Shown here: piece by piece, positions 1 to 64,000 of the stretch
Numbering within the stretch: the first letter of the stretch is position 1
Layout: each line of letters begins with the position of its first letter
Source: Olsenella sp. An290
Lineage (GTDB): Bacteria; Actinomycetota; Coriobacteriia; Coriobacteriales; Atopobiaceae
Direction: 5' to 3'
DNA: 64,000 nt
NCBI RefSeq assembly: GCF_002159535.1
Contig: NZ_NFIU01000002.1
Coordinates: 124,001-188,000 of the forward strand
Program-made: the position numbers and the translations under genes
Notes under the pieces: generated by a model
The model's database searches: none
What the model was told of the DNA's origin: nothing
The model's input: the letters and a program-made list of their open reading frames with translations, nothing else

Positions 1-121
1 GGAACTTCACGAGCGGCGTCCTGAGCGACACGTTGTCGGGGATGTTCTCCGCCGAGGAGTAGCCGGGGACGAGCAGATACTCGGAAAAGGTGTGGGACTC
101 CCCCTCGAAGAACGTTGCCAT
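1..121 (-). CDS. guaB: IMP dehydrogenase, N-terminal fragment (runs off the window)
   Basis: Only the first 40 codons lie in the window. They begin [20 protein letters not shown] and continue through a YSSAENIP segment to SLRTPLVKF. This matches the N-terminus of bacterial IMP dehydrogenases of the FSEYLLVPG type. The enzyme oxidises IMP to XMP in GTP synthesis. The start ATG (119-121) is preceded by a strong GGAGAGGAG ribosome site about six bases upstream. The catalytic barrel and CBS domains lie outside the window, so completeness cannot be judged. It is divergent from the AraC gene to the right. Confidence 0.8.
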
Positions 122-283
122 GCGATGGCTCCTCTCCCCGCCTGAGCGGTGTCGTCTGAGTTCACGCCATTGTAACATCCGCTCACGGGTTTTTCAGGGG
201 CCGTTTGCCGAGAAGTGCCAGCGTGCGACAAGGACACACGGGAGGGGTGCGACCCGTATACTTGACGTGTGGAGAGGGGGCTC

Positions 284-1111
284 ATGGAAGGCGCGCGCGT
301 TGCCGCGGCGGTGCGGCAGATCGTGGACGAGACGGGCAGGCGCGAGCCGCGGGCGGGGCGCAACGTCCTCATGCTCGCGTGGCTCGAGGGCGAGCTGGAC
401 GGGCTGCCGCCCAACCCCGGCGACTTCGACATCATCTCGGCGGCCGTGCCGCTCGGCAGGCTCACCGGAGAGCGCGAGGAGGGGGATGCCTGCGGGAAGG
501 TGTTTCTCGCCCTCTACTTCAGGACCAAGCAGTTCGTGCAGAGCCTCATGCCCATCGCGGACGAGGGATCGCCGCTCTTTCGCATGCTCACCACCTCCGC
601 CACGAAGCGCCACCCCGTGCGCCGCGTCAGCACGCCCGACCCCGACAGCGAGCTCATGGCCGACCTCTTTGCCGCCGCGGCGGTGACGTACGTGGAGCGG
701 CGCGACGGCTGGGAGCAGGTGGTCGAGGCGCTCGGCGTCGCCATCACGGCCCTGGTCTCCCCCGTCGTCCCCGAGGAGGGGCCCAAGGGGGCCGACGAGG
801 TGCTCGCCGTGATCTTGCAGGACATCGCCGCGCGTCCGGAGAGCGCGAGCCTCAAGGACCTGGCGCGGCGCTACTCCTACAGCACCACCTACCTCTCCGA
901 GCTCATCCACGAGCGCTGCGGCATGACGTTCACGGAGCTCGTGACCAAGCAGCGCATGGAGCGCGCGGCCATGCTACTGCGCGCGACGAGCCTCCCGGTG
1001 CGCGAGGTGGCGCGGCAGGTGGGCTACGCCGGGACGAGCAACTTCTACCGGGCGTTTCGGGCGCAGTTTGGGTGCGGGCCGGCCGAGTGGCGGGAGGCGG
1101 CGCGAAATTAA
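284..1111 (+). CDS. AraC-family transcriptional regulator
   Basis: 275-residue protein with a C-terminal AraC-type double helix-turn-helix (about residues 170-272): a first helix pair around LKDLARRYSYSTTYLSELIH, then the conserved second half with REVARQVGYAGTSNFYRAFR and a final FGCGPAEWR. The N-terminal part resembles the ligand-binding or dimerisation portion of other AraC proteins, but I cannot name an effector. A GTG at 269 is also in frame. I prefer the ATG at 284 because GGAGAGGGGG sits just upstream of it. A TATACT hexamer at 257-262 could be the -10 box. The stop codon lies inside the left arm of an inverted repeat. Confidence 0.9.
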   Translation: MEGARVAAAVRQIVDETGRREPRAGRNVLMLAWLEGELDGLPPNPGDFDIISAAVPLGRLTGEREEGDACGKVFLALYFRTKQFVQSLMPIADEGSPLFRMLTTSATKRHPVRRVSTPDPDSELMADLFAAAAVTYVERRDGWEQVVEALGVAITALVSPVVPEEGPKGADEVLAVILQDIAARPESASLKDLARRYSYSTTYLSELIHERCGMTFTELVTKQRMERAAMLLRATSLPVREVARQVGYAGTSNFYRAFRAQFGCGPAEWREAARN

Positions 1112-1186
1112 TCCGCCCTGGCGGCCCGTCGGCTCATGATCAACTGGGCTTTTCCAAAAAATCGGAGCCACAGGGCGGATTAATTT
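1105..1186. repeat. 82-bp element with 16-bp perfect terminal inverted repeats
   Basis: Bases 1105-1120 and 1171-1186 are exact reverse complements (left arm AAATTAATCCGCCCTG). The 50-bp interior has a second short pair, GGCTC/GAGCC, so the RNA could fold further. The left arm contains the TAA stop of the AraC gene. There is no T-run directly after the stem, so a simple intrinsic terminator is not the obvious reading. A small miniature-element insertion or a regulatory stem is possible. Confidence 0.6.
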
Positions 1187-1251
1187 GGGGCGCTCGGCCG
1201 AGCGGCGGGCGGGGGACGCGCGAGGGTTCCTGGCCCCCAAGCGGCCCCCAA

Positions 1252-1273
1252 GCCGGCACTCATGAGTGCCGGC
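1252..1273. repeat. 22-bp perfect palindrome between convergent genes
   Basis: GCCGGCACTC is followed directly by its exact reverse complement with no spacer. It lies between the convergent ends of the AraC and ABC genes. It could fold as a hairpin on either strand or bind a dimeric protein. No T-run follows, so terminator function is uncertain. Confidence 0.5.
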
Positions 1274-1314
1274 GGGGAGTGCGGGCCGATTCGAGAAGGA
1301 TGGGCGTGACGCGC

Positions 1315-2928
1315 CTACTTGACGCGCGCCAGGCGCCCGTCGCGGATCTCGTAGATGCGGTCCGCCGCGGCGTCGAGCTCGCCCGAGTGCATGATGGCCA
1401 CAACGGTCCTGCGCCGCCTGAGCCCCGCGAGGTAGTCGCAGAGCCGCGCGGACGTGGCCGCGTCCAGGTTCGTGAGCGGCTCGTCCAGGAGCACGACCGG
1501 CTCCGGGCGCGAGAGGGCGCGCAGGAGCCCCAGCTTCTGCCGCTCGCCGAGCGAGAGGTTGAGCGGCTGGTCCGTGATGGCGCGCCCGGGCAGGTCGCCC
1601 AGGTCGAGCATCTCAGCGACCTCCGGGTCCGCCGCGGCGCCGAGGAGGTTGTCCTCGAGCGTGCCGGACACGACCGGCACCGGGTAGGTGAGATAGGCCG
1701 CGTCGAGCGCCCCGGGTGCAAGGGCGGCCCCGCCGTCGAGGTCGGCCGGGTCGGAGAGGCCGCGCAGGAAGTCCAGCAGGCGCGACTTGCCCGTGCCGTT
1801 GGCGCCCTTGATCACGACGAGCTCGCCGGGACGCACCTCGAGCTCCCCCGCGAAGAGGCGCTTGCCCTCCTCGCCGCGCTCGGGCGTGGCCCAGAGGGTC
1901 CCGTCGACGCGCGCCACGGGACCCGCGTCGGCGCGCGCCGCGAGCGTCCCGAAGCCGGAGGGCTCCTCGGCCTCCCCCGCGTGCTCGCGCAGCAGGACGA
2001 GGTTCGGTCGGCTGGCAACGTAGAAGCTCACGAACGAGCAGAGGTCCGCCATGGGCGACTGCAGCAGCGAGAAGAGCTGCCATGCCGCGACGACCGCCCC
2101 GAGCGTGATCTGTCCCGCGGCCCAAAGCGCCACGCACACGGCGAGCGCCGCGACCTGGAGCGCCGGCGACACGGCGGCGGGAAGCGTCGTCTGCGCGGTG
2201 TCGGAGAGGCGGTACCGGCGGAGAAACGCGCGGTACGCGTCCGTGCTCTTTGCAAAGCGCCGCTCGTAGAACCCCTCGGCACCCGCCGCGTTGGCGACGC
2301 GCTTCTCCTCCACGAGCCGGCGGACCTCCTCCTGCCAGGCCTCGCTCGCGGGCATCATCTCCATGAGCAGGCGCCCGGCGGAGTGCATGGGGCCCCAGTT
2401 GACCGCAAAGTACACGGCCAAGCCACAGAGAAAGACCGGCACGAGCAGGACGTCGATCGCCGCGGCGCAGCCCAGCAGCGCCACGACCGCGATCGCGCAG
2501 CCCACCACGTTCACGCTCAGGTAGACGGACATCGAGCCGTAGCCAAACGCCGCGGCGTTGACCACGTTGAGGAAGTGCCCGGCGTCGTGGCGCTCGAAGG
2601 CGCGCTGCGGCATGGCCAGCAGCTGGTCGATTGCCTCGTCCGAGGCGTCCACCTCCGCGCGGAGGTTGGCCTTGAGCGGCAGCCAGTCGTCAAGGGCGAA
2701 CTTCGCGAGCGCGGCCGCAAGCGACACCACGAGAAACGCCCCCAGCCGCCCCGCCGTCTCCCGGGGCGCAGGCGCGCCCGACGCCAGCCCGTCCACGATC
2801 GCGCCCAGCAGGTACGCCGCACCAGCCGACAGCACGGTCCCGGACGCCACGCCGAGCGCCAGCGCGAGGTTGCGCGCGCTCGGCCTGAAGAGGGGGTAGG
2901 CCCTCTCTTTCGATGCTCTTCTCGCCAT
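1315..2928 (-). CDS. ABC transporter, fused permease and ATPase
   Basis: 537-residue half-transporter. Residues about 20-300 hold hydrophobic segments of an exporter-type transmembrane domain. Residues about 330-537 form the ATPase, with Walker A GANGTGKS, signature LSLGERQ, Walker B VVLLDEP and an H-loop histidine in MHSGE. Such proteins dimerise in the membrane and usually export peptides, lipids or drugs; the substrate cannot be read here. The ATG at 2926-2928 follows AAGGAGAAGG. A longer in-frame start ten codons upstream lacks a better ribosome site. No partner ABC gene is adjacent, so a homodimer is likely. Confidence 0.85.
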   Translation of the reverse strand: MARRASKERAYPLFRPSARNLALALGVASGTVLSAGAAYLLGAIVDGLASGAPAPRETAGRLGAFLVVSLAAALAKFALDDWLPLKANLRAEVDASDEAIDQLLAMPQRAFERHDAGHFLNVVNAAAFGYGSMSVYLSVNVVGCAIAVVALLGCAAAIDVLLVPVFLCGLAVYFAVNWGPMHSAGRLLMEMMPASEAWQEEVRRLVEEKRVANAAGAEGFYERRFAKSTDAYRAFLRRYRLSDTAQTTLPAAVSPALQVAALAVCVALWAAGQITLGAVVAAWQLFSLLQSPMADLCSFVSFYVASRPNLVLLREHAGEAEEPSGFGTLAARADAGPVARVDGTLWATPERGEEGKRLFAGELEVRPGELVVIKGANGTGKSRLLDFLRGLSDPADLDGGAALAPGALDAAYLTYPVPVVSGTLEDNLLGAAADPEVAEMLDLGDLPGRAITDQPLNLSLGERQKLGLLRALSRPEPVVLLDEPLTNLDAATSARLCDYLAGLRRRRTVVAIMHSGELDAAADRIYEIRDGRLARVK

Positions 2929-3052
2929 GCCCTTCTCCTTCCACGAGGCTGGAACCATCGTAGGAACGAGAAGGACGCCGAAGGCCAGAAACGCGACACC
3001 GCCGAAGGAGCATCACCCGCAACCCGAAGATCCGGCGCACTCCCGTTGTCGG

Positions 3053-3163
3053 GCAAAAGGGGACGTGTTTTCTCGCTCAGAGTTTTTGGGACAGGCCTGC
3101 CCGCGTAAGCGCGGAGCAGGCCTGTCCCAAAAACTCTGAGCGAGAAAACACGTCCCCTTTTGC
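3053..3163. repeat. Long hairpin element: 48-bp perfect inverted repeat, stem extended to 53 bp
   Basis: Bases 3053-3100 and 3116-3163 are exact reverse complements. The ends read GCAAAAGGGGAC and GTCCCCTTTTGC. The 15-base centre adds five more pairs (CCGCG/CGCGG around TAAG), leaving one bulged base. The right end stops one base before the stop codon (3164-3166) of the glycosyltransferase. It could act as its terminator, but the perfect arms are far longer than needed, suggesting a recent mobile or REP/MITE-like element. The same end motif occurs at 8872-8898. Confidence 0.8.
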
Positions 3164-4453
3164 CTACGCGTCGCCCACGACCTCGTCAACGTTGACGGCG
3201 ATGTCGTGCTTGGTGGGGACCCACTCGACCTTCTTGAAGAGGGCGGCCACCGTGATGGGGATGTAGGTCATCATGAAGAGGGGGAACGTGAAGAGGTTCG
3301 TGAAGATCCGCCACTTCTTCTTGGCGTGGATGTGGCTACGCTCGGAGATCGTCGTGATCACGGCCAGGATGAAGAAGACGATGTACATGGAGGCAAAGGT
3401 CATCACGAGCGAGCCCACGCACATGGAGAGCTCAGCGTCGGTGGCGATGAAGCCGTGGCTGAGCGAGCCCACAATGAGGTAGGTGGCGTTCACGAAGAAC
3501 GAGAGCAGCGTCAAGATCATGCCCGGGGCCACGGTCATGAGCATGTCGTAGCTCGCAAAGCGGCCGCGGGAGATGCCCTTGAGAAGGTCTCGCCCATACG
3601 AGAAGAACACCTGATAGAAGCCTTTGGTCCAGCGCATGCGCTGGACCCAGGAGGCCTTGAGGGTGAGCGGCTGCTCGTCGAAGAACTCGGCGGGCGCAAA
3701 GCCGATCTGCACGTTGTTGGCGCAGCAGAACGTGGAGAACTGGATGTCCTCGGTGAGCGTGTGGAAGCCCCATCCGTGCATGCCGCGCACGATACGCTCG
3801 GAGACCATCCAACCGGAGCCGGAGATCGCGCAGCTCGTCCCCATCATCATGCGGGCGTTGTTGAGGAACTTGGCCTCGCGCATGAACCAGAGCGCGTAGG
3901 CCGAGCTCACCCAGCTCGAGTCGAAGTTCTTGGAGTTGCGGTAGCTCGTGCAGACGAGGTACCCCGCGTCGAAGGCCTGGTTCATGATCTTGAGGTAGTC
4001 GCGCGAGACGAGGTTGTCGGCGTCCATGACGATGAAGGCCTCGTAGCGGTCCCCGTACTCGTTGAGGATGCGGTCGAAGCCGTAGTCCATCGCCCAGCTC
4101 TTGCCGCGGCGGGCGAGGTCGTTTCTGTCCCAGACGATGGCGCCGGCCTTCTCCGCCTCCTCGTGCGTGCCGTCCGTGCACGCGTCGCAGACCACGAAGA
4201 CGTCCATGAGCTCGCGCGGGTAGTCCTGCGCGAGGATCGAGCGCACGAGGTTGCCGATGACGACCTCCTCGTTGTGCGCGGCGATGAAGAAGGCGTAGCG
4301 GTGCTGCTTCTTGGCCTCCGGCAGGCGCACCGTGCCCCGCATCATCACGCGCAGGATGTAGACGATCTGGTAGAAGTACGCGAGCGTAAAGAACAGCCAG
4401 ATTACCAGGTTGAAGATGACGATCGGCGTGAGGCCGAGCCTGTTGAACTCCAT
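3164..4453 (-). CDS. Family 2 glycosyltransferase, membrane-bound (PgaC/cellulose-synthase-like)
   Basis: 429-residue membrane protein. An N-terminal hydrophobic helix precedes a GT-A catalytic domain with the expected acidic motifs: CDACTDGT, VMDADN, TEDIQF and a QRMRW box, as in processive enzymes such as poly-N-acetylglucosamine synthases. Three or four membrane helices follow near residues 315-420. It probably polymerises or transfers a sugar from an activated donor on the inner face of the membrane; the sugar is unknown. The start ATG at 4453 follows GGAGGAAGG. It is the last gene of the ileS-lspA-rluD run, 20 bases after rluD. Confidence 0.85.
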   Translation of the reverse strand: MEFNRLGLTPIVIFNLVIWLFFTLAYFYQIVYILRVMMRGTVRLPEAKKQHRYAFFIAAHNEEVVIGNLVRSILAQDYPRELMDVFVVCDACTDGTHEEAEKAGAIVWDRNDLARRGKSWAMDYGFDRILNEYGDRYEAFIVMDADNLVSRDYLKIMNQAFDAGYLVCTSYRNSKNFDSSWVSSAYALWFMREAKFLNNARMMMGTSCAISGSGWMVSERIVRGMHGWGFHTLTEDIQFSTFCCANNVQIGFAPAEFFDEQPLTLKASWVQRMRWTKGFYQVFFSYGRDLLKGISRGRFASYDMLMTVAPGMILTLLSFFVNATYLIVGSLSHGFIATDAELSMCVGSLVMTFASMYIVFFILAVITTISERSHIHAKKKWRIFTNLFTFPLFMMTYIPITVAALFKKVEWVPTKHDIAVNVDEVVGDA

Positions 4454-4473
4454 CGCGGTGCCTTCCTCCGGCG

Positions 4474-5502
4474 TTACTCCCCCGCACGGGCGCCGAGCGC
4501 GGGGCAGATCAGCTCCCCCGCCTCCGTGCGGCCCATGGTGCGCTCCTTCAGTGAGTCCAGTATAGCGAGAAGGTCCTCGGGCAGGCGGTCGGCGAGCTCG
4601 ACGACCTCCCCCGTCGCGGGATGGTCGAAGCGGATGCGCCACGAGTGGAGGAACTGCCGGGTGAGCCCGAGGTTCTGCCGCGCGTCGCCGCGGCCGTAGA
4701 GCGGGTCGCCCACGAGGGCGTGGCCGATGTGGCGCATGTGCACGCGGATCTGGTGCGTGCGCCCGGTGTAGAGGTGGCACTCCATGAGCGTGTAGCCGTC
4801 GTCGCGCCGGCCCGCCTCGAAGCGCTCGAGGACGCGGAAGGTGGTGATGGCCTCGCGCGCGCCGGGCGCGTCCGAGACCGCCATGCGGATGCGGTCGCGC
4901 GTGGAGCGCGCGATGCCGGTGACGACGGTCCCCTCGTCATGGGCCACGTAGCCGTGCGTGAGGGTCACGTAGCGGCGGTCGAGGACGCGCAGGCGAATGA
5001 GGTCCTGGAGCGCCTTCTGCGTGGCGTCGTCCTTGGCGGCCACCATGAGGCCCGAGGTGTCCATGTCGAGCCTGTGCACGATCCCCGGCCGCTCCTCGCC
5101 CTGGAGCATGCCGAGGTGCGCGTAGCCGCAGTGCGCCACGAGCGCGTTGGCGAGCGTGTCGTCCACGTGGCCCGGGCTCGGGTGGCAGACGAGCCCCGCC
5201 TGCTTGGAGAGCACGATGAGGTACTCGTCCTCAAAGCGCACGTCGAGCGGGATGTAGGGGTTGGGCGCGAGGGGGCCGGCCGGGGCGTCGGGCTCGTCCA
5301 CGGTCGCGCGGACGCGGTCGCCCAGAAGGACCCTCTCGCTCTTGCTCGTGGCGGGCGTCTCGTTGATGGTGACGGAGCCCTCCTCCACCAGGCGGGCGCA
5401 CGCGGAGCGGCTGGGCATCCCCTCGCCGGCGGCGAGAAACGCGTCGAGCCGCATGCCGTCGCCGTCGGGCCCCACGAGCAGGTTGACGATGCGCTGCGGC
5501 AT
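4474..5502 (-). CDS. rluD: RluD/RluA-family 23S rRNA pseudouridine synthase
   Basis: 342 residues. An N-terminal S4 RNA-binding domain (about 15-75, with MRLDAFLAAGEGMPSRSACA) is followed by the RluA catalytic domain. The catalytic aspartate sits in HRLDMDTSG, and the GRTHQIRVHMRHIGH motif is intact. The family isomerises uridine to pseudouridine in 23S rRNA or tRNA; RluD itself acts on helix 69, but the exact sites here are inferred. It starts two bases after the lspA stop, so translation is probably coupled. The last 20 residues extend past the usual end. Confidence 0.88.
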   Translation of the reverse strand: MPQRIVNLLVGPDGDGMRLDAFLAAGEGMPSRSACARLVEEGSVTINETPATSKSERVLLGDRVRATVDEPDAPAGPLAPNPYIPLDVRFEDEYLIVLSKQAGLVCHPSPGHVDDTLANALVAHCGYAHLGMLQGEERPGIVHRLDMDTSGLMVAAKDDATQKALQDLIRLRVLDRRYVTLTHGYVAHDEGTVVTGIARSTRDRIRMAVSDAPGAREAITTFRVLERFEAGRRDDGYTLMECHLYTGRTHQIRVHMRHIGHALVGDPLYGRGDARQNLGLTRQFLHSWRIRFDHPATGEVVELADRLPEDLLAILDSLKERTMGRTEAGELICPALGARAGE

Positions 5503-5504
5503 GG

Positions 5505-6023
5505 CTACTCCCCCGCCCCGGCGCGCTCGCGCTCGACCCGGGAGTCCCAGCGCCAGAAGAGCACGAGGGCGAGAAGAACCCCGCAGGTGACAAAGACGTC
5601 CGCCACGTTGAAGACCGCAAAGTCGACGAAGGTCGTGGCGAAGAAGTCCGTGACCGCGCCGAGCGCCACGCGATCGATCGCATTGCCGATGCCGCCGCCC
5701 GCCACGCCCGCAACGGTGAGCACGAGGGAAAGCGGCGCGTCCGTCCGGCGCCAGGCAACCCAGAGGCCCGCGCAGGTGATGGCCGCGGCGATGAGCACAA
5801 AGACGGGCCCCGCCCCCTCGCCGAGCGAGAAGGCGGCCCCGGTGTTGTAGACGAGGGAGAGGTCCATCACGCCCGGGATCAGCGTGACGGGCCTGCCGGG
5901 GACGAGCTCGGCGCGCACGGCAGCCTTGCTCAGCTGGTCAATGAGGACGACCGCGGCGGCGACCAGCGCAAAGAGCGCCAGCCGCCGCACGCGGGCGGAG
6001 GTTGCGGAGTCGGCCGCGGACAA
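5505..6023 (-). CDS. lspA: Lipoprotein signal peptidase (signal peptidase II)
   Basis: 172 residues, the usual length, with four hydrophobic segments. Both catalytic aspartate regions are present: GNAIDR and FNVADVFV. The enzyme cleaves signal peptides of diacylglyceryl prolipoproteins in the membrane; the lipoprotein at 9250-10482 would be a substrate. The first codon is TTG (6021-6023), with GGGGAG upstream inside the end of ileS, three bases after the ileS stop. The order ileS-lspA-rluD is common in bacteria. Confidence 0.95.
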   Translation of the reverse strand: MSAADSATSARVRRLALFALVAAAVVLIDQLSKAAVRAELVPGRPVTLIPGVMDLSLVYNTGAAFSLGEGAGPVFVLIAAAITCAGLWVAWRRTDAPLSLVLTVAGVAGGGIGNAIDRVALGAVTDFFATTFVDFAVFNVADVFVTCGVLLALVLFWRWDSRVERERAGAGE

Positions 6024-6026
6024 GCC

Positions 6027-8858
6027 CTACTCCCCGAGCGCTGCCACGGCGTCGTGGCAGCGGCAGCAGAGGCCGTCCTCGCCGAGCTCGCGGAAGTTCC
6101 AGCAGCGCGGGCACTTCTCGCCCGCCGCGGGCTCCACGGAGCAGGCGAGCTCCTCGCCCTGGGCGAGCTCGACCTCGGAGCAGACGAAGGGCTCCGCGAG
6201 GTCGCAGCCCAGCTCGCCGGCAAGCAGCTCGTAGGTCTCGGCGGGCGCCGTGAGCGTGGCGCGGGCGGCCTGCGTGGTCTTCTCGGCGAGCGTGCCGTCG
6301 GCGACGGCGGTCTCGTAGGCCTTGGTGAAGGCGGCACGGGCCTCCACCACGGCGTCGTAGGCGGCCAGATAGGACTCGTAGGTCTCGGCGGTCCAGGGGG
6401 CCTGGTACCAGTCCAGAAGGGCGGCGTACTCCTGGCCGTCGCGCAGGGAGGCCGGCAGGTAGCTCATGGCCTCGTCGGTGGTGTAGACGAGGATGGGCTG
6501 GAGGTCGTGCACCAGCATGGAGAGGATCTGCGCCCAGACGGTGAGGGCGCTGCGGCGCTCGAAGGAGTTCTTCTCGCCGCAGTAGACGCGGTCCTTGGTG
6601 GCGTTGAGGTAGCCGTTGGAGAGCTCCGTGATCACGTAGTCGTACAGCGTGCGGTAGACCACGTTGAAGCGGTAGGACTCGTAGGCCGCGCTCACCTGGT
6701 CGTGGACCTGGCAGAGGCGCGCCAGGGTGAGCTTGTCGTAGGGCATGAGCTCGTCCACGGGCACGGCGTCCGTGGCCGGGTCGAACTGGCCCTCGATCTC
6801 GCCCAGGAGGAAGCGCAGGGTGTTGCGGAAGCGGCGGTAGGCCTCGCCCACGTGGTCGAGGATCGTGCCGTCGCAGGGGATGTCGTTGGAGGTGTCCACG
6901 GAGGTGACCCACAGGCGCAGGATGTCGGCGCCGCGGGTGTCGCACTCGGCGTTGGGGTCGATCACGTTGCCGAGCGACTTGGACATCTTGCGCCCCTGGC
7001 CGTCGAGCGTGAAGCCCTGGGAGACCACGGACTTGTAGGGGGCCACGCCGTAGGCGCCCACGGAGGTCATGAGCGAGCTCATGAACCAGCCGCGGTGCTG
7101 GTCGGAGCCCTCGAGGTACATGTCGGCCGGGAACGTGAGGTTCTTGCGGTGGCGGCAGACGGCGGTGTGGGAGACGCCGGAGTCCCACCACACGTCCAGG
7201 ATGTCCTTGTTGGCCTTGAGGTGGTGCCCGCCGCACTTGGGGCAGACGCAGGCGTCACCGAGGTAGCTCGCCGGGTCGTCGGTGAACCAGGCGTCGGAGC
7301 CCTTCTCGCGGAAGAGCTTGATCACGGCGTCGAGCGTGTCGTCGTTCATGACGGTCTCGCCGCAGTCCTGGCAGGTGAAGGCCGGGATGGGCACGCCCCA
7401 GTTGCGCTGGCGGGAGATGCACCAGTCCGGGCGCCCCTCGACCATCGATCCGATGCGCTTGATGGCGTGCCCCGGGTAGAACTGGACCTTCGCGAGCTCC
7501 TCGAGCGCCTGCTCGCGGAGGCTCTTGCCGCCGCGCAGGGGCTTGTCCATCGAGACGAACCACTGGCTCGTGGCGCGGAAGATGACGGGCTCCTTGCAGC
7601 GCCAGCAGTGCGGGTAGCTGTGGTTGATGTCCTCGTGGAGGATCAGCGTGCCGCGCTCGCGCAGCCACTCGATGATCTTGGGGTTGGCCTCGGTGACCTC
7701 CATGCCGGACCACGGGCCGCCCGTGCCCATGCCGTCGCCCACGAAGAAGCGGCCGTCGTCGTCCACGGGCATGACCGTGGGGATGCCGAACTTCTGGCCG
7801 GCGAGGTAGTCGTCCACGCCGTGGCCGGGCGCGCAGTGGACGATGCCCGTGCCGTCGTCAAGCGTGACGTAGTCGGCGTAGATGAACTCGCCCGTCTCGC
7901 CCTGGTCGCCAAAGATCGGCTGCTTGTAGCGGTTGTGCGCGAGCTGCTCGCCGGTGGCGCGCCAGGGCTCGCCGTCGGCGCCGCGCACGAGCTCAACCTC
8001 GCCGTAGCCAAACTTGGCCGCGCAGCGCTCGGCCAGCGCCTCGGCCACGATCTCGGCGCGGCCCTCGTGGAGGAGCGCAACGTAGGTGGCCTCGGGGTGG
8101 CAGATGACCGCATCGTCGGCGGGAAGGGTCCACGGCGTGGTGGTCCAGATGTCCACGAAGAGCTTGCCGGCCCACTCCTCCAGGCCCTCGGGCACCGTGG
8201 TCATCTCAAAGCGCACGAAGATGGCGGGGCTGACCTCGTCGCCGTACTCGATCTCGGCCTCGGCGAGGGCCGTGTGGCAGTGGCTGCACCAGTGCACGGG
8301 CTTGGAGCCCTGCGTGATGGCGCCGGCGTCGAAGATCGCCTTGAAGATCTCCACGTCGGTGGCGTCGTAGTCGTTCACGTAGGTGAGGTAGGGGTTGTCC
8401 CACTCGCCGAGGACGCCCAGGCGCTTGAAGCCCTGGCGCTGGGTGTCCACCTGCTCGACCGCCATCTTGCGGCAGAGCTCGCGGATCTTCTCGGTGGGGA
8501 GCTGGTTGAACTTCTCCGTGCCGAGCATGGTCTCGACCTTGTGCTCGATGGGCTGGCCGTGGCAGTCCCAGCCGGGGACGTAGGGCGTCTGGTAGCCGCG
8601 CATGGACCAGTAGCGATTGATGACGTCCTTGGAGATCTTGTTCTGCGCGTGGCCCAGGTGGATGGGGCCGTTGGCGTACGGAGGGCCGTCGTGCAGGACA
8701 AACTTCTCGTGCCCCTCGTTCTTGGCGATCATCTGCTCGTAGACGTGGTTCTCCTCCCACAGGGCAAGCCGCTTGGGCTCGTTCTGAGCCAGGCTGGCAC
8801 GCATGGGAAAGCCCGTGCTCGGCAGGTTCGTCGTCTTCTTGTACTCGTTCTTGGCCAC
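6027..8858 (-). CDS. ileS: Isoleucyl-tRNA synthetase
   Basis: 943 residues, normal for bacterial IleRS. Class I motifs are present: a HIGH-type HLGH in GPIHLGHAQNK and KMSKS followed by LGNVI. The editing domain lies between them. The C-terminus ends with a zinc-binding segment (CPRCWNF and CCRCHD). It charges tRNA-Ile. I chose the GTG start (8856-8858) because GGAAGGAGGAAG lies directly upstream and the protein then begins VAKNEYKKTTNLPSTGFPM, the usual N-terminus. In-frame sequence further upstream belongs to the leader and its hairpins. A T-box leader controls it. Confidence 0.97.
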   Translation of the reverse strand: MAKNEYKKTTNLPSTGFPMRASLAQNEPKRLALWEENHVYEQMIAKNEGHEKFVLHDGPPYANGPIHLGHAQNKISKDVINRYWSMRGYQTPYVPGWDCHGQPIEHKVETMLGTEKFNQLPTEKIRELCRKMAVEQVDTQRQGFKRLGVLGEWDNPYLTYVNDYDATDVEIFKAIFDAGAITQGSKPVHWCSHCHTALAEAEIEYGDEVSPAIFVRFEMTTVPEGLEEWAGKLFVDIWTTTPWTLPADDAVICHPEATYVALLHEGRAEIVAEALAERCAAKFGYGEVELVRGADGEPWRATGEQLAHNRYKQPIFGDQGETGEFIYADYVTLDDGTGIVHCAPGHGVDDYLAGQKFGIPTVMPVDDDGRFFVGDGMGTGGPWSGMEVTEANPKIIEWLRERGTLILHEDINHSYPHCWRCKEPVIFRATSQWFVSMDKPLRGGKSLREQALEELAKVQFYPGHAIKRIGSMVEGRPDWCISRQRNWGVPIPAFTCQDCGETVMNDDTLDAVIKLFREKGSDAWFTDDPASYLGDACVCPKCGGHHLKANKDILDVWWDSGVSHTAVCRHRKNLTFPADMYLEGSDQHRGWFMSSLMTSVGAYGVAPYKSVVSQGFTLDGQGRKMSKSLGNVIDPNAECDTRGADILRLWVTSVDTSNDIPCDGTILDHVGEAYRRFRNTLRFLLGEIEGQFDPATDAVPVDELMPYDKLTLARLCQVHDQVSAAYESYRFNVVYRTLYDYVITELSNGYLNATKDRVYCGEKNSFERRSALTVWAQILSMLVHDLQPILVYTTDEAMSYLPASLRDGQEYAALLDWYQAPWTAETYESYLAAYDAVVEARAAFTKAYETAVADGTLAEKTTQAARATLTAPAETYELLAGELGCDLAEPFVCSEVELAQGEELACSVEPAAGEKCPRCWNFRELGEDGLCCRCHDAVAALGE

Positions 8859-8871
8859 GCTTCCTCCTTCC

Positions 8872-8898
8872 GTGCAAAGGGGACAGTCCCTTTTGCAC
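8872..8898. repeat. Short palindrome sharing the ends of the 3053-3163 element
   Basis: GTGCAAAGGGGAC meets AGTCCCTTTTGCAC, giving a near-perfect palindrome with one G-U-type mismatch. Its ends match the ends (GCAAAAGGGGAC) of the large hairpin at 3053-3163, as if only the two termini remained. It lies in the untranslated leader between the T-box terminator and the ileS ribosome site. Confidence 0.65.
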
Positions 8899-8913
8899 GC
8901 CTCCCTCGGGCAC

Positions 8914-8952
8914 AAAAAACGCGCCCGTCCCTCCTGCTGGGACGAAGCGCGC
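8914..8952 (-). terminator. T-box intrinsic terminator
   Basis: Minus strand: a GCGCGC..CGTCCC stem closes on GGGACG..CGCG around an AGCAGGA loop and is followed by six T residues. This makes the leader a transcriptional attenuator rather than a translational T-box. Confidence 0.85.
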
Positions 8953-9190
8953 TTGCGACTTCGCTTGTGAACCACCCAGCGAGCGGATATCCGCCGTACT
9001 CGGCTGGCCTGTCTCGGCGGCCACTCCGGCGACGCCTACTCGCGCGGCGAGAAGAACGGTCCTCTCGGCGCTTTGGGGCCGCGGCTCGGGGGCGATCTTC
9101 GCCGGGACGCAGCCGCGGGCTCCCACCGTCCCCGCTCTCTCTGGGCCGCGCGCCCCCGGGTACTCTCCCCGTCAACGCCTTGGCTCAGCA
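8914..9190 (-). promoter_or_regulatory. T-box leader of ileS
   Basis: On the minus strand the leader shows T-box features in order: a GAGAGTA stretch, AGAGAG (near 9135), a GGTGGGAGCCCG-like distal region, then GAAGATC whose ATC (9094-9096) fits an isoleucine specifier codon. Next comes GGGTGGTTCAC (8967-8977), the T-box/antiterminator region that pairs with the acceptor end of uncharged tRNA. It ends in the terminator at 8914-8952. Uncharged tRNA-Ile should favour read-through into ileS-lspA-rluD and the glycosyltransferase. The 5' end and promoter are approximate; TACCAT near 9192-9197 is a possible -10. Confidence 0.82.
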
Positions 9191-9249
9191 TGGTAGCACG
9201 GATGCGGACGGAGAGGCGAAATAAGACGAGAAGAACTTGTGGAGCAGAC

Positions 9250-10482
9250 CTAGCCGCTCACCGGGTCATAACTATAAAGTCGCATGCCGTCCCAGTAGTT
9301 CATAATGGTTGTCCCAGCAAAGACGACAGTGCCCTTGGGAGCACGAGTGTTGCCCATGGGATAAATTGCCCATCCAGCGATGTTCTTGAACTTGTCAACG
9401 TAGCCCTCGGAGATGTTACCGACTACCTGCTTCTGCACGCTAATGGTGTTATGGCTGGAGCCAAATTGGCATATCATTTCACGAGCCTCTCCGACCTCAA
9501 GGTCGTCACCCGCGTTATACATAGTACCGCCGGAGACCTTGCTCGCCGTAAGGGCAGAGAAGCTCTGGCAGAAGACCTCACCGTAATCCGGATTGCATTC
9601 CGACTCGTAGTCAAAGGGATTGAGGTAACGAGTCTCGTAGGCATACTCTCTCATATCCCCAAGCGCTGACTCATCCTCTAACGTCACCGGTTGTGACAAC
9701 GGTCCGAACGTCGCGACCTCATACTTCAGGCTGCCCCCGTCATCTAGGATGATGAAGTCGGAGAAGTCGCTGACGTTGTAGAGCGGGATGAGCGAGAACG
9801 CCATACCCGGGGCCTTCTTGCCCGGAGTCGTGTTGGTGAGCGTCACGGAGCAGTCGGTGAAGTCGAAATAGAGGCCCACCTGCCCCGGCTTGCCCTCCGT
9901 CGAGTCGACCGTTATCGCAGGGTTGAGGTCGTAGTCGATGCGATAGGTGTAGCCGTCCCAGTCGGTATAGGTGAACGACCCCTCCCCCGGCTGGCGCAGC
10001 TCGACTGCGCGCTGGGCATCGGCAAGCTTTCGAGCTGCCGCCTCGTAGTCGTCCGACGCCGCCTCGAGCCGCTCGGTCGCCTCGACGAGCTCCTCGGACG
10101 TCTCGGGCTCGTCCCCATAGTCGTCGTGCTCGTTCTGCACTGCCTGAGCGTCCGCAAGCGCGTCCTCGAACGCCTCCAGGGTGTCGGGGTTCTTGACGAC
10201 ACCCGCCTGGAACTCCGCGTCTGCGGCCTGCGCCGACTCGATTGAGTCCTGCAGTGAGAACCAGGACTCCCGAGCGTCGTCATAGGCGGACTCGAAGTCC
10301 TCGCGCGCCTCGTCCAGACCGGAATCCGGAACCTCCGCAGGCATGTCAACAGTGGCTTCCCCACAACCAACGAGCCCCGAGGTCAGGCCGAGGAGCCCCA
10401 GCGCAACCACCGTGCGTCTGGAGACGCCTCCACGCGCGAGTCCGTCAGGCGTCGTGTCCCTCACCATGGCTCCCCCGTCCAT
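9250..10482 (-). CDS. Putative lipoprotein with coiled-coil N-terminal half, unknown function
   Basis: Up to 410 residues. The N-terminus has an RR pair, a hydrophobic stretch (VVALGLLGLTSG) and a lipobox LVGC near residue 40, so it is likely a lipoprotein on the outer face of the membrane. Residues about 55-165 are acidic, alanine-rich and predicted coiled coil. The rest, about 165-410, is a beta-rich domain I do not recognise. A second start at 10467 is possible; the first overlaps the upstream gene by 38 bases. Base composition is lower in GC than the flanks, as in its three upstream neighbours. Confidence 0.8.
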   Translation of the reverse strand: MDGGAMVRDTTPDGLARGGVSRRTVVALGLLGLTSGLVGCGEATVDMPAEVPDSGLDEAREDFESAYDDARESWFSLQDSIESAQAADAEFQAGVVKNPDTLEAFEDALADAQAVQNEHDDYGDEPETSEELVEATERLEAASDDYEAAARKLADAQRAVELRQPGEGSFTYTDWDGYTYRIDYDLNPAITVDSTEGKPGQVGLYFDFTDCSVTLTNTTPGKKAPGMAFSLIPLYNVSDFSDFIILDDGGSLKYEVATFGPLSQPVTLEDESALGDMREYAYETRYLNPFDYESECNPDYGEVFCQSFSALTASKVSGGTMYNAGDDLEVGEAREMICQFGSSHNTISVQKQVVGNISEGYVDKFKNIAGWAIYPMGNTRAPKGTVVFAGTTIMNYWDGMRLYSYDPVSG

Positions 10483-10657
10483 CGTCTATAACCTTGGCCT
10501 CATCTCTCTCGACCGTGTCGGGAGAGTCGGCCTTGCTCGCTGCATCCACAGCGGCGTCCCCGGCACGGTCGACAATTCCGTTCACGATGCTGGCGAGAAC
10601 ATCACGCAGCAGATAGATTGCGACGACCGCCACGATCGCCAGAATCAGCTCTCCCAT
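10445..10657 (-). CDS. Small single-span membrane protein, unknown
   Basis: 70 residues. An N-terminal membrane helix (MGELILAIVAVVAIYLLRDV) is followed by a charged tail. There is no recognised family. GGAG lies only a few bases before the ATG, a weak arrangement. The 3' end overlaps the start of the lipoprotein gene, which suggests coupled translation. It is the third gene of a four-gene set, each with one membrane helix or lipid anchor. Confidence 0.6.
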   Translation of the reverse strand: MGELILAIVAVVAIYLLRDVLASIVNGIVDRAGDAAVDAASKADSPDTVERDEAKVIDDGRGSHGEGHDA

Positions 10658-10670
10658 AGCTCCGGCCCCA

Positions 10671-10850
10671 TCACTTGAGGCGGTCGCTCAGGTTCTCCTC
10701 CTGAGACGGCTCGTACTTGCCGGCGCGCTTGTCGATCTCCTTGCGGGCGGCGTCCATGCCGGCACCCACGCCCTTGCGAATCAGACCCCTCAGCACGGCG
10801 ACTCCAACCACGAACAGTACGATAATGACGATGGGCGGAACGCTCTCCAC
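10671..10850 (-). CDS. Small single-span membrane protein, unknown
   Basis: 59 residues from a GTG at 10848-10850, with AAGGGAG nine bases upstream. A membrane helix (PPIVIIVLFVVGVAVLRGL) is followed by a basic and acidic cytoplasmic-type tail ending near SQEENLSDRLK. Longer in-frame starts would overlap the gene upstream and add Arg/Ser-rich sequence read from its antisense, so I reject them. No family recognised. Confidence 0.6.
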   Translation of the reverse strand: MESVPPIVIIVLFVVGVAVLRGLIRKGVGAGMDAARKEIDKRAGKYEPSQEENLSDRLK

Positions 10851-10896
10851 TTTGAACCACTCCCTTAGCTTCCCTAAGTCACCACGCAAGACTGCC

Positions 10897-11364
10897 TCAA
10901 AGGATGCTGCGCTTGGTGGTGATATCCTCCTTCTGGCTGACGACCTTCGTGTTAGGGTCAAGCGATACGAACATGCGCTCAACGGCCGTGAGGAGGAGGT
11001 TCATCTCCTCCTCGTCGTTCGGGACGCCATACCTGGACTTCCAGTTCGTAAAGCGAAACGTGTAGACGCTCTTCTCGTCCGTCTGCTCGGTGCGCACGAG
11101 CTCTGCTCCGAACGAGCCCTCGAAGACGAGCTTCGCGGCGTTGCCGTGCATGGACTCGCCAGCCCTGGCATGCGGAGCAGAGGCCTTCACCGCGGCGGTG
11201 AACTCGTCATCGGAGACGTGACGCAGCGTGAACGTCTCGGAGTACGCGGCAAAGTCACGGGAGCGGCTGACGGTGCTCCCCTCCTTGCGGTGCTGGACCT
11301 TCTGGTAGAAGCCGATCGCCGCAATCACGAGCGCGATGATGATCGCAATCGTCTTGGCGTCCAT
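10897..11364 (-). CDS. Membrane-anchored protein, unknown
   Basis: 155 residues. The N-terminus (MDAKTIAIIIALVIAAIGFY) is a signal anchor. The remainder is a soluble alpha/beta-like domain without a motif I recognise. The ATG at 11362-11364 follows GAGAGGAGA six bases upstream; an ATG seven codons earlier has no such site. It is the first gene of the leftward cluster ending at 9250. Confidence 0.7.
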   Translation of the reverse strand: MDAKTIAIIIALVIAAIGFYQKVQHRKEGSTVSRSRDFAAYSETFTLRHVSDDEFTAAVKASAPHARAGESMHGNAAKLVFEGSFGAELVRTEQTDEKSVYTFRFTNWKSRYGVPNDEEEMNLLLTAVERMFVSLDPNTKVVSQKEDITTKRSIL

Positions 11365-11430
11365 CAAATCTCCTCTCAACGGCATCTAGGCCAGACTATC
11401 CCTCCCCCGAGCTACCACGTCAAGAGAAAA

Positions 11431-11451
11431 ACGTAAACAAGTTTGTTACGT
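11431..11451. promoter_or_regulatory. Imperfect 21-bp palindrome, candidate operator
   Basis: ACGTAA and TTACGT arms with AA/TT continuing toward the centre give eight of ten pairs across 11431-11451. It lies in an AT-rich patch between the divergent cluster (start 11364) and fbp (start 11605), so it could bind a regulator of either. No direct proof. Confidence 0.35.
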
Positions 11452-11495
11452 CTTTGTGCCCGGGGGACCGGCGCCCCGAGAGCCGCCCGCCGCGT

Positions 11496-11531
11496 CCTTC
11501 TCGCCCTTCTCGCCCTTCTCGCCCTTCTCGC
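11496..11531. repeat. Four tandem copies of a 9-bp unit (CCTTCTCGC)
   Basis: Four exact head-to-tail copies lie in the fbp leader region. The first copy overlaps a GTCCTTCTCG word that recurs between genes throughout the window. Confidence 0.85.
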
Positions 11532-11604
11532 CGAAAACCGGTTGCCGGAATCGTTCCCGGGCGCGCACCATGGGGTGACCACGCGTCGAGAGAAGGGACG
11601 CCGC

Positions 11605-13494
11605 ATGCCAGACCGCAAGTACCTCGAGCTGCTCTCCGAGAAGTTCCCCACGGTGCGCTCCGCATACGCCGAGATCATCAACCTCGAGGCCATCCTCAAC
11701 CTGCCCAAGGGCACCGAGCACTTCGTGTCCGACGTCCACGGCGAGTACGACGCCTTCAAGCACATCCTCAACAACTGCTCGGGCGTCATCCGCGAGCGCG
11801 TGGCCGCCACCTTCCGCTTTGAGCTCACCCACGACGAGCAGGCGGACCTCTGCACGCTCATCTACTACCCGCACCGCAAGCTGCGACGCCTGCGCTCCGC
11901 CGGCACCACGACGCCGGAGTGGTACGCGATCACGCTCATGCGGCTCGTCCGCCTGGCGCGCTACCTCTCCGACTCCTACACGCGCTCCAAGGTCCGCAAG
12001 GCCATGCCGCCCGAGTACGCCTACATCATCGACGAGCTCCTCCACGCCGCGCCCGGCGAGCGCGACGAGCGCCAGCGCTACCACCAGCGCATCATCGACA
12101 CGATCGTGGACACGGGCTCGGCGGACGACTTCATCGTGAGCCTCGCCTCGCTGATCAAGCGCCTCGCCGTGGACCACCTCCACCTCGTGGGGGACGTCTT
12201 CGACCGGGGCGCCCACGCCGACAAGATCTTGGACAGCCTCATGGGGTACCACTCCGTCGACCTCCAGTGGGGCAACCACGACATCGTCTGGATGGGCGCG
12301 GCGGCCGGCTCGGCCACGTGCCTGGCCGCCGTGATCCGCAACAACATCCGCTACGACTCGCTCAAGATCCTCGAGAGCACCTACGGCGTCTCCCTGCGCG
12401 AGCTGGCGCTCTTCGCCGAGGCGACGTACTCGGCGGACGACGCCATGACGCCGATGGAGAAGGCCATCTCGGCCATCCTCTTCAAGCTCGAGGGCCAGAC
12501 CATCGAGCGCCACCCCAACTGGCACATGGAGGACCGCCTGCTCCTCCGGCACGTTGACCCGGCCCGCGGCGTGGCGCGCGTGGGCGAGAGGGACCGCGAG
12601 CTCGTCACGCGGGACTTCCCCACCCTTGACCCGCGCGACCCCCACGCGCTCTCCGAGGACGAGACCCTCGTCATGGACAACCTGCTGGAGGCCGTGCGCA
12701 CCTCCTACAAGCTGCAGGCGCACGTGAGCTTCCTCTACGAGCGCGGCAGCGCCTACCTCGTCCACAACGACGACGTGCTCTTCCACGCCTGCGTCCCCAT
12801 GAACGAGGACGGGACCTTCCACCCCGTGATCCACCAGGGGCGGCCGCTCGCCGGCAAGGCCTACTACGACTACGCCGACCGCCTCGCCCGGCGCGCCTGG
12901 CACGAGCACGACGAGGTCTCGCTCGACTGGATGTGGTACCTGTGGTGCGGGCGCTACTCGCCGCTCTCGGGCCGCGTGATGAAGACCTTCGAGCGGACCT
13001 ACCTCCGCGACCGCTCGACCTGGGCGGAGCCGCGCGACCCCTACTACGCGCTCACCGACGACCCGGCGGTGTGCCGGCGCATCCTCGAGGAGTTCGGCGC
13101 CGACCCCGAGCGCGGCCACATCATCAACGGCCACACGCCCGTCCACGCCGCCGAGGGCGAGAAGGCCGTGCGGGCCGGCGGGCGCCTCGTCGTCATAGAC
13201 GGGGGCTTCTGCCAGGCCTACCACAAGACGACGGGCATCGCCGGCTACACGCTCATCTCGGACCCGCGCGGCATGCGCATCAAGGCGCACCGGCCGTTCG
13301 GCTCGATCGCCGACGTGCTCGACCTCAACGCCGACATCATGAGCGACGACGACCGCTTCGAGCTCGAGCCGCGCCCGCTCACGATCGGCGACACCGACAC
13401 CGGCGCCGACATCCGCGAGCAGATCTCTGACCTGCGGGCGCTGCTCGAGGCCTACCGCACAGGAGAGCTCCCCGAGCGCGCGGCGCGCCCGTAG
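11605..13494 (+). CDS. fbp: Fructose-1,6-bisphosphatase, class III
   Basis: 629 residues, close to the Firmicutes-type class III enzyme. It has metallophosphatase signatures: FVSDVHGEYDAFKHIL near residue 50, HLVGDVFDRGAHADKI near 200, and WGNHD near 225, which bind the metals. It hydrolyses fructose-1,6-bisphosphate in gluconeogenesis. The ATG at 11605 follows GAGAAGGGA; a longer in-frame reading would add Ala/Arg/Leu-rich sequence translated from the CTTCTCGCC tandem repeats, so it is rejected. Transcribed alone and divergent from the small membrane cluster. Confidence 0.95.
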   Translation: MPDRKYLELLSEKFPTVRSAYAEIINLEAILNLPKGTEHFVSDVHGEYDAFKHILNNCSGVIRERVAATFRFELTHDEQADLCTLIYYPHRKLRRLRSAGTTTPEWYAITLMRLVRLARYLSDSYTRSKVRKAMPPEYAYIIDELLHAAPGERDERQRYHQRIIDTIVDTGSADDFIVSLASLIKRLAVDHLHLVGDVFDRGAHADKILDSLMGYHSVDLQWGNHDIVWMGAAAGSATCLAAVIRNNIRYDSLKILESTYGVSLRELALFAEATYSADDAMTPMEKAISAILFKLEGQTIERHPNWHMEDRLLLRHVDPARGVARVGERDRELVTRDFPTLDPRDPHALSEDETLVMDNLLEAVRTSYKLQAHVSFLYERGSAYLVHNDDVLFHACVPMNEDGTFHPVIHQGRPLAGKAYYDYADRLARRAWHEHDEVSLDWMWYLWCGRYSPLSGRVMKTFERTYLRDRSTWAEPRDPYYALTDDPAVCRRILEEFGADPERGHIINGHTPVHAAEGEKAVRAGGRLVVIDGGFCQAYHKTTGIAGYTLISDPRGMRIKAHRPFGSIADVLDLNADIMSDDDRFELEPRPLTIGDTDTGADIREQISDLRALLEAYRTGELPERAARP

Positions 13495-13551
13495 CGCCCG
13501 GCGGGGCGCCGCCGGCGCCGGATGCTGGCCCGACGCCGGATGCTGAGGTTT

Positions 13552-13579
13552 TTGTTGCCGGCGCAACGTCTGGGATAAT
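13552..13579 (+). promoter_or_regulatory. Promoter of ftsH
   Basis: TTGTTG (13552-13557) and GATAAT (13574-13579) are separated by 16 bases, a good sigma-70-type pair. The preceding bases hold two direct copies of CGCCGGATGCTG. Confidence 0.55.
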
Positions 13580-13652
13580 CTGGGTATCAGTGACGCATGG
13601 GCCGGCCCGTCCGCGGTCGGCCGTCGCAGCGAGACGAAGGGCAATCCACACG

Positions 13653-15557
<1,905 letters not shown>

Positions 15558-15570
15558 CGGCACCGCAAAG

Positions 15571-15652
15571 CCGCAAAAAACGGAGAGACTGGCCCTCACC
15601 GCTCACTGCTTCGCAGAAGTCGCGCGAGGGCCGGTCTCTCCGTTTTTTGCGG
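15571..15652. terminator. Bidirectional terminator between ftsH and the RNA methyltransferase
   Basis: 27-base arms at 15571-15597 and 15626-15652 pair with one mismatch. The arms start and end in A6/T6 runs, so the hairpin can terminate both convergent genes. Confidence 0.85.
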
Positions 15653-15665
15653 CGGAGCCGCGGCC

Positions 15666-16484
15666 TCAGCGGAAGAGCTGCCAGAAGGCGACGGCCGAGC
15701 TGGCGGCGACGTTCAGGGAGTCCACGCCGTGGGCCATGGGGATGACGACGGAGCGGTCGCAGGCGTCGAGCGCGGCGCGGGAGAGCCCGTAGCCCTCGCT
15801 GCCAAAGAGCAGCGCCCGGCGCCCGGGCTCCGCGAGCGACGGGTCGTCTATGGGGACGGCGTCGGGCTCGAGCGCCATGGCCAGGCACGAGAAGCCGCGC
15901 TCGCGGAGCTCCCCCAGGGTGCCGCGCGGCCAGGCGTCCGCGGCGCAGCGCGCCCAGGGCACCTGGAACACCGTGCCCATGGACACGCGGACGCTCCGGC
16001 GGCAGAGCGGGTCGGCGCAGCGGGGCGAGAGGATCACGGCGTCGGCGCCGAGCGCGGCGGCGGAGCGGAAGAGCGCGCCCACGTTGGTGACGTCGACGAG
16101 GTCCTCGAGGACGGCGACACTCCGGGCCCCCTCCACGACCTCGGCGACCGTGCGCTCCGGAGGGCGGCGCATGGCGCAGAGAAACCCGCGCGTGACCCGA
16201 TACCCGCAGAGCCGCTCCAGCTGCTCGCGCGGCAGGACGTAGGCGGGGACGTCCGGGCCCGCGGCCTCGAGGAGCGCGGAGCACGAGACGAGCTGCCGCT
16301 CGTCAGCGAGAAACGCCAGCGGCTCGACGCCCGCGCCCAGTGCCACCTCAACCGCGATGCGCGACTCGGCCACGAGGACGCCACGCCCGGCCTCGAGCGC
16401 GCCCCTCAGCTGATGGTCCGTCAACCGCGCGAAGACGTCCAGCCGAGCGTCCTCGATCGAGTCGAGCCTCACGATTTCCGCCAT
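15666..16484 (-). CDS. TrmH/SpoU-family RNA 2'-O-methyltransferase
   Basis: 272 residues. The C-terminal SPOUT fold shows all three family motifs: NVGALFRSAAALGADAV, LLFGSEGYGLS and IPMAHGVDSLNVAASSAV. The N-terminal third is the substrate-binding extension typical of RNA methyltransferases rather than the short TrmL type. It should methylate a ribose in rRNA or tRNA using S-adenosylmethionine; the site is unknown. Monocistronic, convergent with ftsH. Confidence 0.88.
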   Translation of the reverse strand: MAEIVRLDSIEDARLDVFARLTDHQLRGALEAGRGVLVAESRIAVEVALGAGVEPLAFLADERQLVSCSALLEAAGPDVPAYVLPREQLERLCGYRVTRGFLCAMRRPPERTVAEVVEGARSVAVLEDLVDVTNVGALFRSAAALGADAVILSPRCADPLCRRSVRVSMGTVFQVPWARCAADAWPRGTLGELRERGFSCLAMALEPDAVPIDDPSLAEPGRRALLFGSEGYGLSRAALDACDRSVVIPMAHGVDSLNVAASSAVAFWQLFR

Positions 16485-16593
16485 GTGTCCCCCTCAAGTT
16501 GTGACGTCTGCGCGCGGAGGTCGTGCGCGCCCACCGTCTAGGGTACGATAACAAGGCTGTACCGCCGATGCACGCGCACTCACGAGGTGAACC

Positions 16594-18039
16594 ATGCCCA
16601 GCCACATGAACGTCGAAGCCCAGCCCGAGCGCCCGAGGAGCAGGCTCGTCTGGATCGTCCCTCTGGCCATCCTCGGCGTGCTCGTCGCCGCCTACGCCAT
16701 AGGCGCGGCCGTCTTCTCGACCCGCTTTCTTCCCGGCACCACCCTCGACGGCCAGGACGTCTCCCTGATGACGCTCGACGCCGTCGCGGCGCAGAAGGCC
16801 GACGACCTCGCCGGCTTCCAGACGCACGTCTCCGGCGACGGCGTTGACCTCAGCCTCACCGGCGCCGAGATCGGCCTTGCCTACGACGGCGACGCCTACG
16901 CCCGCGACGCCCTGCGCCAGGCCCCCGCCTGGGCCTGGCCCTACGAGCTCGCGCGCACCCGCTCCATCAGCGCGGAGGCCCCCGTCGTCTACGACCGCGA
17001 CGCCATCGTCGCGCTCGTCCAGCCCTTCGTCGACGCCGCCTCCCAGAAGGAGGCCGAGGCCGCCGGCTCGGGCATCGCCTACGACCCCGTCTCCGGGACC
17101 TTCACCTACGAGGCGAGCATCATCGCCCAGTTCCTCGACCCCGAGGCCGCGGCAGACGCCATCGGGGCCGGCCTCGAGGCCCTCGAGCCGGAAATCTTGC
17201 TCGGGCCCGACCAGCTCGTCTCCGGCGGCGACGCGCTCGACGCGGCCACGGCTGCCGCGAACGCCTATCTCGGCGCGGCGCCCACCCAGCTCACCGTGAA
17301 CGGCCAGGCCGTGCTCGAGCTCGGGCGCGACACCATCGCCTCGTGGGTCAGCATCGGCGACGACCTGAGCGTCTCGCTCAACCAGGAGGCCCTCTCCCAG
17401 TGGGTCGCGGACAACGTCGGCGCCCTCGACACCGCGGGCCGCGAGCGCACCTACACGCGCGCCGACGGCAAGCAGGTAAGCGTCTCGGGCGGCTCCTACG
17501 GCCTTGTCACCAACGAGGACGAGACCGTGACGGCCCTTGCCGGCGCCCTCGCCGCGGGCGCGCCGAGCACCCTGGAGATCCCCCTCAAGCAGTCCCCCCA
17601 GACCGCCCCCGACGCGGGCGGCCGCGACTGGGGCAACCGCTACGTGGACATCGACCTCTCCGAGCAGCACGTCCGCATGTACGATGACGCGGGGGCGCTC
17701 GTCTGGGAGTCCGACTGCGTCACCGGCGACGCGAGCAAGGGCTACGACACCCCGACGGGCGTCTACACCATGAACCAGAACCGCGCCTCCGGAAACGTGG
17801 AGCTGCGCGGCAAGATCGACCCTGAGACCAACGAGCCCGAGTACATCAGCTACGTCGAGTACTGGATGCCCTTCATCGGCAACTCCTACGCCCTGCACGA
17901 CGCAAGCTGGCGCGGGAGCTTCGGCGGCACCATCTACCAGTGGAACGGCAGCCACGGCTGCGTGAACCTCCCCACCGGCAAGGCGGCCGAGCTCTACGGG
18001 CTCTGCCAGGTCGGCGACGTCGTGGTGGTCCACTACTAG
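16594..18039 (+). CDS. L,D-transpeptidase (YkuD domain) with N-terminal peptidoglycan-binding-like region
   Basis: 481 residues. A short cytoplasmic N-terminus and one membrane helix (about 22-45) place the rest outside. A central VanW/YoaR-type region is followed by a YkuD domain (about 350-481) with the catalytic SHGCVNLP motif; the histidine near LHDAS is also present. It cross-links peptidoglycan stems through meso- or L-residue positions by L,D linkages, or attaches proteins. The ATG follows GAGGTGAACC. A terminator hairpin closes the gene. Confidence 0.9.
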   Translation: MPSHMNVEAQPERPRSRLVWIVPLAILGVLVAAYAIGAAVFSTRFLPGTTLDGQDVSLMTLDAVAAQKADDLAGFQTHVSGDGVDLSLTGAEIGLAYDGDAYARDALRQAPAWAWPYELARTRSISAEAPVVYDRDAIVALVQPFVDAASQKEAEAAGSGIAYDPVSGTFTYEASIIAQFLDPEAAADAIGAGLEALEPEILLGPDQLVSGGDALDAATAAANAYLGAAPTQLTVNGQAVLELGRDTIASWVSIGDDLSVSLNQEALSQWVADNVGALDTAGRERTYTRADGKQVSVSGGSYGLVTNEDETVTALAGALAAGAPSTLEIPLKQSPQTAPDAGGRDWGNRYVDIDLSEQHVRMYDDAGALVWESDCVTGDASKGYDTPTGVYTMNQNRASGNVELRGKIDPETNEPEYISYVEYWMPFIGNSYALHDASWRGSFGGTIYQWNGSHGCVNLPTGKAAELYGLCQVGDVVVVHY

Positions 18040-18067
18040 CCGCGCGTCCTTCTCGCCAGAAAAAGGG

Positions 18068-18114
18068 AGGGGGCGGCACGGGCCCGACGCTCGTCGGGTC
18101 TCGTGCCGCCCCCT
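18068..18114. terminator. Terminator hairpin between L,D-transpeptidase and ffh
   Basis: AGGGGGCGGCACGGG..CGAC (18068-18088) pairs with 18093-18114 around a GCTC loop. It lies between convergent genes; an A-run on the left would be a T-run for ffh. Confidence 0.7.
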
Positions 18115-18163
18115 CGTCACATGGAGCGGGAAAGAAGGGCCCGGGCGGCACCCGGGCGGCGCC

Positions 18164-19537
18164 CTAGAACGGCAGCTTTCCGCCGCCCATGTTGCGCATC
18201 ATCTGCTGCATGGCGCGCCGGCCCTTCTTGCCGCCGCCCTGGGCGGCGAGGCCGCGCATCTTGCCCATCATCTTGTTCATCTCGTCCCACTGCTTGATGA
18301 GCTGGTTCACCTCCTGGACGCTGCGGCCGGAGCCGCTCGCGATGCGCCGGCGGCGCTGGCCGTTTATGATCTTGGGGCGGGCGCGCTCCTCGCGCGTCAT
18401 GGAGTGAATGATGGCCTCGATGCGCGTGAGCTGGGAGTCGTCGGCAGCCTGGGGCATCTGCGCCATGGCGCGCTCCATGCCCGGGATCATGCCCATGATC
18501 TTGGCGAGGCCGCCCATCTTGCGGATCTGCTGCATCTGGGCGAGCAGGTCGTCCATCGTGAACCCCTCGCGCAGCATCCGCTCCGCGTCCTCGATCTGCT
18601 GCTCGTCGGCGACCTTCTGGGCCTGCTCGATGATGCCCACCACGTCGCCCATGCCCAGGATGCGCTTGGCCATGCGGTCGGGGTGGAAGACCTCGAGGGA
18701 GTCCGGCTTCTCCCCCATCGAGACGAACTTGATCGGCTTGCCCGTGACCTCGCGCACGGAGAGCGCGCCGCCGCCGCGGGCGTCGCCGTCGAGCTTGGAC
18801 ATGATCACGCCGTCAAAGTCAACGCGGTTGGCGAACTCCGTGACCACGTTCACGATGTCCTGGCCGGTCATGGCGTCCACGACCATGAGGATCTGGTCGG
18901 GCTTGACCGCGTGCTTGATGGCCACGGCCTCCTGCATCATCTCCTCGTCGATCTGGAGGCGTCCCGCGGTGTCCACGATCACGATGTCGTTCAGGTGGTC
19001 GACGGCCTCGCGAATGGAGGCCGACGCCACGGCCACGGCGTCCCTCCCGTCGCCGCGGAAGACCGAGACCCCGATCTCGCCGCCCAGCGTGGCGAGCTGG
19101 TCGGCGGCGGCCGGTCGGTGCGTGTCGCACGCGGCCAGAAGCGGGCTGTGGCCCTGGCTCTTGAGCAGGTAGGCGAGCTTGGCCGCGGCCGTGGTCTTGC
19201 CCGAGCCCTGCAGGCCCACGAGCATGATCACGTTGGGCGTGCGGTTCTGGGCGAGCGTGAGCTTGGAGTCCGTGGAGCCGAGAAGGGAGGTCAGCTCGTC
19301 GAGGACGATGCGCACGACGTTTTGCGCCGGCGTGAGCGAGTCGAGGACCTCGGCGTCGAGGCACTTCTCCTTGCAGCGGCCGACAAAGCCCTTGACCACG
19401 CGGTAGTTGACGTCGGCCTCGAGGAGCGCCATGCGGATCTCGCGCATGGCGACGTTGATGTCGTCCTCCGTGAGGCGGCCCTTGCCGCGAAGGCGCTCGA
19501 AGGTGTCCTGGAGGCGGTCGGAGAGAGAGTTGAACAT
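18164..19537 (-). CDS. ffh: Signal recognition particle protein Ffh
   Basis: 457 residues. The NG GTPase domain has GLQGSGKTT (G1), DTAGRLQID (G3) and TKLDGDARGG (G4/G5 region). The C-terminal M domain is methionine-rich (MMGKMRGL, MQQMMRNMGGG) and binds SRP RNA and signal sequences. It delivers nascent membrane proteins to FtsY. It starts three bases after the ftsY stop, an arrangement that keeps both SRP partners in one transcript with smc. Confidence 0.97.
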   Translation of the reverse strand: MFNSLSDRLQDTFERLRGKGRLTEDDINVAMREIRMALLEADVNYRVVKGFVGRCKEKCLDAEVLDSLTPAQNVVRIVLDELTSLLGSTDSKLTLAQNRTPNVIMLVGLQGSGKTTAAAKLAYLLKSQGHSPLLAACDTHRPAAADQLATLGGEIGVSVFRGDGRDAVAVASASIREAVDHLNDIVIVDTAGRLQIDEEMMQEAVAIKHAVKPDQILMVVDAMTGQDIVNVVTEFANRVDFDGVIMSKLDGDARGGGALSVREVTGKPIKFVSMGEKPDSLEVFHPDRMAKRILGMGDVVGIIEQAQKVADEQQIEDAERMLREGFTMDDLLAQMQQIRKMGGLAKIMGMIPGMERAMAQMPQAADDSQLTRIEAIIHSMTREERARPKIINGQRRRRIASGSGRSVQEVNQLIKQWDEMNKMMGKMRGLAAQGGGKKGRRAMQQMMRNMGGGKLPF

Positions 19538-19539
19538 GG

Positions 19540-20439
<900 letters not shown>

Positions 20440-23400
20440 TTACGCATCAACCACCTTTCCGGTCGTACGGTCGAGTCGCTGCGAGACCACGCGGCTCACG
20501 CCGTCGGCCTGCATGGAGACGCCATAGAGGACGTCGGCCTGCTCCATCGTGCGGCGCTGGTGCGAGATCACGATGAGCTGCGTGGTCTCCTTGAGCCGCT
20601 CGATGGCGTCGAGCAGCTTGGAGAGGTTGGAGTCGTCGAGCGCGGCCTCGACCTCGTCGAAGACGTAGAACGGCACGGTGCGCACCTTGTAGACCGCGAA
20701 GAGCAGGGCAAGCGCCGTGAGGGACTTCTCGCCGCCGCTCATGAGCATCATCTTGGCAAGGCGCTTGCCGCGCGGCTGGGCCACGATCTCGATGCCGGTG
20801 TCGGAGGGGTTGTCCGGGTCCGTCATCTCGATGTGCGCCTGGCCGCCCGGGAAGAGCAGCGAGAAGATCTCCGAGAAGTTCTCGTTCACCTTGTCGAAGA
20901 CGGCGAGGAACCGGCTGCGCATCTTGCGGTCGATCGCCGCGGTGATCTTCTTGAGCGAGGAGCGGGCGCTCTCGAGGTCCTCGACCTGCTCTCCGATGTA
21001 GTCCGCGCGCTGCTTGAGCCGCAGGTACTCGTCCATGGCCACCTCGTTGACCGGGCCGATGGACTCGATCTGGCGGCGCAGCTCCGCCACGCGGCGCTCG
21101 GCGGCGCCGCGGTCCTCCGGCGAGGGCAGCGCGAGCGCGTCGTCAAGGATCGCGCCCGTTGCCGTGATCGCGTTGATCGCGGTCTCCACCTGCACCTCGA
21201 GGCGACCGAGGTCGACCTTGACCTCGGAGGCGGACGCGCGGGCCCGCTCGAGCCCCTCGCGGGCCGAGGAGACGGCGTCCTTCGCCTCCCCGATCGTGCG
21301 CTTGAGGGAGTCGGAGTCCGCCTCGGCGAGCGAGGCGCGGTCCTCGAGGCGCGCCGCCCACTCGAGGGCGCGGGCGCGGATCTCCTCGTAGCGGTCGTGG
21401 AGCGGGTCCACGCGCAGGCGCACCACCTCGAGGGCGCGCGCGGCCTGCTCGGTGCCGGCGATGCGCGCGTCGAGGTCGCTCGCGCGGCGCGCGAGGTCCC
21501 GCTCGCGGGACGCGAGGTTGCTCTTGCGCTCCTTGGCCATGGCGGCCTCGAGGCGGGCGTCCGAGAGGGCCCGGCTCGCCTGGCCCTGCGCGCGGATGGC
21601 CTCCTCGTGCTCGTCGGCGAGCGCGGAGAGCTCTCCCTCGAGCGCCTCGGCCCGCTCGCGCGCGGCGCGGGCCGCGGCGCGGTGGCCGTCGATCTGCCGA
21701 CGGGCCTCGGCGGCCTTCTCGGAGGCGGCCTCGCGGCGGCGGGTCACCTGGGCGCGCTCGGAGGCCGCGCCCGAGAGCAGGGCCTCGAGGCGGCCGCGCT
21801 CGGAGGTGGCCGAGGAGAGCTCGGCGGAGAGGCGCGCGACCTCCCCCTTGGCCCGGGCGCTCGCCTCGCGGGCCTCGGAGAGGGCGCGCTCGGCGCCCTC
21901 GACGCGCTCGCAGGCGGCCCCGAGCGCGTCCTCGAGCTCGGGCAGGCCCGCCTCGAGGGCGCGGATGCGGCGCTTGCGCTCGAGGGCGCCGGCCTCGTTC
22001 GTGGGGGCGGTGCCCACGTGGAGGCGACCGTCGGGCAGCACGGCCACGCCGTCAGCCGTCACGTAGGTGAGCTGGGGCGCGCGCTCGTGGCCGGCCATGG
22101 CCTCGGCGGCGCTCCCCACGAGCCTCACGTCGCCGAGCAGCGCGTGAAGGAGGTCGCGGGCGCCCTCGGGGACGCGCAGGCGAGAGACGACGGGCTCGCC
22201 CGGCGCGTCCGCGGCGTCGGCCGTGGCGGCGCGGGCCGCGCGCGAGACGATGGTCGCCCGCCCGCCCGCGTCGGCGAGGCCGAGCGCGGACTCGGCGAGG
22301 GTGGCCGCCTCGTCGGGGCCGGGGACGACGAGGGCGGCGAGGTCGTCGCCGAGCAGCTGCTCGAGCAGGGCCTCGACGGCAGGGTCGGTCTCGATGAGGT
22401 CGGCGAGCCGGCACTCGACGCCGAGGTCGCCCCGCTCGGCGAGCGCCGCGACGAGCGGGCTCGCCTTCTCCACGTCGGCGTCCACGGAGCGCAGCGCCTC
22501 GAGGGTGGCGCGCGAGGAGGACAGCTGCGAGCGCGCCTCGGCCTCCTCGCGCCGGGCGGCCTCGAGCTCGCCGGCGTGGGCGCTGATGGCCCCCGCGAGG
22601 CGGTCGGACTCGCCGCGGGCCTCCTCGAGCTCGCCGGCGAGGCGCTCGGCCGCCTCGGAGCGCTCCCTCAGCGCCTCCTCGGCCGTCCGGACGCTCTCCT
22701 CGAGCTGCTCGAGGCGCGAGACGAACATCTGGTCCTCGACCTCGGCGTTGCCGATCTGGTCCTCGAGCTTGGCATAGGCGAGCGTCTCGCGGTCCGCCTC
22801 GGCGCGGGCGGCGCGCTCGTCTGCGGTGAGGCGCGAGATCCGGGCGTCGAGCTCCTTGCGGCGTGCCACCGCCTCGTGCGAGGCGCGGGAGAGCTCGTCG
22901 AGGCCCTCCCTGAGGTCGGCCTCGCGGACGGTGAGGTCGGAGAGCTCGCTGGCCACGCGCTCGTGCTCGACGCGGGCGTCCCCGCGCTGCTTCTCCATGG
23001 AGGAGAGCTGCATCCGCATGTCGGAGAGGCGCGCGACCATGTTACGCCCCTTCTCCTCGAGCAGGCGCATGTCGGAGTCCATCCTGCCCAGGACGTCCTG
23101 CATGCGGCGGCGCTGCTCTCCGAGGTCGCCCACGAAGAGGCCCTTCTCCTCGAGGAGCAGCTGGAGCTTCTCGAGCTCGGCGCTCTTCTCGTCGAGGCGG
23201 TACTGGGCGAGCTCCACCGCGGCGTCGGCCTCGTTGCCGCGGGCGGTGAGGCGCAGGTAGCTCTCCTGGAGGCGGCGCAGGTCGTCGACGGCGAGCTGCA
23301 CCTCGAGGCCCTTGAGCTCGTCGGTGAGCTCGTGGGCGCGCCGGGCCTTGTCGACCTGGCGCTCGAGCGGGCGGAGCTGCCGGGCGATCTCGCGCGAGAG

Positions 23401-23979
23401 GACCTTGGCGCGGGCGAGGTTCTCGTCCATCGAGACGAGCTTCCTCTGGCTGCGCTCCTTGCGGCGGCGGTGCTTGGAGATGTCGGCCGCCTCCTCGATG
23501 AGCGCGCGGCGCTCCTCCGGGCGGCTCGAGAGGATGGAGTCGAGCTTGCCCTGGGAGATGATCGAGTGCGTCTCCTTGCCGAGGCCCGAGTCGTGCAGGA
23601 TGTCCTGGACGTCCATGAGGCGCGCCGGGGAGCCGTTGATGAGGTACTCGGACTCGCCGGAGCGGTACATCCGGCGCGTGATCCCGACCTCGGAGAAGTC
23701 GATGGGCAGCGTGTGGTCGGAGTTGTCGAGCACGAGCGTGACCTCGGCCACGCCCACGGCGCCGCGCGCCGACGAGCCGGAGAAGATCACGTCCTCCATC
23801 GCCTGGCCGCGCAGCATCTTGGCGCTCTGCTCGCCGAGGACCCAGAGGATCGAGTCGGAGACGTTCGACTTGCCCGACCCGTTGGGGCCCACCACCACGG
23901 TGAGGCCCGGGTCAAAGGTCATCTGGGTCTTGTCGGCAAAGGACTTGAACCCCTTGAGTGTGAGCGACTTCAGGTACAC
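20440..23979 (-). CDS. smc: Chromosome segregation ATPase SMC
   Basis: 1179 residues, the normal length. Walker A VGPNGSGKSNVSDS is at the N-terminus. Two long coiled coils flank a hinge (about residues 515-650). The C-terminal head has the signature LMSGGEKSLTALAL and Walker B YVFDEVEAALDD. SMC dimers with ScpAB organise and segregate the chromosome. It is followed directly by ftsY and preceded by rnc with a 21-base gap, the classic rnc-smc-ftsY-ffh order. Confidence 0.97.
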   Translation of the reverse strand: MYLKSLTLKGFKSFADKTQMTFDPGLTVVVGPNGSGKSNVSDSILWVLGEQSAKMLRGQAMEDVIFSGSSARGAVGVAEVTLVLDNSDHTLPIDFSEVGITRRMYRSGESEYLINGSPARLMDVQDILHDSGLGKETHSIISQGKLDSILSSRPEERRALIEEAADISKHRRRKERSQRKLVSMDENLARAKVLSREIARQLRPLERQVDKARRAHELTDELKGLEVQLAVDDLRRLQESYLRLTARGNEADAAVELAQYRLDEKSAELEKLQLLLEEKGLFVGDLGEQRRRMQDVLGRMDSDMRLLEEKGRNMVARLSDMRMQLSSMEKQRGDARVEHERVASELSDLTVREADLREGLDELSRASHEAVARRKELDARISRLTADERAARAEADRETLAYAKLEDQIGNAEVEDQMFVSRLEQLEESVRTAEEALRERSEAAERLAGELEEARGESDRLAGAISAHAGELEAARREEAEARSQLSSSRATLEALRSVDADVEKASPLVAALAERGDLGVECRLADLIETDPAVEALLEQLLGDDLAALVVPGPDEAATLAESALGLADAGGRATIVSRAARAATADAADAPGEPVVSRLRVPEGARDLLHALLGDVRLVGSAAEAMAGHERAPQLTYVTADGVAVLPDGRLHVGTAPTNEAGALERKRRIRALEAGLPELEDALGAACERVEGAERALSEAREASARAKGEVARLSAELSSATSERGRLEALLSGAASERAQVTRRREAASEKAAEARRQIDGHRAAARAARERAEALEGELSALADEHEEAIRAQGQASRALSDARLEAAMAKERKSNLASRERDLARRASDLDARIAGTEQAARALEVVRLRVDPLHDRYEEIRARALEWAARLEDRASLAEADSDSLKRTIGEAKDAVSSAREGLERARASASEVKVDLGRLEVQVETAINAITATGAILDDALALPSPEDRGAAERRVAELRRQIESIGPVNEVAMDEYLRLKQRADYIGEQVEDLESARSSLKKITAAIDRKMRSRFLAVFDKVNENFSEIFSLLFPGGQAHIEMTDPDNPSDTGIEIVAQPRGKRLAKMMLMSGGEKSLTALALLFAVYKVRTVPFYVFDEVEAALDDSNLSKLLDAIERLKETTQLIVISHQRRTMEQADVLYGVSMQADGVSRVVSQRLDRTTGKVVDA

Positions 23980-24000
23980 CGGATCCCTCTGCCTTTCGTG

Positions 24001-24729
24001 CTAGTTGGTGATGCCGGCACCGGCGAAGTCGCCCTCGCCGGCGTACCCCATGCGGACGAGCGCGTCGAGGGCGGCGGCGCTCTCGGAGGACTTCTTCGAG
24101 GGGCCCGAGCCGCGCCCGATGCGGCGCCCCTCCACCATGACCACGGAGGTGAAGGTGGGGTCGTGGGCGGGGCCCTCCTCGGAGACGAGCTTGTACTCCG
24201 GGCCGCAGCGCAGGTCACGCTGGGTGACCTCCTGGAGGCGCGACTTGGGGCTGATGGGCTTCTTCGAGAGCGCGGGCGAGACCTCGGGGCCGAGAGTGCG
24301 CATGACGAACTCGTGCGCGGCCGTGTAGCCGGCGTCCAGGTAGAGCGCGCCCACGATGGCCTCGTAGACGTTCTCGAGGGCCGAGTGCATGCCGCGGGCG
24401 CCCGTGCCACGCTCGGACTCGCCCATGAGGATGAGCGGGCCCACGCCGAGGCGCTCGGCCACGCTCGAGAGCATGCGGCCGGACACGAGCGAGATCTTGG
24501 CCTGGGTGAGCTCGCCCTCGTCCATCTCGGGGAAGCGGGTGAAGAGGTCCATGGCCACGATGGCCCCCAGGACGGAGTCGCCGAGGAACTCGAGGCGCTC
24601 GTAGGAGGCCGCATGGGACTTGCCCTCGGCCGCCGACGGGTGCGTGAGCGCGGCGACGATGAGGTCCTGGTTTTCGAAGTGGTGGCCGCAGACGCGCTCC
24701 GCCTCGGCCACCCGGCGATGCATCTTCAA
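24001..24729 (-). CDS. rnc: Ribonuclease III
   Basis: About 240 residues. The endonuclease domain contains the catalytic signature ERLEFLGDSVLGAIV and the downstream ENVYEAIVGALYLDAGY with its acidic residues. A C-terminal double-stranded RNA-binding domain follows (EYKLVSEEGPAHDPTF to the end). It processes rRNA and structured RNAs. The first codon could be TTG at 24727-24729, eight bases after a GGGGG site in the acpP stop region, or the ATG two codons later. Confidence 0.95.
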   Translation of the reverse strand: MKMHRRVAEAERVCGHHFENQDLIVAALTHPSAAEGKSHAASYERLEFLGDSVLGAIVAMDLFTRFPEMDEGELTQAKISLVSGRMLSSVAERLGVGPLILMGESERGTGARGMHSALENVYEAIVGALYLDAGYTAAHEFVMRTLGPEVSPALSKKPISPKSRLQEVTQRDLRCGPEYKLVSEEGPAHDPTFTSVVMVEGRRIGRGSGPSKKSSESAAALDALVRMGYAGEGDFAGAGITN

Positions 24730-24741
24730 CGAACGTGCCCC

Positions 24742-24981
24742 CTACTGGGCCGCCTCGATGGCGTCGACGACCTGCCCGATGGTGGCGACGCGCGAGACGG
24801 CCTCGTCGTCCATCGTGAGGCCGAACTCGTCCTCGATGGCGGTCACGAGCTCGAGCAGGTCAAACGAGTCGGCGCCGAGGCTCTTGAACTCGGTGGCCTC
24901 CGTGAGCTGCGTGCCCTCGCCGAGGGAGAGGGTGTCCTCGACGACCTCGACGACCTTCTCGAAGATGGCGTCACGATCCAT
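24742..24981 (-). CDS. acpP: Acyl carrier protein
   Basis: 79 acidic residues, normal length. The phosphopantetheine serine is in GADSFDLLELV; the usual DSL is DSF here. It carries acyl chains in fatty-acid synthesis. Located between plsX and rnc, the common order plsX-acpP-rnc. Confidence 0.95.
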   Translation of the reverse strand: MDRDAIFEKVVEVVEDTLSLGEGTQLTEATEFKSLGADSFDLLELVTAIEDEFGLTMDDEAVSRVATIGQVVDAIEAAQ

Positions 24982-25037
24982 GTTCTCCTCCTTGCGACGG
25001 GGGCGCCTGCGCCCCGCTTCTTCTGTGGGCGGCCTTG

Positions 25038-26027
25038 CTAGCGCGAGAGGTCGCAGGCCGCGGCGACCTTCTCCGTGAGGCCGGCGCGCACCGCGGCGGC
25101 GGCCGCGAGCGTGCCCTGGCAGACGGCGCGGGCGCTCGTGGCGCCATGCCCCTTCACGACGGGGGCGCGCAGGCCCAGAAGGACCGCGCCGCCGTACTCG
25201 TCCCCCGAGAGCTCCGTGGCCATGGACCTGAGCGCGTCCCTGAGCAGCGCCATGCCGAGCTTGTTGGTGAGGGAGGCGCCCATCGCGGCCTTGAGGCGCG
25301 ACAGGACGAACTTGCCCGTCCCCTCGATGGACTTGAGCGCCACGTTGCCGGTGAAGCCGTCGGCCACGATGACGTCAAAGGTGCCGGCGAGGATGTCGGT
25401 CCCCTCGGCGTTGCCCGCAAATCCGCAGTCGCCCGCCTCGAGCGCCGCGTGATAGGCGAGCGCCATCTCGGAGCCCTTGGTGTCCTCCGAGCCGTTGCAG
25501 AGAAGGCCCACGCGCGGCTCGGCGACGCCCATGACGGCACGCGCGTAGGCGCGGCCCATGTGCGCGAACTGCACGAGGACGTCGGGCTTGACGTCGGCGT
25601 TGGCGCCCATGTCAAGAAAGACCGTGCTCTTCCCGGAGACGCCGGGGAACGGCAGCGAGAGCGCCGGGCGCTTCACGCCCTTGAGGCGCCCCACGCCAAA
25701 GGTGGCCGCCGTGAGCACGGCGCCGGTGGAGCCGGCCGAGAAGAGCCCGTCGGCCTCCCCCGCGCGCACGGCCGCGGCCGCCCGGACGATGCTCGCGTCC
25801 TTCTTCTGGCGCACGGCCTGGGCGGGATGCTCGGACATGGAGATGACCTCGGTGGTGACAAGGGCACGGGCGCGGGCGTGCGACGCGCAGAAGGGCTCGA
25901 CGACGCCTGCGTCGCCCGCGACGAGGACCTCGAGGTCGGGGTCGGCGGAAAGCGCCTGCTCGACGCCGCGCAGAAGCTCCTCGGGCTCCTTGTCGGCACC
26001 CATGACATCAACGCATATCGTGGTCAT
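25038..26027 (-). CDS. plsX: Phosphate acyltransferase PlsX
   Basis: 329 residues. The N-terminus has the family VDVMGADKEPEEL segment and the middle has the glycine-rich FSAGSTGAVLTAATFGVGR region. PlsX makes acyl-phosphate from acyl-ACP for phospholipid synthesis and needs the acpP product encoded next to it. A CATAAT hexamer near 26066-26071 may be its -10 box; an intrinsic terminator separates it from rpmF. Confidence 0.95.
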   Translation of the reverse strand: MTTICVDVMGADKEPEELLRGVEQALSADPDLEVLVAGDAGVVEPFCASHARARALVTTEVISMSEHPAQAVRQKKDASIVRAAAAVRAGEADGLFSAGSTGAVLTAATFGVGRLKGVKRPALSLPFPGVSGKSTVFLDMGANADVKPDVLVQFAHMGRAYARAVMGVAEPRVGLLCNGSEDTKGSEMALAYHAALEAGDCGFAGNAEGTDILAGTFDVIVADGFTGNVALKSIEGTGKFVLSRLKAAMGASLTNKLGMALLRDALRSMATELSGDEYGGAVLLGLRAPVVKGHGATSARAVCQGTLAAAAAVRAGLTEKVAAACDLSR

Positions 26028-26116
26028 GACCCCTCCTTCTGGCCGTAACGCTCTCCAACCTCACCATTATGCCGCAACGGCGCGCCGAATGCCGGGGCGA
26101 GGCCGCCCCCCCGATA

Positions 26117-26148
26117 CAAAAGGGGGCCGGCCCCAACGGGCCGGCCCC
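26117..26148 (-). terminator. Intrinsic terminator of the yceD-rpmF unit
   Basis: GGGGCCGGCCC / GGGCCGGCCCC stem around a GTT loop on the minus strand, followed by CTTTTG. It is placed directly after rpmF. Confidence 0.85.
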
Positions 26149-26170
26149 ACGGGCGCGCTCTTGTGCGTCA

Positions 26171-26350
26171 CTACTCGGTGACGATGACCTCACGGTCCTT
26201 GTAGTGGCCGCAGTTGGGGCACACGTGGTGCGGAAGCTTGGGGGCGCCGCACTGCGGGCACACGGAACGGGCCGGGGCGTCGATCCTGCTGTTGGCGGAA
26301 CGACGGGTGTGGGTGGCGCTGCGGCCCTTCTTTTGCTTGGGTACTGCCAT
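26171..26350 (-). CDS. rpmF: 50S ribosomal protein L32
   Basis: 59 residues beginning MAVPKQKKGRSATHTRRS, the standard L32 start. CPQC and CPNC form a zinc ribbon, so this is the zinc-binding version. A longer in-frame start is ignored because L32 begins at this methionine. Paired with yceD upstream, as in most bacteria. TATAGT near 26435 suggests an additional promoter. Confidence 0.97.
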   Translation of the reverse strand: MAVPKQKKGRSATHTRRSANSRIDAPARSVCPQCGAPKLPHHVCPNCGHYKDREVIVTE

Positions 26351-26470
26351 GTCAAACTCTCCTGTTCGCAAACGTATGCCCCTCCGCTCGCGCACGGAGG
26401 CAGGCTATCGCCAAAGTCATGCGAGGAAGTACTATAGCACGTCTCTTCCCAAAGAGCACGAAATCAGCAA

Positions 26471-27070
26471 TTATCCACGCTTGGGCTCCGGGGAGCCGCT
26501 CGGCTGCTCCCCCGCCTCCCCCAGGTCGAGCCCGGCAAGGGCGGAGAAGGGCGAGGCGGCCAGGCGCTCCCGCTCGCGCTCGGCGGCGAGCTTGGAGGCG
26601 TGCCCGCAGTCCCCCTCGTTGAGGTTGGCGCCGCAGACCGGGCAGAGCCCCGCGCAGTCCTCGCGGCAGAGCACCACGAAGGGGGTCTCCATCACGAGGG
26701 CGCACGCAAGGGCCCCCGAGAGGTCGATCGTGTTGTCCGGCGCGACGAGCTCGAAGTCGGCCTCGTCCTCGTCCTCGCCCATCTGCTCGGGCTCCTCGAA
26801 GAGGTAGTAGCCGTCGACCTCGGCGTCAACGTCAAAGGCCGCGTCCTCGAGGCAGCGGTCGCAGGTGCCCACCACATGGGCGCGCACGAGGCCCGTCGCG
26901 AGGATGCCCTCGCCCGCGTTGGTGAGGACGAGGTCGTAGTCGATCCCGGAGGGAAGGCGGAACTCGTGGTCGCCGAGCTCGTAGGAGGGCTCGTCGAGGT
27001 GGCCCGCCAGCGTCCAGGTGTCCCCGGGGTTGGCCAGGCGCTCGTCAAGGGAGACGATCAGCGGCTCCAT
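26471..27070 (-). CDS. yceD: YceD/DUF177-family protein
   Basis: 199 residues. A conserved cysteine pair (CDRCLED) and a later CREDCAGLCPVCGANLN segment mark the DUF177 family, which is linked to 23S rRNA or L32 accumulation and is normally next to rpmF. The C-terminal 40 residues are charged and low complexity. It starts two bases after the stop of the coiled-coil gene. Confidence 0.88.
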   Translation of the reverse strand: MEPLIVSLDERLANPGDTWTLAGHLDEPSYELGDHEFRLPSGIDYDLVLTNAGEGILATGLVRAHVVGTCDRCLEDAAFDVDAEVDGYYLFEEPEQMGEDEDEADFELVAPDNTIDLSGALACALVMETPFVVLCREDCAGLCPVCGANLNEGDCGHASKLAAERERERLAASPFSALAGLDLGEAGEQPSGSPEPKRG

Positions 27071-27072
27071 GG

Positions 27073-27570
27073 CTACCAGGGCACGTTGTTGGTGGTGTTG
27101 CGGGCACCCGAGTTCTCGTCGAGCGTCTGGCGCACGCGCGTCACGGAGCTCGTGAGGCTCTTGAGGTTCTCCTCGAGGTGCGCGAGCACGGTGTCGGCGT
27201 ACTCCTCGGCGTTGTAGCGGGTGTCGCGCTCGTACTGAGCGGCCTGGTCGCGGATGCCGTCGGCCTGCTGCTGGGCCAGGCGCACGATCTCCTGGTCGCC
27301 CGCGAGGATCATGGCCTGCTGCTGGGCGTCCGCGATGATGGAGTTGGCCTGCTGCTGGGCGCTGTCGATGCGCTCCTGCTCCTCCTTGAGGATGCGGCGC
27401 GCGTCGGTGAACTCCTGCGGGAAGACGCGACGAATCTCGTCCAGAATCTCATAGATGTCCTGGGCGTCGACGATCTTCTTCTGGCCGTTGTCCATGAGCG
27501 GGGACTTGGCCTCGCTCACGATCTGCTCGAGCTCGTCGACCAAGCTCTCGATTTCCTCACCTGGCTGCAT
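27073..27570 (-). CDS. DivIVA-like coiled-coil protein
   Basis: 165 residues, mostly alpha-helical, with a long Gln/Ala-rich coiled coil (EEQERIDSAQQQANSIIADA onward). It resembles the ATPase/DivIVA-like proteins found before yceD-rpmF in actinobacteria. A role in division or cell-pole organisation is plausible but not shown. It is the first gene of this unit; TACTAT near 27637 may be the -10 element. Confidence 0.7.
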   Translation of the reverse strand: MQPGEEIESLVDELEQIVSEAKSPLMDNGQKKIVDAQDIYEILDEIRRVFPQEFTDARRILKEEQERIDSAQQQANSIIADAQQQAMILAGDQEIVRLAQQQADGIRDQAAQYERDTRYNAEEYADTVLAHLEENLKSLTSSVTRVRQTLDENSGARNTTNNVPW

Positions 27571-27698
27571 CTATGGTTCCTTTCACCTGATCAAGCGGGC
27601 GCGCGGGCCCGAGTCAGAGCCTATCTCCCTAGCATAGTAGCAGATTGGGGACCTCTGCACGAAACGTGCGCGCGGGGCGCGGGGCCTCAACGCCTCAC

Positions 27699-28229
27699 TT
27701 AGGCCTGGGCGGCCTCGGCGCCGTAGTGCTCGCGCAGGCGCTCGTCCACGTTGGCGGGGACGAGGATGCTCACGTCGGAGCCCATCGCGGCGATCTCGCG
27801 CACGATCGAGGACGAGACGTAGCCGTACTCCGGGCTCGACATGACGAAGATCGACTCGAGGTCGGGCGCCATGTGGCTGTTGAGGTCGGCCTGCTGGAGC
27901 TCGTACTCGAAGTCCGTCATCGCGCGCAGGCCCTTGACCACGCCGCCCGCGCCGAGCTCGTGGCAGAAGCTCACGAGCAGCCCCCGGAAGGGCGCAACCT
28001 CGATGTCGTCGGGCAGCCCCTCCACGCGGAGCGCCTCGCGGATCATCTCGACGCGCTCCTCGAGGGTGAAGGCCGTGCCCCGGCCGTTCTTGTTGGCCGA
28101 GGCGGCCACGGCGACGGTCACCCGGGGAAAGAGCCTCCGGGCACGGCGGATGACGTCGATGTGGCCCAGGGTGACCGGGTCGAAGGTGCCCGGGACGACG
28201 ACGTGCGAGATGATGGGCTCGGCGGCCAT
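27699..28229 (-). CDS. coaD: Phosphopantetheine adenylyltransferase
   Basis: 176 residues. Nucleotidyltransferase motif PGTFDPVTLGH at the N-terminus and the C-terminal SSSIVREIA motif are intact, as is KGLRAMTDFEYE. It catalyses the fourth step of coenzyme A synthesis and so supplies the cofactor of the ACP encoded nearby. It follows rsmD by four bases; rsmD-coaD is a very common pair. Confidence 0.96.
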   Translation of the reverse strand: MAAEPIISHVVVPGTFDPVTLGHIDVIRRARRLFPRVTVAVAASANKNGRGTAFTLEERVEMIREALRVEGLPDDIEVAPFRGLLVSFCHELGAGGVVKGLRAMTDFEYELQQADLNSHMAPDLESIFVMSSPEYGYVSSSIVREIAAMGSDVSILVPANVDERLREHYGAEAAQA

Positions 28230-28233
28230 GCGC

Positions 28234-28815
28234 TCACTCCCCCTTCACCGCGACCATGAGGTCGACGGTCGAGATTCCCTTGGTCCTGCTCTTCCTGGGC
28301 TCGAGCAGGCCCGGGCAGGAAAGCCCGGGCGCCGACGCCGCGTGCTCGTAGACCACGACGGCCCCGTCCGCGAGCTGCCCCGTCCGGGAGAGCTCGCGGA
28401 CAAGCCCGGAGACCCGCTCCGCCTCCACGGCATAGGGAGGGTCCAGGAAGACGACGTCGAAAGGCGCCCCCGCAAGGCCGCGCCCCGCGAGCTGGAAGAC
28501 GTCTCCCGCGAGCGAGAAGAACTCCCCCTCCCCCGCCCCGAGCGCCCGCGCGCTGCGCCTCACGCGCGCGGCGGCACGGCGGTCGCGGTCCACGAAGGTG
28601 GCCCGCGCCGCGCCGCGCGAGAGGAGCTCGAGCCCCATGGCGCCCGACCCCGCGAAGGCGTCGAGCACCGCGCTCCCGGACAGGTCGAGCCCCGCGGCCG
28701 AGAGGATCATCGAGGCGATGGCCTCGCGCGTCCGGTCGGTCGTGGGCCGCGTGGTCCCGCGCCCCTCGGGCGCCTCGATGGCGCGTCCGCGCCACTTTCC
28801 TCCAACGATCCTCAT
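28234..28815 (-). CDS. rsmD: 16S rRNA (guanine966-N2)-methyltransferase
   Basis: 193 residues starting MRIVGGKWRGRAIEAPEG. S-adenosylmethionine motif I is LDAFAGSGAMGLELLSRG and the catalytic motif IV is FLDPPY. The start overlaps the recG stop as ATGA (28812-28815), which indicates translational coupling and fixes the start. Confidence 0.95.
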   Translation of the reverse strand: MRIVGGKWRGRAIEAPEGRGTTRPTTDRTREAIASMILSAAGLDLSGSAVLDAFAGSGAMGLELLSRGAARATFVDRDRRAAARVRRSARALGAGEGEFFSLAGDVFQLAGRGLAGAPFDVVFLDPPYAVEAERVSGLVRELSRTGQLADGAVVVYEHAASAPGLSCPGLLEPRKSRTKGISTVDLMVAVKGE

Positions 28816-30974
28816 GCTCGCTCCAGTTCCTCGAAGTAGGCGCCAAAGCGGTCGCGCACCTCGATCGCAAGGGCGCGGTGCGCGGGCGCGGACAGGCGCG
28901 GGTCGTCGTCTGCCAGGGCGCGGGCGTCCGCGTGCGCGGCCTCGACGAGGTCGCGGTCGGCCTCGAGGTCCGAGATCTTGAGGGTGACGCCGCCGTGCTG
29001 GCGGTACCCCAGCACCTCGCCCTCGTGCCGGAGCCTGAGGTCGAGCTCGGCGAGCTCGAAGCCGTCGGAGGTGGCCTCGAGGGCGGCCAGGCGCGTGCGG
29101 GCGGCGCTGCCGCGCTTGGCGGCGCAGCTCAGAAAGACCGTCCCCGCCTCGTCGCCTCGGCCCACGCGCCCGCGCAGCTGGTGGAGCGTGGCCAGGCCGA
29201 AGCGGTCGGCGTCGAGCACCACCATCACCGTCGCGTTGGGGACGTCGACGCCCACCTCGACGACCGTCGTGGAGACGAGGACCTGGGTCCTGCCGGAGCG
29301 GAAGCGCTCCATGGCAAGGTCCTTCTCGGCGGCGGGCATGCGGCCGTGCAGGAGGTCGCAGGCAAGGCCGGGCAGGACCTGCGTGCGCAGCTCCTCGACC
29401 GTGGAGACGGCCGAGCGCGGGCGCGGCGCGGCCGAGCGCAGCCCCTCGGGGACGTCGTCGAGCTCCGAGCCGTCGTCGGCGTCGTCGACGAGCGGGCATA
29501 TCACGTAGGCCTGCCGGCCGCGCGAGACGGCGTCGCGCACGGCGCCCCAGGCGAGGTCGAGGCTGTCGGGGGCGATCACCTTGGTCGTCACGCCCGCGCC
29601 CGCGCGCGGCCGGCGCCTGATCTCGGAGAGCGAGACGTCGCCGTAGAGCGAGAGCGCGAGCGTGCGCGGGATGGGGGTCGCCGTCATGGCGAGCAGGTCG
29701 GCCCCGGCGCCCTTGCGGCGCAGGGCGGCGCGCTGGTCCACGCCAAAGCGGTGCTGCTCGTCGATCACGACGAGCGAGAGCTGGGAGAACTCGAGCCCCT
29801 CGGAGAGCAGCGCGGTCGTGCCAAAGACCACCGTGGTCCCCCCGCGCGCCACGGAGGACTCGATGAGGGCGCGCTCGTCGGAGGGGGTCGAGCCCGTGAC
29901 GAGCGCCCAGCTCACGCGCGCGGCGTCGAGGACGGGACCGAGCTTCTCGGCGTACTGGCGCGCGAGGACCGAGGTCGGCGCCATCACGGCGGCCTGCGTC
30001 CCGGTGTCGGCGCACGCGGCGAGCGCGACGGAGGCGACGGCGGTCTTTCCCGTGCCCACGTCGCCGAGCAGCAGGCGGTTCATCACGCGCGGGGCGGCCA
30101 TGTCCGCGAGGGTCTGGTCGGCGGCCAGGCGCTGCTCCTCGGTGAGCGTGAACGGCAGCGCGGCGAGCAGGGCCTCGAGGTGCGGGCCCGAGGTCACGTG
30201 GCAGGTCGGCTCGACGCCCGCGAGCTCGACGTCCCGACGGCAGAGCAGGGCGAGCTGGAGGCAGAGGAGCTCGTCGTAGGCGAGCCGGCGCCGGGCGAGC
30301 TCGGCGGCCGCGGGCGTGGAGGGAAAGTGGACCTCGCGCAGGGCGCGCGCGAGCGTCATGAGGCCGTGGCGGGCGCAGAGCCCGGCCGGGAGCCAGTCGC
30401 AGACGTCCCCCACGTCCGAGAGGGCCGCCGCCATGATGCGGCGCATCCACGGCACGCTCACGCCCTCCCCCACGGGGTGCACCGGGAGCACGCGCGCGTA
30501 GCCCGCGGCGCTCCCCTCGGAGCCGAGCACCTCGTAGAAGGGGGCCTTCATCTGCTTGAACCCGTAGCCGAAGGTCACCTTGCCCGACAGGGCCACGCGG
30601 TCGCCCGGGCGCACCTGCTCGGCCACCCAGGGCTGGCGGAAGAAGGTGGCCACGAGCACGCCCGTCTCGTCGGCCACGGAGAGCTCCACGATCTGCATGC
30701 GCGGGCGGGGCCGCTTGAGCTGCACGCGGTCCACGGTCGCCACCACCGTGGCGTCCTGGCCCACGTCCGCGCAGCCGATGGGCACCACGCGCGTGAAGTC
30801 GAGGTAGCGGTGGGGGACGTGGAGCAGGAGGTCCCGCACGCGGCGGAGCCCGAGCCGGGCGAGGGCCTCGCCGCGCGCGCCCGTCGCGTAGCGCAGCCTC
30901 GACACAGAGTCGGAGAGGGCGCAGGTTCTCTGCACCCTCTCCGCAGCGGACGCTATGGCCGGACGCGTGCCCAC
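28812..30974 (-). CDS. recG: ATP-dependent DNA helicase RecG
   Basis: 720 residues. An N-terminal wedge/OB domain (about 50-160) is followed by superfamily 2 motifs: GDVGTGKT (the common form is GSGKT), DEQHRFG, MTATPIPRTLALSLYGD, and QLRGRVGRGDEAG. A C-terminal YRQHG matches the TRQ(T/S)G hook. It remodels stalled forks and branched DNA. The first codon is GTG, five bases after the fakA stop. Confidence 0.95.
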   Translation of the reverse strand: MGTRPAIASAAERVQRTCALSDSVSRLRYATGARGEALARLGLRRVRDLLLHVPHRYLDFTRVVPIGCADVGQDATVVATVDRVQLKRPRPRMQIVELSVADETGVLVATFFRQPWVAEQVRPGDRVALSGKVTFGYGFKQMKAPFYEVLGSEGSAAGYARVLPVHPVGEGVSVPWMRRIMAAALSDVGDVCDWLPAGLCARHGLMTLARALREVHFPSTPAAAELARRRLAYDELLCLQLALLCRRDVELAGVEPTCHVTSGPHLEALLAALPFTLTEEQRLAADQTLADMAAPRVMNRLLLGDVGTGKTAVASVALAACADTGTQAAVMAPTSVLARQYAEKLGPVLDAARVSWALVTGSTPSDERALIESSVARGGTTVVFGTTALLSEGLEFSQLSLVVIDEQHRFGVDQRAALRRKGAGADLLAMTATPIPRTLALSLYGDVSLSEIRRRPRAGAGVTTKVIAPDSLDLAWGAVRDAVSRGRQAYVICPLVDDADDGSELDDVPEGLRSAAPRPRSAVSTVEELRTQVLPGLACDLLHGRMPAAEKDLAMERFRSGRTQVLVSTTVVEVGVDVPNATVMVVLDADRFGLATLHQLRGRVGRGDEAGTVFLSCAAKRGSAARTRLAALEATSDGFELAELDLRLRHEGEVLGYRQHGGVTLKISDLEADRDLVEAAHADARALADDDPRLSAPAHRALAIEVRDRFGAYFEELERA

Positions 30975-30979
30975 GCGCC

Positions 30980-32647
30980 CTACTCGATCGAGAAGATCAC
31001 GGGGTAGAGGGGCTGCTCGCCGCGGTGCGGGTCGACCTCGAGGTCGGGCTGGGCCTCCTCGATGGCCGCCACGAGCGCCTCGAAGGCATCGTCGTCCAGG
31101 TCCTGGCCGGCGAGGATGGTGAGCGAGTCGCCCTCCTCCTCGTCCTGCATCCTGGCGATGAGGTCGAGCGTCACCTGGGTGACGTCGGAGCCCACCACCT
31201 CGATCGAGTCGTCCTGGATGCCCATGACGTCACCGGCGTGGATGGGCGTGCCGTCGGCGGCGGCCGAGTCGCGCACGGCAGTGGTGACCTCGCCGCCGCG
31301 GACGCAGGAGATGGCCTCGGTCATGGCCTCGACGTTGTCCTCGAGGGTCCCCTCGGGGTCCGCGACGAACATCGCGGAGAAGCCCTGGAGCACGGTCTTG
31401 GTGGGGACCACGGCCACCTGCGCGTCCTCGCAGGCGGAGGCCGCGGCCTCGGCGGCCATGCGGATGTTGCCGTTGCCCGGGAGCACGATCACGGCGTCGG
31501 CGTTGGCCTCCTCGACGGCCGAGAGGATGTCGGCCGTGGAGGGGTTCATGGTCTGGCCGCCGGAGACGACCACGTCCACGCCCAGCGAGCGCAAGATCTC
31601 CTCCTCGCCCGAGCCGGCCGCCACGGCCACGAAGCCGAGCGCCTTCCTCGGCCCGTCCTTCTCGTCCCCCGCCGCCTGGTCCGCGGCGATCTTGGCGGTG
31701 CGGTCGTGGGACTCCATGTCCATGTTGTGGATGAAGACCTCGTAGACCTGGCCAAACTGGAGCATGTACTCGAGCACGCGGTTGGGCTCGTTGGAGTGCA
31801 CGTGGACCTTGAAGTCGGGGTAGGCGCCCACGATCAGCTCGCAGTCGCCGAGCGTGGCGAGGTGGGCGAGCGAGGCGTCCACGTCGAAGGGCTTCTCGGC
31901 CTTGAAGAGGAACTCGTTGCAGTAGCGGTACTCCGAGCCCTCCCAGTCGTCGTTGAGCTCGATCTGGACCTTGGCCGAGACGTCGGCCTTGGCGTCGACC
32001 GTGGTCTTGAAGTCGGTGAGCTCGCCGGACTTGCCGGTGGCGGCGTTGACGAAGGCCTCGAGGAAGGTGGCAAAGCCGAAGGCGCCCGAGTCCACGACGC
32101 CGTTCTCCTTGAGGACGGGCAGGAGCTCGGGCGTGCGGGCCACGGACTCGTAGGCCTCCACGACGAGCGCGTCGAGCATGTCGCGGGTGGCGAGGTCGCG
32201 GTTCTTCTCGAGCTGGTCGGCCTTGGCCGAGACGTCGCGCAGGACGGTGAGGATGGTGCCCTCCACCGGCTTGCGGACGGCCTTGAAGGCCACCTTCACG
32301 CCGCGGCGCCAGGCGTGCGCGACGTCGGCGGGCGTGGGGTGCTCCTGGTTCTTGGCGTCGCAGAGGCCCTCGGCGATGCCGCGCAGGATCTGGCTCGTGA
32401 TGACGCCGGAGTTGCCGCGCGCGCCCATGAGCGAGCCGTGCGTGATGGCCTTGGCGATGTCGTCGATCGTGGCGGAGGCGGGCAGCGCCTCGATCTCGCG
32501 GACCACGGTGTTCAGCGTGAGCGACATGTTGGTTCCGGTGTCGCCGTCGGGCACGGGGAAGACGTTGAGCTTGTTGATCTCCTCGGCACGGTCGGCCACG
32601 ACCTTGGCGGCGACGGGGAAGCACGCGCGAATGACGCTTGAAATCAT
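30980..32647 (-). CDS. fakA: FakA/YloV-like DAK2-domain kinase
   Basis: 555 residues. The N-terminal DhaL-type nucleotide domain has LNVFPVPDGDTGTNMSLTL and LMGARGNSGVITSQILRG. The middle and C-terminal domains match the YloV/FakA family. In Firmicutes FakA phosphorylates fatty acids bound to FakB for membrane lipid synthesis; no FakB gene is visible here. It follows the Asp23 gene by 28 bases, the conserved yloU-yloV pair, and runs into recG. Confidence 0.9.
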   Translation of the reverse strand: MISSVIRACFPVAAKVVADRAEEINKLNVFPVPDGDTGTNMSLTLNTVVREIEALPASATIDDIAKAITHGSLMGARGNSGVITSQILRGIAEGLCDAKNQEHPTPADVAHAWRRGVKVAFKAVRKPVEGTILTVLRDVSAKADQLEKNRDLATRDMLDALVVEAYESVARTPELLPVLKENGVVDSGAFGFATFLEAFVNAATGKSGELTDFKTTVDAKADVSAKVQIELNDDWEGSEYRYCNEFLFKAEKPFDVDASLAHLATLGDCELIVGAYPDFKVHVHSNEPNRVLEYMLQFGQVYEVFIHNMDMESHDRTAKIAADQAAGDEKDGPRKALGFVAVAAGSGEEEILRSLGVDVVVSGGQTMNPSTADILSAVEEANADAVIVLPGNGNIRMAAEAAASACEDAQVAVVPTKTVLQGFSAMFVADPEGTLEDNVEAMTEAISCVRGGEVTTAVRDSAAADGTPIHAGDVMGIQDDSIEVVGSDVTQVTLDLIARMQDEEEGDSLTILAGQDLDDDAFEALVAAIEEAQPDLEVDPHRGEQPLYPVIFSIE

Positions 32648-32675
32648 CTTGGGGACCTCGGTTCTGTGCTCGGGA

Positions 32676-33023
32676 CTAGCGGGCGTTGCGCAGGCCCTCG
32701 ATGTGGACCTTCACGTCGACGTTGTCGAGCTCGGCGATCTGCTTCAGCAGGAACTTGACGGAGCTCGTGAGGTTGCTGACGACGGAGGACATGTTGACGC
32801 CCTGCTCCACGATCACGTGCAGGTCCACGCCCACGCGGCCGCCCGAGGCGGCGACGTCGATGCCCTTCCTCAGGCGGAAGGAGGGGAGCAGGCGCGCGAC
32901 GCCGGCCTGCTCGTCGATCTCGGCCATGCCGACGACGCCGTAGCACTCGAGGGCGGCGTAGCCCGCGAGGTCGGCGATGCAGTCGTTGGACACCCTCAGC
33001 GTTCCTGGAACGGCACCGGACAT
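32676..33023 (-). CDS. Asp23/Gls24-family envelope stress protein (YloU)
   Basis: 115 residues. The Asp23 fold is recognisable: GTLRVSNDCIADLAGYAALE, then VGVDLHVIVEQGVNMSSVV and a C-terminal VDVKVHIEGLRN. Family members are membrane-associated stress proteins of unclear mechanism. It is the first gene of the fakA-recG-rsmD-coaD run. Confidence 0.92.
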   Translation of the reverse strand: MSGAVPGTLRVSNDCIADLAGYAALECYGVVGMAEIDEQAGVARLLPSFRLRKGIDVAASGGRVGVDLHVIVEQGVNMSSVVSNLTSSVKFLLKQIAELDNVDVKVHIEGLRNAR

Positions 33024-33083
33024 GTGGTCTCCTCTCGCTGGAAGGACGAGCGTGCTCCTTGGGCGTTGCTCTCAATTCCAAGG

Positions 33084-33134
33084 ATTATAGCGCAGGCCAC
33101 ACGAGGCGGGGCCCGCGCGCGCATTCGCTATACT
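33084..33134. promoter_or_regulatory. Divergent -10 elements between asp23 and the M20 gene
   Basis: TATAAT on the minus strand (33084-33089) suits asp23. TATACT on the plus strand (33129-33134) suits the hydrolase. No good -35 boxes are visible, as is common at this GC content. Confidence 0.45.
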
Positions 33135-33163
33135 TTGCGCAGGTCGCAAGGACGGGAGGTCAC

Positions 33164-34333
33164 ATGGGCATGGCAAGGGGACACGACGGCGAGCAGGACC
33201 GCGCGCTCGGGGAGCTCACGCGCTACCGGCGCGACCTTCACCGCATCCCCGAGCTCGACGACGAGCTGCCCCAGACCCTCGCCTACGTGGCAGGGGTCCT
33301 CGAGGGGCTGCCCTGCGAGGTCCTCGCCCCCTGCGAGGGCGCGCTCTGCGCCTACTTTGACCTCGGCCGCGAGCGAACGGTGGCCCTGCGGGCGGACATG
33401 GACGCGCTGCCCGTGGCCGAGCGCACGGGAGCCCCCTACGCGAGCGGGTGCCCCGGGCGCATGCACGCCTGCGGCCACGACGGGCACATGGCCATGGCCC
33501 TTGCCGCGGCGACCTGGCTCGGGCGCGTCCTGGCGGGCGAGGATCCGCAGGCGCGCGCCGCTGACCTCCCCCGCAACGTCCTCATCGTCTTCCAGCCCGC
33601 CGAGGAGACCACGGGCGGCGCGGCGCGCGTCTGCGCGAGCGGCGTCTTTGGGAGCGTGCGCGCGGAGCGCGTCTTTGGCTTCCATCTCTGGCCGGACCTC
33701 CCCCTCGGGGCGGTGGCGTCGAGGGCCGGGGCGCTCCTCGCCCGCTCGAGCGAGGTCACGGCGTGCTTCCGGGGCCGCTCGAGCCACATCGCACGCTGGC
33801 GGGAGGGCCGCGACGCCCTTGCGGCGTCGGCCAGGCTCGTCCCCTCGGCCGAGGCCCTGTGCGCCCGCCTCGCACGGGAGGCGGGCGAGCCGTGCCTGCT
33901 GCGCTTCGGGCGGCTCGAGGCGGGGACCGTGCGCAACGCCATCGCGGGCGAGGCCCGGGCGGAGGGCAGCCTGCGCGTCTTCTCGGACGCCATGTTCGAC
34001 CGCGCCCGCGAGGGCGTGCGCCGCGTCGCCGAGGCGACGGCCCGCGCCGAGGGCTGCGCGGTCGAGCTCTCCTTCTCCGAGGGCTACCCGCCCGTGACCA
34101 ACGACGAGGCGCTCTTCGGCCGCGTGGCGGCGGCCCTGCCCGAGCTCGGGCGGATCGAGGAGCCCCTGCTCATTGCCGAGGACTTCTCCTTCTACCAGCG
34201 GGAGCTCCCGGGGGTGTTCCTCCTTCTGGGCACGGGGACGGGGATTCCCCTGCACTCCGACCGCTTTGACTTCGACGAGCGCGCGCTGCTTTGCGGGCTC
34301 GACTGCTACCGTCGCCTCGTCCTCATGGACTAG
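33164..34333 (+). CDS. M20-family metallopeptidase / amidohydrolase
   Basis: 389 residues. Metal-binding motifs are intact: ALRADMDALPV, GRMHACGHDGHMAMAL and FQPAEETTGGAARV, then FHLWPDLPLG. It matches the M20D group that hydrolyses N-acyl amino acids, hippurate or N-acetyl-diaminopimelate. The C-terminal metal histidine lies in IPLHSDRFDFDE. The ATG at 33164 follows GGGAGGT. The substrate cannot be assigned. It is followed by a terminator hairpin. Confidence 0.9.
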   Translation: MGMARGHDGEQDRALGELTRYRRDLHRIPELDDELPQTLAYVAGVLEGLPCEVLAPCEGALCAYFDLGRERTVALRADMDALPVAERTGAPYASGCPGRMHACGHDGHMAMALAAATWLGRVLAGEDPQARAADLPRNVLIVFQPAEETTGGAARVCASGVFGSVRAERVFGFHLWPDLPLGAVASRAGALLARSSEVTACFRGRSSHIARWREGRDALAASARLVPSAEALCARLAREAGEPCLLRFGRLEAGTVRNAIAGEARAEGSLRVFSDAMFDRAREGVRRVAEATARAEGCAVELSFSEGYPPVTNDEALFGRVAAALPELGRIEEPLLIAEDFSFYQRELPGVFLLLGTGTGIPLHSDRFDFDERALLCGLDCYRRLVLMD

Positions 34334-34362
34334 CCGCGCTCGGGAACGGGCGCGGCATGAAA

Positions 34363-34397
34363 GGCGGGCCGGGGCCCACGTGGGGTCCCGGCCCGCC
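34363..34397. terminator. Terminator hairpin between M20 gene and the giant surface protein
   Basis: GGCGGGCCGGGGCCC pairs with GGGTCCCGGCCCGCC around a short loop, between two convergent genes. No strong T-run on either side. Confidence 0.6.
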
Positions 34398-34417
34398 GGC
34401 TCGTTCGTGGGGCGTGC

Positions 34418-37400
34418 CTACGGCCTGTGGCGCAGCGAGCGCACGGCCGCCGCGACGGACGCGAGGCCGCCCGCGAGCAGCGCTCCCAGGGTGCCGGCGA
34501 GGGTGGTCGCGTCACCGGTCCCGGGCAGCTCGCCGGGGCCGTGGCCCGAGGTGCCGGGGGCGGTGGCGCCGGGCGCCTGGGTGCCGGGCGTCTGGCCGGC
34601 GGGCGTCTGGGTGCCGCCGGGACGCGCGCCGCCCTGGGTGCCGCCCTGGCCGCCGTCGCCGGGCTCGGGCGTCTCCTCGGCCGACGCGAGGATGGAGAAC
34701 TCGAAGGCGCGCTCGGTCGTGGGCTCGTAGTTGGGGTCCTCGCTCGTGACGGTCACCACGAGACGGTAGGAGCCGACCTCGGACGGGGCGGCGTCGAGCT
34801 GGCGCCAGCCGTCCTCCGTGCGCTCCTGCCAGGAGAGGGTCACGAGGACCTCCTGGCCGTAGCCGATGACCGTGACGTCGTCCGTCGTGAGGTCGACGGG
34901 CGTGCCGTCAAAGGTGGCGTCGAGCGCGGGCACCTCGATGCCGTAGCGCGCCCGCGCGATCTCGAAGGTCGCGGTGGCCGTGGCCACCTCGTAGTTGCCG
35001 CCGGGGGCGTCCGTCACGGTCACCGTGGCGGTGCCGGCGTCGACGTTGTCCTGGTAGGTGACCACGTACTCCGAGGCGGAGAGGGGCTCCCCGTCCACGA
35101 GGACGGACACGACGGGCTCCTGCGGCCGGCCGTTGTAGACGAGGCCGTCGGCGCCGGTGAGCTCGAGCGTGGGCGTGACGGCGCACGGGGCAACCGTGAC
35201 GCCGACCGTGGCCGTGGCCACGTCCGCCCCGTCGGCAAAGGTGAGGGCAACCGAGGTCTGCCCCACCTCGAGCGCGCGCTCAAAGCTCACGAGCGCGGTG
35301 ACGTCGGCCGTGCGGCCGCTCGCATAGGTGGCCGTGACGACCATGCCGGCGGGGTCGAAGGCCTCGCCAAAGACATAGGAGGTCTTGGAGGGCGCGGAGG
35401 TGAGCTCGATGCCCGTGAGGGCGTCGCGGGAGACCGTGAGGGTCACGCTGCCCGTGACCTCGTTGTAGGCGGCCGGGTCGGCCGGGGTGAAGGTCCACGC
35501 GTAGTCGTGCGTGCCCACCTGGAGCTCGGTCGCGTCGAGCGAGAGCGTGCCCGGGACGTCGGACGCCACCTGGAGGTTCTTCTCGACCTCGGAGAGCGGC
35601 GTGGTGGGGAAGATCTGGCCGCCCGCGTAGGTCACGCTCACCTCGGGTGTATCCCTGGCGATCGAGAAGGACGTGGCGGCCGTGGCCGGCTCGTAGTTGG
35701 CGGCGCCGGCGAAGGAGGCGGAGACCTCGTAGGTGCGGGCCTCGTCGAGCCCCTCGAGCGTGAGGGAGCCCGCGCCGCCCGCGACCGCGACCTCGTGGTC
35801 GGCGCCGTCGACGCGCACGGTGACGGTGCCGTCCAGCCCCCGGCCCGAGACGCCCGTGAGGCTCACGGAGAGCGTAACGGGGTCGCCGACGGCGGCGCCC
35901 TCCGTCCGGGCGCTCACGGAGAGGGCGGCCTGCGCGCGGGCGATCTCAAAGGTCGTGCTGGCCGTGCCCACCTCGTAGTTGCCGCCGGGGGCGTCCGTCA
36001 CGGTCACGGTGGCGGTGCCGGCGTCGACGTTGTTGGCGTAGGAGACCACGTACTCGGAGGCGGGGACCACGGCGTCGCCGTCCATTGCCACGACCCCCGG
36101 CTCCAGGGCGGAGCCCGTGTAGACGAGGCCCTCGGCGCCGGTGAGCGCGAGCGTGGGCGTGACGGCGCGGGCGGAGACCGTGACGGGAACCGCGCACGTC
36201 ACGGTCCTGCCGCCCGAGGCGTATGCGAGCTCGACCTCGGTCTGCCCCACCGCAAGGGCCGCCTCATAGGACACGGCGCCGCTCACGTCCGCGGTCCGGC
36301 CGGAGGCCCACGTGGCCGTGACGACCATGCCGGCGGGGTCGAAGGCCTCGCCGTAGGTGTAGGAGGTCTTGGTGGGCGGCGTGGTCACGGCGATGGAGGC
36401 GAGGGAGTCCTCGACGACCGTGAGGGTGACGGTACCGCGCACGACCTCGTAGTTTCCCGTGTCCGCCGGCGTGAAGGTCCACGCGCACTCGTGGTCGCCC
36501 GGCGTGAGCGACGCGGGAAGCTCAACGGACAGGGTTCCCTCGACGGCGGGGTCTGCCTGGGCGGCGTAGTTGGACGCGACGAGCGTGCGGTCGGTCGTGG
36601 GGTAGACGACAAGGTCAGGGTTGACCTCGGTGACCGTCACCTGGGGCGTGGCCTTGGCAAGCGAGAAGGACGCGGAGGCCGTGGCGGCCTCGTAGTTGCC
36701 CGCGGCGGGGACCGAGGCGCTCACGGCGTGCTTCCCCGCCTCGAGGCCGTCCAGCTCGAGCGCGCCGGAGCCGTTGGTGATGACAACCTGATGCTCGACC
36801 CCGTCGACCGTCACCGTGGCGGTAGCGGACGGGGCCTCGCCGGCCACGCCCTCGAGGGTGAGCGCAAGCGCGACCGGGCTGCCGTACGTCGCGCCGCCGG
36901 CGGGCGCGCTCACGGAGAGCGCGGGGCGCGCCGGCGCGATCTCGAAGGTCGCGGAGGCCGTGTCCACCTCGTAGTTGCCGCCCGGGGCGTCCGAGACGCT
37001 CACCGTGGCGGTGCCGGCGTCGACGTTGCCCTGGTAGGTGACCACGTACTCCGAAGCCGGAATCGCGGCGTCGCCGTCACGGGCCACAACGCCCGGCTCC
37101 TGCGGCCGGCCGCTGTAGACGAGGCCGTCCGCGCCGGTGAGCTCGAGCGTGGGCGTGACGGCGCGCGGGGCCACCGTGACGCCGACCGTGGCGCTCATGC
37201 CCTCGTAGGCCACGCTCACCTGGGTCGTGGCGACGGTGAGCTCCTCGGGCGAGAAGGACAGCCTCTCCGGCGCGACCTCGCTCGTGGCGCCGCTCGCGTA
37301 GGTGGCCGTGACGACCATGCCGGCGGGGTCGAAGGCCTCGCCGTAGGTGTAGGAGGTCTTGGTGGGCGGCGTCGTCACGGCGATGGAGGTGACGACGTCC

Positions 37401-40078
37401 CGGGCCACGGTGAGCTCGACTGTGGTCTCGAGGGTCTCGTAGTTCTGGGTGTCGGCGGGCGTCACCGTGCAGGCGTACGTGCGCGTTCCCTCGACGAGCG
37501 CGGTACCCGGGGCCAGGGAGACCGCGGCGTCCGCGGGCGTGCCCGCCCAGGTGAGGCCCTGCGCGACCTCGGAGAGGTCGCTGCCGGTCCACAGCTCGGG
37601 GCCCTCGTAGGTGACGGCGCCGGAGAGCGTCGCCTTGGCGATGGAGCCCACGCCCGCGGCGGTGAGCTCGCTCGCCGTGAGCTCGTAGTTGGCCGCGTCG
37701 GCGCCCGCGAGGGCAAGGCCGGACACGAGGACGTCCTTGCCCTCACCGGCGTTGGCGTCCGCGTAGGAGTACGTGGCCGTGGCGGTGACGTCGTCTCCTG
37801 CTACGACGCCGGCGAGCGCGATGGCAAGGTCGCCGCCCGTGACGGCGGTGGTGCCGTCGTAGGTCTTGGACGTCGTGCCCTCGACGCTCGGGACAAGGCG
37901 GGCGCGCGCGATCTCAAAGCTCGCGGTCACGGGCTCGAACTGGTAGCGGCCGCCCGCGGCGTCGCTCACCATCACCGTGGCCGTGCCGGCGCTGACGTTG
38001 TCGGCGTAGGTGACCACGTACTCGGCGGGGTCGAGCGCCGAGCCGTCCGCCGTGACGGAGACGGCGGGACGCTGCTCGGAGCCGTCGTAGACGAGGCCCT
38101 CGGCGCCCGAGAGGGTCACGGTCGGGGTAATCGCCTGCGGGGCCACGGTGACGGAGAGCGTCGCGGTGCTGCCCTTATAGGAGACGGTGATCGTGTTCTC
38201 GCCCACCGTGGTGAGCGGGCCCGCCGGCTCGACCGCGTAGCCCGAGACCGGCTCGGTCCGGCCACTCGCGTAGGTGGCCGTGACGACCATGCCGGCGGGG
38301 TCGAAGGCCTCGCCGTAGGCGTAGGAGGTCTTGGTGGGCGGCGTCGTGATGGCGATGGAGGTGACGACGTCCTCGGAGACGGTGAGGGTCAGCGTGCCCG
38401 TGACCGTCTCGTAGTTGGCGGAGTCCTCCGGAGTGAAGGTCCAGGCGAGGGCGTTCTCGCCAACGGTGAGCTCAGCGTCGCCGAGCGCAAGGGCGCCCTT
38501 GACGTTGGAGGTCACCTGGAGGTTCTTCTCGATGTCCTCGAGCGGGGTGCTCGGGAAGACCTGGCCGCCCGAGTGCGAGACGCTCACCTGGGGCGTGGCC
38601 CTGCCGATGACAAAGGTTCCCGTGGCGGAGCCGGTGTAGCCGCTGCCCTCCTTGGCGGTGACCGTGACCGTGGCGGTGCCGGCGTTCACGTTGTCGCTCG
38701 CCTGGACGGTGTAGGCGTCCGTGGGGACCGTCTCGCCGTTGACGGTCACGGTGAGGGCGTCGGCAGGGGGCGTTTGGGCCGCACCGGTGTAGGTGTAGGT
38801 GCCCGAGACGCTCACCGTCGCGTCGGAGAGGTCAACGTCCACGACGACCGCGGAGTCGTCGTAGGGCTCATGGGAGATGGTGAGGTAGTCGGCCGGGTAG
38901 AGGTCGAGCGTGGCCTTGTCGTAGATGTAGGAAATCTCGGCGTCGCCGATTTTGAAGACGTAGCCGGAACAGTAATCGTTGCCAATCATATGGTCATAGT
39001 TCTCGATGAAGAGGCCGCCGTCCTGGCCGATGGTTCCCGTGTCGCTGTTGGTGACGTCGACGAGGTAGGTGCGGCCGTCGCCCATGCGGATGACGTTCCA
39101 CATGTGGTTGCCCGCGCCGGTGCCGCCGTCCATGACGCCGTGCACGGTGGTGCAGCGGATGTTCGAGTTGAAGTGGGAGAGGTCGCAGAGGTACTGGAAG
39201 GCCTTGGCGTAGCCCTCGCAGACGACCTTGGTCTCCCCTTCCCCGTCAAAGACCGAGACGATCTGCCAGGGGTCGCCGTAGGGGGTCTGTGTGCTGGGGT
39301 CAGCAGCCTCATCGTCGTAGGACACGAGCTCGCAGATAGCATCGCGGTAGGCGTTGAGCTTCTCGTAGTCGCTCTTGTTCTCGTTCTTAGTGACGATCTC
39401 CTGCGCCTTGACGCGGGCCTTGAGGGCACGCTGGGCGTCGGTGCCGTCCACGGTGTAGGCGTCCGCCGGGTCAGCGCGATAGTCGAGCGCGACGCCCATG
39501 CTCACGGAGGGGGTGAGGGTGACCTCGATACTGTCGCAGCTGATACTGAAGAGCATCCGCGTGCCGCCGCCGTTATCCCCCGTCTTGTCGTACCAGTAGA
39601 GCTCGTAGGGGCAGTCGTCGAGCAGGGCGTCGAGGGCGCGGCTGATTGCGTCAGAGTAGAGCGTGGTGGCGGGACCGAAGTCCGTGTCATGTCCGTTGTA
39701 CTCGATCCCAAGCTCCTCAAGGGTCCAAGTATGCTCGGGGAGCATGATGTCTTTCGTCGACGTGTGCTCGCCCAGGGCAATCGGGGTAATCTCGTCGTGG
39801 AGCGCGTCGTAGACCTCGAGGGCGAGGCCGCTCAGCTGGTCGTGGCCGCTCGTGCTGTAGAACGAGACGAACGGGCCGCCGTAGAAGAGGCGGTTGACGA
39901 ACTCGGAGAAGAGGGCGTCGTTGTCAAAGGGCGCCCAGGAGCGCGTCGACAGGAGCGGGCTGCCCACCGCCGAGAGCGTCGTCGTGCCGGGCTGGGCCTG
40001 GGCGATGCCAGGGGCCGCCAGTGTCGTGGTCACGATGGCCGCCGTGGTGATGCCCGCCGCCCAAGTCTTCTTCTGCAC
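34418..40078 (-). CDS. Giant LPGTG-anchored surface protein with transglutaminase-like domain and Ig-like repeats
   Basis: About 1886 residues. The signal peptide is VQKKTWAAGITTAAIVTTTL ending near IAQAQP. A transglutaminase-like domain (about 230-390) has the catalytic triad: Cys in VVCEGYAKAFQYL, His in GNHMWNV, Asp in YLVDVTNSD. The rest is MBG and bacterial Ig-like repeats, including four copies of a GEAFDPAGMVVTATYASG module. The C-terminus has LPGTGD, a hydrophobic helix and RSLRHRP, a sortase signal. It should be wall-linked and may cross-link or bind proteins. The start is GTG 40078 or TTG 40081, after GGGGAGC. Confidence 0.9.
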   Translation of the reverse strand: MQKKTWAAGITTAAIVTTTLAAPGIAQAQPGTTTLSAVGSPLLSTRSWAPFDNDALFSEFVNRLFYGGPFVSFYSTSGHDQLSGLALEVYDALHDEITPIALGEHTSTKDIMLPEHTWTLEELGIEYNGHDTDFGPATTLYSDAISRALDALLDDCPYELYWYDKTGDNGGGTRMLFSISCDSIEVTLTPSVSMGVALDYRADPADAYTVDGTDAQRALKARVKAQEIVTKNENKSDYEKLNAYRDAICELVSYDDEAADPSTQTPYGDPWQIVSVFDGEGETKVVCEGYAKAFQYLCDLSHFNSNIRCTTVHGVMDGGTGAGNHMWNVIRMGDGRTYLVDVTNSDTGTIGQDGGLFIENYDHMIGNDYCSGYVFKIGDAEISYIYDKATLDLYPADYLTISHEPYDDSAVVVDVDLSDATVSVSGTYTYTGAAQTPPADALTVTVNGETVPTDAYTVQASDNVNAGTATVTVTAKEGSGYTGSATGTFVIGRATPQVSVSHSGGQVFPSTPLEDIEKNLQVTSNVKGALALGDAELTVGENALAWTFTPEDSANYETVTGTLTLTVSEDVVTSIAITTPPTKTSYAYGEAFDPAGMVVTATYASGRTEPVSGYAVEPAGPLTTVGENTITVSYKGSTATLSVTVAPQAITPTVTLSGAEGLVYDGSEQRPAVSVTADGSALDPAEYVVTYADNVSAGTATVMVSDAAGGRYQFEPVTASFEIARARLVPSVEGTTSKTYDGTTAVTGGDLAIALAGVVAGDDVTATATYSYADANAGEGKDVLVSGLALAGADAANYELTASELTAAGVGSIAKATLSGAVTYEGPELWTGSDLSEVAQGLTWAGTPADAAVSLAPGTALVEGTRTYACTVTPADTQNYETLETTVELTVARDVVTSIAVTTPPTKTSYTYGEAFDPAGMVVTATYASGATSEVAPERLSFSPEELTVATTQVSVAYEGMSATVGVTVAPRAVTPTLELTGADGLVYSGRPQEPGVVARDGDAAIPASEYVVTYQGNVDAGTATVSVSDAPGGNYEVDTASATFEIAPARPALSVSAPAGGATYGSPVALALTLEGVAGEAPSATATVTVDGVEHQVVITNGSGALELDGLEAGKHAVSASVPAAGNYEAATASASFSLAKATPQVTVTEVNPDLVVYPTTDRTLVASNYAAQADPAVEGTLSVELPASLTPGDHECAWTFTPADTGNYEVVRGTVTLTVVEDSLASIAVTTPPTKTSYTYGEAFDPAGMVVTATWASGRTADVSGAVSYEAALAVGQTEVELAYASGGRTVTCAVPVTVSARAVTPTLALTGAEGLVYTGSALEPGVVAMDGDAVVPASEYVVSYANNVDAGTATVTVTDAPGGNYEVGTASTTFEIARAQAALSVSARTEGAAVGDPVTLSVSLTGVSGRGLDGTVTVRVDGADHEVAVAGGAGSLTLEGLDEARTYEVSASFAGAANYEPATAATSFSIARDTPEVSVTYAGGQIFPTTPLSEVEKNLQVASDVPGTLSLDATELQVGTHDYAWTFTPADPAAYNEVTGSVTLTVSRDALTGIELTSAPSKTSYVFGEAFDPAGMVVTATYASGRTADVTALVSFERALEVGQTSVALTFADGADVATATVGVTVAPCAVTPTLELTGADGLVYNGRPQEPVVSVLVDGEPLSASEYVVTYQDNVDAGTATVTVTDAPGGNYEVATATATFEIARARYGIEVPALDATFDGTPVDLTTDDVTVIGYGQEVLVTLSWQERTEDGWRQLDAAPSEVGSYRLVVTVTSEDPNYEPTTERAFEFSILASAEETPEPGDGGQGGTQGGARPGGTQTPAGQTPGTQAPGATAPGTSGHGPGELPGTGDATTLAGTLGALLAGGLASVAAAVRSLRHRP
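35328..38314. repeat. Four exact 41-bp copies at about 1-kb intervals inside the surface protein gene
   Basis: The same 41 bases occur at 35328-35368, 36312-36352, 37302-37342 and 38274-38314 (spacing 984, 990, 972). They encode the GEAFDPAGMVVTAT module. Longer near-identical stretches surround some copies. The spacing, all multiples of three, would let recombination change the repeat number in frame. Confidence 0.9.
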
Positions 40079-40262
40079 CAATGGAATCAGCTCCCCGCGC
40101 ACGCGCGCTCCAAGGGAGGGAAATCTACCCCCTCCCGCAGGCATTCAGATGCAGCCATGGTACCAGAAGACACGCACGTCAGCGGCAGAGGGCGGTCGAA
40201 CAGGCGCCCTACGGGAATGACGGAGCGTCGCCGCTGTGTCCCGTGGCGGTGCGTCACAGAAA

Positions 40263-40288
40263 ACGGGAGGCCGCCGAGGCGACCTCCC
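40263..40288 (-). terminator. Intrinsic terminator of rpmB
   Basis: On the minus strand CGGGAGGTCGCC pairs with GGCGGCCTCCCG and is followed by TTTTCT, just downstream of rpmB. Confidence 0.85.
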
Positions 40289-40319
40289 GTGCAGATCAGC
40301 GTTGCGCGATGCGACGAGC

Positions 40320-40508
40320 CTAGCTGCGGGCAATCTTGCCGGACTTGAGGCAGCGGGAGCACACGTTGGCCTTGCGGCGGTGACCGTCGACGACCACGGT
40401 GACGCGCTGGATGTTGGGCTTGAACGTGCGGTTCACCACACGGTGGGAGTGGCTGATGGAATGACCGGCAACGGCGTGCTTGCCGCAGAACTCACAGACC
40501 TTGGACAT
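40320..40508 (-). CDS. rpmB: 50S ribosomal protein L28
   Basis: 62 residues starting MSKVCEFCGKHAVAGHSISH, the standard L28 beginning. CEFC and CSRC form the zinc-binding cysteine pairs of the Zn+ version. Monocistronic, with its own promoter and terminator. Confidence 0.97.
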   Translation of the reverse strand: MSKVCEFCGKHAVAGHSISHSHRVVNRTFKPNIQRVTVVVDGHRRKANVCSRCLKSGKIARS

Positions 40509-40565
40509 GCTTACCTCCTCGGGGGCGCGGCGCTCTTCTCGCGCCCGCTTTTACACAGCTCGCCA

Positions 40566-40593
40566 ACTATAGCACATGCGCCTGTCCCTGCAA
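40566..40593 (-). promoter_or_regulatory. Promoter of rpmB
   Basis: Minus strand TTGCAG (40588-40593) and TATAGT (40566-40571) are 16 bases apart. Confidence 0.55.
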
Positions 40594-40601
40594 CCTAAAA
40601 C

Positions 40602-40646
40602 CCCAAGCATTTGTGGCGTTTTTGTCACGCGCCACAAATGCTTGGG
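40602..40646 (-). terminator. 17-bp perfect inverted repeat overlapping the end of the HAD-TPK gene
   Basis: CCCAAGCATTTGTGGCG (40602-40618) and its exact complement (40630-40646) flank TTTTTGTCA. The right arm encodes the last residues of the HAD-TPK protein and the TGA stop lies in the loop. On the minus strand the stem is followed by GTTTT, so it can be a terminator. Arms are perfect, unlike most terminators. Confidence 0.7.
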
Positions 40647-42010
40647 AGCCGGCCGCCCGTCTCCCGCTCCTCGGGGAGCAGGAAGGCGGCGACGGCGCCC
40701 GAGCGGCACGCCACCTCGGCGGCGGGGCTCGTGACGACGTTGGAGACGCCGAGGTCCCCCAGGAGCTCCATGGGGTGGTCGTCAAGCTCCCAGCGCATCC
40801 CGCGCTCGTCGATGCGGGTGCCCGGCGCCACCGCGATCGCGGAGAACGTCCGGCCCACGGCCTCGGGGCCCAGACGCCAGGCGCGCTCCCCCGCCGCCGA
40901 GACGATCCTCATCTCGAAGCCGTCCTCCACAAGGCGCGCGCGGGCGGCACCCGCGGAGGCGAGCTGCCCCACGACGGCCAAGGCGTGGTCGGGACGCCCG
41001 CCCGCGGCGCAGGTGAGGGTCACCGCGAGCGGTGCCTCGCGGCGGGTCGCCTCGTGGCGCGCGCAGTCGAGGGCGAGCGCGAGGTCGGTGGCGTACTTCT
41101 CGGCAGGAAAGCCCACGCAGGTCCGCGCCGCCGCGCGGGCCCAGCGCGCCGCCTCGTCCGAGGCGGAGTCCGCGTCGCCGCAGAAGACGTCGGGGGCCAC
41201 CCCGGCGGCGTGGCAGACGTCGGCGCCGCCGTCGGCGACGACCACATAGTCCGCCTCGTCGGCGAGCCTCGCCACGAGCTCGGGCGAGCTTGGCTCCGGG
41301 GAGCCCGCCACCACGAGCGCGGCGAGGGGCCGGCCGTGGGCCGCGGCGGGGCGCTCGTAGTCGCGCAGGAGGGCCGGCGAGAGCTCGGCGAATCCGTGGG
41401 CGAAGACGTCGCAGTAGGGGCGAACGTCCTCCTCGCGCCGGCCGTCGTGCTCGTTCAGGAGCCCGACCACGGGAAAGCCCGCCCGGCGTGCCGTGCGCAC
41501 GCCGAACGGCGCGTCCTCGAAGACCCAGGTCGCCTCGCGCGGCGTGCCCAGGCGGCGCGCCGCCTCCAGGTAGACGTCGGGGAACTCCTTGTCGCGCCCG
41601 CCGACGTCCTCGGTGCTCACCACGTCCGCGAAGAAGTGCTCGATCCCGTGGGCCGCGAGCGCGCAGCGCAGCTCGCGCACCGGCGTTGACGACGCGATGA
41701 CCATGGGGACCCCCGTCGCCGCGAGCTCCTCCAGAAAGGCGCGGGCGCCGGGCATGAGGGCGACCTCGTGCTCGTAGGCGTCGCGGACGTGGGCGCAGAG
41801 CTCCTCGTAGAGCGCCTCGGGGGAGGTCCCTATCCCAAGATCGTCATGGAGGAGCGCGCAGGTGTCGCGCAGGGAGAGCGCCTCGATGCGGTCAAAGGGC
41901 GGCGGCGTCGCGCCGTGGCGGGCGCACAGCCACGCGGCCGCGTGGCTCCACATCCCCATCGAGTCCACAAGCGTCCCGTCACAGTCAAAGATCGCCCCCG
42001 CCAGCTCCAT
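40625..42010 (-). CDS. Fusion: HAD-family phosphatase plus thiamine pyrophosphokinase
   Basis: 461 residues. Residues about 1-225 are a HAD hydrolase with FDCDGTLVDS, IASST, a GRDKEFPDVY lysine and VFEDAPFGVRTA. Residues about 235-461 are thiamine pyrophosphokinase: VVVADGGADVCHAAG, FCGDADSAS, FPAEKYATDLALALD and GGRPDHALAVVGQL. The second half makes thiamine diphosphate from thiamine and ATP. The HAD half may act on a related phosphate ester such as thiamine phosphate, an inference from the fusion. The ATG at 42010 follows GGGGGAAG; a longer start is unlikely. Confidence 0.87.
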   Translation of the reverse strand: MELAGAIFDCDGTLVDSMGMWSHAAAWLCARHGATPPPFDRIEALSLRDTCALLHDDLGIGTSPEALYEELCAHVRDAYEHEVALMPGARAFLEELAATGVPMVIASSTPVRELRCALAAHGIEHFFADVVSTEDVGGRDKEFPDVYLEAARRLGTPREATWVFEDAPFGVRTARRAGFPVVGLLNEHDGRREEDVRPYCDVFAHGFAELSPALLRDYERPAAAHGRPLAALVVAGSPEPSSPELVARLADEADYVVVADGGADVCHAAGVAPDVFCGDADSASDEAARWARAAARTCVGFPAEKYATDLALALDCARHEATRREAPLAVTLTCAAGGRPDHALAVVGQLASAGAARARLVEDGFEMRIVSAAGERAWRLGPEAVGRTFSAIAVAPGTRIDERGMRWELDDHPMELLGDLGVSNVVTSPAAEVACRSGAVAAFLLPEERETGGRLPSICGA

Positions 42011-42162
42011 CGCTTCCCCCTCTTCCCGGCCGCCCTTCTCGCGGGCGGCCCACGCGGCACAGATATGATGATATACGCGCGACCGCAAAACCTCGCGCTC
42101 GTCGAGGCGCGCGTTGGGTAAAGTAAGAGCGTTTGAACGTCTGAGTCCTCACGGAGGAAACC

Positions 42163-42390
42163 ATGGCTCGTTACGACTACCACTGCCCCGACTGCGGCGC
42201 CACCTTCGAGGTCGAGCACCCGATGAGCGCGCATCCCAAGGTGAGCTGCCCCACCTGTGGGCACGAGGCCGAGCGCGTCTTTGACCCCTCGGGCATCGTC
42301 TTCAAGGGTTCCGGCTTCTACAACACCGACCAGCGCGGCAAGGGCGCCCCCAAGCCCGAGAAGTGCGCGGGCTGCCCGCACAGCGAGTAG
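42163..42390 (+). CDS. FmdB-family zinc-ribbon protein
   Basis: 75 residues. MARYDYHCPDCGATFEV and SCPTCG form the zinc ribbon of the FmdB/CxxC_CxxC_SSSS family; the C-terminus ends CAGCPHSE. The family is widespread and small, linked to transcriptional regulation in the original FmdB, but its function is generally unknown. ATG follows CGGAGGAAA. A palindrome with T-run lies downstream. Confidence 0.9.
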   Translation: MARYDYHCPDCGATFEVEHPMSAHPKVSCPTCGHEAERVFDPSGIVFKGSGFYNTDQRGKGAPKPEKCAGCPHSE

Positions 42391-42450
42391 CCGCCGCGAG
42401 CCGCGCGAGCCGCGCCCTGGGCACACGGGACGCGGGGCCAAGCGCTCTCA

Positions 42451-42525
42451 AGGCGCGCACCGGACGACCCAAGGCGCGCATCGGACGAGATCTCACGTAA
42501 TCGCGTCCGGTGCGCGCCTCTTTTC
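42451..42525 (+). terminator. Hairpin with duplicated left arm downstream of the FmdB gene
   Basis: AGGCGCGCACCGGACG (42451-42466) is the exact complement of 42504-42519, and a second left arm (42472-42487) differs at one base. CTTTT follows the right arm. Only one left arm can pair at a time. It probably terminates the FmdB transcript; it is also a member of the GCGCGCAC palindrome family in this window. Confidence 0.65.
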
Positions 42526-42659
42526 TGCCCGCAGCGCACATTCGGCTTGATTTGCATCCGACCGGACGAGAAGAACGTCGAGTGCGCGCCTGTCGCCGCG
42601 CACCCGACGCGTTCTCTGGCGCGCCGCGCGCCCCGGCCGCGCGGGCCCCCGCAAGCCCG

Positions 42660-44519
42660 CTACGCGAACTGCGACCGGTAGAGCTCCGCGTACGCGCCGC
42701 CCGCCGCGAGAAGCTCCGCGTGGTTGCCCTGCTCGATGATCGTGCCCTTCTCCATCACGAGGATGAGGTCGGCGTCGACGATCGTGGAGAGGCGGTGCGC
42801 GATCACGAAGCTCGTGCGGTTCTCCATGATGGCCTCCATCGCGCGAACGATGGCCTGCTCGGTGCGGGTGTCCACGCTCGAGGTCGCCTCGTCGAGGATG
42901 AGGATCGCCGGGTCGGTGAGCATGGCGCGCGCAATGGTGAGGAGCTGCCGCTGGCCCTGGGAGATGTTCTCGGCATCGTTGGAGAGCATGGTGTCGTAGC
43001 CGTGCGGCAGCGTGCGCACGAAGAAGTCCACGTGCGCGGCGCGCGCGGCCGCCTCCACCTCCTCGCGCGTGGCGCCGGGCTTGCCGTAGGCGATGTTCTC
43101 GGCGATCGTGCCCTCGAAGAGCCAGGCGTCCTGGAGCACCATGCCAAACTGGCGGCGGAGCTCTGCGCGGGTGAGCTCGCGGGTGTCCACGCCGTCGAGC
43201 GTGATGCGCCCGCCGTCCACCTCGTAGAAGCGCATGAGCAGGTTGATGAGCGTCGTCTTGCCGGCGCCCGTGGCACCGACGATCGCCACCTTCTGGCCGG
43301 GCTCGGCCGCAAGCGAGACGTCGCGCATGAGCGGGCGGTCCGGCGCGTAGCCAAAGCGCACGTGCTCGAAGGCCACGCGCCCCTCGACGGGCTCGGGCAG
43401 CTCGGCGGGAGCGGCGGGGTCCGGCACGACCTCGGGCTCGTCGATGAGGCGGAACACGCGCTCGGCCGCGGCGAGGGCGCCCTGCAGCATGTTGAGCGTG
43501 AGGGAGAGCTGGGTGAGGGGCTCGGAGGCGTGCATCACGTACTGGAAGAACGCCTGAAAGACGCCGATGGAGATCTGCCCCGCCACGAGCATCCCGCCCG
43601 CGAGCAGGCCCACGGACACCTGGCAGAGACGCATGAGGAAGCGGATCGCCGGCGTGATGGCGTTGGTCACGAAGTCGGCCTCGGCCGAGGTCTCGGCAAG
43701 CTCCTCTGCGGCGTCGCGGATCTCCTCGAAGCTCGCCTTCTCGCGGCCGAACGCCTTGATGACCGCGCGCCCGCTGTAGGCCTCCTCCACGCGCCCCGTG
43801 AGCGTGCCGAGCGCCGCCTGGCGGCGGGCCGCCACCTTGAGCGTGTGCGCGGTCACGAGCCGGGTCACCACGCCAGCCACCAGCGCAAAGGCAACGAACA
43901 CGCCCGTGAGCATGAGGTCGTAGGTCGCCATGAGCAAAACGGCGCCGCCGACCATGCACACGGCGATGAGCAGCTGGAGCACGCCGCGCTGGAGCACCTC
44001 GGAGATCTTGTCGAGGTCGTTGGTGGCGCGGCTGATGGTGTCGCCCGGCTGGTGCGCGTCATAGTAGGAGAGCGGAAGCCGCGCGAGCTTGGAGCCCATC
44101 TGCCGGCGCAGGCTCAGGTTGAGGCGCTCCGCGAAGCTCGCCATGACGAGGACCTGGATCGTGTAGAAGAGCCAGGAGCCCGTCCAGATGCCGAGGAACG
44201 TGAGGATCTGGAGGCCACCGTTCTCAAGGGTCACCACAAAGGCGCGCCCCTCGGAGAAGGACGCCTGGATGTTGCCCCAGAGCAGGTCGATGAGCCCCGC
44301 GCTGTAGGCGGTGGCGCCAAGGCTGCCCGCGACGTAGAGCATCGAGCAGAGCGCCGCCACGACCAGCCGCCAGCGCTGGCCGGCGGCCGCCCCCCAGAGG
44401 CGCCGGGCGGTGCCGAGGGCGTCGGCCGGGACCTCGAGCTCGGCCTCGGCGGCCGGCGCGGCCTCGCCGCGCTCGAGCTCCGCGAGGTCGTCGAGCTCGC
44501 GGTTCTTCTCGCTAGGCAT
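42660..44519 (-). CDS. ABC exporter half (multidrug/lipid type), subunit B
   Basis: 619 residues: six membrane helices (about 70-330) and an ATPase domain with Walker A GATGAGKTT, signature ISQGQRQLL, Walker B ILILDEATSSVD and H-loop IAHRLST. It pairs with the gene upstream. All catalytic residues are canonical. The ATG at 44519 overlaps the previous stop by eight bases and follows GGGGAGGAC. Typical MarR-controlled exporters of this layout move drugs or metabolites out of the cell. Confidence 0.93.
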   Translation of the reverse strand: MPSEKNRELDDLAELERGEAAPAAEAELEVPADALGTARRLWGAAAGQRWRLVVAALCSMLYVAGSLGATAYSAGLIDLLWGNIQASFSEGRAFVVTLENGGLQILTFLGIWTGSWLFYTIQVLVMASFAERLNLSLRRQMGSKLARLPLSYYDAHQPGDTISRATNDLDKISEVLQRGVLQLLIAVCMVGGAVLLMATYDLMLTGVFVAFALVAGVVTRLVTAHTLKVAARRQAALGTLTGRVEEAYSGRAVIKAFGREKASFEEIRDAAEELAETSAEADFVTNAITPAIRFLMRLCQVSVGLLAGGMLVAGQISIGVFQAFFQYVMHASEPLTQLSLTLNMLQGALAAAERVFRLIDEPEVVPDPAAPAELPEPVEGRVAFEHVRFGYAPDRPLMRDVSLAAEPGQKVAIVGATGAGKTTLINLLMRFYEVDGGRITLDGVDTRELTRAELRRQFGMVLQDAWLFEGTIAENIAYGKPGATREEVEAAARAAHVDFFVRTLPHGYDTMLSNDAENISQGQRQLLTIARAMLTDPAILILDEATSSVDTRTEQAIVRAMEAIMENRTSFVIAHRLSTIVDADLILVMEKGTIIEQGNHAELLAAGGAYAELYRSQFA

Positions 44520-46317
44520 GGGCGTCCTCCCCTCTCGTCTGGGAATCGGCGATGGCACGGTAGGTGGGGCAGCGCTCCATGAGCTCGTCGTGGGTTCCCA
44601 GGCCCACGACCTCGCCGTCCTTCAGGACCACGATCTGGTCCGCGTCGTGGATGGTGCTCACGCGCTGGGCGATGATGAGCGTCGCGGCGTCGGTGAGCTC
44701 GCCGGAGAGCGCGCGCCGCAGGGCCGCGTCGGTCTTGTAGTCGAGCGCGGAGAACGAGTCGTCGAAGACGTAGAGGTCCGCCTTGCGCACGAGTGCGCGG
44801 GCGATGGCCAGGCGCTGGCGCTGGCCGCCCGAGAAGTTCGTGCCGCCCTGGGCCACGCGCGTGCCGAGCCCGTCGGCGAGCTCGCGGACGAACCCTCCCT
44901 GCGCGACCTCGAGCGCGTGCCAGAGGCGCTCGTCGGAGGCGTCGGCGTCGCCGTGGCGCAGGTTCTCGGCAATGGTGCCCGAGAAGAGCCATGCCTTCTG
45001 CGGGACGTAGGCGATGCGCCGGCGGAGGTCCTCCTGGGCAAGGCGGCGCACGTCGACGCCCTCGAAGGTGAGGCTGCCCGCCGTGACGTCGTTGAAGCGC
45101 AGGAGCACCTTGGCAATCGTGGACTTGCCGGAGCCGGTGTTGCCGATGATGGCCGTCACCTGGCCGCGGCGCAGCGAGAACGAGATGTCGTGCAGGGTGT
45201 CCTCATCGGCGTCCGAGAAGCGCAGGCCCACGTGGTCGAAGCGCGCCACCTCCCCCGCCCGGCCCGTCCCGTCGGCGGGGGCCAGGCGCGCCGGCGAGGC
45301 GTCGTCGGCGATCTCGGGCTCGGTGGAGAGGACCTCCGCCGCGCGCGTGAGGCAGGCGAGCGCGCGGGGGACCTGAAGGATCGCGAACTGCGCCATCATC
45401 ATGAAGATCATGATGAGCATGGCGTACTCGATGAGGGCGCTGATCGAGCCGATCTGCATGGCGTGGGCGCCCACGCGGTCGGCGCCGAACCACATGATCG
45501 TGGCCTCGACGACGTTCATGAGGAAAAACGTCATGGAGTCGGTGAGCGCAAAGACCACGTTCACGCGGATGGCGTTGGACGCGTACTCGGAGAACGTCTC
45601 GTCGAGGCGGCCCCGCTCGTGCGCCTCCTTGCCGAAGGCGCGAATCACGCGCACGCCCGTGATGGACTCGCGCAGCCGCGTGTTCATGTTGTCGATGAAG
45701 CCCTGAAGGCGCGTGAAGATGGGCGCGGACCTGGCCACCGCCGCCGCGGAGATCGCGATGATCGCCACCGTCACGGCCAGGAGCACCCAGCCCATGACCG
45801 CGTCCGTGGAGAAGGCCAGCGCCACCGAGATGACGCACATGATGGGCACCGGGAAGATCATGAGGATGGACATGAGGAGCGTCTGCTGGACCACGTTGGC
45901 GTCCGAGAGCGTGCGCGTGATCATGGAGCCCGTGCCGAACGCGTTGAAGTCCGAGCCCGAGTACGCAAGCGACGCGTCGTAGATTCGCAGGCGCAGGTCG
46001 CGGCCCACCTTGGCGCACAGGCGCGAGGCGAGAAACACCGAGGTGATGTAGCCGCCCGAGCCCAGGAGCGCCGCGAAGAGCATCGCGACGCCGTGACCCA
46101 TGAGGGCGCTCATGTCGCGCGAGTTCACGGCAACGTTGACCATGGCCGAGAGCTGCGTGGGGATGAAGAGCATGCCGCACATGTCGCAGATCGAGGTGAA
46201 GAGGATGGCGGTGAGCAGGCCCTTGTACGGGGCCATGAGGGACAGCAGCAGCCGGGCCGAGGTGCGCTTGCTATAGTCGCGCCGGGGCCGTTCGTGCGCG
46301 GTCGTTCGTCTGGTCAC
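44512..46317 (-). CDS. ABC exporter half, subunit A with non-canonical Walker B
   Basis: 601 residues with six helices and an ATPase domain: Walker A GNTGSGKST, signature FSGGQRQRL, and Walker B LYVFDDSFSALD. Aspartate replaces the catalytic glutamate after the Walker B aspartate, and the H-loop position reads IAQRVST with glutamine instead of histidine. This is the degenerate half seen in heterodimeric exporters such as TmrAB or LmrCD. Its ATG overlaps the marR stop as ATGA (46314-46317). Confidence 0.93.
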   Translation of the reverse strand: MTRRTTAHERPRRDYSKRTSARLLLSLMAPYKGLLTAILFTSICDMCGMLFIPTQLSAMVNVAVNSRDMSALMGHGVAMLFAALLGSGGYITSVFLASRLCAKVGRDLRLRIYDASLAYSGSDFNAFGTGSMITRTLSDANVVQQTLLMSILMIFPVPIMCVISVALAFSTDAVMGWVLLAVTVAIIAISAAAVARSAPIFTRLQGFIDNMNTRLRESITGVRVIRAFGKEAHERGRLDETFSEYASNAIRVNVVFALTDSMTFFLMNVVEATIMWFGADRVGAHAMQIGSISALIEYAMLIMIFMMMAQFAILQVPRALACLTRAAEVLSTEPEIADDASPARLAPADGTGRAGEVARFDHVGLRFSDADEDTLHDISFSLRRGQVTAIIGNTGSGKSTIAKVLLRFNDVTAGSLTFEGVDVRRLAQEDLRRRIAYVPQKAWLFSGTIAENLRHGDADASDERLWHALEVAQGGFVRELADGLGTRVAQGGTNFSGGQRQRLAIARALVRKADLYVFDDSFSALDYKTDAALRRALSGELTDAATLIIAQRVSTIHDADQIVVLKDGEVVGLGTHDELMERCPTYRAIADSQTRGEDAHA

Positions 46318-46781
46318 TCGGTTGCTCCCCTCTCTGCGAGCCGTGCTCTCTCGTGGTCGATCGCGCGGGCGTAGGCGTCTGCCAGGCGCAGGAACTCCGC
46401 GCGCTCGTCCGGCGTCAGCGTGGCGAACGCCCGCTCCTCGGCCTCGATGGCCGGGACGATGCGCTCGTCGGCGAAGGTCCGCCCGGCGGGCGTGAGCAGG
46501 ACCGTCTTTGCGCGGCGGTCCCCCTCCGCGGACGCGAGCGCCACGAGGCCCTTTGCCTCGAGCGCCTTGAGCGCGGAGTTGACGGTCTGGCGCGAGTACG
46601 AGAACTCGTCGGCGATGCGCGCCTGCGTGGCGCTGCCACCCGAGACCTCAATCGCGTAGAGAATCCAGTACGCCGTCTCCGAGAGCCCGCAGCCGCGCGC
46701 GAGCTCGTAGTAGACCTTGTCCGTCTTCTGGTAGAGGGCATCGAGCGCGCGGACGCTCGCGACCTCGGCCTTGTCCGTCAT
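46314..46781 (-). CDS. MarR-family regulator
   Basis: 155 residues with a winged helix: helix-turn-helix around TQARIADEFSYSRQTVNSAL and a wing ALASAEGDRRAKTVLLTPAG. It is first in an operon with the two ABC subunits and is likely their repressor. A palindrome overlaps its own promoter, consistent with autorepression relieved by an exported ligand. Confidence 0.93.
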   Translation of the reverse strand: MTDKAEVASVRALDALYQKTDKVYYELARGCGLSETAYWILYAIEVSGGSATQARIADEFSYSRQTVNSALKALEAKGLVALASAEGDRRAKTVLLTPAGRTFADERIVPAIEAEERAFATLTPDERAEFLRLADAYARAIDHERARLAERGATE

Positions 46782-46820
46782 GTGCCGTCCCCCGTCCGGT
46801 CCGTCCGGTTGCGGGAGGAC

Positions 46821-46849
46821 AGACTAGTCCGATTTCGGATTGTTGTCAA
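46821..46849 (-). promoter_or_regulatory. Promoter and candidate MarR operator
   Basis: Minus strand TTGACA (46844-46849), 17-base spacer and TAGTCT (46821-46826) form a near-consensus promoter. The spacer holds the inverted repeat TCCGA-AA-TCGGA (46828-46839). A regulator bound there would block RNA polymerase. Confidence 0.75.
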
Positions 46850-46946
46850 GGAGGCGAGAAGGACGGCCGCGCGGGACGGGTTGGCGCGGGGGAGGCGGGC
46901 GGCCGCGCGCAGGAGGCGGTTGGCGCGGAGACGCCGCGGCGCGCAG

Positions 46947-47329
46947 AGCGTGACTTCGAGCGAGCTTGTGCGGAAAACTCACTCGAAGGCACGTTTTTCT
47001 CGCCAGAAGCGTGACTTTGAGCGAGCTTTCCCACTCAGCTCGCGCAAAGTCACACTTTCGGGGCTGAAAGCGTGACTTCGAGCGAGCTCACACGGCAAGC
47101 TCGTTCAAGATCACGTTCTTCTCGCCCGAAGCGTGAGCTAGAGCGAGCTGGCACAGATACCTCACAAGAGATAACGCCCGCCAGCCAAAGTGTGACTTCG
47201 AGCGAGCTTTGCGGCCCGCCTCACTCAAAGTCACGGTTGCGACGCGGAAAGCGTGATTCTGAGTGAGCTGGCGCGGATAGCTCGCTCAAAGTCACGCATG
47301 CGGCCCCAAAAGCGTGACTTTGAGCGAGT
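46947..47329. repeat. Array of six hairpins plus one half-unit (GTGACTTnGAGCGAGCT)
   Basis: Left arms close to GCGTGACTTCGAGCGAGCT occur at about 46947, 47008, 47069, 47130, 47189, 47250 and 47311, a period of 59-61 bases. The first six are each followed after 7-12 bases by a right arm resembling AGCTCGCTCAAAGTCACGC; the fourth right arm is degraded and the seventh is missing. Arms vary at a few positions. No protein is encoded. It lies between the cspA terminator and the MarR promoter. Confidence 0.88.
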
Positions 47330-47360
47330 CTCCTTGAACGAGTCCCTGAAGACAAAAGAA

Positions 47361-47384
47361 GGGGCCCGCGTCTCCGCGGGCCCC
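47361..47384 (-). terminator. Intrinsic terminator of cspA
   Basis: GGGGCCCGCG pairs with CGCGGGCCCC around a short loop; on the minus strand TTCTTTTG follows. Confidence 0.88.
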
Positions 47385-47407
47385 CAAGTCGCCATGTTCG
47401 CTAAAGC

Positions 47408-47611
47408 TTAGAGCTTGCGGACGTTGGAAGCCTGGAGCTTGCCGTTCTGGCCGGTCGTGACGTCGAACTCGACAGCCTGGCCCTCGTCCAGCGTCTTGAA
47501 GCCGTCCATCTGAATCTCGGAGTAGTGAACGAACAGGTCGTCCCCATCCTCACGGGAGATGAAGCCGTAGCCCTTGTCCGGATTGAACCACTTAACAGTA
47601 CCCTGAGCCAT
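47408..47611 (-). CDS. cspA: Cold-shock protein
   Basis: 67 residues, [18 protein letters not shown] with RNP1 KGYGFI and RNP2 DLFVHY. A single-stranded nucleic-acid chaperone. The start at 47611 follows GAAAGGCACGAC; a longer in-frame start would read into the leader. The long intergenic leader upstream may contribute to cold regulation, but no cold box was recognised. Confidence 0.97.
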
Positions 47612-47919
47612 GTCGTGCCTTTCTTTCTCTGCCCCGCGGGGCAAAAGCTGCGCTTGCGCGCGATACCCGTGGCCGAAAAGCCACAAGGGGTATGTTACCC
47701 CGAAACCCTCGTCTCAACCACCAGAATCCGTTGAGGGGGAAATCGAGACCGGTGGGCAGGGTTACACAAGACGTACGGGAGGCACACGGCCCCGCAGCCT
47801 GCAGAAACCTCTGCACGGACGGAATCCGTGCATGCTGACCTCGCATGAATTGCCCGGCGGGGGCCGGCGGCGGGCCGCGCGGCGGAACGCGCAGGCGGCG
47901 CCGCGGGCAGAAACTGCGC

Positions 47920-47970
47920 CGAGTGCGCGCCCGAGAAACCCATCGAGCGCGCACTCGACGCGTTTCTCGG
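47920..47970. repeat. Interleaved palindrome pair (pseudoknot-capable)
   Basis: Arm 1 CGAGTGCGCGC (47920-47930) pairs with 47947-47957, and arm 2 CCGAGAAAC (47931-47939) pairs with 47962-47970. The order is arm1-arm2-arm1'-arm2', so the stems either form a pseudoknot or exclude one another. The rest of 47612-48076 contains no gene I can support. Confidence 0.6.
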
Positions 47971-48076
47971 CAAGGGCAGGGGCGGGGCCCATGGCCGCAG
48001 CCGCAGGGGCGCCGCCGGCAACCGGTACGGCTACAATCTGAGGGCGTAACGACCCACGGACGGAGCGGAGGCCATC

Positions 48077-48583
48077 GTGAGGGAATCGAGGAACTTCTGG
48101 ATCGCGTTCGCCCTCCTCTGCGGCGCCGCCGCGCTCGACGTGGCCAATCCCTGCGTCGGCGTCCTCGCCCTCCTCCACCTGGCCCTGGCGCTCGCCGCCC
48201 TCCTGGGGTACCGCACCATGCGCCGGCGCGCCCGTACGCTGCGCGACGGCTCCCCCGCCCTCAGTCGGGAGCGCGAGCTTGGCGGAGCCGAGGGCGAGCG
48301 CCTCGCGCGCGAGAAGATCCGTCGGACCGTCAGCGTCATGAGCCGTACCTACCTGGGCTTCTGCTCCATCCTCACGATCTGCGTCGCGGTGGCCACGTGC
48401 CTGCTCACGATGCTCGGCCTGGACCCCGTGCACGGCGGCGCGACGATGCTGCCCGTGCAGCTCGCGCCCCTCGACGCGGCGCTCGACCTCTGGGCGCTCT
48501 CGGCCGTCATGAGCGTCGCCGCGGCGGTGCTCCTCACGGTAGCCGGCGGCGACGTGCGCCGCTGGCTGCACAGCCTCCCCTAG
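48077..48583 (+). CDS. Integral membrane protein, unknown
   Basis: 168 residues with about four hydrophobic segments (near 8-25, 27-45, 95-115 and 140-160) and a charged loop in the middle. I do not recognise a family. The GTG start follows GCGGAGGCC. It stands alone between cspA and a convergent release-factor-like gene. Confidence 0.7.
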   Translation: MRESRNFWIAFALLCGAAALDVANPCVGVLALLHLALALAALLGYRTMRRRARTLRDGSPALSRERELGGAEGERLAREKIRRTVSVMSRTYLGFCSILTICVAVATCLLTMLGLDPVHGGATMLPVQLAPLDAALDLWALSAVMSVAAAVLLTVAGGDVRRWLHSLP

Positions 48584-48641
48584 GGACCAAGCGCGGCGGG
48601 CGAGAAGGACCGCGCGCCCTCACCGCGCGCCAGCCGCGCTC

Positions 48642-49019
48642 CTACTCCCCCTCCACGCGGCGGCGCAGCCGCTTGACCTCGCCCCTCGAGCGCTTGGCCT
48701 CGAGCCGGCGACGGCGCTGCCCCGCCGGCACGCGCGTCTTCTTGCGCGGGCGCGGCGGCCGGGCGCGCAGGCGGCACGCCTCGAGGATCTTCTCGAGGCA
48801 GCGCTCCCGGTTCTGGAGCTGGCTGCGCCGCTCGCGCGACACCACCACGATTCCCGTGGGGACGTGGCGCATCCGCACCGCGGAGTCGGTCGTGTTGACG
48901 CCCTGGCCGCCGGGGCCGGTCGCGCGGAAGACCTGGACCTCGCAGTCGCGCGCGAGCTCCTCGGGGCTCATCCGCGCAAACGCGGCGTAGTCGCGGTATG
49001 TCAGCTTCCTCTCATCCAT
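48642..49019 (-). CDS. GGQ-domain release-factor-like protein (ArfB/PrfH type)
   Basis: 125 residues. It has only the peptidyl-hydrolase domain of class I release factors, with [20 protein letters not shown] and [12 protein letters not shown]. There is no codon-recognition domain. The C-terminal 50 residues are strongly basic, like the ArfB tail that probes the empty mRNA channel. It probably releases peptides from stalled ribosomes. Which subfamily it belongs to is uncertain. Confidence 0.85.
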
Positions 49020-49106
49020 GCGCCCACTCTACCAGACCCCCCGGACACCGCGTCCGATGCCCTATCATGAGGGGCCCATACGACCGCTCGCAGGCAAGGA
49101 CTCCCC

Positions 49107-51239
49107 ATGGCCCTCATCCCGATAGTCGCGCTCGCGCTCGTCATCGCCTCCGTCGCCCTCCGCGCCCGGCGGCAGGGCGCGCCGCGTCCCGGCACCCCGC
49201 GCGTCTCCACCCTCTGCTGGGCGTCCCTGCCGGCGCTTCCCCTCGCGCTCGCCGCGGCATGGTGCGCGCTCGGCCTCTACGAGGGCGGGCCCGCCGAGCT
49301 CCTCGCGCTCGCGGCGGCGTCCCTGCTCGCGCACGGGACCGCGCTCGGCCGGGACGCCCTGCGTGCCCGCCTCGACGCGTGGGCGCAGGCCGGAGGCGTC
49401 CCCCTCCCCCTCGCGCACGCCCTTCTCGCCACGGTCGCGGTCCTCGCCTGCTGCGCGCTCGGGCTTCTCGCGCTCGAGCTCCCCTACAACGCCGAGGCCC
49501 TCGGAATCGCGCCCTGGTTCGCGCTCATCGAGGGCACCCTCATCCTGCTGGCCCTTCTCGCGCTCTACTTTCTGGCGCAGCGGTCGGGGGCGGGCCTCGC
49601 CCTGGGCGTGGCCGCCTGCTGGCTCGTCGGCCTGGCGCAGTTCTTCGTCGCCGCCTTCAAGGGGACGGCCATCCTCCCCAACGACCTCTTCGCCCTGGGC
49701 ACCGCGGCCGCGGTGAGCGGGAGCTACGTCTACGCCGTGGACGGGCAGGTCGTGCTCGGCCTGGCCTGCGTGGCGCTCGCCGGGGGAATTGCCTCGACGG
49801 CCTTCAGGGCCCCCGCGCCCGGCGGCGCCGCCACCCGCGCCCGGCGGGCCCGGGGCGTCTGCGCCAACCTCGCCGGCGGCGCGCTCGCCGCGGGCGCGCT
49901 CGCGCTTCTCGTGACCGTGCCCAGCTTCACCGGCACGCTCGGGGTGGGCATGGACTACTGGTTCACGCTCGACTTCTACCGCCAGCAGGGCATGCTCACC
50001 ACCTTTGTCGCCATTGCCCAGGACATGCGGATCGACGTCCCCGAGGGCTACGACGAGCAGGACGCCCGCGCGCTCGAGGCCGAGCTCGCGAGCACCTACG
50101 ACGAGACCCTCGGCGCCACCCCCGCCCGCGAGGCGGCGCGGCGGCAGTTCTCCGAGAGCGCGCCGTCCATCGTCTGCGTGATGAACGAGACCTTCTCCGA
50201 CCTCTCCGCCTTCCGCGGCGAGGCCTGGGGCTATGCCGGCACGACGGCCCTGGACGGGCTCGCCGGGACGCTCGCGCGCGGGCGTGCGAACGTCTCGGTG
50301 CTCGGCGGCGGCACCTGCAACTCGGAGTTCGAGTTCCTCACGGGCGTCCCGCTCGCCTACGTGGGGGACGGCAAGTACCCCTACCAGATCTACGACCTCA
50401 CGGGGACCCCGAGCCTCGCGCGCCAGCTCTCCGAGCTCGGCTACGACACCACCGCCATCCACCCCAACCTCGCGAGCAACTGGAGCCGCGACGAGGTCTA
50501 CCGCACGATGGGCTTTGACCGCTTCCTCTCCATCGACGACTTCGAGGGCGCGCCTACCTTCCACAGCGGTGTCACCGACGAAGCGACCTACGACAAGGTC
50601 CTCGAGCTCCTGCGCTCCGAGGACGCGCCGCAGTTCGTCTTTGACGTGACGATGCAGAACCACTCGGCGTACGACCAGGGCAACATCGCGCCCGAGCTCC
50701 TTGGCGGCTATTCCGTGGACGGCTTTGGCGCCTACGACAACGGGCAGCTCAACGAGTACCTCGCGTGCATCGAGTCCTCGGAGCGCGCGCTCGCCGACTT
50801 CGTCGCGGCGCTCGCGGAGCTCGACCGCCCGGTGGTCCTCGTCTTCTTTGGGGACCACCAGCCCTACCTCTCGACCGCGCTCAACGGCACCCTCTTCCCC
50901 GAGGAGGACCGGACCTCGCTCGAGCACAACCTCCGCACCCACCAGACCGAGTACCTCGTCTGGGCGAACTACGACGTCAGCGGCCATGACGGGCCCGTGG
51001 AGGCGGACACGAGCCTCCCCTTCCTCGCCGCGTCCACGCTGCACGCCGTCGGCGCGCCGCTCACGGACTTCCAGCGCGCCGCGCTCGTCGCGCACGAGGA
51101 GATGCCCTCGCTCAGCCTCGTGGGCGTGCAGGACGCCACGGGCGCCTGGCACCCGCTCGACGCCGCGGACGACCTCCCCGCGCGCTTCGACGAGCTCGCG
51201 CGCGTCACGTACCTGGAGTTTGCGAGCAAGGTGGAGTAG
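49107..51239 (+). CDS. LtaS-like sulfatase-fold phosphoglycerol transferase, copy 1
   Basis: 710 residues. Six or so membrane helices fill the first 300 residues. The extracellular sulfatase domain (about 350-680) has the metal glutamate in MNETFSDLS, the catalytic threonine in GGGTCNSEFEFLTG, and FFGDHQPYLS with metal ligands. The family transfers glycerol-phosphate to build lipoteichoic-acid-like polymers or to decorate glycans. It is the first of two tandem paralogues. A TATCAT box at 49063-49068 is shared with the second copy. Confidence 0.9.
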   Translation: MALIPIVALALVIASVALRARRQGAPRPGTPRVSTLCWASLPALPLALAAAWCALGLYEGGPAELLALAAASLLAHGTALGRDALRARLDAWAQAGGVPLPLAHALLATVAVLACCALGLLALELPYNAEALGIAPWFALIEGTLILLALLALYFLAQRSGAGLALGVAACWLVGLAQFFVAAFKGTAILPNDLFALGTAAAVSGSYVYAVDGQVVLGLACVALAGGIASTAFRAPAPGGAATRARRARGVCANLAGGALAAGALALLVTVPSFTGTLGVGMDYWFTLDFYRQQGMLTTFVAIAQDMRIDVPEGYDEQDARALEAELASTYDETLGATPAREAARRQFSESAPSIVCVMNETFSDLSAFRGEAWGYAGTTALDGLAGTLARGRANVSVLGGGTCNSEFEFLTGVPLAYVGDGKYPYQIYDLTGTPSLARQLSELGYDTTAIHPNLASNWSRDEVYRTMGFDRFLSIDDFEGAPTFHSGVTDEATYDKVLELLRSEDAPQFVFDVTMQNHSAYDQGNIAPELLGGYSVDGFGAYDNGQLNEYLACIESSERALADFVAALAELDRPVVLVFFGDHQPYLSTALNGTLFPEEDRTSLEHNLRTHQTEYLVWANYDVSGHDGPVEADTSLPFLAASTLHAVGAPLTDFQRAALVAHEEMPSLSLVGVQDATGAWHPLDAADDLPARFDELARVTYLEFASKVE

Positions 51240-51315
51240 GGCCCGCGCCGGTCGGGCCGCGTCCTTTCCTTGGCCTATCATTAGCTTTGTGTAAGCAGCC
51301 AATCAGAGGACCTTC

Positions 51316-53433
51316 ATGACCAGCACCCTTGCCCTGCCCCTCTCAGCCATCGCCCTCATCCTGCTCGCCGGTGCGGCGCACGTCGCCCGTGAGCTCGCGC
51401 ACGGTCGCCGGCCGCGCGCCGGCACCATCGCGTGGCTCGCCGTGCCCGTGGCCGTCCTCGCCGCGCTCGGCGTGGCGTGCGGGGCGGGCCTCTACACCGG
51501 GGGCGCCCTCGAGCTTGTGCCTCCCTGCGCGACGGCGCTGCTCGCCGCCGCCTCGGCGCTCCTGAGGCAGCGCGCCCTCGATGCGCTCGAGCGCCTGGGC
51601 GAGAAGAACCCCACGGCCGCGCGCGTCGCACGGGCCGCCGTCGCCCTTGTCGCGATCGCGGGCTCGGCGGTCCTCGGGTTCCTTGCCGTCGAGCTGCCCT
51701 ACAACCCGACGGCGCTCTCCATCGCCCCCGGCTTCGCCCTCATCCAGGGCCTGCTCATAGCCGGTGCGCTCACGCTGCTCTACTTCCTCTTCCAGCGGCA
51801 CGGGGCAGGCGTCGCCCTGGGCGTGGGAGCCTGCTCGCTCATCGGGCTCGCGCAGTTCTTCGTCGCGAGCTTCAAGGCGTCCGCGATCCTGCCCAACGAC
51901 CTCTTTGTCCTGGGGACCGCCGCGGCCGTGAGCGGGGGCTACGTCTACTCCTTCGGCGCCACGGTGGCGCAGGGGCTCGCGTGCCTGCTCGCGGCCGTGG
52001 CGCTCTGCGCGCCCGTGGCGCCCGCCCGGCGCGCGAGCGGGCGCGCCGTCGTGCGCGGGGCCCTCGTCAACCTGGCCTGCGCGCTCGCGACGCTCGTGGC
52101 GCTCTGGGCCGGCGTCACCGTCCCCAGCTACTTCGACGACCTCGGCGTGGGCATGGAGTACTGGTACACGCTCGACTACTACCGGAAGCAGGGCTTCATC
52201 ACCACGTTCGTCGCCGTGGCGCAGGACCTCCCCATCGACGTCCCCGAGGGCTACGACCCCGCCACCGCCGCCGAGACCGAAGCCGCCTACGCCGCGACCT
52301 ACGACGAGACGCTCGGCGCCGCACAGGGCCGGGCGGCCGCCGAGGCGCAGTTCGCGGAGACGCGGCCGAGCGTCGTCTGCATCATGAACGAGACCTTCTC
52401 CGACCTCTCGGAGCTCGCGGGGGAGCGGTGGGGCTACACGGGCCCCAGTCGCTACCGGTCCCTCTCCGACACGCTCCTCGGCGGCTCGCTCGACGTCTCT
52501 GTCCTTGGCGGCGGCACGTGCAACACCGAGTTCGAGTTCCTCACCGGAATCCCGCTTGCCTACGTGGGCGACGGGAAGTACCCCTACTCGCTCTACGACC
52601 TCGCCGAGGCGCCGAGCCTCGCGCGCCAGTTCTCCGAGCTCGGCTACGGCACCACCGCCCTGCACCCCAACTTCCCCACCAACTGGAACCGCAACCGCGT
52701 CTACGAGGCGCTCGGGTTTGACCGGTTCCTCTCCTTCGACGCCTTCGACGGCGACCCCTGGTACCACAGCGGGGTCTCCGACGAGGCCACCTACGACAAG
52801 GTGCTCGAGGTGCTCTCGGAGAGCGACGAGCCGCAGTTCGTCTTTGACGTGACGATGCAGAACCACTCGAGCTACGACCAGAACAACCTCGGCGACGTGC
52901 CGCAGTACCACGTGGACGGCCTGAGCGACTACGACAACGCCCACCTCTCGGAGTACCTCGCGTGCATCGAGGAGTCCGACCGCGCGCTCGACGAGTTCCT
53001 GGGACGCCTGCGCGAGCTCGACCGGCCCGTCGTGGTGGTGTTCTTTGGCGACCACCAGCCCGCGCTCTCCTCGATTCTGAACGACGCGCTCTTCCCCGAC
53101 GAGGACCCCGCCTCCCACAGTGCGCGCACCTACCAGACCACCTACTTCGTCTGGGCCAACTACGACGTTGCGGGAAGCGACCAGACGGGCGCGAGCGAGA
53201 CCACGAGCCCGGCCTTCCTCGCCGCCATGGCAAAGGAGGCGATCGGGGCGCCGCTCACGGACTTCCAGAAGGCGCAGCTCGTGGCGCGCGGGGAGATGCC
53301 CGCCCTGAGCCTCCTGGGGGCGCTCGACGCCCAGGGCGCCTGGGTCGGCCTCGACGACGAGGAGGCGCTGCCGCAGGCCTTCCGGGACCTTGCGTGCATG
53401 TCCTACCTGGAGTTCGCCGAGAAGCTCGAGTAG
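51316..53433 (+). CDS. LtaS-like sulfatase-fold phosphoglycerol transferase, copy 2
   Basis: 705 residues, same architecture as its neighbour: helices in the first 300 residues, then MNETFSDLSELAG, GGGTCNTEFEFLTG, FDVTMQNHSSYDQN and FFGDHQPALS. Many stretches match the first copy, so a tandem duplication followed by divergence is clear, most visibly in the N-terminal helices. It has its own TATCAT box (51276-51281) and ribosome site GAGGA, so the copies may be expressed separately. Confidence 0.9.
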   Translation: MTSTLALPLSAIALILLAGAAHVARELAHGRRPRAGTIAWLAVPVAVLAALGVACGAGLYTGGALELVPPCATALLAAASALLRQRALDALERLGEKNPTAARVARAAVALVAIAGSAVLGFLAVELPYNPTALSIAPGFALIQGLLIAGALTLLYFLFQRHGAGVALGVGACSLIGLAQFFVASFKASAILPNDLFVLGTAAAVSGGYVYSFGATVAQGLACLLAAVALCAPVAPARRASGRAVVRGALVNLACALATLVALWAGVTVPSYFDDLGVGMEYWYTLDYYRKQGFITTFVAVAQDLPIDVPEGYDPATAAETEAAYAATYDETLGAAQGRAAAEAQFAETRPSVVCIMNETFSDLSELAGERWGYTGPSRYRSLSDTLLGGSLDVSVLGGGTCNTEFEFLTGIPLAYVGDGKYPYSLYDLAEAPSLARQFSELGYGTTALHPNFPTNWNRNRVYEALGFDRFLSFDAFDGDPWYHSGVSDEATYDKVLEVLSESDEPQFVFDVTMQNHSSYDQNNLGDVPQYHVDGLSDYDNAHLSEYLACIEESDRALDEFLGRLRELDRPVVVVFFGDHQPALSSILNDALFPDEDPASHSARTYQTTYFVWANYDVAGSDQTGASETTSPAFLAAMAKEAIGAPLTDFQKAQLVARGEMPALSLLGALDAQGAWVGLDDEEALPQAFRDLACMSYLEFAEKLE

Positions 53434-53560
53434 CGCCGGGCGAGAAGGACCGGGCCGGGCGGGGGCGTTCTTCTCGCGAAGGGCGTTCTTCTCGGCGCTC
53501 CCCTTAGGCGGCCTCTCGGCCCCCTTGGACCCTCTCCCTTGGGCACGGACCGGCGCAACG

Positions 53561-53589
53561 AAAAAGGCCAGAGCACGTATGCTCTGGCC
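53561..53589 (-). terminator. Original terminator of the tRNA-Val gene, now displaced
   Basis: GGCCAGAGCA pairs perfectly with TGCTCTGGCC around a four-base loop, with five T residues after it on the minus strand. It lies just beyond the tRNA 3'-end remnant at 53600, so before integration it would have ended the tRNA-Val transcript. Confidence 0.75.
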
Positions 53590-53599
53590 TCGTCATGTA

Positions 53600-53644
53600 T
53601 GGTGGGCGTTACAAGATTTGAACTTGTGACCTCTTCCGTGTCAG
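53600..53644 (-). repeat. Left attachment site (tRNA-Val 3' end remnant)
   Basis: 45 bases identical to 62994-63038, holding the CCA end, acceptor 3' strand, T arm, variable loop and anticodon-stem 3' part of tRNA-Val. The match stops at 53645, where the rest of the tRNA is missing, so this copy is not functional. Confidence 0.92.
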
Positions 53645-53792
53645 CGCCCTGCTACTTCGCTAACAGGCGTTTCCCAGCGAATCAATCTTCACACTTCATG
53701 CATCCAGAGCGTCCGATAGGTCCATCTATCTCGGCTTTTCCGATTCTCTATGATTCCAGACATGCCGTCCGTTACGGTGAGTCCGAACCCAT

Positions 53793-53833
53793 TTTGGACA
53801 GCGTTTGGACGGCAGAAGTCGTTCATTTGGACA
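53793..53833. repeat. TTTGGACA repeats near the left end (candidate integrase arm sites)
   Basis: TTTGGACA at 53793 and 53826 and TTTGGACG at 53804, spaced 11 and 22 bases, in the leader of the integrase gene. The same octamer occurs three times near the right end. Confidence 0.6.
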
Positions 53834-53854
53834 GACACTCGGGAGCTGGTTTCA

Positions 53855-54925
53855 ATGGCAACATACTCGAAAGGCAGCCTGCGAGAGCGAAGCGAGGGGC
53901 ACTGGCAGGCGCGTTTCTGCCGTACCGACAGAAACGGCTCGAGCATTGTAACCAGATCGTTCGAAGCAACCTCCCGCAGGGCGGCGACCCTCATCATGGA
54001 GGACATCAGAAGGGAGCTGATCGAGCAGGACGCCGACAGCGCATCGGATTGCAATCTCGTTGCATACATGCTGGATTACGTTGACGAGCGCGAGCGCTCC
54101 CAGCAGATAGAGCCGAGCACCGCAACCAACTACCACAGCTCCATCAAGCATCTCGCGCGCTATCTCGAGGGCTACTCAATCGGAGAGATGACATCGGAGA
54201 GCGTCATGGACGTGCAGGCGGGCCTGCTTGCCGACGGACTCGTCGCCGACACCGTTGCAAAGGACCATCGCTTCTTCAAACAGGTGATGGACTACGCCTG
54301 CGAGATGGGCCATATCCATCGCAGCCCCTTTAACAAGGCGACCAAGCCGCCGAAGCGTTGGAAGCCTCGTCCGAACGCGCTCGACGAGAGGAGCCGTTCG
54401 ATGCTTTTATCCGTCCTGGACGCGTCCCCCACGACCAAGCAGAGCGTTGCGGCACGCCTCGGGCTGCTCGCCGGACTCAGAAGGGAGGAGGTCGCTGGCC
54501 TCAGGTGGGGCGACGTTGACCTCGTTGCCAACAGAATCAGAGTCGGTCGCGCCGTCGGGGTGTCGAACGGGAGACCCTATCTCAAGGGCACGAAGACCGA
54601 GGCAGGCGAACGGGAGGTCGTCCTCGAGAAGGGGCTCGCCGATACTCTGCGCTCCCTCAGGAGCTCTCTCGGGGTAAGCGCGCGGGAGGACCACTATGTC
54701 CTCGGAGACGGAGACTCGTTCTACACGCCCGATCGCATCACGAAGGACTTCACGTCGCTCGCCAAGGCGATGAACCTCATCGGAGCGGCTGGAAAGCGAG
54801 CTATGATGCACGACCTCCGCAACACGTTCGTACGGATACCATCAAGACTTTTGTGTACTTTCCGACAGCCTCATAGGCCCGCCATCCGGTGCGGCTACTC
54901 GTCCAGCAGGGTGACGTCCTGGTAG
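53855..54925 (+). pseudogene. Tyrosine recombinase (integrase), 3' end lost to an IS256-family element
   Basis: The N-terminal arm-binding-like and SAM-like domains (about 1-150) are followed by a catalytic domain with arginine in GLLAGLRREEVAGLRW, a lysine in KGTKTEAGEREV, and HDLRNTF. After that box (about residue 325) the sequence turns into the end of an IS element, so the last conserved His/Trp and the catalytic tyrosine are missing and the final 25 or so residues are not integrase. I chose ATG 53855 after GGGAG; an upstream start would include the TTTGGACA repeats. Confidence 0.85.
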
Positions 54926-56152
54926 CGGCTCGAACTCCACTCGCTCTCCGCGACGCATTTCAGCCTCGCGGTCACGCGTATGAGGGCGAATCTCCGTCGG
55001 GGAAGGTGCCGGCCTCGCGCGTGCGCCTGCGGATCTCGCGGTTAAGGTGCTCGACGGCGTTGTTGGTGTGTATGCGCTGCCAGTGGTCGCGGGGGCCTGA
55101 TATAAGTCAGCATCTCCGCGTGGCCGTCTTTACGACTTTGGCAGCCTTCCTCAGCTTGGATTTCTCGAGCTCGTTGGCTACCTCAAGCGTCTTGGTCTCG
55201 GAGGCCTCGCGCGACTCCATGACGTGGAGCGCCTTGGGCGAGGCAGCGACGCGGGCCTCTTGGACTTGGGTACCCTGGCCGACACGTTCCTGCAGAAGTG
55301 GACCGTACGCCTCTGATACACCGCGTCGGGAAAAGTCCGGCGATTGGGCTGACCATGCCGGCGGTCTTGTCGCTGGTGAACATCCTCATGCCGCGCGTTC
55401 CGCGCGACCTGAGTCACGAGAGGAACTCGCGCCAACACTCGGCAGATTCGGTTGACCTCTCGACGGCGCCCATGACCGCACGGCAGCCGTCGTCGTTGAC
55501 GCCTATGGCCACCATCATGGCCACGTTCCCGTGGGAGCATCTCCAACTTCTTTTCAAGTGGATCTCGCCGACGTAAACGTAGGGGCAGACCCAATCGAGG
55601 AACCCGTTTCTCCACTCCTCGACAGAGGCGAAGGCCTTCTCTTGAGGTTGGAGAGGGTGGCCGCTGAGACGCTCGAACCCCACAGGATTTCGAAGATGCC
55701 CTCGATGATCCTGGCTGAGGTACCCGCGACGCACGTCTCGATCATCGCCTCTTCGACTGAGATCTCGCGGCGCCGCTACCTAACGCTCGATGATCGCCAT
55801 GGTGAACCTTATGCCCTTGAGCCTGGGCATGCGGGATGTTGCCTCGCCGAAGCTCTTGGTCAGGCCCTGTCATAGTGGTAAACGCGGTGCGCCTCGGACT
55901 CGGCCGTGCGCTCGTAGCGCTCCGCGCCGACGAGGTCGTCCTCCTTGTCCAGAAGACCCTTCAGGGTGTCTTCGGCCGTTCTCCTGACGAGCTCGTGCAG
56001 GTCGGACTTCAGGCTCTCCTCGTTTAGCGTTTCGATTGGCTCGGGCATGGCTCTCCTCCAACATGTTACTCGCCTCGACAACTCGAATCATGCCGGGCAA
56101 GGCCGTGCCACCTTCCTGTCTGGACGCTATTCCGCTGTAAAAGTGCGCAAGC
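54846..56152 (-). mobile_element. Decayed IS256-family (Mutator-type) insertion sequence
   Basis: The left end begins near GACTTTTGTGTACTTTCCG, and a degraded inverse (GCTGTAAAAGTGCGCAAG) is at about 56134-56152. Between them lies a frameshifted transposase. I could not find a clean target duplication, and the end positions are approximate. Confidence 0.65.
54895..56048 (-). pseudogene. IS256-family transposase, multiply frameshifted
   Basis: Fragments in all three frames line up in the family order: N-terminal LHELVRRTAEDTLKGLLDKE and VGAERYERTAES (55860-56048); RMPRLKGIRF; EEAMIETCVAGTSARIIEG with ILWGSSVSAATLSNL; PYVYVGEIHLKRS with MMVAIGVNDDGCRAVMG; YQRRTVHFCRNVSARVPKSK; and the C-terminal NNAVEHLNREIRRRTREAG ending VTLLDE. 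Several frameshifts and a stop break it. The length (about 384 codons) is near normal, so it decayed by small changes. Confidence 0.85.
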
Positions 56153-56544
56153 AATTGCACGTCACCGACCTAGGACGTCGAGAACGATAGACCGCTCGCG
56201 GTTGGAAAGGGATCACTCGGGGATATCCCCGAACGTCTCGATATTCTCGCCATTGCTGCGGCCAAGCTCTACTGCGGCGTCCCCGTCGTCAGGAACACCC
56301 AACGACGGCAGAGAGGGAAACGAATGTCGCGTTGACGAGTCGAGACATCAACTTCATCGAACCCCCTTGAGCTGGTACCATTTTCTCTGTCACCCTGCTG
56401 CCGCTACCTAGTGACCCATATCGAGTCGTCGTCGCGGACAGCGAGACTTCCAAATGTCTCATCAACTCTTTCAAGGAGTGGCATACTCTAGATTTCTACA
56501 ATATCTTATGCGCACCAGGTGTCGTCGGTAGTCGTTTTCGCCGT
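56153..56544. other. Region without a supported gene
   Basis: 392 bases between the IS remnant and the restriction gene. A plus-strand stretch around 56190-56335 reads GSLGDIPERLDILAIAAAKL and continues to a stop, but it has no start or recognised family. It may be part of a gene destroyed by the IS. Nothing else stands out. Confidence 0.5.
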
Positions 56545-59500
56545 TCATGCGAGGTACCTGTCAAGCAGGCCATCACGCTGCGAAACGAGTTTGTCAATCT
56601 GATGCTCAAGCTCTGTCTGGTCCTTGTCTGCCCGCTCTGCATAGTCGGCGAATTTCTGTTGGAGAGCGAGAGGCGGCAAGGGGATGGTGATTCTCCTTAC
56701 GTCTTCTTGATTGATGCTTGCCTGGTGAGCAGCACGCTTTGCCATTTGCTCGACTTGCTGATGCGCCTCGTCACGAGAGAGGGCGAAAGCGACATAACGT
56801 GGAAGAGCAGCATTCTTTAACCTAATGCGCATCATGTTCGACTCGAAGACCGTAGGCTCGGTAAGCCCCTCAATGTAGGCAGTTTTGCCGAGATATGGCA
56901 CGCTGTTCACTCTGTTCACAAGAAGATCGCCCTCATGCAACCCGTAGAGAGAGACCTCGTCGTCGGAACAATAAAGTCGTTTCAACACGTCCCACCTTGG
57001 GATTCCTCCGCTCGTAAACGAGTCGATACGGACTATCGGAACGCCACTGCCGTCCCGTCGGTAATGGCTTTGGGGCTTGTATAGCCCGTTCTGGGGATCA
57101 GTGCTGAAAAGGCTGCCAAGTGGCGTGTTTCTATCAGCCTGGCGTGAGACGTCGACAAAGAAATCCGCAACGTTGTTTTCAAGTTTCCGAACCTCGGTGC
57201 GTTTCGCATCAATCTCGCCCGAAAGCCGACTGAACTCCTCTACCAATGCCTGTTGCTCACCAAGGTTTGGAACTGCAAACCGGTAGTGTAGGATCTGCAT
57301 CTTGTCGCCACGTGGCCTACCGGTACCAGTAAAGGTCGACATGTCGTAGTCGAAGAAGTCCCTCTGCCAAAGGAGCATGTGTAGGAACTCGGGCAGGACA
57401 ACGTTCTCGTTCCTGCTGCGGAAGACCAATACATCCTTGGAGCACGCTCCATCGCGGTCGGCAAACCATATCTTCTGCAAGTAGGGACGGATATTCGAGA
57501 CGAGCGTGTCCCTGGCCTTGTACGCAGTTCCAGATGTCGCTGGAGCGTCACCCTCGTAAGGCGTGATACCCTTCCGCCCCTTTGCCATGTTCTCAGTCGT
57601 TACGTAGTCGCCCAGGACAATCTCGGACTGGGGTACGCTCTTGGTAACATAGTAAGCCACGTCTCCCAATGTGCACACTGAGACACCTGAGATGAACTCA
57701 CGCTGTCGATAGAAGGTCCTCGGCATCTTGAGTGCCTCGTCAAATTTATCGGCGTCGTAATCTATGAAGTCTGCAGTATCCGCATAGTAGAGCCATTGGG
57801 AGAGATCGCCAGGCTCGGCCTCCTTGCCCCCAAACCAGGCCCGTATTATTCCGCTAAGCTTGTCCTTGCCGCCGGCCGCAGGGCCATCGGAGTAGAGAAC
57901 GCCCTCGCCGTCGAGGAGCTGGATTCCCTCGTTGCCCTTGCGGTTGCTCCACTTGTACCCCAGGAAGGAGGCCACTTCCTTGGTTGCCGTGGGAGAGTTG
58001 ACCACCAGGGTTCGCTCACCCGAGACCAATCCCCAAACTCGTAGTCGCTTGCGCTCCTCCTCGTGCGCGTAGGCATAGAAACGCTCGTTCTCGAGCGTCT
58101 GCTTGCCCGCAGCATCCGAGGCCTTGTATGCCCTCGTCTTTCTCAGCGTCTTGAGCTCAGGAGAACCGACGAAAACTCGGAAATAGGTAACGAAATGGGG
58201 GACGCCTGACCACTCGGTCCAGTCCCTCTTGCTACAGACGAAGGTGCGATAGTCGTCCTCGCTCACCTTGACCTTCTTGAGGTAGGCGGCGAGGTCGTCC
58301 GCATCGCGCCAACCCTTGAGGTCCTTTCCGGCGAAGACGGCATCCACGAAGTCACAGGCGCTCGCTTCCCGCGTAGGCACCTCGTCGAAGCGCCGCATGA
58401 ATAAAATTGCGACGTTGGTCCCAGTAGCCGCGAAGGTACCCGACCCGAACCTTGCTATGGCAACCAACTCGAAGGAGCTGAGCAACACGTCACGCGCGGC
58501 CACGAAGCTCGAGCTCGTCCCCTTGTCGAGGATGGAGCTGGGAAGGATGATGGCGGCGTAACCCCCTGGCCGCACCAGCTGGGCCGCGCGCTCGACGAAG
58601 AGGGTCTCTATCTCGGACCCGTTGTCGCTTATCTCGTCTAGTACCTTGATCTCGTTGTTTCGGAGCTTGAGGTGGGGCTTGAAGGCCGCAACAGAATAAG
58701 GTGGATTCGCGGCAAGGACGTCGAACCTGCCGGAGTCTTTGCGACTGTCGATGCCTTTGTCGGGATAGTTCTCCAGCCCGTCGCCGAAGACAATCTCACC
58801 CTGGCCAGCCCCATGCATGTAGAGGGCCACACGCGACACGCGGGCGAGCCGGTAGTCCCTCTCCACGCCCACCAGGTTGCCGCGAACCCAGTCGGCATCT
58901 CCCAGGCTATCCTCGAAGTAAGGGTCATATTGGCAGGCGGCGTTGGAAATCTCCTCGAACCCCTCGGTTAGGAAGTGCCCGGCCCCGCATGCGTAGTCGA
59001 TGACGCGAGGATAGCGGACACCCTCCCCCTCATCGCGCACTAGCTCGTCAAGAGGGAGAGAGCGCCAGATGAAACGCGTGATAGGCATCGGCGTGAAGAA
59101 CTGTCCCTCGTTCTGCTTGAAGCCCTGGTTCAATAGCTGCTCGAAGAGGTCTCCGAGGAACTGCACATCGCCAGACTCGACGATCCTATAAGGCTGGAGA
59201 AGCTGCACGACCTCCACGAGCACTTTCCCGTTCTGCAAGAAGAGCTCCTCGTTGTGCACGTCCTTGAAGGCGAAGTCGCTGTTCGTGTAGAACTTGAGCT
59301 TGCGCAGCGTCCCGTTGAGCTCCTCGATAAGACGCTTGCGCTCCTGCCCGGTGAAGCGGCTAACGACCTGATCGACGTAGTCGTTCGGGACGTAAAGCAC
59401 ATCCTCGCGCATAAGCTTGCGCATTCCCTCGGAGTGAAGCCTCTGGAGCCGGTCCTGCAGCGTCTCATAGGTGTCGCGCCCCTGGCGGTACTGGAACTCC

Positions 59501-60378
59501 ACCTCCTGATTGGGGCCCTTGGAGAGCTCGTCCTGCAACTTGGCTATGAAGAGCGCCACGAGTCGGTTGAAAGCGTTCTCCTTATCAGATACGTTGTTGT
59601 GGCGCAGTATCTCCTCGAAGCGGTTGACGATTCGGTCCTCCGCCCGGAAGTCAACAAGGTCCTTCTTCAGGAGCGGCGGCACATCTGGATGGTAGGCCGT
59701 CGCGCGCCTCCCAAAGAGGATATCACCCTCAACCTGCTGGTTGTAGGTTTCCGTCCAGGTCTCGTGGAGTTGCTCGACCGTATGGGCGGCGCCGTAGAGC
59801 AGGATGGTGTCGTCGCGGCTCGCGAGTGACTTGAAGTTTTCGTCGTCCTCACAGCTGATGGAGCGCTGCTGGACGTTTATCTCGCCGTCTACAAAATCGC
59901 AAGCGTAGAGCACCAACCAGCGACAGGCGCGCTCTTGCTGCCAGTAGGAGAAGAGCTGACCACCGTCCGCCTGCATGGTCTTCCACTCATCGCGAAACTC
60001 GGTGCCGGGCGTCTTGCACTCGATGATGCAGAGCGTCTCGCCGTACTCGTCGTTCACGCATATGTCGGCACGTCCGCTTTTCTGCTCATGGCCGAGCGTC
60101 CACTCCCGCTCGAGCTCAAGGGATTCTGGCCGGTAGCCCTTGTCGAAGAGCTTGGCAACACAGACAAGAACTACGAAGTTCTCGTTGTCGGAGAAGTTGC
60201 AGGTTGTAGACTTGTTGACCTTGAAGCCATCATCAACCGGATAGATGATGCGCCTCTTGTCCATGTCCACCCTGATAGAGGCCCCTGAGTCCCAGACTTT
60301 GGAAAAAACGCCAGAGCTTTCGGAAGGCTGAAAACCCAAGGAGACAAGTGCATCGGATAGATTCTCCTGAGTAATCAT
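56545..60378 (-). CDS. Single-chain restriction-modification-specificity enzyme (Type IIG/I-like)
   Basis: 1277 residues with all three activities in order. About 20-210: an HsdR_N-type nuclease domain with a PD-(D/E)xK site, RADICVNDEYGE followed by LCIIECK. About 220-800: an adenine-N6 methyltransferase of HsdM type with QFFTPMPITRFIW, motif I VIDYACGAGHFLTEG and motif IV AANPPYSV. About 890-1277: two HsdS-like target-recognition domains each followed by a helical spacer. There are no helicase motifs. It should methylate and cut a bipartite target alone. Start ATG 60378 follows GGAG. Confidence 0.88.
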   Translation of the reverse strand: MITQENLSDALVSLGFQPSESSGVFSKVWDSGASIRVDMDKRRIIYPVDDGFKVNKSTTCNFSDNENFVVLVCVAKLFDKGYRPESLELEREWTLGHEQKSGRADICVNDEYGETLCIIECKTPGTEFRDEWKTMQADGGQLFSYWQQERACRWLVLYACDFVDGEINVQQRSISCEDDENFKSLASRDDTILLYGAAHTVEQLHETWTETYNQQVEGDILFGRRATAYHPDVPPLLKKDLVDFRAEDRIVNRFEEILRHNNVSDKENAFNRLVALFIAKLQDELSKGPNQEVEFQYRQGRDTYETLQDRLQRLHSEGMRKLMREDVLYVPNDYVDQVVSRFTGQERKRLIEELNGTLRKLKFYTNSDFAFKDVHNEELFLQNGKVLVEVVQLLQPYRIVESGDVQFLGDLFEQLLNQGFKQNEGQFFTPMPITRFIWRSLPLDELVRDEGEGVRYPRVIDYACGAGHFLTEGFEEISNAACQYDPYFEDSLGDADWVRGNLVGVERDYRLARVSRVALYMHGAGQGEIVFGDGLENYPDKGIDSRKDSGRFDVLAANPPYSVAAFKPHLKLRNNEIKVLDEISDNGSEIETLFVERAAQLVRPGGYAAIILPSSILDKGTSSSFVAARDVLLSSFELVAIARFGSGTFAATGTNVAILFMRRFDEVPTREASACDFVDAVFAGKDLKGWRDADDLAAYLKKVKVSEDDYRTFVCSKRDWTEWSGVPHFVTYFRVFVGSPELKTLRKTRAYKASDAAGKQTLENERFYAYAHEEERKRLRVWGLVSGERTLVVNSPTATKEVASFLGYKWSNRKGNEGIQLLDGEGVLYSDGPAAGGKDKLSGIIRAWFGGKEAEPGDLSQWLYYADTADFIDYDADKFDEALKMPRTFYRQREFISGVSVCTLGDVAYYVTKSVPQSEIVLGDYVTTENMAKGRKGITPYEGDAPATSGTAYKARDTLVSNIRPYLQKIWFADRDGACSKDVLVFRSRNENVVLPEFLHMLLWQRDFFDYDMSTFTGTGRPRGDKMQILHYRFAVPNLGEQQALVEEFSRLSGEIDAKRTEVRKLENNVADFFVDVSRQADRNTPLGSLFSTDPQNGLYKPQSHYRRDGSGVPIVRIDSFTSGGIPRWDVLKRLYCSDDEVSLYGLHEGDLLVNRVNSVPYLGKTAYIEGLTEPTVFESNMMRIRLKNAALPRYVAFALSRDEAHQQVEQMAKRAAHQASINQEDVRRITIPLPPLALQQKFADYAERADKDQTELEHQIDKLVSQRDGLLDRYLA

Positions 60379-60781
60379 CGCTAATCTCCAAACGACGAAC
60401 GTGCAACCGCCGGAAGACGACCGACGCCTAATACGCACGCCAGGCAGCAGACGAAAGCGCCCCATTGCGTGCATGGACGATTATAACCCGAGAATCAATA
60501 AGCCTTGAGACATGCGTGCCAGCACAAGAGTAAAGGAAGAGGGCGATATATTCTCACCCTTTCTTCCACTGTCTCCGCTACGGACGCTCCATCAGGGCGG
60601 ATCATGTCTGGGGCTACATACACTGAGGAAGGCTGAACTGTGCGAATGTTCCTTCCGCATCTCAAAAATGTAAGGCCTAGTAATTCAAAACAACTAGAGC
60701 CAGTCCCCGAGAGGACCGGCCCTTACAAAACCTCGAAGGTTTTTGCATCTGAACGCATCATGACATCAGCTTTGTGCCGCG
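60379..60781. other. Intergenic region without a supported gene
   Basis: About 400 AT-richer bases between the Abi gene end and the restriction gene start. It contains a short hairpin AAAACCT/AGGTTTT (60727-60743) and a CCAGTCC/GGACCGG stem, which could end the Abi transcript. The promoter of the restriction gene must lie here but no clear boxes were identified. Confidence 0.5.
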
Positions 60782-61765
60782 TCAAGAACCCTCGCAAGAA
60801 ACGCAAGATGGGACACAAGGGGGGTTCTGCGTCCCATAGCGCGCGATCGCGTCGTCCATCAGGGGACGGAGGCCAGCGATCGCGTCAAGCATCGCCGGAG
60901 CGGCGTGCTCGCCCGCAAGCATGTCATGCAGCGCCACGGTGGTCACGAGCTGCTGCGTTCGACGGTTGCGCAGCCTGGCTCGGCGGCCCTTGCTGTTGCG
61001 GATGTCGTGGGCGTTCAGCCACTCGAGCGCGACTCCCGAGGTTGCGTGCCTCGTCTCGCGCTCGGGCACGAAGCCGTTGCACAGGCAGCCCACATGGCTC
61101 GCGCAGTTGCGAACGGCCTTCACGTCCTTAAGAGCGTAGTGGATCTCCCGCCTCCCCACCTCCTCCCAGCGTTCAACGCAGAAGAGGTAAAAGGCGAGCA
61201 GCGTCCCAAACGGTACCACTTCCAACAGCACCCATACGGGCATGGCATCCCGGTAGTGGTCGATCAGCGACCCCGCGCACTCGTCCGCCTGGGAACGCGA
61301 TACGAGATCGCGTCTCAGCCCCTCGCGGAAGCCGCGCGGCAGGGAGGACACGAAGTCGGCGACGATCCCGTAGCCGTCCTCCCCGCGTCTGGCGGCCTCG
61401 GACACGAGCCATGCCCTGACCGCGCGCTCGACATCCTTAGCCATGAGGCGAAACGTCTCACGGAGAACGTCGTCGAGAGAGTTCATATCCAAGAGGTCCC
61501 CGAAGTCGAGGCTCACGAACTTCCCGGCGTCGGGGCCGTCCTCATGGCGCTGGAAAAGCACCCGGTAGGCGGAGAGGTGCAGGTAGGTCTCGGCACTCGA
61601 AAGAATCTCGAGCGCACGCTCCTCCGCACAGCGCTCAAACGTGACGCCCTTGCCCCTGAGTAACTCAATCTGCTGCTCAGGAGTCGTTATGGGCTTAAGG
61701 GATAGCGCATCATGCACGCCGTCATCCATACCCCAAGCTGTGAGTTTCTTCGCATCATCCATCAT
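60782..61765 (-). CDS. Abi-family (AbiD/AbiF-like) HEPN protein
   Basis: 327 residues. It matches the Abi_2/AbiD-type layout: an N-terminal KPITTPEQQIELLRGKGV, a LSAYRVLFQ tyrosine region (usually YRF), a central helical part, and a VRNCASHVG segment giving the Rx4H motif of HEPN ribonucleases. Such proteins abort phage infection by cutting RNA. The C-terminal 60 residues are extra and cysteine-bearing. The ribosome site is weak. It sits between two other island genes. Confidence 0.78.
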   Translation of the reverse strand: MMDDAKKLTAWGMDDGVHDALSLKPITTPEQQIELLRGKGVTFERCAEERALEILSSAETYLHLSAYRVLFQRHEDGPDAGKFVSLDFGDLLDMNSLDDVLRETFRLMAKDVERAVRAWLVSEAARRGEDGYGIVADFVSSLPRGFREGLRRDLVSRSQADECAGSLIDHYRDAMPVWVLLEVVPFGTLLAFYLFCVERWEEVGRREIHYALKDVKAVRNCASHVGCLCNGFVPERETRHATSGVALEWLNAHDIRNSKGRRARLRNRRTQQLVTTVALHDMLAGEHAAPAMLDAIAGLRPLMDDAIARYGTQNPPCVPSCVSCEGS

Positions 61766-61804
61766 GCAAGCAATTCTACCCCACGACCAGAAACTGAAGA
61801 CAGC

Positions 61805-62716
61805 TTAGGAAAAGCAGTGCGGTCCGAGTTTGCGGGCTTTCACTTCTCTTACTGTATGGGCAATTGCATGCGGCAAATCGGGAAACAATGATGATTCGTC
61901 GATTCCAATCGCTTCGAGCTGACGCAGAATATCTTCTTTGCATTGATGGGGAACTATCAGGGAGAACGCACCCTGCTTCTCTAAGTTCCCATACAGATCA
62001 CTGGTGGGACCAAAAAAGTAGTACTGCTTGTTAGGGTCAACGTGACTTATCGCCGGCTCAACGCGCAGCAAATCCATTCCGCAGACAATAAACGCCCCGC
62101 GTTGAGCGCCTATTCGAGGGTTGGTCCATTCTGGCAAGACAAACTGGTACGGAATTGTTAGATGTACCAAAAGTCGCTTCACCGTATCAGGCATTATGTG
62201 ATGCGGAGTAACCGGGTACCTTGCTTTTACCTGATCCAATGCAGCATCCAGGTCACACTTTACAGCGCAGAAATCAAAGCAAAAGTCGACAACCATACTT
62301 ATGAAGGGGTCAGATCCCCATGACGTGGGCATTTTGGGAAAAACAAATACTTGGCCATCCGCATCTTTAGGTCCTCCGCATGCAAAATACAACCCCACTA
62401 ACGGATTGGTCGTCACGTCAAGCAACCTTGTAGGCATCCCATAATGCTGGAGCAAAGCCAGTTGCTGCAATCTGCTACCCGTAAAATCATCCGGACGGTA
62501 CCGCCTAATTGAGGTAAGCAATACGTTCTCGCTATCGAGAAGCCCCTCACGAAACAAACTTGGAGACAATTCCCACTTGCTATCCGATTGGCCTCTATAA
62601 AAAGTGACTCCGTTCACCCCATTGATCAGGAAGTCCCGATTTGACGCGTTGTCTACGATAGCCAGGTAGTCACTAACGCTACTAATTCTGCAAGATTCCT
62701 GATCGCGTGCTTCCAA
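61805..62716 (-). CDS. FRG-domain protein
   Basis: 303 residues. The FRG domain is clear: GVTFYRGQSDSKWELSPSLFR near residue 35 and LALLQHYGMPTRLLDVTTNP near 90, then LVGLYFACGG. The domain occurs in many phage-defence and toxin-like genes; its biochemistry is not established. The first codon is TTG with GGAG about nine bases upstream. GC content is the lowest in the window. It is the gene nearest the right attachment site. Confidence 0.85.
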   Translation of the reverse strand: MEARDQESCRISSVSDYLAIVDNASNRDFLINGVNGVTFYRGQSDSKWELSPSLFREGLLDSENVLLTSIRRYRPDDFTGSRLQQLALLQHYGMPTRLLDVTTNPLVGLYFACGGPKDADGQVFVFPKMPTSWGSDPFISMVVDFCFDFCAVKCDLDAALDQVKARYPVTPHHIMPDTVKRLLVHLTIPYQFVLPEWTNPRIGAQRGAFIVCGMDLLRVEPAISHVDPNKQYYFFGPTSDLYGNLEKQGAFSLIVPHQCKEDILRQLEAIGIDESSLFPDLPHAIAHTVREVKARKLGPHCFS

Positions 62717-62916
62717 TTAATGGGGCTCCATTCTTGATGGCGGCTTGAGTAACAGCCAAGATATTATCCTGCTGGATCCTACGAGAAAAGGCTATTTCTC
62801 GCGTATGCCATGAACAACCATGGAATATTGGTGTAGATAAAACGTCTCCCCGAAGCCATGTAACTCAAGTCCATGCATAACTTGATTTTCCACATCGTCC
62901 GGTAAATCCCGCCGAA

Positions 62917-62947
62917 TTTGGACAGCTGTTTGGACACCATTTGGACA
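62917..62947. repeat. Three TTTGGACA repeats near the right end (candidate integrase arm sites)
   Basis: Exact copies start at 62917, 62929 and 62940, about one helical turn apart, about 50-80 bases inside the right attachment site. The same octamer occurs near the left end. Confidence 0.65.
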
Positions 62948-62953
62948 GATACG

Positions 62954-62985
62954 AAAACAGCTCAGAGCGAACATGCTCTGAGCTG
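62954..62985 (-). terminator. Island-supplied terminator for tRNA-Val
   Basis: CAGCTCAGAGC pairs with GCTCTGAGCTG around a six-base loop; TTTT follows on the minus strand. It lies eight bases after the tRNA-Val CCA end and replaces the original terminator now at 53561-53589. Confidence 0.7.
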
Positions 62986-62993
62986 CGAAAGTT

Positions 62994-63038
62994 TGGTGGG
63001 CGTTACAAGATTTGAACTTGTGACCTCTTCCGTGTCAG
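62994..63038 (-). repeat. Right attachment site inside tRNA-Val
   Basis: 45 bases identical to 53600-53644. This copy is joined to the 5' part of the tRNA, so the functional gene is kept. Confidence 0.92.
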
Positions 63039-63068
63039 GGAAGCGCTCTCCCCCTGAGCTAAACGCCC
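62994..63068 (-). tRNA. tRNA-Val (anticodon GAC)
   Basis: 75 bases including an encoded CCA. The acceptor stem GGGCGTT pairs with AACGCCC, the D arm contains TAGCTCAGGGGGAGAGC, the anticodon stem CTTCC/GGAAG holds loop CTGACAC with GAC, and the T arm has TTCAAAT. It is the integration target of the island. Confidence 0.95.
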
Positions 63069-63373
63069 TTGATGTTCCGCTGCGTTGGGGACCGCAGCGC
63101 GAGGAGTATCTTAGCAAGAATCCGCTCCGCCGTGCAAGCCCCAATTTTGACTTTTTTGAAAAACGCTCGGGGACTTGGGGCCGCAGGCCCAACGTGGGTA
63201 GGAGCGCGCGTCACGGCGTCGGGTGCGACCCCGATTGCGCTCCAGCCGGAATAGTATACAAATCAGGCTCCGAACCTGAAAAAACGGGGCCGTGCTGGCC
63301 AAATTTGCATGCTATTCCGCCGTACCGCTCCGGCCGCCCGCGCACGGCCGGCCTTCCGTGGCCTGCCAAGATC

Positions 63374-63484
63374 TCCGCCGAGTGCGCGCGCTCCGGGCAT
63401 CCCTGAAGCGCACTCGGCGGATTTTTCTATCCGCGCGGACACAGGTTTTGTCCGCTGCGCACCGCCCGGCGCGCACTCGGCGGA
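63374..63484. repeat. GAGTGCGC palindromes with an alternative second arm
   Basis: TCCGCCGAGTGCGC (63374-63387) is the exact complement of 63408-63421, followed by five T residues on the plus strand, and can also pair with 63471-63484. A GCGGAC/GTCCGC hairpin (63434-63455) lies between. The remaining bases of 63069-63591 contain no gene I can support. Confidence 0.6.
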
Positions 63485-63591
63485 ATTCTTGTCAGCGACT
63501 CGGGAGCCGGCGCGCACCCGCAGGCACCTGTGTCCGCACCGTCAGCACCCTCGGCCGCCGTGGCCGCGCGACCCTCCCCGCCCTCGCGGGG

Positions 63592-64000
63592 CTACTCCCC
63601 CTTTGGAGCGGCGGGCTTCTTCTTGGCCGCGGCCGCGGCCGCGGCCTTGCCCGCGGCGATTCGCGCCTCGACGTCCGACCCCTTCCCGGCGCCGCCCTTG
63701 CCCGAGGCGGCCGCGAGGGACGCCTTCCCCGTCCCTGGACCGGCCGTCTTCTTGGCGGGCGCGGCCGACCCCTTCTTGGAGCCCGGGCGCACCGTGACGC
63801 CGCCCGCGCGCGCGGAGCCGTGGCGCTTGCCGGGGCCTCCCGCCACGAACTCGCGCACCCGACGAAACGCCCGGCGCCAGCGCCGGTTGATGGACTCCCC
63901 GCTCGCCGAGCGCATGCCCATGCAGGGCGCGGCGATAAGAACCGGCAGCAGGTACTCAACGGCGCGCCAGATGACGAAGCCGGCGGAGAGGTGGACCCCG
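63592..64000 (-). CDS. C-terminal part of a YbhN/lysylphosphatidylglycerol-synthase-like membrane protein (partial)
   Basis: About 135 codons remain; the gene continues past 64000. The first visible part (HLSAGFVIWRAVEYLLPVLI) looks like the last membrane helix of a flippase-like UPF0104 protein. After it come a basic stretch with RRWRRAFRRVREFVAGG and a long Ala/Lys/Gly-rich tail ending KKKPAAPKGE. Internal starts are unlikely because the helix continues upstream. The assignment rests on a short segment. Confidence 0.55.
   Translation of the reverse strand, partial: GVHLSAGFVIWRAVEYLLPVLIAAPCMGMRSASGESINRRWRRAFRRVREFVAGGPGKRHGSARAGGVTVRPGSKKGSAAPAKKTAGPGTGKASLAAASGKGGAGKGSDVEARIAAGKAAAAAAAKKKPAAPKGE

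Follow-up and report, generated by a model that had tools for sequence, protein, structure and literature searches.

Why does a long inverted repeat with fully complementary arms stand at the very end of a glycosyltransferase gene in Olsenella sp. An290, and what keeps the two arms alike? In the present study, this repeat was analysed within a window of 64,000 nucleotides (NZ_NFIU01000002.1, positions 124,001 to 188,000), part of contig C12 of the own genome (2.15 Mb, hereafter G000), and compared with its relatives in other genomes of the genus. The inverted-repeat search, with exact identity re-checked, gave two arms of 49 bp each, 100% complementary and 15 nt apart, the sole pair of this quality among the 16 inverted repeats listed for the window (at least 18 nt, arms at most 200 nt apart). 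A first-pass annotation of the sequence had described a perfect repeat of 48 bp at 3053-3163 and a 53-bp stem with one bulge; the repeat was confirmed with one outer pair that had been missed, and the predicted stem comes to 54 bp (five extra pairs across the loop, one bulge). The right arm reaches into the TAG stop of the glycosyltransferase gene (minus strand, 3166-3164), whose final base it includes; the start of this gene at 4453 was chosen by us, the open frame itself beginning further up at 4780. As an RNA of the same strand as the glycosyltransferase, the element folds at -115.8 kcal/mol, compared with -46.3 (sd 4.2) in 200 dinucleotide shuffles, none of which came as low. A neighbouring hairpin, of which one arm survives here, has kept both arms in other species, G014, G009, G029 and G016 among them. 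The features are collected in Table 1.

Table 1. Features of the palindrome and its surroundings (positions of the window)
Feature	Positions	Strand	Basis
Left arm, perfect inverted repeat	3052..3100	+	Inverted-repeat search, identity re-checked
Loop, five further pairs and one bulge	3101..3115	.	Inverted-repeat search, folding
Right arm, exact reverse complement of left arm	3116..3164	+	Inverted-repeat search, identity re-checked
TIR unit 1 (GGGGAC ... GGGACAGG, 37 nt), related to the units on both sides of transposase gene G000:C23:130776	3059..3095	+	
TIR unit 2, inverted	3121..3157	-	
TAG stop of the glycosyltransferase, last base inside right arm	3164..3166	-	
Family 2 glycosyltransferase (PF13641), element at its end	3164..4453	-	
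Surviving arm of neighbouring hairpin beside the gene end, second arm missing in own genome	3024..3044	.	
ABC transporter (PF00664 and PF00005), next gene, same direction as glycosyltransferase	1315..2958	-	

An intrinsic terminator, that is a short GC stem followed by a T run, does not fit the sequence, as no T-run terminator-like site was found in positions 2600-3600 of the window. The Rfam search of the element gave 4 matches (3 microRNA-precursor families), all below the gathering threshold, and an Rfam RNA family was discarded on this ground. A CRISPR or tandem array was rejected since the window copy is solitary in the sequence inspected. Other repeats were seen elsewhere in the window. 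An inverted repeat of 28 bp, 96% complementary with a loop of 28 nt, lies at 15570-15653. An array of alternating inverted repeats of about 20 nt (GCTCGCTCAAAGTCACGC and its complement) lies at 46950-47335; in the own genome it matched 97 segments (E 0.001, the query counted) and represents a separate abundant palindromic family. At 8876-8894, AAAGGGGAC faces GTCCCTTTT in a self-palindromic site that resembles a single TIR, near the start of a frame which we take to be isoleucyl-tRNA synthetase-like.

The DNA search of the own genome yielded nine two-arm copies, the window copy included, plus several single arms, and the other eight two-arm copies are 74-84% identical to the window copy. Window-type copies were present in 17 of 31 genus genomes (E 1e-6), and a family-wide search of 140 genomes matched those 17, all in the genus, and 0 of the 109 outside it. 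Hence, the genome search proposed in the first-pass annotation reveals a dispersed family and not a unique element, nor is the element conserved at this one locus in all relatives: a window-type dimer or its remnant occupies this gene end in 7 of 29 readable genomes, a count made by eye that includes the own genome.

The profile search found two Y1_Tnp genes (PF01797) in the own genome, with NF047646 scores of 79.8 and 77.5 bits, just below the cut-off of 80. One of them, C23:130776 (L010/L130), carries a pair of direct units on its upstream side and a single unit in inverted orientation downstream, all of the type AAAAGGGGACAGG-TTTTTTCTCTCAGAGAAAA-TGGGACA and about 40 nt long; the second, on contig C3, has a different flanking repeat. 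The check for a RAYT gene that had been advised was therefore positive, with a REP-type tyrosine transposase flanked by a unit like that of the window. The upstream units of this gene read GGGGACAG, which is the GGGGWSAS motif, and the window copy reads GGGGACGT, two off that motif. Across the genus, Y1_Tnp genes were present in 28 of 31 genomes and at 75 loci, from which 66 genes were parsed by motif and 9 were not parsed. A flanking inverted repeat of some sort was found at 64 of the 66 parsed genes and a strong one (score at least 40) at 58, compared with 0 of 56 in a control with flanks from unlike genes. Furthermore, transposase identity correlates with TIR similarity (Spearman 0.47, 56 genes, 0 of 1000 permutations as high). 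GGGGWSAS was exact in 33 of 64 TIR pairs and within one mismatch in 56, counted on either copy and strand and with no chance level computed. In the alignment of 35 of the 66 parsed proteins, N59, H60, H62, Y119, N123 and P124 were invariant and V61 nearly so. The transposase model (pLDDT 92.2) has 4er8, TnpA_REP, as its best PDB match (E 2.4e-8) and carries a C-terminal helical extension with helices at 188-252. Pfam HTH matches were weak and below cut-off in L009, the second own gene, and none was found in L010 or L155.

No GTAG/GTGG tag was seen in the listed units, which start with GGGGAC, and the classical GTAG REP was rejected for this reason. The suggestion of a REP/RAYT system thus holds for the RAYT-type gene and the dispersed family, but the GTAG REP class is only a near one, and palindrome and transposase fit best the TIR/TIRYT class (PMC3733652). 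According to that paper, TIR/TIRYT repeats ('TIRtrons') have a RAYT-like gene between long TIRs, several of which share GGGGWSAS, and the TIRs occur across genomes as singles, dimers and clusters, some of them self-complementary (PMC3733652). The present family has the same gene-flanking inverted repeats, the same motif and dispersed copies including dimers, whereas perfect dimers with concerted arms, the concentric nesting of families and a Coriobacteriia case are not known to us from PMC3733652, the main text of which does not mention 'Actinobacteria'. The transposases of the genus also resemble subclass 2.1 of TnpAY1, described in PMC6006769 as about 250 aa long with NHVH and YIHxNP motifs and a long C-terminal extension, and as including 20 of the 26 TIRYTs described by Di Nocera et al.; they share the NHVH HuH motif and a Y motif ending in NP. 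That account reports that REP-like sequences were not found near subclass 2.1 genes (PMC6006769), in contrast to the strong TIRs of the parsed genes here. The REPINs described in PMC3116915 have highly conserved 16-mers and imperfect palindromic cores, whereas the window element is a continuous perfect stem without the GTAG/GTGG tag. Among open-licence papers, we found none on palindromic repeats with a tyrosine transposase in Coriobacteriia, none on repetitive extragenic palindromic elements in Olsenella, and two that name TIRYTs or TIRtrons.

The same gene end was compared across species. Behind the stop of the glycosyltransferase gene, G000, G009 and G014 each have a window-type dimer whose tips read GGCAAAA, and G025 has a decayed one with these tips. 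G012 and G021 have a dimer of the window family with other tips, which may be separate insertions, and G029 keeps a remnant. In G017, the dimer at this place is built of a different TIR, that of L127, a gene of the same genome; G010 has a nested form interrupted by a contig end, and G030, G027 and G024 have a third TIR family. Counted by eye, 12 of 29 readable genomes have a TIR element at this end. Within the 37-nt unit, all arm changes between the same-tip dimers were mirrored in the opposite arm: 3 of 3 for G000/G009, 4 of 4 for G000/G014 and 5 of 5 for G009/G014. The decayed copy of G025, set against G009, had one mirrored change among two left-arm and seven right-arm changes. On a single-gene tree, G000 clusters with genomes that have no window-type dimer, so that common ancestry of the insertion requires losses or transfer; the G000 copy is probably orthologous to those of G009 and G014. 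An inversion of the loop at this locus was suggested by eye, is too short to judge and is not claimed.

The concerted state of the arms was then counted over all dimers. The dimer set was drawn from the own-genome matches, the best-scoring genus matches listed and the loci fetched for transposases, and it therefore leans toward window-like copies. Ends were set by motif with the middle 19-25 nt of each arm left free, and 10 of 65 raw matches were discarded as spurious or duplicate, leaving 55 non-redundant dimers. The arms were identical in 28 of these (25 distinct arm sequences) and unequal in 27; shuffled pairing gave a mean of 0.9 identical pairs and a maximum of 6 in 10,000 shuffles. Paired spacer feet, of at least 4 pairs, were present in 29 dimers, and identical arms occurred in 22 of these 29 compared with 6 of the 26 without them (Fisher p 1.3e-4). 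Between species, 13 loci gave about 31 mirrored changes against 1.9 expected (500 draws, one pair per locus), a mirrored share of 65% of arm changes; the figure takes in pairs matched by one flank only, some of which may compare separate insertions. At the pyrE end, where G014 and G029 match on both flanks (their glycosyltransferase genes are 97.6% identical), 2 of 2 unit changes were mirrored, and the whole stem had 3 mirrored changes and a single one at the tip. In G016/G017, the dimer at the pyrE end belongs to another TIR family and is matched by one flank; it had 5 mirrored changes and 2 single ones at the outer edge. At the yeiH end, an unequal dimer in G009 and a perfect one in G010 agree in the left arm and in 12 of 13 bases of the spacer; the right arm departs from the left at 7 places in G009 and at 0 in G010, and the flank to the right of the G010 dimer cannot be aligned to G009. 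Changes in one arm without mirrored ones were also seen in L190/L184 (3), L201/L214 (6) and L213/L218 (4), and the near-identical L208/L211/L220 had no mirrored change. The sequences support gene conversion, which the first-pass annotation had named, when it is read as arm-to-arm copying.

We propose that the window element is an inverted dimer spread by a TIRYT, probably old at this place and kept perfect by the copying of one arm onto the other, and we give this reading a probability of about 0.74. The building block would be a terminal-inverted-repeat unit of about 40 nt that belongs to a RAYT-like HuH tyrosine transposase (TIRYT). The cognate transposase probably spreads the units as single-stranded DNA, as their association suggests, no movement having been observed, and the units would persist mostly at gene ends, often touching stops. 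Head-to-head units would form a hairpin during replication, in which one arm templates the other by template switching or hairpin-templated repair; mutations would be erased or copied into both arms, so that the palindrome stays perfect as the sequence drifts. The comparisons demonstrate that the arms change in concert, and the enzymatic steps are those that we infer. In RNA, the hairpin begins at the stop codon and could delay termination, protect the mRNA or form its end, as published REP work would suggest. Template switching in inverted repeats is reported to make arms identical and to keep or make hairpins perfect (PMC8794818, PMC8604942); those reports deal with genes for RNAs and with short inverted repeats of yeast genes, whereas here the arms are 37 to 103 bp long and the dimers are dispersed.

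The paired changes could also be compensatory mutations under selection on the RNA, with the hairpin needed as a 3' end signal, that is a terminator, a protector of the mRNA end or a damper of translation. Genes beside the dimers, called by a simple codon score, were convergent in 17, co-directional in 25 and divergent in 8 of the 50 dimers with both flanks readable (5 of the 55 were left out), and at least one gene reads into 42 of them, as such selection would have it. The position touching the stop, emphasised in the first-pass annotation, is indeed common, with a stop codon at most 15 nt from the GGGGAC of the unit in 31 of the 50 (no null model). Among the gene ends read, the neighbouring hairpin is reduced to one arm in the own genome, so the palindrome may have taken over the 3' end. 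In REPINs, two inverted units form one hairpin, and compensatory changes are common (PMC3116915). According to work cited in PMC12306157, translation in E. coli is lowered by REPs that lie no more than 15 nt from a stop, and by analogy a damping of translation by the element at this gene end is plausible. A role as 3' end signal, for which the first-pass annotation had suggested domestication, is possible. Against RNA selection as the cause of perfection, 17 of the 29 readable genomes have none of any TIR family at the glycosyltransferase end (by eye), so that the element is not essential there. A stem of 49 bp is far above what a terminator needs, and a T-run site is missing near it. Furthermore, double transversions make up 20 of 34 mirrored changes (11 loci, one pair per locus chosen by us, including pairs matched by one flank only); a transversion cannot pass via a G-U pair, and these are thus counted for arm copying and against RNA compensation. 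Unequal dimers with arms of the same length show 84 differences between the arms, only 26 of which are A/G or C/T and leave a wobble pair on one strand, and tips are mirrored for at least 4 bases beyond the unit in 31 of 55 dimers. RNA-level selection is, on this evidence, an unlikely explanation.

Improbable to a similar degree is a one-step origin, in which a single inserted unit was copied by fold-back with no correction continuing afterwards. The copy-specific spacers, the paired feet and the mirrored tips would all be expected from it, and the yeiH end offers a possible starting point, with a single unit in G011. On the other hand, where an insertion is probably shared between species, its mirrored changes demand later events as well. 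One-step fold-back does not exclude continuing arm copying, and a mixture of the two is likely.

A perfect dimer might instead simply be young, each being a recent insertion or a replacement of the whole element from another copy, and this we regard as quite improbable. It would agree with the reuse of the same gene ends by different TIR families in different species, and with the prfC copies of G000, G008 and G014, which have unrelated spacers, may be separate insertions, and have identical arms in G000 and G008. But the spacers are almost all distinct among the dimers (three repeats removed); before this removal, a spacer was shared in 3 of 58 dimers only, those with matching flanks, so that the dimers were not simply copied from each other. 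A supposed set of mobile copies with a related spacer (L188/L193/L211/L220) was dropped, their flanks being one orthologous locus. The mirrored differences at the same tips, gene and site in G000, G009 and G014, and at pyrE in G014/G029, also speak against youth. The 'recent origin' put forward in the first-pass annotation is not supported, given these differences and the same-tip dimer after the same gene in G009, G014 and, decayed, G025; the window dimer is probably not recent but old at its site.

Many single-arm matches lie at contig ends (for example G022:C121, G025:C69 and G010:C207), and such palindromes therefore probably break short-read assemblies. Near-palindromes were also seen at contig ends of the fragmented G022 (L185 and L186, with arms of 197 bp with 2 mismatches and 111 bp with 6 mismatches), and these two are possibly assembly artefacts. 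That the perfect inverted repeats as such are products of assembly, which such very long near-palindromes and contig-end matches might suggest, is hardly credible, as perfect dimers are flanked by genes on both sides in G014, in G009 and in a 2.6-Mb contig of G008.

In addition to simple dimers, concentric palindromes were found. At yeiH in G017, a perfect stem of 57 bp has window-family arms on the outside and an L127-family dimer within them. At prfC in G009, outer GC-rich arms like the window-type tip surround a dimer of L142/L150 type in a 49-bp stem with 2 mismatches. On contig C34 of G014 (L191, 1268-1479), a perfect 103-bp arm is made up of two units of the window family, separated by 15 nt that derive from the L160 family. 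Such symmetry could arise if a template switch at an inserted dimer copied the lower arm back and the old top was lost. SbcD is part of the nuclease that attacks long palindromes in E. coli. Above the model cut-off it was found in 0 of 31 genus genomes, with a weak partial match in 2 (19 bits, E about 9e-4). Among 14 control genomes, 13 had a match and 8 were above the cut-off, so that this cut-off misses some real cases. It is suggested, as a tentative and rather doubtful idea, that palindromes of this genus perpetuate themselves without SbcCD to cut them, dimers at gene ends acting as hot spots of template switching with arm copying, and new TIR families that land in an arm re-topping existing hairpins symmetrically, by fold-back, into concentric palindromes, and that 3' ends are stable niches in which hairpins grow and are passed between transposase families.

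These findings provide a clean natural record of inverted-repeat arms co-evolving across species, in which a DNA-copying cause is separable from selection on the RNA, and they connect dispersed palindromes with perfect arms to the TIRYTs, a group of transposases that has received little study. They also lead to the idea that long perfect palindromes may persist in bacteria for want of the palindrome nuclease SbcCD.
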